DNA from: a virus
Length of the DNA: 23,767 bases
Virus record (IMG/VR): IMGVR_UViG_3300030333_006262
Location: 1 to 23,767 of that record
Strand: one strand, 5' to 3'
The position numbers and the translations under genes were made by a program. This document shows positions 1-23,767 of this stretch, piece after piece. Under the pieces are notes generated by a model. It saw nothing but the letters and a program-made list of their open reading frames with translations. It ran no database searches and was not told where the DNA came from. The first letter of the stretch is position 1. Each line of letters begins with the position of its first letter.

Positions 1-1
1 T

Positions 2-541
2 ACAACACCTGATTGTGGTGGTTGTATGAATATGTATATGCAAAATTATAATCCTGATGCTACATATGATAATGGAAGTTGTTATAGATTTGGATGTATG
101 AGTACATATGCAATAAATTATGATCCAATGGCAACACTACCTTGTATAGGTAGTTCTATCATTGGTGATGGTCTTAATGGTGGTTATCAAGGTGTATGTG
201 ATCCAATATTTGGAAATGAAATTCAAGGGAATTGGGATGGTGCCACCCCATATGTGTATGCTGGAGATCCAACAATAGGTATACCTTGTAACATGCCTCA
301 GATTTTTGATGATGAATGGGATGAAATAGAATTATCTTGTTGTCAGTTTCCACCACCTTATTATGAGTCTTCTGGAGGATCAGGTGGTCCGGGAGGTGGA
401 TCAAATACAGGTGATACAGGGCCGGGATGTTGTCCTCCTGGAGCATTTACTTATTCAAGTGGTATAGGTGGTTGTTATTGTTGTTCAGCACAGTATACAA
501 TTAGTGGTGTACAGTGGGGATCAACTTGTCAATATTATTAA
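2..541 (+). CDS. Cys-rich protein with NYDPxAT repeats (5' partial)
   Basis: The reading frame is open to the window edge. An ATG at 26 lies inside a repeat unit, because the codons before it (TTPDCGGC) continue the Cys/Gly pattern, so the true start is upstream and this is the C-terminal part of a longer protein. Two repeat units are visible, NYNPDATYDNGSC and then GCMSTYAINYDPMAT. These match the Cys-bounded, Asp/Asn-rich repeats common in surface or virion proteins of marine phages and bacteria. A Gly/Ser linker (SSGGSGGPGGGS) and a second Cys-rich tail with paired cysteines (GCCPPG, CYCCS) follow. I infer a secreted or virion-surface role, such as a fibre or decoration protein, with structure from disulphides or metal binding. 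It stops 21 nt before the glycosyltransferase gene. No enzymatic domain is seen. Confidence 0.6.
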   Translation, partial: TTPDCGGCMNMYMQNYNPDATYDNGSCYRFGCMSTYAINYDPMATLPCIGSSIIGDGLNGGYQGVCDPIFGNEIQGNWDGATPYVYAGDPTIGIPCNMPQIFDDEWDEIELSCCQFPPPYYESSGGSGGPGGGSNTGDTGPGCCPPGAFTYSSGIGGCYCCSAQYTISGVQWGSTCQYY

Positions 542-562
542 AAATAAATTAAAGAGGTTATA

Positions 563-1225
563 ATGAAAATAATATTTTGTGTTCCAGGTAAAACATTTTC
601 GAGATGGTTTTTATATGCTTGGACAAATTTAATTAAAGAATTAGAAAAGGTGGGTATAGAATGGGAATTGGCTGTAAGTTATTCAGCAATTGTTCATCAT
701 GCAAGAGATCAATTAGTTCAACAAATTTTTAAGAATAGAAAAGATTATAATTATATGATGTGGATAGATTCTGATATTTATTTTGAACCACATCAATTTT
801 TTAAACTTTTAGATCATAATGTAGATATAGTTTCTGGGCTTTATTTTAGAGAATTAGGTATTACTGATAGAAATAAAAAAAGATTTGCTTGTATAGTTAA
901 TGGTAAAGCTATAAATGAAATTGAATTGAATGAAATTAAACCTAGTTTACAACATCCTAAATTAAAAGAAGTAGATGGTAATGGTATGGGTTGGATGTTG
1001 GTTAAAAAAGGAGTTTTTGAAATTTTATATGAAAATGGAAAGTTCCCTTGGTTTTCTGAAAAATATTTATCCAAATTTGGTGTTTGGAGAGCTTTAATTG
1101 AAGATGGTGCATTTCAAGAAAATGCTAGAGATAATGGTTTTAAATCTTATGTTGATCCAACAATAATAGTTGGTCATGAAAAACCAATAGTTTTGCATGA
1201 AAAAACAGTAGATAATATAAGATAA
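563..1225 (+). CDS. GT-A-like glycosyltransferase
   Basis: A 220-aa protein starting at ATG 563, with an AAAGAGG ribosome binding site 8 nt upstream. The N-terminus MKIIFCVPGK is a beta strand of nucleotide-sugar-binding type. MMWIDSDIYF gives a DxD motif (Asp69-Ser-Asp71), the metal and nucleotide-sugar ligand of GT-A glycosyltransferases. It is preceded by SAIVHHARDQLV, seen in phage glycosyltransferase-like proteins. The later segment EDGAFQENARDNGFKSYVDP followed by a His (VGHE) resembles the acceptor-side ED and final His of this fold. It may glycosylate a virion protein or phage DNA; the acceptor cannot be read from sequence. It lies between the Cys-rich protein and the sheath stabiliser, so modification of a virion protein is plausible but inferred. 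The fold call is fairly sure, the substrate unknown. Confidence 0.68.
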   Translation: MKIIFCVPGKTFSRWFLYAWTNLIKELEKVGIEWELAVSYSAIVHHARDQLVQQIFKNRKDYNYMMWIDSDIYFEPHQFFKLLDHNVDIVSGLYFRELGITDRNKKRFACIVNGKAINEIELNEIKPSLQHPKLKEVDGNGMGWMLVKKGVFEILYENGKFPWFSEKYLSKFGVWRALIEDGAFQENARDNGFKSYVDPTIIVGHEKPIVLHEKTVDNIR

Positions 1226-1235
1226 ATTAATTATT

Positions 1236-1250
1236 GGTTATATTTATACA
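1236..1250 (+). promoter_or_regulatory. TATTTATA element upstream of gp15 (relaxed copy)
   Basis: GGTTATATTTATACA contains the octamer TATTTATA (1241-1248), shared with five other intergenic regions. Here it is followed by CATAGG instead of TATGA, and it ends 14 nt before the gp15-like ATG. If it is a -10-type element the leader would be very short, with the AGGAG site almost at the 5' end. Confidence 0.4.
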
Positions 1251-1262
1251 TAGGAGAAAATT

Positions 1263-2177
1263 ATGGCTATTAAACCAATTACAGATAAAACATTAATCGA
1301 TACTACAACTGTGAGTAGAGAACAACAAATATCTCAAAGAGAAGCAAATACTCGTGGTGGAAATGAATCTCAAACAATCGTTCCAGGTTATGATTTAAGT
1401 CAACAATATTCTATAACTTTAAAGGATATAGATACTTCTATAATGTCATATATTAAAGATGTAATTAGACCTACAGTTCAAGAAGCAAATGAACAGATTA
1501 AAGTTACTGTAATGTATGGTAACGAAGAAAGATGGAAATCAGTTCGTAAAAGAGGAGTAATGAGGGATAAAAATGGTGCTCTTATTTTACCTTTAATTAT
1601 GTTAAAAAGAACTGCTGTTGAAAAGAGTGATTTAATACCAGGTTATGAACATGATATTAGAAGAAAATATACAGAGATAGTCAGAAAAAGTGGTTGGTCT
1701 AAAAAGAATAGATATTCACGATTTTCTATTCAAACTGATGAACATCCAGTATATGAAAGTTTAGTTACAACAATACCAAATTTTGTTAATATTACTTATG
1801 AATTTGTATTATGGACAAATTTTATAGAACAAATGAATCCATTAGTGGAAACATTTATGGATTATGATAAAACATATTGGGGTAATAAAACTACATATAG
1901 ATTTATTTCAAATATTGATTCAGTTAGTGATGCTTCAGAAATGAATCAAGATGGTGAAAGATTTATAAAATCAACATTCAGTTTAACATCACAAGCTTAC
2001 TTATTACCAGAAGAAACAAATTCTATTGTTATGGGTAAAATGACACAAGTTCAGAAAAGACTTACTCCTAGAAAAGTTGTTTTTGGTTATGAGGGTGATG
2101 CTACAAATCATCAAATAAAACATGGTGGAAAAACTACAGATTCAAATGATGATACAAGGGTAAAAAGGGTAAAATAA
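1263..2177 (+). CDS. 15: T4 gp15-like tail sheath stabiliser / tail completion protein
   Basis: A 304-aa protein; ATG 1263 follows AGGAGA. In T4, gp15 caps the contractile tail and joins sheath and tube to the neck. Two regions match the family. The first is residues 80-117, a beta strand then YGNEERW, RGVMRDKNG and LILPLIMLKRT, typical of marine T4-like gp15. The second is residues 172-250, PNFVNITYEFVLWTNFIEQM and a segment ending FSLTSQAYLLPE, which parallels the T4 gp15 segment around IYELSIFTRYEDDMFQIVEQ and its WSLTFEVNGWMYPP end. The N-terminal 50 residues and C-terminal 45 residues are polar and probably flexible. Its place just before the sheath genes fits T4 order, although genes 16 and 17 are absent between them. 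No membrane segment or signal peptide is seen. Confidence 0.75.
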   Translation: MAIKPITDKTLIDTTTVSREQQISQREANTRGGNESQTIVPGYDLSQQYSITLKDIDTSIMSYIKDVIRPTVQEANEQIKVTVMYGNEERWKSVRKRGVMRDKNGALILPLIMLKRTAVEKSDLIPGYEHDIRRKYTEIVRKSGWSKKNRYSRFSIQTDEHPVYESLVTTIPNFVNITYEFVLWTNFIEQMNPLVETFMDYDKTYWGNKTTYRFISNIDSVSDASEMNQDGERFIKSTFSLTSQAYLLPEETNSIVMGKMTQVQKRLTPRKVVFGYEGDATNHQIKHGGKTTDSNDDTRVKRVK

Positions 2178-2211
2178 TCACCTAAAAAATAAATTTATTT
2201 TTTTTAATTTA

Positions 2212-2229
2212 AATATATATTTATATATA
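2212..2229 (+). promoter_or_regulatory. TATTTATA element upstream of the 99-aa gene (relaxed copy)
   Basis: The octamer TATTTATA lies at 2218-2225 inside AATATATATTTATATATA, 29 nt before the ATG at 2255. It matches the strict copies over 12 bases but has AGTT where they have GAAT/GACT. The surroundings are very AT-rich, so chance is a larger concern here than for the strict copies. Confidence 0.4.
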
Positions 2230-2254
2230 GTTAATTAACAAATGGAGGTTATAA

Positions 2255-2554
2255 ATGTCAGAAGAAGTAAAATTCACAGAAAATGAATTAAAAAAAGTTA
2301 CAGACTTACAAGGAACTTATTTAAATCTACAAAGTGCTCTTGGACAAATTTCAATTGGAAGAATACGATTGGAACAACAAATGCAAGATTATGATGATGC
2401 TGAGGGTAAAGTGAGAGAAAGATTCGCTGAAACTCAAAAAGATGAAAGAGATTTTATAAGTGAAATAAATAAAAAATATGGTGATGGAAATTTAGATATT
2501 AATACTGGGGTATTCACACCAAAACCTGCTGAAGAAAAAACAGAAAATAAATAA
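2255..2554 (+). CDS. Small coiled-coil protein of unknown function
   Basis: A 99-aa charged protein starting at ATG 2255 after GGAGGT. Residues 5-75 are predicted by eye to be helical, with heptad-like spacing of L, I and A (LKKVTDLQGTYLNLQSALG, then IRLEQQMQ). This is followed by the segment EINKKYGDGNLDINTGVFTP and a polar tail. The pattern of a long helix hairpin ending in KYG.G.LDI.TG.F is familiar from small hypothetical proteins in marine T4-like phage structural clusters, but I know no function for it. Lying between the sheath stabiliser and the sheath, and carrying its own upstream TATTTATA element, it may be a late assembly factor. No catalytic motif is seen. Confidence 0.6.
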   Translation: MSEEVKFTENELKKVTDLQGTYLNLQSALGQISIGRIRLEQQMQDYDDAEGKVRERFAETQKDERDFISEINKKYGDGNLDINTGVFTPKPAEEKTENK

Positions 2555-2593
2555 AAAAATATAAATTAATTCTATCGTTTGGAGGTTTAGTTT

Positions 2594-2608
2594 AATATTT
2601 ATATATGA
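2594..2608 (+). promoter_or_regulatory. Late-type intergenic motif upstream of sheath 1 (strict copy)
   Basis: AATATTTATATATGA, with core TATTTATA at 2596-2603, lies 69 nt before the sheath ATG at 2673. It is one of four near-identical 15-mers in the window, all intergenic and all in the structural half. The 118-nt gap from 2555 to 2672 holds no other gene. Confidence 0.55.
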
Positions 2609-2672
2609 ATTTGTGTATGCGCTAACTACGTTACAATTTTGATATAATTTTTATATAAATAGGAGACCCCAA

Positions 2673-4544
2673 ATGGCAGAAAAAATAGTATCCCCCGGAG
2701 TATTTACAAAAGAAATAGACGCTTCCTTTTTACCAGCAGCAGTTGGTGATATTGGAGCAGCAATCATAGGTCCAACAGTAAAAGGACCAGCTATGGTGCC
2801 AACCGTAGTAACATCTTATGCAGAATTTAAAACAAAATTTGGAGACACTGTTAAAAGTGGTTCAAATTATTATACATATTTAACATCCACAACTGCTGAA
2901 CAATATTTAAAACATTCAGGAAGATTAACAGTTGTTAGGGTACTTGATGGAACTTTTAGTGGTGCTAGTTCATTAGTTGTAACTGGTTCTGGTGGAACTG
3001 CTGGATATACAGGTAGTGCAGCAGCAAATTTAGCCGAAAATTCAGGAAATACTTCTTTTAAATTAAATACTATTGCACATGGTGCTAATATGAATAATGC
3101 AGCTGAACATGATGCAACTCATATGACAAATAATACAGGTTCAAATTGTATTATTATTAGTGGTTCATCTGATAACATTAGATGGGAAGTAACATCAACA
3201 AATGTATCTAAAGGTACATTTACTTTATTGATTAGAAGAGGTGATGATACTTACAAAAGAAAACAAATTTTAGAAACATGGAATAATTTATCATTAGATC
3301 CAAATCAAAATAATTACATTGGTAAAATGATTGGAGATTCATACGCTGATATACAAGGAACAGGTACAACTGATCCATATATTAAATATACAGGTAAATA
3401 TCCAACAAAATCAAAATATGTTTATGTATCAGATATTAATGATACAGTGGACTATCTTGATGAAAATGGTAATGTTAGGGTAGGAAGTGCTTCATCTTCT
3501 CTTCCAGGTATTGGTAGTGGTTCATATCACGGAACATTTATTGGTGGTAGTAATGGTGAAGCTGGATTTGATTCAGTAGGTAAACCAAGTGGAGATTATA
3601 CTAGTGCTGCTTATGATTTTTATGATAAAATAGGAACAACTAATTCACAAGGATTTAGATTAGATGGAAACGCTTCTAGAGGTGGAAGTGCTTATACAGA
3701 AGCTCTTGATTTATTATCAAATGCTGATGAATATGATATTAATCTTATATTAATGCCTGGTATCATTGATGATTTAGGAAATGATCATACATCTATTATA
3801 ACAAAAGCTGTTGATGTTTGTGAAAAAAGAGGTGATTCTTTCTTGGTTTATGATACTGTTAAGTATAGTGAACAAACAATATCAAATGTAACAGATAAAG
3901 CTGCTACAAGAGATTCGAATTACGCTGCTACATATTGGCCTTGGGTTCAAATAAGTGAAAATCAATTAGGTAGATATTGTTGGGTGCCACCATCAGTAGT
4001 ATTAGCTGGTATTTATGCATTTAATGATAAGATAGCTGCTCCGTGGTTCGCTCCTGCTGGTTTAAATAGAGGAGGATTGGATACAGTAGTTCAAGCATCT
4101 AGAAAATTAACTCATGCTAATAGAGATGATTTATACGAATCAAATGTTAACCCAATCGCTACATTCCCTGGACAAGGGGTTTGTGTATGGGGTCAAAAAA
4201 CATTACAGAAAAAATCATCAGCTCTTGATAGAGTAAATGTAAGAAGATTAATGATTAAAGTTAAGAAGTTTATTTCAGCTTCTTCAAGATTCCTTGTATT
4301 TGAACAAAATACTGCTCAAACAAGAGAAAGATTCTTGAATATAGCAAACCCATTTTTAGAGCAAGTTCAATCACAGAGTGGATTAAATGCATTTAAAGTT
4401 GTAATGGATGAAACAAATAATACACCTGACGTTGTAGATAGAAATATTCTTTATGGGCAATTGTTTTTACAACCAACGAGAACTGCTGAGTTTATTGTGT
4501 TAGATTTCACAGTACAACCTACAGGTGCAGCATTTCCAGAATAA
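2673..4544 (+). CDS. 18: Tail sheath protein, copy 1 (T4 gp18-like)
   Basis: A 623-aa protein starting at ATG 2673 after AGGAGA. T4 gp18 is 659 aa. It polymerises around the tube and contracts to drive the tube through the envelope. The N-terminus MAEKIVSPGVFTKEID is typical of contractile sheaths (SPGVYxxEID), with GPTVKGPAMVPTVV and FGDTVKSGSNYY next. The C-terminal domain carries ATYWPWVQISENQ, VPPSVVLAGIYAFNDK, PWFAPAGLNRGGL, GQGVCVWGQKTL and RVNVRRLMIKVKKFI, then FTVQPTGAAFPE at the end. These are the conserved inner-domain strands that bind the tube and neighbouring subunits. The middle (about residues 95-200) is the variable outer domain. It lies 14 nt upstream of a paralogous sheath gene. 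Confidence in the family is very high. Confidence 0.95.
   Translation: MAEKIVSPGVFTKEIDASFLPAAVGDIGAAIIGPTVKGPAMVPTVVTSYAEFKTKFGDTVKSGSNYYTYLTSTTAEQYLKHSGRLTVVRVLDGTFSGASSLVVTGSGGTAGYTGSAAANLAENSGNTSFKLNTIAHGANMNNAAEHDATHMTNNTGSNCIIISGSSDNIRWEVTSTNVSKGTFTLLIRRGDDTYKRKQILETWNNLSLDPNQNNYIGKMIGDSYADIQGTGTTDPYIKYTGKYPTKSKYVYVSDINDTVDYLDENGNVRVGSASSSLPGIGSGSYHGTFIGGSNGEAGFDSVGKPSGDYTSAAYDFYDKIGTTNSQGFRLDGNASRGGSAYTEALDLLSNADEYDINLILMPGIIDDLGNDHTSIITKAVDVCEKRGDSFLVYDTVKYSEQTISNVTDKAATRDSNYAATYWPWVQISENQLGRYCWVPPSVVLAGIYAFNDKIAAPWFAPAGLNRGGLDTVVQASRKLTHANRDDLYESNVNPIATFPGQGVCVWGQKTLQKKSSALDRVNVRRLMIKVKKFISASSRFLVFEQNTAQTRERFLNIANPFLEQVQSQSGLNAFKVVMDETNNTPDVVDRNILYGQLFLQPTRTAEFIVLDFTVQPTGAAFPE
3399..3473 (+). 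repeat. 75-bp perfect identity block, sheath copy 1
   Basis: This block is identical base for base to 5642-5716 in sheath copy 2, including all third positions, while the flanking DNA has diverged. Three further perfect blocks pair 3912-3951 with 6119-6158 (40 bp), 4296-4348 with 6503-6555 (53 bp), and 4491-4528 with 6698-6735 (38 bp). Confidence 0.9.
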
Positions 4545-4558
4545 ATAGGAGAATTTAA

Positions 4559-6751
4559 GTGGCAGAAAAAATAGTTTCACCGGGTGTTTTTACAAAAGAA
4601 ATAGATGCATCATTTTTACCAGCGGCGATTGGTGATATAGGTGCTGTAGTGATAGGACCTACTGTTAAAGGTCCAGCATTAGTTCCAACAGTTGTAAATT
4701 CATATTCGGAATATCAACAAAAATTTGGTGATACATTTAAAAGTGGTTCATCATATTATCAATATTTAACATCTACAACAGCAGAAAATTATTTAAGACA
4801 TGGTAGTAGACTTACAGTTGTTAGAGTTATGGGAGATGGTTATACAGGAGCTTCAGCCACTGTATCTGCTTCCATAGATCCATCTGTCGTTGGTGGTGGT
4901 GTTAAAGCTACTGGTAGTATAACATTTGCATCTAATGCATTATTAGGTTATTCAGCATCTATTGGTGGAGTAACATTTAATTTTACAAGTCGATCAATTG
5001 ATATAGGTTCAAATACAGCAACTAATTTATATGTTGTAACTGGATCTAATGTTACTAATACAGCAATTGCATTTAGAGATACTATTAATAATAGTGGTTC
5101 ATTACATAATTTGAGAATATCAGCTAGTAATGATTCTGGTAAAGTAGGAATTACTTCAAGTTTAGCTGGATATATGTCATCAGGTGAAAGTAATCCAGCA
5201 ACTGCTGGTGGTTCTAATATAGCTACTACATTAACTTTAGTAACATCATCTGTTGGTGGAGTGGAGGCTATGACAGTAAACCAAATGCAGGGTGGTCAAG
5301 ACTATAATGCAGGTGTATTTACAAATGCTTTCAAATTAAATACTATTGGTGATGGTACAATATTAAACAGTAATGGTACAATTGGAACAAATGATGTATT
5401 GTCAAATGGTACAAAAGATAATATAAGATGGGAAATTGGATCTTTTAATAAAAATAAAGGTACATTTACTCTTTTAATTAGAAGAGGTGATGACACCTTT
5501 AAGAGAAAACAAATTTTAGAAACATGGAATAATGTAAGTTTAGATCCAAACCAATCAAATTATATTGGTAAAGTTATTGGTACTCAATATGTTAGTATAG
5601 CTGGAACAGCTAATGATCCATATTTAACTTTTACTGGAGATTATCCAACAAAATCAAAATATGTTTATGTATCAGATATTAATGATACAGTGGACTATCT
5701 TGATGAAAATGGTAATATTAGAGATGCTAATCTTACAGCTTCATTACCAACTTTCCATAGTGGTTCAAATAGTGGTTCATTTGCTGGTGCATTTATGAAC
5801 GGTTCAGATGGAACTTTAACTCATCCATTAGCTCTTAATGAAAATATTGTGAATGCTAATACACAAGGATTTAATTTAGGTACACCTGCTGTTAAAGAAC
5901 AATATACAAAAGCACTTAATTTATTATCAAATAATGATGAATATGATTTTAATTTAATGTTATTACCTGGTATATTTAGAAATCTTTCTAATCATACATC
6001 GATTGTTACAAAAGCTATTGATGTTTGTGAAAAAAGAGGTGATGCATTTGTTGTCATTGATGGTGTTGATTATAGTGTAACCAGCGTATCAGACGCTACT
6101 GAACAAGCAAAAGCGATGGATTCGAATTACGCTGCTACATATTGGCCTTGGGTTCAAACATCAGATTCACAATTAGGTCAAAATGTATGGGTGCCACCAT
6201 CAGTAGTAATGGGTGGGATATTTGCTTTAAATGATAAATTGGCAGCTCCTTGGTTTGCTCCTGCTGGATTGAATCGTGGACAAATATCTAATGTTATTCA
6301 AGCGGCTAGAAAATTAACAGCAAGTAATAGAGATGATTTATATGAATCTAATGTTAATCCATTAGCTACATTCCCAGGTCAGGGAGTTGTTGTTTGGGGT
6401 CAAAAGACTCTACAGAAGAAATCTTCAGCATTGGATAGGGTTAATGTAAGACGACTATTAATCAAAGTTAAGAAATTTATCGCTGCTTCATCAAGATATT
6501 TAGTATTTGAACAAAATACTGCTCAAACAAGAGAAAGATTCTTGAATATAGCAAATCCATTCTTGGAACAAATTCAATCACAAAGTGGTTTGAATGCATT
6601 CAAAGTTGTTATGGATGAAACGAATAACACTCCAGATGTAGTTGACAGAAATATCCTTTATGGACAATTATTCTTACAACCTACAAAAACTGCTGAATTT
6701 ATTGTGTTAGATTTCACAGTACAACCTACAGGTGCTGCTTTTCCTGAATAA
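4559..6751 (+). CDS. 18: Tail sheath protein, copy 2, with inserted domain
   Basis: A 730-aa paralogue of the sheath just upstream, starting at GTG 4559 after AGGAGA. GTG is supported because the next residues (AEKIVSPGVFTKEID) match copy 1 exactly. The first ~95 and last ~200 residues are nearly the same as copy 1. The extra length lies mainly between residues ~100 and 245, a Gly/Ser/Thr-rich, beta-looking segment (ATGSITFASNALLGYSASIG, GVTFNFTSRS, AIAFRDTINNSG). This resembles the small beta domains often inserted in phage structural proteins, and probably faces outward. Both copies keep the C-terminal tube-facing strands, so both look functional. The weaker start codon suggests less protein than from copy 1. 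A terminator follows 24 nt after the stop. Confidence 0.93.
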   Translation: MAEKIVSPGVFTKEIDASFLPAAIGDIGAVVIGPTVKGPALVPTVVNSYSEYQQKFGDTFKSGSSYYQYLTSTTAENYLRHGSRLTVVRVMGDGYTGASATVSASIDPSVVGGGVKATGSITFASNALLGYSASIGGVTFNFTSRSIDIGSNTATNLYVVTGSNVTNTAIAFRDTINNSGSLHNLRISASNDSGKVGITSSLAGYMSSGESNPATAGGSNIATTLTLVTSSVGGVEAMTVNQMQGGQDYNAGVFTNAFKLNTIGDGTILNSNGTIGTNDVLSNGTKDNIRWEIGSFNKNKGTFTLLIRRGDDTFKRKQILETWNNVSLDPNQSNYIGKVIGTQYVSIAGTANDPYLTFTGDYPTKSKYVYVSDINDTVDYLDENGNIRDANLTASLPTFHSGSNSGSFAGAFMNGSDGTLTHPLALNENIVNANTQGFNLGTPAVKEQYTKALNLLSNNDEYDFNLMLLPGIFRNLSNHTSIVTKAIDVCEKRGDAFVVIDGVDYSVTSVSDATEQAKAMDSNYAATYWPWVQTSDSQLGQNVWVPPSVVMGGIFALNDKLAAPWFAPAGLNRGQISNVIQAARKLTASNRDDLYESNVNPLATFPGQGVVVWGQKTLQKKSSALDRVNVRRLLIKVKKFIAASSRYLVFEQNTAQTRERFLNIANPFLEQIQSQSGLNAFKVVMDETNNTPDVVDRNILYGQLFLQPTKTAEFIVLDFTVQPTGAAFPE
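5642..5716 (+). repeat. 75-bp perfect identity block, sheath copy 2
   Basis: Partner of the block at 3399-3473. It encodes the segment YPTKSKYVYVSDINDTVDYL and the residues just after it in both sheaths. The direct repeats are about 2.2 kb apart and could support recombination or gene conversion between the copies. Confidence 0.9.
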
Positions 6752-6775
6752 GAAATCGATAAAATAGTATAAATT

Positions 6776-6809
6776 AAGGGATTTATTTAAATATAAATCC
6801 CTTTTTTTT
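6776..6809 (+). terminator. Rho-independent terminator after the sheath genes
   Basis: The 5' arm AAGGGATTTAT (6776-6786), a 6-nt loop TTAAAT, and the 3' arm ATAAATCCCTT (6793-6803) form a perfect 11-bp stem, followed by a run of T. It lies 24 nt after the second sheath stop codon and just before the next late-type motif, so it closes the sheath transcript. Confidence 0.9.
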
Positions 6810-6818
6810 GTCTTTTTT

Positions 6819-6833
6819 AATATTTATATATGA
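6819..6833 (+). promoter_or_regulatory. Late-type intergenic motif upstream of tail tube (strict copy)
   Basis: AATATTTATATATGA, identical to the copy at 2594-2608, with its core at 6821-6828. It comes right after a terminator and 57 nt (core to ATG) before the tube gene. That is where a promoter for the highly expressed tube would be expected. Confidence 0.65.
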
Positions 6834-6885
6834 AAACTTATGTGTTTTGTAGTATGTAAAACACTTGAATATTAGGAGAAAAGAT

Positions 6886-7374
6886 ATGGCAACTTTGATT
6901 GATGCAAATCAGGCGATGTTTACACCATTTGAACCAAAACTGAAAAATCGTTTTGTGATGTCAATAGATGGTATTCCAGCGTATTTAATTAAAACAACGG
7001 GTAGACCTTCAATTTCATTTGAAGAAGTAGAACTTAATCATTTGAATGTAAAAAGATTTGTGAAAGGAAAAGCTACTTGGGAAACTATTGAAATGAGTTT
7101 ATATGATCCAGTTGTTCCTTCAGCTTCACAAGCAGTTATGGAATGGATAAGACTATCTCATGAATCAGTTACTGGTAGAGATGGTTATTCAGATTTCTAT
7201 AAGAAAGATGTTCTAATTAAAGTTTTAGGACCTGTTGGTGATGTAGTTGAACAATGGACATTAAAAGGAGCTTTTATTACAGCAGCTAATTTTAATGATT
7301 TAGATTTTAGTTCAAGTGATCCAGCTGAAATATCAGTAACATTAAGATATGATTACGCTATATTAGAATTCTAA
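6886..7374 (+). CDS. 19: Tail tube protein (T4 gp19-like)
   Basis: A 162-aa protein; T4 gp19 is 163 aa. It forms the stacked hexameric rings of the inner tail tube through which DNA passes. I place the start at ATG 6886. The frame can be extended to a TTG at 6865, but that would translate the AGGAGA binding site. The family pattern is clear: FEPKLKNRFVMSIDGIPAYL at the start, a TTGRPSISFEEVELNHL segment, then FVKGKATWETIEMSLYDPV and a final beta strand ISVTLRYDYAIL. These match the tube fold of a beta-barrel with a long hairpin. It forms a single-gene unit between two terminators, which suits a protein needed in many copies and differs from a simple read-through of the sheath transcript. Confidence 0.93.
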   Translation: MATLIDANQAMFTPFEPKLKNRFVMSIDGIPAYLIKTTGRPSISFEEVELNHLNVKRFVKGKATWETIEMSLYDPVVPSASQAVMEWIRLSHESVTGRDGYSDFYKKDVLIKVLGPVGDVVEQWTLKGAFITAANFNDLDFSSSDPAEISVTLRYDYAILEF

Positions 7375-7412
7375 AAAAGATTTAAACCACATAATCGTAT
7401 CACAACATTAAG

Positions 7413-7441
7413 ACCCTTAATAAAATATTGAGGGTTTTTTT
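7413..7441 (+). terminator. Rho-independent terminator after tail tube
   Basis: ACCCTTAAT (7413-7421), loop AAAAT, and ATTGAGGGT (7427-7435) form a 9-bp stem with one G-U pair, followed by TTTTTT. It ends the tube transcript before the next late-type motif. Confidence 0.85.
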
Positions 7442-7449
7442 GTTTTGTA

Positions 7450-7464
7450 TATATTTATATATGA
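7450..7464 (+). promoter_or_regulatory. Late-type intergenic motif upstream of endolysin (strict copy)
   Basis: TATATTTATATATGA, with core TATTTATA at 7452-7459, differs from the other strict copies at only the first base. It starts 8 nt after the tube terminator's T run and its core ends 38 nt before the endolysin ATG. Confidence 0.62.
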
Positions 7465-7497
7465 ATTGGTTATAAAACATACATAAAGAGGTTTTTA

Positions 7498-7983
7498 ATG
7501 TCAGAATTAACAACATTTGAAGAAATAATAGAAAAAGTATTAGCACATGAGGGTGGTTATGTAAATGACCCTAATGATAGAGGTGGTGAAACTAAATATG
7601 GTATTACCAAAAAGTTTTATCCAGATGTTGATATAAAAAATTTAACAATAGATCAAGCTAAACACATATATCATACCGATTATTGGAGACGTGGTAAATG
7701 TGATGAAATACCATCTAAATTAAGGCATATATATTTTGATATGCTTGTAAATTTTGGTAAGAGAGGGGCTGTTAAAGTTTTACAAAAAGCAGCAAACGCA
7801 AAAAATAAAGATAAGATAGATGTAGATGGTGGATTAGGACCAGCTACATTAAAAGCAATTCAGAACCTTGAACTTGAAAGAGTACGAGCATATCGAGTTT
7901 TAAGGTTCGCTAATTTAGTAATTAAAAAACCTGAACAAGAACGATTTTGGTTTGGATGGTTCAGGAGAGCAACGGAGGTATAA
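7498..7983 (+). CDS. GH108 peptidoglycan hydrolase (endolysin or tail lysozyme)
   Basis: A 161-aa protein starting at ATG 7498 after AGAGGT. The N-terminal half matches glycoside hydrolase family 108: VLAHEGGYVNDPNDRGGETK followed by YGIT, with Glu18 of the HEGGY motif as the expected catalytic acid. GH108 enzymes cut the glycan strands of peptidoglycan. The second half (about residues 85-161) fits the peptidoglycan-binding domain usually paired with it: FDMLVNFGKRGAVKVLQKAA, DVDGGLGPATLKAI and RFWFGWFRR. There is no signal peptide or membrane helix, so as an endolysin it would need a holin, and none is evident here. Its position between tube and baseplate genes also allows a tail-associated lysozyme, a job done in T4 by gp5. 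The catalytic family is clear; which of these two roles it plays is open. Confidence 0.9.
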   Translation: MSELTTFEEIIEKVLAHEGGYVNDPNDRGGETKYGITKKFYPDVDIKNLTIDQAKHIYHTDYWRRGKCDEIPSKLRHIYFDMLVNFGKRGAVKVLQKAANAKNKDKIDVDGGLGPATLKAIQNLELERVRAYRVLRFANLVIKKPEQERFWFGWFRRATEV

Positions 7984-7985
7984 AG

Positions 7986-8171
7986 ATGTCAAGTACAAGT
8001 GAATTATATGAAACAATGAATAACTTATGGGAAGATTTTCAAACAAACCATAGAACATTTACAGAAAAAGGTAACAAATCTGCTGGAACAAGAGCTAGAA
8101 AAGCTGTAGGTGAAGTTAAAAAATTAGTTACTGCATACAGACAAGCATCAGTATCTGAATCAAAATCATAG
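7986..8171 (+). CDS. Hc1-like histone H1 homologue (small DNA-binding protein)
   Basis: A 61-aa protein starting at ATG 7986, two bases after the endolysin stop, with GGAGGT inside the end of that gene. A TTG at 7947 in the same frame is rejected because it would bury this binding site. Residues 14-50, LWEDFQTNHRTFTEKGNKSA then GTRARKAVGEVKKLV, follow the Hc1 pattern of bacterial H1-like proteins: a helix ending in F.EKGNK(A/S)AGTR.RKA, then a second Lys-rich helix with YR. Hc1 condenses DNA in Chlamydia, and short homologues occur in Bacteroidetes. It may compact phage or host DNA, or help packaging or ejection; this is inferred. It appears co-transcribed with the endolysin and the baseplate gene 9 nt downstream. 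Confidence 0.82.
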   Translation: MSSTSELYETMNNLWEDFQTNHRTFTEKGNKSAGTRARKAVGEVKKLVTAYRQASVSESKS

Positions 8172-8180
8172 GAGATAAAA

Positions 8181-8975
8181 ATGGCAGAAGATCAAATCAA
8201 AAAATCAATTGAAAGTAGTTTTGAGAAAAAACATACTTTTCCATCGGAAACTATAGATTTACCTAGTAAAGGTAAAGTTTATCCAAAAAATAGTCCTTTA
8301 TCTGATGGAACTATAGAATTGAAATATATGACAACTAAAGAAGAGGATATTCTAACATCACAGAATCTAATTAAAAAAGGTGTTGTTGTTGATAAACTTT
8401 TAAATTCACTTATTGTTACACCTGGTGTAACTACAGATGATTTAATCATTGGTGATAAAAATGCAATTATGGTAGCAGCTAGAATATTAGCATATGGTGG
8501 TGATTATGAAGTTGAAGTTATGAATCCAAATGATAATAGTAAATTTAATCATAAATTTGATTTGACAGCTTTAGAATTTAAAAATCCTGTTGAAGGTGTA
8601 GATTATTCTGAAAATAATTTTACATTAGATTTACCAGTAAGTAAAGTAACAATTACATTTAAACTTTTAGATGGTAAAGATGAGAGAAATATTGCTTCTC
8701 AATTAAAAGGTTTACAAAAAGTTGGTACACCTGGTGAAGTTTCAACTAGATTGAAAAATGTAATTACTTCTGTTAATGGTGATGATTCAAAACAAACTAT
8801 TAGTACATTTGTTGAAAATATGTTGTCAAAAGAATCACTTCTTTTAAGAGATGAAATTTCAAGACTTAATCCTGATATTGAATTATCACAAGATGTTGAA
8901 CTGCCTAGTGGAGAGACAGTATCATTGGCAATTCCAATGACTGTCGAATTTTTTTGGCCTAAGGCCGGAGCATAG
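8181..8975 (+). CDS. 26: T4 gp26-like baseplate hub assembly protein (zero-frame product)
   Basis: A 264-aa protein starting at ATG 8181 after AGGAGA. The N-terminal segment IDLPSKGKVYPKNSPLSDG, followed by IELKYMTTKEEDILTS and LIKKGVVVDKLLNSLI, is the hallmark of the T4 gp26 baseplate family (PF12322 type; T4 gp26 is 208 aa). In T4, gp26 helps hub assembly together with gp51 and the tape measure. The last codons run through a 7-T tract into TAG. An ORF in the +1 frame overlaps this end and has no start codon of its own, so a longer product of about 334 aa may be made by frameshifting. The short and long forms would then resemble the gpG and gpGT tail assembly chaperones of lambda. It sits upstream of the tape measure gene, as those chaperones do. 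Confidence 0.82.
   Translation: MAEDQIKKSIESSFEKKHTFPSETIDLPSKGKVYPKNSPLSDGTIELKYMTTKEEDILTSQNLIKKGVVVDKLLNSLIVTPGVTTDDLIIGDKNAIMVAARILAYGGDYEVEVMNPNDNSKFNHKFDLTALEFKNPVEGVDYSENNFTLDLPVSKVTITFKLLDGKDERNIASQLKGLQKVGTPGEVSTRLKNVITSVNGDDSKQTISTFVENMLSKESLLLRDEISRLNPDIELSQDVELPSGETVSLAIPMTVEFFWPKAGA
8946..8966 (+). promoter_or_regulatory. Candidate programmed frameshift site with hairpin
   Basis: GAA followed by seven T (8949-8955) gives zero-frame codons GAA TTT TTT TGG. A Phe-tRNA on the second TTT can re-pair perfectly after a +1 or -2 slip, and either enters the frame of the downstream ORF. A -1 slip would meet TAA at 8960. GGCC-TAA-GGCC (8956-8966) follows at once, a short all-GC stem that stands out in this AT-rich genome. 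Confidence 0.6.
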
Positions 8976-9186
8976 AGCTCAAATACACGAACAAATTTTT
9001 GCATTACTTTATAGTAGTAATGGTGGATTTACACATTCTGATGTGTATAATATGCCTACTTATATGCGAAATTTCTATTTACAAAAATTAGTAGAAGTTA
9101 AAAAAACAGAAAAAGAAGAAATGGAAAAAGCTAAGAAAAAGAAAGGTTCTTCATTTAGCAAACCTAATTTCCCAGGAAAACCATAA
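8956..9186 (+). CDS. Frameshift extension of gp26-like protein (no start codon of its own)
   Basis: This frame is open from 8941, just after a TGA at 8938, to TAA 9184-9186. It has no ATG, GTG or TTG until GTG 9043 and ATG 9052, and neither of those has a Shine-Dalgarno sequence. Yet its protein sense is clear from the overlap onward: RAQIHEQIFALLYSSNGGFT, then HSDVYNMPTYMRNFYLQKLV and a Lys/Glu-rich tail ending SKPNFPGKP. The motif NGGFTHxDVYNMPxYxRxFY is typical of short phage proteins that follow a baseplate or tail chaperone. I therefore read it as the second half of a fused protein made by a +1 or -2 shift, adding about 76 residues. The alternative is a single gene split by a homopolymer sequencing error. 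Coordinates start at the first codon after the slip. Confidence 0.68.
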   Translation, partial: GLRPEHRAQIHEQIFALLYSSNGGFTHSDVYNMPTYMRNFYLQKLVEVKKTEKEEMEKAKKKKGSSFSKPNFPGKP

Positions 9187-9223
9187 GTATAATATAATAT
9201 AAATCAAATTTTCTTACAAAGTT

Positions 9224-9238
9224 AATATTTATATATGA
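9224..9238 (+). promoter_or_regulatory. Late-type intergenic motif upstream of the tape measure operon (strict copy)
   Basis: AATATTTATATATGA, with core at 9226-9233, is 36 nt before ATG 9270. No hairpin terminator is seen between 9186 and this element, so read-through from the endolysin unit is also possible. Confidence 0.6.
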
Positions 9239-9269
9239 CTTGGTATATCTAAAATCAAGGAGGAAATAG

Positions 9270-9494
9270 ATGTCAAAGAAAAAATCATATATGGATAAAG
9301 AAAATATCATCAATGAAGGTATAATTGATAAGATTTTTGATTATATTAAAAAACGCAAAATAAGAAAGCTTGAAAAAGCTTTTAGAGATCAACCTGAAAT
9401 CAAAGCAAAAATACGAAAATTTAATGATGATGCTAGAGCATTTGAAAAATATTTAAAATCACGTGGTATAGATCACAAAATACATAAGTTATAA
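9270..9494 (+). CDS. Small basic protein of unknown function
   Basis: A 74-aa protein (ATG 9270 after AGGAGG), rich in Lys and Arg. It opens MSKKKSYMDKENIINEGIID, continues with a helix KIFDYIKKRKIRKLEKAF, and ends in a region with repeated basic residues (FEKYLKSRGIDHKIHKL). Short proteins that begin with a KSYMD...IL/NEG..DK pattern are frequent in T4-like phages, but I do not know a role. It lies 18 nt upstream of the tape measure gene, is the first gene after a late-type motif, and is probably translated from the same message. A tail assembly accessory role is a guess from position only. Confidence 0.6.
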   Translation: MSKKKSYMDKENIINEGIIDKIFDYIKKRKIRKLEKAFRDQPEIKAKIRKFNDDARAFEKYLKSRGIDHKIHKL

Positions 9495-9512
9495 TCACTA
9501 TAAGGAAGATAA

Positions 9513-11810
9513 ATGTCAACAAAGATTTATAGAGAAGTAACATCGAAATTTAATGATGAGACTCAGAAATGGGAAACTATTTCTGAAGATTCTTATGATT
9601 ATGATGGACCTATGGATCTTGTGCAAGGTGGTGATATGGATGAAGATTGGAGAAATTTAGAAGAAGTATTCAAAGATTTAGGAAAAACTTTTGAAAAAGC
9701 TATGAAAAAAGCTGTTAATTCAGGAGCTAGTTCATATAAAAAATCATTTATATCTGCTGGAGCGGCTGTTAATAAAGCTTTAAAAGATAATACAGGTCAT
9801 CGAAGAGCTATTACTAGAGCAGGTTTAGAAGATTCTTCTAAACAATATTTATTAGCTTTAGAACAATTCCAACAAGGATTAATATCAGCTGCCGATTTCA
9901 GTTCAGCTGCACAAGAATTTGAAAATGCGATGCACAATAGTAAACTGGGTAAAAACACAAGAGATGAACTGTTAAGAGGAATTCATGGAGCTACAACAGC
10001 CGCAGAATTACAAGAAGCTCATGATAATATACAAGAGGCTTTTTCCGAAGGGATTCAGGATGGATTAGGTATTCTACCTAGCAATACATTTACAAAAGTT
10101 TTAGGAATTGATGCTGCATCTGAACAAGCATCAAAAGCTCTATCTGACAAATTAGCTCCAATGTTAACTGGTTTGGGTAAATTTATGGGTAGACATTGGG
10201 GTGCAGCGTTGGCTGTTGGTGTAGCATTTGCTATTATTAGTGCAATTTCATCTCTTACAGATGAAATAGGTGAAGAATTTGGTGCTATAGGTGCACAAAC
10301 ATTTGGTACTGATTTAATAGCGGCTAAGGCAACTGCTACAGAACTTGGTTATGAATTTTCAGATGTAGCTGATTCTGTCAAAGCCATGAGTAATGAATTT
10401 GGTATCTCTTTTGGTGATGCTATAGAAATAAGTAAAGCTTCTATGGATACAGCAAGAGCTCTTGGTATTAGTACAGACCAAGCTGGTGAACTTACAGGTT
10501 TATTAATGCAAATGGGTGGACATTCAGCTGAATCTGCTCAAAACTTTTTAAAACAAGGAGCTGCTCTTGCTAAATCTGCTGGTATTTCACCAGCTGCTGT
10601 TATGTCTGATATTTCAGGTTCAGCTGAAGAATTGGCTGGATTTATGAAAGATGGTGGTGAAAATATTATGCAAGCCGCTGTTGGTGCTAGAAAGATGGGA
10701 ATGAACTTGGGTGAAGTTGTTTCTATGGCAGATAGTTTATTAGATTTCCAATCTTCAATTGAAAAGGAAATGACAGCATCTGTGATGGTAGGTAAAAATT
10801 TAAATCTTCAAAGAGCTAGAGAATTAGCATTGGCTGGTGATTTAGCAGGTATGACTGAAGAAGTATTGGATAATGTAGTTTCTGAAGCTGAATGGAATGA
10901 ACTAAATGTTCTTCAAAGAAAATCTATTGCTGACGCTTTGGGTGTAAGTGTTCAAAGTATGAGTAAAATGGTAGAAGAATCAGGTAAAACATTTCAACAA
11001 CTTAAAGCTATGAGAGAACTTGATATTAGTGAAATTGTATCTGATGATGCTTTAAGTAATATAACAGTATTTATGAATAATTTAAAAGCAATTGGGTTAT
11101 GGTTTTTAACTGGTATATCTTGGATGACAAATTTTTTTGGTGAACAGGGTGAAGGTTGGGATATGGTTGGAACAGCAATTACACTTGTTCTTGTTGGGTT
11201 GGTATTATTGAGTGTATGGTTAGGATTTGTAGCAGTTCAAGGATATGTGGCAGGACTTGGTGCTGGAGCAGCTGCAGGTGGAGTAGGTGCATTAGATGCT
11301 GCTATGGTAGGATTAGCAGCTACCGCTCCTGTTGCAGGACCTGCGTTAGCTTCTCTAGCAGCTACTGGATGGTCATTAGCAGCTACTGCGGCTGCGCTTG
11401 CAGTTTCTATTGGTATGGTGGTTGCTGGTATAGTTGGAATTGTATATTTGCTACCTCCTGTTATTGATGCGTTTGGTAGATTAGGAACAGTTATAACTGA
11501 TAATATAATTAAATTGGTTGATAATGATACTATATTGGGAATTATAGGATTGGCTGGTGCATTTTATATATTAACTTCTGCATTAATCGCTATGTCAACT
11601 GCTGGTATGTTTGCTATGCCGGTTATTCAAGGTGTAGCTGCTATAGCTGGTATAGGATTAGGTGCTATGGCTATTGGTGGTTGGTTATTTGGTGGAAAAG
11701 ATGAAATTAAATGGATAGAATTACAAACGGAAATTCAAGCGGTTGCAACGGCTGTTAATGACCTTAAATCTTCTACATTAAAAGTTAAAATAGCGGAGGG
11801 GCAAATTTAA
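9513..11810 (+). CDS. Tail tape measure protein (gp29 position)
   Basis: A 765-aa protein starting at ATG 9513 after AAGGAAG. Tape measure proteins set tail length and occupy the tube lumen; T4 gp29 is 590 aa. Residues 1-225 are mostly helical and charged. A hydrophobic stretch lies near 229-250 (WGAALAVGVAFAIISAISSL). Residues 270-500 are an Ala/Gly/Met-rich helical region (AGELTGLLMQMGGHSAESAQ is representative). Two long hydrophobic regions follow, about 556-650 and 672-735, as expected for segments that may insert in the host membrane during ejection. The place between the gp26-like gene with its frameshift and the gp48/54-like gene fits T4 order. At 1.5 angstroms per helical residue the length would allow a tail of at most about 115 nm. 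Similarity to gp29 itself is not visible by eye; the call rests on composition and position. Confidence 0.8.
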   Translation: MSTKIYREVTSKFNDETQKWETISEDSYDYDGPMDLVQGGDMDEDWRNLEEVFKDLGKTFEKAMKKAVNSGASSYKKSFISAGAAVNKALKDNTGHRRAITRAGLEDSSKQYLLALEQFQQGLISAADFSSAAQEFENAMHNSKLGKNTRDELLRGIHGATTAAELQEAHDNIQEAFSEGIQDGLGILPSNTFTKVLGIDAASEQASKALSDKLAPMLTGLGKFMGRHWGAALAVGVAFAIISAISSLTDEIGEEFGAIGAQTFGTDLIAAKATATELGYEFSDVADSVKAMSNEFGISFGDAIEISKASMDTARALGISTDQAGELTGLLMQMGGHSAESAQNFLKQGAALAKSAGISPAAVMSDISGSAEELAGFMKDGGENIMQAAVGARKMGMNLGEVVSMADSLLDFQSSIEKEMTASVMVGKNLNLQRARELALAGDLAGMTEEVLDNVVSEAEWNELNVLQRKSIADALGVSVQSMSKMVEESGKTFQQLKAMRELDISEIVSDDALSNITVFMNNLKAIGLWFLTGISWMTNFFGEQGEGWDMVGTAITLVLVGLVLLSVWLGFVAVQGYVAGLGAGAAAGGVGALDAAMVGLAATAPVAGPALASLAATGWSLAATAAALAVSIGMVVAGIVGIVYLLPPVIDAFGRLGTVITDNIIKLVDNDTILGIIGLAGAFYILTSALIAMSTAGMFAMPVIQGVAAIAGIGLGAMAIGGWLFGGKDEIKWIELQTEIQAVATAVNDLKSSTLKVKIAEGQI

Positions 11811-14800
11811 TGAGTCTTGAAAAATTAAAAAGTGCATACGCAAATATTACTTTACCTAATGATAATTTAAAAAAAGAAGGTAAAGATGTTAATAATAACA
11901 TGAGACCATTAGATAAAACAACTCCTGATATTAATGGTGGTGTCGGATTAGATCTTACTAAAATGGTATCTGAATTTAGTATTCAAAATTCACCTCAAAT
12001 GGTGGATAGTATGAATAATGAAAAAGCTTCTGGATTTACTCCCAATTATGATAAAAGTTTATTTACTGGGATAGAAGGTAAAAAACCAAGTATAACATTT
12101 AATGGTAATACATTAGCTTATACTGATAGGAATGTTGAATGGCCTGGTCCTGTTGATTTTATGAGTAATCAGAAAGTTGGTGGATTTACATTAGATAGTA
12201 CACATAAATCACCTAGTTTATATAAAGGTGTTGTGGATGGTGAAAAACCAATATCTACATGGGTTAATGGTTTAAATGTAGGTGGTAGTTTATTTGGTAT
12301 TGATGAACCTAAAAAAGATTTTAACTTTATTTGGAATGATAATAAACAAATAAATTATACATTGGGTGATGTTGATTTTCCAGGTCCAGTAGATTTTCAA
12401 ACCATAATAGGTATGTGGACAACTCAATTAACTGGTTTAAATTTTCCTGATGGGTTTACATTGGGAATGAATGAATCAGAATTGGTTAAAGGTTATCAAA
12501 CTATGACTCTTCAGGGAGAAGATTATCGAAATACTAATAAATATAATATTGGTAATTATTCGTTTACAGATGTACCGGGAACAAGTGGGGTGAATGATTT
12601 TTATATAGGTTTTAATCCAGTAACAACTCCTAGTCAGTATGCTGGAATTCCAGAAACATATGATGGAACTTGGAATACTACTGGTATGGCTACAAATTAT
12701 TTTGATAGTAAACATACAAATAATCCAATATATAATGATTTCCCTGGACCAGTAGATTTTATGAGTGGAATGTCTCTACATCCAGCCAGTTTAGCACAAT
12801 CAGGTTCTATCACAGGATTTACTAATAATTATAATCCAGGTATGTTTGGTGGTTGGAGTGTTGGTAATCCTGAGGGTGATTCTAAACTTCTTGGTATGTG
12901 GAATACTGATTTCCTACCTAATGAAATGCTTACTTCTTTATGGACAGGTTATAATTATAATAATACTGTTCAATTTGGTCAAGCTGTAGATTTTATGAGT
13001 GGAGTAAATTCTTATTATCCAACAATAGATCCTTCTGTTCCGGGATTTAATCTTAATTTTAATGAAGGTGGTTATACAGAAGGTATTGGATTAGGTGGTT
13101 CTAAATATTTAAATATACCAACTGGAACACACACAGCTTATGGTAGTTCGTTATCATTTACTGATACTGAAGGTGATATTGGTGTTGATTTTATGACAGG
13201 AATGTCACATCATGAATTGAGTTTAGCTAATTCAGGTTCTATATCAGGTTTTAATATTAAATATAATCCAGGACAATTTGGTGGATGGACACCAGATAAT
13301 CCTCAAGGTGATTCTAAACTTTTAGGGTTGTGGGATACACAATATGGACAAGGTGAAATATTAACTTCTATGTGGAGTGGTTATACTGATGAAAATAATA
13401 ACACTGTGGATTTCCCTGGACCAATCGGAGATTTTTCTCTTAATTTTAATCCTAATTTTCCTGGTGGTTATTCAACTGAAAATCCAATTGGTGATACTAA
13501 ATATGATTTAACTGATGATGGTAGTGTTATTACTGATATGTATTCATCAACAATTGATGATGAAATTGTTAATTTTAGTCAAGAAAATTTATTTGATAAT
13601 CAAAAAATATTACTTAGAAGTGGTGTGGAGGTTGATAAATGGAAAGGATCAAGTCAAGGTGGTCAACTTTCACCACAATTTGATGTTTTATATAATACAC
13701 TTCCGTGGATTCAAAGTGCTAAAGATGCTAAATATGGGGGTCCAATACAAGATGGTTCTAATATTAATAATTTAGACAGATTTAATCCAAAAGCAGATAT
13801 ATGGAATGATGGGGCTAGAATTGGTAATACAAATCCATCTTTAACATTGAATAATAGCAGTCTTTTAAGATTATCTACATTAAGTCAAAATCCAATTAGT
13901 ACTGATTATGGTGGGAGTAATGAACCATATATAATTGATCATTTGGGAAATGTAGATGATAATTTTGTAGGATTTTCAGTTCCTGTAACAAGAATGAAAA
14001 AAGATGTTATAAGAATTTCTAAATTTTTAACATCTGTTAAAGGTGGTCAATTTATATCAAATCAAAACTTTTTAGGACAATTTCAACAATATAGAACTTT
14101 TTATGATCCATTATCTACATTATTAAATATATCTTCACCTAAAAAAGGACTTGGTACTCTTTTACAAACTTATTCTAGAGATGAAGGTTTATTAGGTACT
14201 ATTGCTGGTGGTGTGGGTACACATAGAACTTATAGTGAATGGTTAGATGAAAGGGCATTGGGATATGATCAATGGGGTTCTTCAACTGGTAATACTTTCA
14301 ATCTTAACTTATTTCAACCTGGGGAAGAAAAGACATCAGAAACTACTACAGCAAATCCAGCACCATCAACATATGCTGAAAAAGAATTAAGACATACACC
14401 TATGGCTTTCAAAGGTTATGATTTATTAGCTTCAGGTGTAGAATTTTTTACAAACTTACTTGTACCTGGTGGAACTGGTGGTGGTAAAGCGATTGATCCA
14501 GCTGGAATAACTAAAGAATCAGGAATAGATTCTAGAAAGAATATGAATGTGAGTATTGATTCTAGAAGATCTCCATTAGGTGATATAGGAAAAGGTGATT
14601 TACATACATTAACACCTGCAATTACAGATGCGAGTGTTGTTGAAAAACAAACAGATGGAATGCCATTTTATTTTAAAGATTTGAGAGATAATAAGATTAT
14701 TACATTTAGGGCTTATATAGAAGGGTTGAGTGAAACAATATCACCGACTTGGAACTCAGAAGAATATATTGGAAGAAGTGAACCTGTATATACTTATAAA

Positions 14801-15370
14801 AATGCAGAAAGAGAAATTAATTTTTCATTAAAATTATTTGCTGGAACAAAGGATGAATTGAATATGATTTATTCTAAAATGAACAGATTAACTTCTCTTG
14901 CTTATCCAGAATATATTGCTCAAGAAGAAGTTACAAATAATCCAAATCCAAATACACAAGTTGGTACACTAAAGATTGGTACTCCTGGTGCAAAAACAAG
15001 AATGAAACCACCATTGTGTCAATTAAGACTTGGTAATTTATTTGGAACTAATGGTAATTTACTTTCTGGTTTTATTAAATCTTTAAGTTATAATTTTCCT
15101 GATAATGCGCCATGGGAAATTAAAGCTGGTGAAATAGTTCCAAAATATATAGAGGCTGAATTAGGATTTCAAGTAATACATTCAAAAGTTCCTGAATTGA
15201 ATACAGCTAATATTAATCATTTTTATGGTATACATCAAATTCAACAAACAACTTCTACAAGTACAGATTCAAATGTAGATAATCAAACTTCAGAAACAGA
15301 AAAGAATGTATTTTTAGAAGGTGCAGGTGTTGGTGGTGGTGGATTGAATAATTTTAATTTAAATAGTTAA
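11810..15370 (+). CDS. Baseplate tail-tube cap protein (gp48/gp54-like C-terminus) with repeat-rich N-terminal half
   Basis: A 1186-aa protein. ATG 11810 overlaps the tape measure stop by one base (TAATG), with GGAGGGG upstream. Residues ~945-1165 form the conserved part: MPFYFKDLRDNKIITFRAYI, EYIGRSEPVYTY, INFSLKLFAGTKDELNMIYS, RMKPPLCQLRLGNLFG, GFIKSLSYNFPDNAPWE, VPKYIEAELGFQV. This fits marine T4-like proteins in the place of T4 gp48/gp54 (364 and 320 aa), which start the tail tube on the baseplate. Which of the two it matches is not resolved. The extra ~900 residues are unusual. Residues 74-545 hold degenerate repeats with a PGPVDFM or VDFM core, rich in Gly, Asn, Asp and aromatic residues. 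Such repeats suggest an extended beta structure, perhaps on the baseplate surface. The order tape measure, cap, LysM, hub is consistent with baseplate assembly. Confidence 0.78.
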   Translation: MSLEKLKSAYANITLPNDNLKKEGKDVNNNMRPLDKTTPDINGGVGLDLTKMVSEFSIQNSPQMVDSMNNEKASGFTPNYDKSLFTGIEGKKPSITFNGNTLAYTDRNVEWPGPVDFMSNQKVGGFTLDSTHKSPSLYKGVVDGEKPISTWVNGLNVGGSLFGIDEPKKDFNFIWNDNKQINYTLGDVDFPGPVDFQTIIGMWTTQLTGLNFPDGFTLGMNESELVKGYQTMTLQGEDYRNTNKYNIGNYSFTDVPGTSGVNDFYIGFNPVTTPSQYAGIPETYDGTWNTTGMATNYFDSKHTNNPIYNDFPGPVDFMSGMSLHPASLAQSGSITGFTNNYNPGMFGGWSVGNPEGDSKLLGMWNTDFLPNEMLTSLWTGYNYNNTVQFGQAVDFMSGVNSYYPTIDPSVPGFNLNFNEGGYTEGIGLGGSKYLNIPTGTHTAYGSSLSFTDTEGDIGVDFMTGMSHHELSLANSGSISGFNIKYNPGQFGGWTPDNPQGDSKLLGLWDTQYGQGEILTSMWSGYTDENNNTVDFPGPIGDFSLNFNPNFPGGYSTENPIGDTKYDLTDDGSVITDMYSSTIDDEIVNFSQENLFDNQKILLRSGVEVDKWKGSSQGGQLSPQFDVLYNTLPWIQSAKDAKYGGPIQDGSNINNLDRFNPKADIWNDGARIGNTNPSLTLNNSSLLRLSTLSQNPISTDYGGSNEPYIIDHLGNVDDNFVGFSVPVTRMKKDVIRISKFLTSVKGGQFISNQNFLGQFQQYRTFYDPLSTLLNISSPKKGLGTLLQTYSRDEGLLGTIAGGVGTHRTYSEWLDERALGYDQWGSSTGNTFNLNLFQPGEEKTSETTTANPAPSTYAEKELRHTPMAFKGYDLLASGVEFFTNLLVPGGTGGGKAIDPAGITKESGIDSRKNMNVSIDSRRSPLGDIGKGDLHTLTPAITDASVVEKQTDGMPFYFKDLRDNKIITFRAYIEGLSETISPTWNSEEYIGRSEPVYTYKNAEREINFSLKLFAGTKDELNMIYSKMNRLTSLAYPEYIAQEEVTNNPNPNTQVGTLKIGTPGAKTRMKPPLCQLRLGNLFGTNGNLLSGFIKSLSYNFPDNAPWEIKAGEIVPKYIEAELGFQVIHSKVPELNTANINHFYGIHQIQQTTSTSTDSNVDNQTSETEKNVFLEGAGVGGGGLNNFNLNS
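12140..13435 (+). repeat. Degenerate protein repeats with (F/W)PGPVDFM core
   Basis: Within the 1186-aa baseplate protein, the core recurs at residues 111, 190, 311, 391 (QAVDFMSG), 458 (GVDFMTG) and 534 (FPGPIGDF), about 67-121 residues apart. The best pair is residues 314-386 and 459-532, which share a GSI(T/S)GF segment, then YNPG(M/Q)FGGW and GDSKLLG(M/L)W in the same order. The DNA copies are diverged, so this is an old repeat family. Confidence 0.8.
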
Positions 15371-15382
15371 TGGGGTATAATT

Positions 15383-15682
15383 ATGGGAAGATATGAAAAT
15401 ACAAAAATGAAAGATAATATGATGAAAAGAGGAACTTCAAAAAAAGTTTTTGAAGGACCTTCTAAAAATTCTACTAATTATAGTTCAGTACCATTTACTG
15501 ATTCTGATTTATATGTTATAACTCAACCAGGTGATAGATTAGATTTATTAGCTCATCAATTTTATAAAGATGTTAATTTATGGTGGTATATAGCTAGAGC
15601 TAATGGTTTAAAATTTATGACTATAAAAGCAGGAACTAGATTAAGAATACCAGCTACAACAAAATATGCAATAGGAAAATAA
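15383..15682 (+). CDS. LysM-containing baseplate protein (gp53 / gpX type)
   Basis: A 99-aa protein starting at ATG 15383, with a modest GGGGT upstream. Residues ~42-92 form a LysM-like module: DLYVITQPGDRLDLLAHQFY, then LWWYIARANGL and IKAGTRLRIP. LysM modules occur in P2 gpX and in T4 gp53, which clamps the baseplate wedge onto the hub and tube, so a structural rather than cell-wall-binding role is likely. The first 40 residues are basic and look disordered. It lies between the tube-cap and hub genes with gaps of 12 and 6 nt, so it is surely in the same transcript. T4 gp53 is 196 aa, so this is a shorter version. Confidence 0.8.
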   Translation: MGRYENTKMKDNMMKRGTSKKVFEGPSKNSTNYSSVPFTDSDLYVITQPGDRLDLLAHQFYKDVNLWWYIARANGLKFMTIKAGTRLRIPATTKYAIGK

Positions 15683-15688
15683 TAGGTT

Positions 15689-18600
15689 ATGGCACAGAGT
15701 GTTAAAAATTTAATTTTTGGTTCTGATATACCTCTTTATGTTAAAAGAAAAATAGAAGCTAGGCAATTAATAGCTGAAAAAGATATATCACCGAATGAAT
15801 CAATAACATCCAAATATACAAAAGAAGGAATAGCTGATACTTACGATATTAATTCAGCATTGGGTATTGGTGGTATGCCTACAGATGGTATAGCTGATAA
15901 TTCATCAAGAACACCTATTGCAAGAATGTGGTGTTCAGTTAATATTGCTGAAAATTTAAAATTGGGTGAAGTTACTGGTGAACAACAATTGATTGATTTT
16001 TGGGATAAAAAAACAACTGGAGATTATAAAGATAGAGATGTATATTTAAAAAAGATTAAACAAAATCATTGGGAAGAAAGAGAATGGAAAAAATTAAATA
16101 ATGCTAGAAAAATTTATTCTATTGGAAATCATGAATTTAATACATTTGAGATAGATGCGAATCAACAAAAAACTGAAGCTGTTAGTGATAGCGCAGGTTC
16201 AGAAGTTATTTCAGCTGATGTTATGAAAGCTGTAGCTCCATATGAAGGTGAAACCAATTTGAATAGATTTTTAAGACCAGGAGCTGGAATTACATCTGTT
16301 ACATCCGAAACAGAAACAAATTTTGGTGCTATAAAAAGAACCACTGTTAATTTTATTGTACATAATGTTGATGATTTTAATAAAATTTATATGAAATATT
16401 TTATGAAACCTGGCGCTACTATTTTTGTAGACTTTGGTTATAGTACTGGCGCTATATATGATATTGAAGAAGTTTTGGATTCGGAAAGTATTGAAGATTC
16501 TTTATATGGTTCAGAAGGACATGTTCCGTTATCAAATGGTGATTTGGATGTTGTTTATGGTAATGTTGTAAATTATACTGCTACTGTTAGAGAAGATGGT
16601 GGTTATGATTGCATGGTTGAAATTATGTCTAAAAATATGGCTTTAATGTCAAATACAATGGAAGAAAATTTTAAAGATAAAGTAAAGGATGGATTAGATT
16701 CAGAAATTTTAGGATTTGTAACTGCTGGTGTATTTGGTGATCCAATGTTATATTATTATAGTAGGCAATATGGTCAGAATGTGGAAAATGAAGCTCAATT
16801 GAAGGCTGAGTTGGCTAGAGCGGCTATGGATGCTTTGGGTGGTAGATATGTTCAATTTCCAGGAGAATCAGGAACTCAATCTGTAGGTTCTAGAGTAGCT
16901 TCTAAGTGGGGAGTATTTGTTAGGGGTAATGAAGATAGTTATATTCCATATGTTTGTTGGGGTTGGTTTGAAGATCATATTTTAAATACAGAATTAGGTT
17001 TCGCTGATGACCCTTCTACTTTAAAAAATCAAAATAATAGTACTAATAAATCTCAAAATCTTTATGCTAAGTTTGATTCTAGTAATTCTTTTGTAACCTA
17101 TAATAAATTTTTAGTAGAATCTATGAAAAAACATGCTAAAGTAGTTTCTGGAATTGATGAGTGGATTCTTTATCCAGAAACTTGGGGTAGTGTATGTACT
17201 ACCTATAATATAGATAGAAAAATGGTACCTGAAAGAACTAGAAATAAGGGTGTACAAAAAGTACCTTGGGTTAATTGGGATGATAATTTAGATGGGTATA
17301 TTAAATTTGAAGAGGATGATAAAAAAAGAGATGTGATGCCATTACGAGAAATGTATATTTCAACAAAATTAATAAAAGAAGCTATGGAAAATGATTCTTC
17401 TACACCATTAGCAATTCTTCAATATATGTTTGATAAAATTTCTGAAGTAACTACTGGTATTATTGATTTGGGAGTATCCTCAAATAGTTATGGTCAGCAT
17501 AGTATTGCTGTTATTGATAAGTCTACAATAGCAGCTGATGCAAAATCTCAAAAGAAAGATTTTTTGGATACTTTATTAGAATTTAATCCTTATAGTAAAA
17601 CTTCAATTGTTAAAGAATATAGCTTAGAATATAATATGCCTGAAGATGGGTTAGGAAGTCAAATGGCTATAGAATCTATGGGAAATCTTGAATCAGATTT
17701 AGATGATGTTAAAAATTTAAATTTAAAAAAGACATTAGAAGATATATTAGCATTTGAAAAATTAAATAGATTGGGTGGACTTTCAGCTGATGATTTAAAT
17801 CAATTTGATGATAAATTTATCAGATACGAACCATCTGTTGGGGCAGAAGCTGGTAAAAGACATTATGATAAAGTTAAAGGTTTTGAAAATGATAAATTTA
17901 AATTTGATATAGGTTATATATCTTATGGTAAGAGGAGAAAAGGACTTAATTATCAAAATTTTGATAAAAATAAAAGATATGATCCTGGTCAGGCAGATGA
18001 TCAATTACAATTAGCTATGTCTTATACTTTTGATCCAGAATCAACATTAAGTGATACGGATACAAAAAGAGTTATAGATGCAAACCCAACACAATATAGT
18101 TTTTTAAAACAATATCATGATGAATTAACTGCAAGATTACAAAATATAACTTATGGAAAAATGGATAATGGGGTAACCGAACCTAGTGGTGATGAAATAA
18201 ATGAAGATGACACAACAGAAACTGGTAAGTTAGCAAAAGAAAAAGCAGAAAAATATGGTCATACATTGGTAAAAAATCCTGATGACTATTGGATGGCCAA
18301 AGCAAACAAATATAATAAAATGAGTTTATCTGTTCAAATTCAACTTAAAGCCAATTTATCTATACAAGGTGTAGCTGGTATTCAACCAGGACATATATTT
18401 AGAATTAAATATTTACCAAAATCTTACATGGCTAATACATATTTTCAAGTGACAAAAGTAACTCATGATATAAGTGATTCGTGGACTACTAAATATGAAA
18501 CAGTTATGAGAATACATCCATATGGTAATAATGATACATCAATTGATGATGTTAGAGTTACATTATCTTATATAACAGATGCTCTTAATTTAAAGTTAGG

Positions 18601-19852
18601 TAAAGGATGGACAAAAGCTTTCAACAATTTAGAACCTGTAATGTTGAATCCAAATAAAAATGCACCAGTATCAGGATATACCATGTATCCAAAAAATATA
18701 GCTGCTGTTTTTAAAACCACTCTTACAGAAGCGATAATGAATATTACTGAATTCAGTCATGATTTTGATAAATGTAATGAAAATGATTCGACACCTTTAT
18801 ATATTCCAGCTATTGCAGAAGCTGTCCGTGTTGAAAGTACTGACACTCCAGAAAGTCAGGTATATGCTGGTACACCAGAATTTCAAGAGTTTTTAGGTAG
18901 ACAAAACTTTGGAGACATGACAGTTGATTTTCCCATTAATGAACTATGGTATAAAGAAGGTCTTTCAAATTCAAACTCAATACAATCTGGTTATGCTGCA
19001 ACATCAGGAACTCCTATGACTACATCATCACAAATAACATCTGGTTATGCTATGATGAATATGTCAGCTGAAGAAATACAATCGTATTTAGAAAACACCT
19101 CTACTGAAGAGATTGTAGCTCATATGGACCGAAAACCATCTTCGAGAAAACTAGCACAAATAAACCCTACTTATAAAGTTCAGGGTCGTCGTGAATATGC
19201 TACACAAAGTGAACCATATGGTGTTACGGGTAATACTCTGAAAGGTGCAGGTGGACTGACAGTATGGTTGATATTACATGAAGATTCAGATAAGTGGTTA
19301 ATATGGCCAGCTGACCCTACAAATGATTGGGTACCGTTGGATAAATTACTTGGTAGGTGGACTGAAGTACCAATTATGAGACAAGATACAGCGGGTGCAT
19401 CGGGTCTTGGAACTAGTGTTGCGGGAGTAGAACATCAAGAACAAGTGGTTGAAGCACAAGTGAAAAAATATGAAGGAACTAATCAAGAAAAAACAGAAGG
19501 TATAGATCCTAGTATGGATTTATATTGTCAAAATAGAGTTAAAGGTTTGATGCCAGACGATTGTTATGATGCACTTGGAGAAGCTGGCGCAGCTCTAAAA
19601 GCGTCAGATCAACTTGCATATGAAGAACTTCAAAATTCATATTGGAGAGAACCTCCTGTAGGAGATGATGAAGATATAATGCCGATATGCAAACAATGTA
19701 ATGGGAAAGATAGTGTATGGTTAGATGATGATGATTGCAATTCAGAATTTTGTGATTATGAGGATAATTGGTTTTTAGTACCAAATACTTGTAGACCAAA
19801 ACCATGTTGTTACTCATATGATTGTGATTTAGAAAATCCTGAAAATAATTAA
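15689..19852 (+). CDS. Large baseplate hub protein (gp27-type) with Cys-rich C-terminus
   Basis: A 1387-aa protein starting at ATG 15689 with a weak AGG upstream. Residues ~73-86 (SRTPIARMWCSVNI) and ~215-257 (TTVNFIVHNVDDFNKIYMKY, then MKPGATIFVDFGYSTG) are conserved in large hub proteins of marine T4-like phages. Residues ~881-945 (LKANLSIQGVAGIQPGHIFR, IKYLPKSYMANTYFQVTKVT, ending WTTKYETVMRI) match the late-control/gp27-like hub domain that binds under the tube. T4 gp27 is only 391 aa, so several domains are added. Residues ~1161-1225 look like a small beta barrel (SH3-like, a guess). The last ~60 residues hold 8 Cys (CKQC, two spaced Cys, then PCC and DC), a possible metal or disulphide knot. 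It is the last structural gene before the replication block. Confidence 0.75.
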   Translation: MAQSVKNLIFGSDIPLYVKRKIEARQLIAEKDISPNESITSKYTKEGIADTYDINSALGIGGMPTDGIADNSSRTPIARMWCSVNIAENLKLGEVTGEQQLIDFWDKKTTGDYKDRDVYLKKIKQNHWEEREWKKLNNARKIYSIGNHEFNTFEIDANQQKTEAVSDSAGSEVISADVMKAVAPYEGETNLNRFLRPGAGITSVTSETETNFGAIKRTTVNFIVHNVDDFNKIYMKYFMKPGATIFVDFGYSTGAIYDIEEVLDSESIEDSLYGSEGHVPLSNGDLDVVYGNVVNYTATVREDGGYDCMVEIMSKNMALMSNTMEENFKDKVKDGLDSEILGFVTAGVFGDPMLYYYSRQYGQNVENEAQLKAELARAAMDALGGRYVQFPGESGTQSVGSRVASKWGVFVRGNEDSYIPYVCWGWFEDHILNTELGFADDPSTLKNQNNSTNKSQNLYAKFDSSNSFVTYNKFLVESMKKHAKVVSGIDEWILYPETWGSVCTTYNIDRKMVPERTRNKGVQKVPWVNWDDNLDGYIKFEEDDKKRDVMPLREMYISTKLIKEAMENDSSTPLAILQYMFDKISEVTTGIIDLGVSSNSYGQHSIAVIDKSTIAADAKSQKKDFLDTLLEFNPYSKTSIVKEYSLEYNMPEDGLGSQMAIESMGNLESDLDDVKNLNLKKTLEDILAFEKLNRLGGLSADDLNQFDDKFIRYEPSVGAEAGKRHYDKVKGFENDKFKFDIGYISYGKRRKGLNYQNFDKNKRYDPGQADDQLQLAMSYTFDPESTLSDTDTKRVIDANPTQYSFLKQYHDELTARLQNITYGKMDNGVTEPSGDEINEDDTTETGKLAKEKAEKYGHTLVKNPDDYWMAKANKYNKMSLSVQIQLKANLSIQGVAGIQPGHIFRIKYLPKSYMANTYFQVTKVTHDISDSWTTKYETVMRIHPYGNNDTSIDDVRVTLSYITDALNLKLGKGWTKAFNNLEPVMLNPNKNAPVSGYTMYPKNIAAVFKTTLTEAIMNITEFSHDFDKCNENDSTPLYIPAIAEAVRVESTDTPESQVYAGTPEFQEFLGRQNFGDMTVDFPINELWYKEGLSNSNSIQSGYAATSGTPMTTSSQITSGYAMMNMSAEEIQSYLENTSTEEIVAHMDRKPSSRKLAQINPTYKVQGRREYATQSEPYGVTGNTLKGAGGLTVWLILHEDSDKWLIWPADPTNDWVPLDKLLGRWTEVPIMRQDTAGASGLGTSVAGVEHQEQVVEAQVKKYEGTNQEKTEGIDPSMDLYCQNRVKGLMPDDCYDALGEAGAALKASDQLAYEELQNSYWREPPVGDDEDIMPICKQCNGKDSVWLDDDDCNSEFCDYEDNWFLVPNTCRPKPCCYSYDCDLENPENN

Positions 19853-19888
19853 AAAAAGCTTGTTTTTAACAAAAAAAGGTTATATATT
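19851..19888 (+). promoter_or_regulatory. Sigma70-like early/middle promoter upstream of DNA polymerase
   Basis: AAAAAAAGCTTGTTTT begins on the hub stop codon. The -35 TTGTTT is at 19860-19865 and the -10 TATATT at 19883-19888, with a 17-bp spacer. The -10 box ends 8 nt before the polymerase ATG. The same upstream sequence occurs at 23613-23630. No TATTTATA is present. Confidence 0.62.
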
Positions 19889-19896
19889 AATATACG

Positions 19897-21144
19897 ATGT
19901 ATACGGTTATACCAATATTTTCAAATCCAAATTTACATCCATTACATAAAGATAATGGATTATCAGCACTTTGGTGTCAACCAGAATCTGCAGAAGAACC
20001 ATTCTTTATAATACAAAAACATCCTGATTCGGATGATATACTTCAAGATTATAAATGGTTAGACGAAGAATTAATTCAAACACCTGATAAAAAACTATTG
20101 AATCATTTCTATGAATTTAAAGATGTAGTAGATAAAAACTTCATTTGGTGGAATGAAACGGGTAAACCATTTGACAATAATATTCGTAATAATGCAATAG
20201 ATTTTTTGGGTAGTAAGTTCTACAATGTTAAAAAACTCAATGAAATCATACCATTAACTAAACATAATGAGTATTGTAGTGAGGTTTATAGTAAAATGGT
20301 TAGAGCATATACAGGTGAGAATGATGATTATATGAATGATGCTATTAAAGCTTTTGGTTCGATTGAAAAGAATGGTATCAAAGTTTCAGATGATGTATGT
20401 GATATATTTGACATAAGAGTAAAAAAACATATATCAGATGGTAAGTTATATACAAGATATAATCTATGGACATCAACTGGAAGACCTTCAAATGCATTTG
20501 GTTCAGTTAATTTTGCAGCATTAACACCTGAACAAAGAAAGGCATTTATACCTGAAAATGATATGATGGTTGAGTTTGATTATGACGCATATCATTTGAG
20601 ATTAATAGCTGATTTGGTTGGATACCATACATTTGATAAAAATTCAGTACATCAACATTTAGCAGATTGGTATGGTTGTTCATATGAGGAGTCAAAACAA
20701 AAAACTTTTAAGTTATTATATGGTGGAATCGATAAGGAAACAAGAGAAAAAGTACCATTTTTTGATTTAACATATAGTTATATAAATAAGAAATGGAATG
20801 AAATAAATCGTTATAATTCTGTACAAACTGATATTTATAGACGGAAACTATTATTTGAAAACTATGAAGATTTGAATAGAAATAAACTTTTTAATTATTT
20901 GATTCAAGCGAATGAAACAGAAACAAATATTGTTACGATAAATGAATTACAACACTATTTATTAGGGAAGAAAACAAAATTAGTTCTTTATGGATATGAT
21001 AGTTTCCTATTTGATTTTTCTAAACAAGACGGAGTTATTGTATTGAAAGAAATTAAGAATATTTTAGAGAGAAATGGCCATATGACAAAAGCTCAAGCTG
21101 GTTTGAATTATGGTGAAATGAATAGCATTTCCGAAAGGTTATAA
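19897..21144 (+). CDS. Compact family-A DNA polymerase
   Basis: A 415-aa protein. The palm and fingers of family-A polymerases are recognisable. TSTGRPSNAFGSVNFAAL (residues 192-209) corresponds to the Pol I TSTGRLSS...LQNIP region. Motif A is EFDYDAYHLRLIADL with Asp228 as metal ligand. Motif B is SKQKTFKLLYGG with Lys267, Phe271 and Tyr275 in the places of Pol I Lys758, Phe762 and Tyr766. LFNYLIQANETE matches the NxxIQGTAA helix. Motif C is LYGYDSFLFDF with Asp368. Odd points: His233 replaces the usual steric-gate Glu of motif A, Tyr263 stands where Arg754 would be, and YDS replaces HDE. The N-terminal ~180 residues show no DxE exonuclease motif. The ATG has no Shine-Dalgarno; the next Met is residue 134, so this start is needed. 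The polymerase call is firm; a replicative role is likely but inferred. Confidence 0.85.
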   Translation: MYTVIPIFSNPNLHPLHKDNGLSALWCQPESAEEPFFIIQKHPDSDDILQDYKWLDEELIQTPDKKLLNHFYEFKDVVDKNFIWWNETGKPFDNNIRNNAIDFLGSKFYNVKKLNEIIPLTKHNEYCSEVYSKMVRAYTGENDDYMNDAIKAFGSIEKNGIKVSDDVCDIFDIRVKKHISDGKLYTRYNLWTSTGRPSNAFGSVNFAALTPEQRKAFIPENDMMVEFDYDAYHLRLIADLVGYHTFDKNSVHQHLADWYGCSYEESKQKTFKLLYGGIDKETREKVPFFDLTYSYINKKWNEINRYNSVQTDIYRRKLLFENYEDLNRNKLFNYLIQANETETNIVTINELQHYLLGKKTKLVLYGYDSFLFDFSKQDGVIVLKEIKNILERNGHMTKAQAGLNYGEMNSISERL

Positions 21145-23216
21145 TGGAATTTAATATAGACAAAATATTGACTGAATGGTCTTACAGAGTACCCACTGGT
21201 ATTATTGATTTGAATGATGATTATCATTTAGTTATACTTGGGGATATTTTAAATGAAAGTAAATACCCTCCAGGATTTGCATCAAAACTTTTAGAAAAGG
21301 TAAGAACATATGTTGATAATGCATATAATAGAAAATTAGGTAGAGTTGGTGAACCTTGGGGGTCTAAAGGAACACCACCTGCTGATGATACAAAACATAC
21401 ACCTGAAAAAGAAGAAACAGAAGGTAAAAAATTAAATGATGTAGATAATGAACATTATAATGAGGGTGTTGATCCATCTGATGAAAACTATCAGAAACAA
21501 AAAGAAAAAACTGGAAGACCTCAAGATGCAAAATTAAAACCACCTGCGAAACCATTAACAAGAGAAGATATAGATCATATGTTTCCTCCTGGTGTTCCTG
21601 CTAAATATAAAGATGTAATGTTAAGATTGTTGAATTCAAATTTAAAATCAAAACCAACTTTGAAAATGAATGAAGTTATGGCAGGTGTTGGTGCTGGTGC
21701 AATGCCAGCTCAAGCAGCTGAAATATTTACGATGATAGCAGCTACTATGGACGATGAACAATTTGAAGAATTTATGGATACAATAGAAGAACATTATGGT
21801 AATTTTGAAAATCCAAACCAAGCTGTATTTGATCAAGATTGGAGAGAATCTATAAGAGGAGCTAGAGCTACTATTAGAGATTTTGCGGCACCTGATGAAA
21901 TTGAATTTTGTGCTTGGGATACAAAAGGTGATGTTGAAGCTATGGGATTACCATATGGTGAAAAAGGATTTTCAACAGATGTATATTTTAGAACAAAATC
22001 AGGTAAATTAATTGAAGTTTCATTGAAAAAGGATACTGAAGTTATGTTATCATCACCGAGTGCTGGTGGTCATGTGAAAGAAAATATATTAGGTGTAACA
22101 GGATTAAAAGATAAATATGATGCTATTGATGAAAAAATTAAAAAATTAAAAAAGAAAAAACCAAAGCCTGTAGAAGAAATAGAAAAATTAACAGAACAAA
22201 GAGATGCTGTTTTTGAAGAAGCTACTGATAAACTATATGGAAAAGATAATCCAGCGAATCCATTTCATGCACAAAGAAAACAGAATGAAAGTACAAATAA
22301 CATGATGGGTGGTCTTGATGAAACTCAAATTGATAATATTGAAAATATGTCAGATGATGATATAGATGAGATTCGGAAAAATAATAAATCATCCCTTCCA
22401 GAAAAAGCTTATCCAGCATCTTATTTAAGAGCTAGTAGAGATTTAATAAAACATCTTAAACAAAGTGGATATGATGTACCACCGATTACAAGAGAAATGT
22501 TTAATGAAGTTATGGATCCAGATCATCCAAACTATAATGAAGATATTAAAAATGGTCTTGGTATTACTACCAAATCAACAACTGGTACTGGTGGTGATAA
22601 ATATTTTTCAAAAGTTGCTATGGCAACAAATAAATTATTAGCTGGTTCAGGTGATGAAAAAGCTCAACAAAGTGTTGAAAATCATATGAGAATAACTGAT
22701 GAGTTTGAACAAAAATATTTAGAAGAAACTTTAAAAGATACGCCAGCTGGTAGACAGATGAGAAAAGCTACTATGGAATTAATTCGTGAAAAATTCCCAT
22801 TAAAATCAATGATGGAAGGTGAAGAAGTTATGGCATTAGGTGGGTTGGCTGGTTCACCTGAAGTTTTTGAAGAAATGTTTGGTCTTAATCCAGATACAGG
22901 AAAACCATATACATATGATGAATTAGAAAAGAAATTAGTAATAAGAGATAACAAATTAGTATTTGTAGCAGAGGGTGGTGAGGAAATAGAGATATGTACT
23001 TTCCAAGTTAGAAATAAAGGAAGAGGGTATAATAATTTAGAATCATCTACACTTGAAATGAAAATACCAGATAGTATGAAACAAAGAATATATTGTGCTA
23101 ATGTAAAAGTAGCAGCTAAAAAAGGAATATCAGAAGAAGAATTTAGAAAGAATTTATCAACTGTTGAGAAAAACCGACAAGATAAATTAACCAAATCTTT
23201 GGGAGCTTGTAAATAA
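21144..23216 (+). CDS. Unknown 690-aa protein, possible PD-(D/E)XK-like core
   Basis: ATG 21144 overlaps the polymerase stop by one base (TAATG), with AAAGGT upstream, so the two are translationally coupled. The N-terminus ILTEWSYRVPTGIIDLNDDY, then HLVILGDILNE, is a short motif seen at the start of many marine T4-like phage proteins. Residues 65-140 are a charged, low-complexity linker. A middle segment, FSTDVYFRTKSGKLIEVSLK (Asp279, Glu291, Lys295), has the spacing of an Asp, then a Glu and Lys on a beta strand, as in PD-(D/E)XK nucleases, but the last motif is not canonical. Residues ~320-360 are a Lys/Glu-rich coiled coil. The C-terminal 100 residues look globular with no match I know. 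Position after the polymerase suggests DNA metabolism. Function unknown; nuclease is only a hypothesis. Confidence 0.55.
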   Translation: MEFNIDKILTEWSYRVPTGIIDLNDDYHLVILGDILNESKYPPGFASKLLEKVRTYVDNAYNRKLGRVGEPWGSKGTPPADDTKHTPEKEETEGKKLNDVDNEHYNEGVDPSDENYQKQKEKTGRPQDAKLKPPAKPLTREDIDHMFPPGVPAKYKDVMLRLLNSNLKSKPTLKMNEVMAGVGAGAMPAQAAEIFTMIAATMDDEQFEEFMDTIEEHYGNFENPNQAVFDQDWRESIRGARATIRDFAAPDEIEFCAWDTKGDVEAMGLPYGEKGFSTDVYFRTKSGKLIEVSLKKDTEVMLSSPSAGGHVKENILGVTGLKDKYDAIDEKIKKLKKKKPKPVEEIEKLTEQRDAVFEEATDKLYGKDNPANPFHAQRKQNESTNNMMGGLDETQIDNIENMSDDDIDEIRKNNKSSLPEKAYPASYLRASRDLIKHLKQSGYDVPPITREMFNEVMDPDHPNYNEDIKNGLGITTKSTTGTGGDKYFSKVAMATNKLLAGSGDEKAQQSVENHMRITDEFEQKYLEETLKDTPAGRQMRKATMELIREKFPLKSMMEGEEVMALGGLAGSPEVFEEMFGLNPDTGKPYTYDELEKKLVIRDNKLVFVAEGGEEIEICTFQVRNKGRGYNNLESSTLEMKIPDSMKQRIYCANVKVAAKKGISEEEFRKNLSTVEKNRQDKLTKSLGACK

Positions 23217-23614
23217 TGAGAACACAACTACTAGCTACATTTACAACTAAAAAAGATTTAGAAAACACTGTTAAGAGAATAACAGACGCTTATACAATTG
23301 CATTTAAAAAGGTATATGTATTACAAAATGAAAACAATGTGGATGAATTGATATGTACATACAATGTAGATTTATCAAAAGGTGCGGATTATAATGCTGT
23401 AAAAGGTACAATATCATTACATAGAAAGAAACATTCGAATACACTATATACAATAAACGCATTAAATGAAGTAATTGCAAATTTAAATAACGGACTTATA
23501 GATAGTAAGTTTATAGTGCCATGGGAAAACTTTAAAAATACCTTAATGGTAACTAACTCAGATGGGTTAAATAAGATTTCAACTAGGATTTATAAAATAA
23601 TTTCAGTTGATTAA
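23216..23614 (+). CDS. Conserved phage protein of unknown function (132 aa)
   Basis: ATG 23216 overlaps the previous stop by one base (TAATG), with GGGAG upstream, so this is the third gene of the polymerase operon. The protein opens MRTQLLATFTTKKDLENTVK, followed by a strand KKVYVLQNENNVDELICTYN. It ends in a mixed alpha/beta region (TINALNEVIANLN, FIVPWENFKNTLMV). Similar small proteins beginning with a QLL.TFTTK..LE pattern sit near replication genes in marine T4-like phages, but no function is known to me. There is no membrane segment, signal peptide or metal motif. The size and alternating strand/helix pattern could suit a ferredoxin-like fold; this is a guess. Confidence 0.65.
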   Translation: MRTQLLATFTTKKDLENTVKRITDAYTIAFKKVYVLQNENNVDELICTYNVDLSKGADYNAVKGTISLHRKKHSNTLYTINALNEVIANLNNGLIDSKFIVPWENFKNTLMVTNSDGLNKISTRIYKIISVD

Positions 23615-23653
23615 AAAAAAAGCTTGTTTTATATACGTAAAATGATATATATT
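23613..23653 (+). promoter_or_regulatory. Sigma70-like promoter upstream of the last gene
   Basis: A run of A, then AGCTTGTTTT (23621-23630), begins on the stop codon of the 132-aa gene, as at 19851. The -35 TTGTTT is at 23624-23629 and the -10 TATATT at 23648-23653, with an 18-bp spacer. It leaves a leader of about 70 nt before ATG 23731. Confidence 0.58.
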
Positions 23654-23663
23654 ATAAGTAATA

Positions 23664-23689
23664 ATGGTTATATGGTTATATTAACCATA
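23664..23689 (+). repeat. Tandem 8-bp repeat and inverted repeat in a leader
   Basis: ATGGTTAT occurs twice in direct tandem (23664-23671, 23672-23679). The second copy also pairs with TAACCATA: arms TATGGTTA (23671-23678) and TAACCATA (23682-23689) around a TAT loop. It lies about 10 nt after the -10 box, inside the predicted leader, and could be an operator or an RNA hairpin. The stem is not followed by a T run, so it is not a terminator. Confidence 0.5.
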
Positions 23690-23730
23690 AATAATAAACG
23701 ATAAAACATAAATAATATAGGAGAAATATA

Positions 23731-23767
23731 ATGGATATTTCACAAATAAAAAGTCGACTAAATCAGT
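23731..23767 (+). CDS. Start of a gene, possibly gp32-type ssDNA-binding protein (3' partial)
   Basis: ATG 23731 with AGGAGA 8 nt upstream; only MDISQIKSRLNQ is in the window. N-termini like MDI..IK.RLNQLQ are, from memory, found on ssDNA-binding gp32-like proteins of marine T4-like phages. Position next to the polymerase operon and behind a matching promoter supports this. Twelve residues cannot prove it. Confidence 0.4.
   Translation, partial: MDISQIKSRLNQ

Follow-up and report, generated by a model that had tools for sequence, protein, structure and literature searches.

A candidate programmed +1 frameshift in the T4-type tail assembly chaperone gene of mostly uncultured phages

Results

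The DNA analysed here (the window, meaning the whole stretch) is a 23.8-kb virus record with 31% G+C. On its forward strand a gp26-like gene occupies positions 8181-8975 and encodes in frame 0 a protein of 264 amino acids, the short form (TAC-N), which ends at the TAG stop codon 8973-8975 and falls into the Pfam family PF12322 and into phrog_150. The +1 frame is open over 8941-9186, that is, it opens ahead of the gp26-like stop codon, and its first start-like codons, GTG 9043 and ATG 9052 (9043-9054), both sit within a conserved motif, DVYNMP. No Shine-Dalgarno (SD) sequence was found before either of these codons, whereas GGAG- or AGG-like sites precede most other genes of the window. An earlier sequence-only reading had described this overlap of an ORF ending at 8975 with a frame that is startless until 9043 and has no ribosome binding site there, and the sequence confirms both observations.

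The overlap also holds the seven T residues at 8949-8955 that this reading had pointed out, followed by GGCCTAAGGCC at 8956-8966. In frame 0 they belong to a block of four codons, TTT TTT TGG CCT (8949-8960, forward strand), encoding F257, F258, W259 and P260. The proposed slip lies at 8952-8955, where a P-site UUU at 8952-8954 would give way to UUU at 8953-8955, so that decoding would resume at GGC 8956. The resulting long form (TAC-NC, gp51-like) would span 8181-9186 with a predicted length of 334 amino acids; its C-terminal extension (8956-9186), putatively encoded through the frameshift, comprises 76 amino acids and a TAA stop codon.

The gp26-like gene lies upstream of a tape measure candidate of 765 amino acids (9513-11810, forward strand), so designated by its position and because its counterpart in Flavobacterium phage immuto is annotated as tail tape measure; the candidate itself matched no Pfam family. 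In both immuto and Listeria phage LIS04 the gp26-family gene adjoins the annotated tape measure gene. In the window a single small ORF stands between the extension and the tape measure gene (9270-9494, 74 amino acids), an orphan with a good SD, for which we found no convincing family match and no match in the larger pieces of relatives. Further upstream are two adjacent tail sheath genes (2673-4544 and 4559-6751; PF04984 and PF17482), the second starting with GTG, whose products show 76% identity in the first 102 residues and 68% in the last 500; two sheath C-termini occur in only 3 of the 44 locus pieces longer than 9 kb. The tail operon also includes a gene for a small histone H1-like Hc1 protein (7986-8171; PF07432, E 1e-17), flanked by gp26 and a glycosyl hydrolase 108 gene. 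Elsewhere, a 415-residue ORF (19897-21144) has a weak match to family A DNA polymerases, below the Pfam cut-off.

The gp26-like ORF matches the Pfam family T4_baseplate (PF12322) with an E-value of 5.7e-9 (36.4 bits, cut-off 24.5), the family to which both T4 gp26 (208 amino acids) and the longer T4 gp51 (249 amino acids) belong, and the long form of the window matches PHROG 150 over positions 10-277 of 282. The extension alone gave no convincing match to Pfam or PHROG; it aligns to the C-terminal part of T4 gp51, and in hhalign its profile matched a profile of gp51 and cyanophage-type extensions with a probability of 91.8 and an E-value of 7e-7. For the short form, an AlphaFold2 model reached a pLDDT of 92.4, and the only convincing Foldseek match in the PDB was the HK97 tail assembly chaperone 2ob9 (probability 0.89, next matches at most 0.06), which lends moderate support (E 0.17, TM 0.48, target of 104 residues); a sequence search of the PDB returned nothing. 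The AlphaFold model of the long form was poor (pLDDT 53, from a bad mixed-fragment alignment) and was left out of all conclusions. Together, the PF12322 and PHROG 150 matches, the homology to gp51 and the fold match to 2ob9 make a T4-type tail assembly chaperone the most likely identity of gp26 of the window, whose short and long forms would be the counterparts of T4 gp26 and gp51, respectively.

Relatives were gathered as 80 IMG/VR loci from a protein search and 80 further loci from a profile search, some of them on shared contigs, supplemented by six phage records and 11 MAG contigs. The layout was scored as a +1 extension longer than 50 amino acids after TTT followed by T or C. Such an extension is present in 156 of the 164 scored loci (IMG/VR and phage records); of the other eight, six are on contigs that end inside the extension, one (L040) has a downstream indel, and one, Xanthomonas phage XacN1, has its extension in the -1 frame. 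A 165th locus with a recognisable gp26, L107, has a broken gp26 ORF. The alignment of relatives that the sequence-only reading had proposed thus finds the two-frame layout kept in all 156 complete, intact loci. Isolate phages share this +1 layout, as do 10 loci on bacterial and archaeal MAG contigs. A scan of viral contigs with the motif alone (GAGTTTTTTTGGCCTN4CC; 80 loci fetched, a set overlapping with the loci found by searching) found the motif at the gp26 3' end in 79 of 80. Each of these 79 has an open +1 extension, complete in 75 and cut in 4; the 80th was a chance match.

Between paired loci that share 70-95% identity, the +1 frame of the extension gives a dN/dS of 0.124, close to the value of gp26 itself (0.163), as against 1.3 and 2.1 in the other two frames. 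The other two frames carry stop codons in 150/154 and 154/154 loci. The earlier claim that the overlapping frame encodes convincing protein is thereby upheld, far beyond chance. Between the gp26 stop codon and the first ATG, dN/dS is as low as 0.058. This ATG comes 31-32 codons past the junction in 115 of 154 loci and is the Met of a conserved Y-x-M-P (115/154), which makes it an implausible gene start. The lack of a start codon is widespread among the relatives if not universal, with no ATG, GTG or TTG ahead of the junction in the +1 frame of 101/154 loci and an upstream ATG in 12/154. These patterns of substitution and of start codons indicate that the overlapping +1 ORF is under protein-level selection and is without a start of its own.

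Of 98 non-redundant loci, 86 have the 12-nucleotide block TTTTTTTGGCCT unchanged. Among 72 conserved degenerate codon columns of gp26, in which the median codon fixation is 66%, the codons of this block are the most fixed: TTT in 95% at F257 and in 100% at F258, and CCT in 97% at P260. Every other conserved Pro of gp26 favours CCA, and TTC makes up 19% of the Phe codons elsewhere in gp26, whereas F258 is always TTT. TTT followed by T or C is found in 101/101 non-redundant loci, a count that holds partly by construction since the slip codon was picked by seeking this very pattern. The T run, by contrast, is conserved in part, being seven long in 89 of the 101 loci and only 3 or 4 long in 9 loci that retain the layout; the variants TTC TTT TGG, TTT CTA TGG and TTT CTT TGG keep TTT followed by T or C yet break the run and rule out perfect re-pairing at -2. 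The base before the two Phe codons (8948, an A in the window) is G in 60, C in 27, A in 14 and T in none of the 101 +1 loci.

It may be added that this base is G or C in 87/101 loci, against 19% G+C at third codon bases (81% A or T in the genes of the +1 loci). Avoidance of T explains only part of this excess, as A is depleted too.

Several possible stimulators were looked for around the site. The GGCC-TAA-GGCC that the sequence-only reading had noted directly after the T run is indeed present in the window; as a conserved hairpin GGCC-N3-GGCC was rejected, being kept in 5 of 98 loci. RNA structure around the site gave no strong common signal across the 98 loci (mean z of -0.67 downstream and -1.39 upstream), and no conserved internal SD was found at the shift site of the non-redundant loci. 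The conserved A-site codon UGG is no rare one (13.4 per 1000 in the window) and GGC, the codon in the A site after a +1 slip, is the rarest Gly codon of the window (0.5 per 1000). This runs contrary to the rare-codon rule that +1 shifts usually follow and counts against the proposal, as does the conservation of the frame-0 Pro after UGG, which shifted ribosomes would never read. The same Pro is absent from -1 relatives and lies in the disordered end of the model. The fixed UGG-CCU may reflect A-site and downstream context, or a role in the short form.

The frame of the extension differs among T4-like phages. Seven phages (P-SSM2, S-PM2, HTVC008M, Cr30, phiM12, PhiW-14 and KVP40) have an extension in the -1 frame after a gp26-family gene, in each case behind T TTT TTC or T TTT TTT. 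T4 and CP220 have two separate genes, and the +1 layout is found in the clade of the window, in the 484-kb uncultured phage LR756508, in Listeria phage LIS04 and in Streptococcus phage GXN1. T precedes Phe-Phe in 8/8 phages of -1 layout versus 0/101 +1 loci, and at the level of sequence this base makes or abolishes the -1 heptamer T TTT TTY. The site of the window lacks a -1-type X XXY YYZ layout, and its extension is in +1. The pattern is what one would expect if T were needed for tandem -1 slippage and harmful at a +1 site. In a protein tree the T4 and cyanophage group stands apart from the group that holds the +1 phages.

Two of the -1 phages deserve separate mention. In XacN1 (L086, 2950-3995) the extension is in -1 at T TTT TTT A and part of it is annotated separately as ORF316; in the tree this phage falls among the +1-phage group, on a long and unsure branch. 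Vibrio phage KVP40 (L183/L195), which like T4 belongs to the Straboviridae, has the -1 layout with GAT TTT TTC after its gp26-family gene, which suggests that the split into gp26 and gp51 arose within the Straboviridae.

Discussion

The gp26-like gene very probably encodes, judging from its sequence and that of its relatives, a T4-type tail assembly chaperone made in two forms through a programmed +1 ribosomal frameshift. According to this model, most ribosomes would end at 8975 and yield the 264-residue short form, and a minority, with peptidyl-tRNA-Phe on UUU 8952-8954 and UGG in the A site, would slip one base forward. The tRNA-Phe would re-pair perfectly on UUU 8953-8955 (UUC in some relatives), and reading would resume at GGC to give the 334-residue long form with its helical C-terminal extension. 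If lambda gpG/gpGT and T4 gp26/gp51 serve as a guide, the tape measure protein would be coated by the short form, and its connection to tail tube or hub assembly would fall to the rare long form. The support is drawn from sequence and consists of conservation, the reading frame, signs of purifying selection, homology and the fold, and from these we infer the ribosome as the agent of the slip, its efficiency and the roles of both products. The suggestion of the sequence-only reading that a fusion product of about 334 amino acids forms a gpG/gpGT-like pair with gp26 gains support from the conservation, the coding signal, the fold and the comparison with T4 gp26/gp51. On these grounds, a short and a long chaperone appear to be made in this way by a large group of T4-related phages, most of them marine.

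Phe-tRNA has a single anticodon, GAA, and on UUU it can move +1 to UUU or UUC with full pairing. When the codon preceding the RF2 stop codon was randomised, UUU was among the slipperiest P-site codons (PMC10885494). The shift site is also carried by phage immuto, whose genes are without SDs, which makes a need for an internal SD unlikely. One may speculate, at slightly less than even confidence, that TTTTTTTGGCCT together with a preceding non-T is a self-contained +1 signal that works without an SD, a stop codon or RNA structure, and that the direction of shifting has flipped as phages evolved, by way of the extension's frame plus the base before Phe-Phe (T giving -1, non-T giving +1), with the conserved UGG-CCU exerting its effect from the A site and the mRNA entrance.

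Other explanations of the layout have to be weighed against a forward slip on UUU. A +1 slip at the Pro codon (CCT-N) would produce the junction FFWP-RPEH, with FFWP common to both forms, and would accord with the near-invariant CCT (97%) of the frame-0 Pro and with the +1 shifts known at Pro codons of Listeria phages (PMC5009743). However, re-pairing on CTN would be poor, and there would be none for the CCA (L108, L168) or ACC (LIS04) variants, and UUU is more strictly fixed than CCT. In addition, the second residue after FF is hydrophobic in -1 relatives and T4 gp51 (FFRI, FFSL, FFYF, FKLL), at the place of the L in FFGL, so that the long form probably includes a translated GL; we consider slippage at Pro very unlikely. 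The sequence-only reading had allowed for either a +1 or a -2 slip. A programmed -2 frameshift as in phage Mu, with the junction EFFF-GLRPEHR, would end in the same frame, and the seven T permit perfect re-pairing in the window and in most relatives, but in 10 of 101 non-redundant loci the -2 position is not a Phe codon and re-pairing of tRNA-Phe is impossible, whereas at the +1 position it is always Phe (101/101). The forward slip is thus the half of this claim that stands, and a -2 slip is very unlikely.

Slippage of RNA polymerase, dropping or adding a U on the T run so that some mRNAs carry one fused ORF, would make sense of the usual run of seven. It is disfavoured, as is the -2 slip, by the relatives that break this run, some having just 3 or 4 T within an intact layout, and it does not account for the constraint on TGG CCT and on the base 5' of the run; we rate it less probable still. 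Expression of the extension as a separate gene, by a non-canonical start or by re-initiation after the gp26 stop codon, has an even smaller chance. The 12 loci with an upstream ATG and the annotation of Microcystis phage Mel-JY01, where the extension is given as a gene of its own, speak for it, and the absence of an SD is weak evidence in Bacteroidota-like hosts, where genes such as those of immuto are without SDs. Against it are the two-thirds of loci (101/154) without any start-like codon before the junction, the position of the first ATG inside a conserved domain with strong purifying selection ahead of it, and the 12-nucleotide motif, which it would leave unexplained. Finally, homopolymers are error-prone and the window is a single contig, but the layout recurs in well over 100 contigs that were assembled independently and in isolate phages, some of the sites having no long T run, so that an error in the T count is refuted. 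A +1 slip of tRNA-Phe on UUU remains the reading that we prefer.

Frameshifting in the G-T genes of tail chaperones is widely conserved, T4 being an exception (Atkins review, PMC5009743). The window resembles lambda G/GT (PMC5009743) in arrangement, with two chaperone forms, a frameshift, a tape measure gene downstream and a C-terminal extension, a comparison of arrangement and not of protein homology; lambda, however, shifts -1 and the window +1. T4 gp26 and gp51 share with the window the PF12322 family and a homologous C-terminal part in the long form, but they are two paralogous genes on opposite strands, without a frameshift. T4-like phages of -1 layout are alike in having one gp26 gene, Phe-Phe at the site and a homologous extension, which in their case stands behind T TTT TTY, whereas the clade of the window has it in +1 and always lacks the T before Phe-Phe. 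The TAC genes of Vandenendeviridae and Andersonviridae (PMC12846349) likewise have poly-T at the 3' end of TAC-N and an extension annotated as intergenic or hypothetical, but there the site is GTTTTT and the shift -1.

Forward shifts are known from other systems. In bacterial RF2 (prfB) a P-site tRNA also slips +1 onto a U-rich codon (CUU-U). The RF2 shift occurs at a stop codon and has an SD upstream of it. In the window, unlike in RF2, the A-site codon is not a stop but usually Trp UGG, and an SD is seemingly unnecessary. Among virion assembly genes, +1 shifts are described for the TAC of HSTV-2 (predicted) and for the major tail and capsid proteins of Listeria phage PSA (PMC5009743), the PSA shift taking place at Pro CCC and HSTV-2 being an archaeal virus.

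As to novelty, the claim of the sequence-only reading that such a frameshift is undescribed in this gene family needs to be narrowed. A 2022 study by Vladimirov, Gautam and Davidson reportedly named the T4-like tail assembly chaperone genes and, going by its title, put forward a mechanism other than frameshifting. PMC12846349 cites this study in connection with -1 signals of the poly-T kind in chaperone genes of T4-like phages, and among papers citing it we found no +1 detail. The chaperone role and -1 shifts are thus already in the literature for the T4-type family, and it is the +1 class that appears undescribed in the searchable literature, which leaves out Vladimirov et al. 2022.

T4 has been seen as the exception to tail chaperone frameshifting. 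Our analysis suggests that a large, mostly uncultured branch of the T4 chaperone family appears to use a +1 shift where other T4-like phages carry a -1 layout or, in T4, two genes, which makes the family a compact natural experiment for asking how the direction of frameshifting is set. It also provides a conserved +1 motif to annotation tools, which lack a general motif of this kind for forward shifts. The annotation of immuto includes no more than a 36-codon stub of the extension and that of LIS04 nothing, and many phage genomes would in this way gain a missed coding region of 70-100 amino acids.
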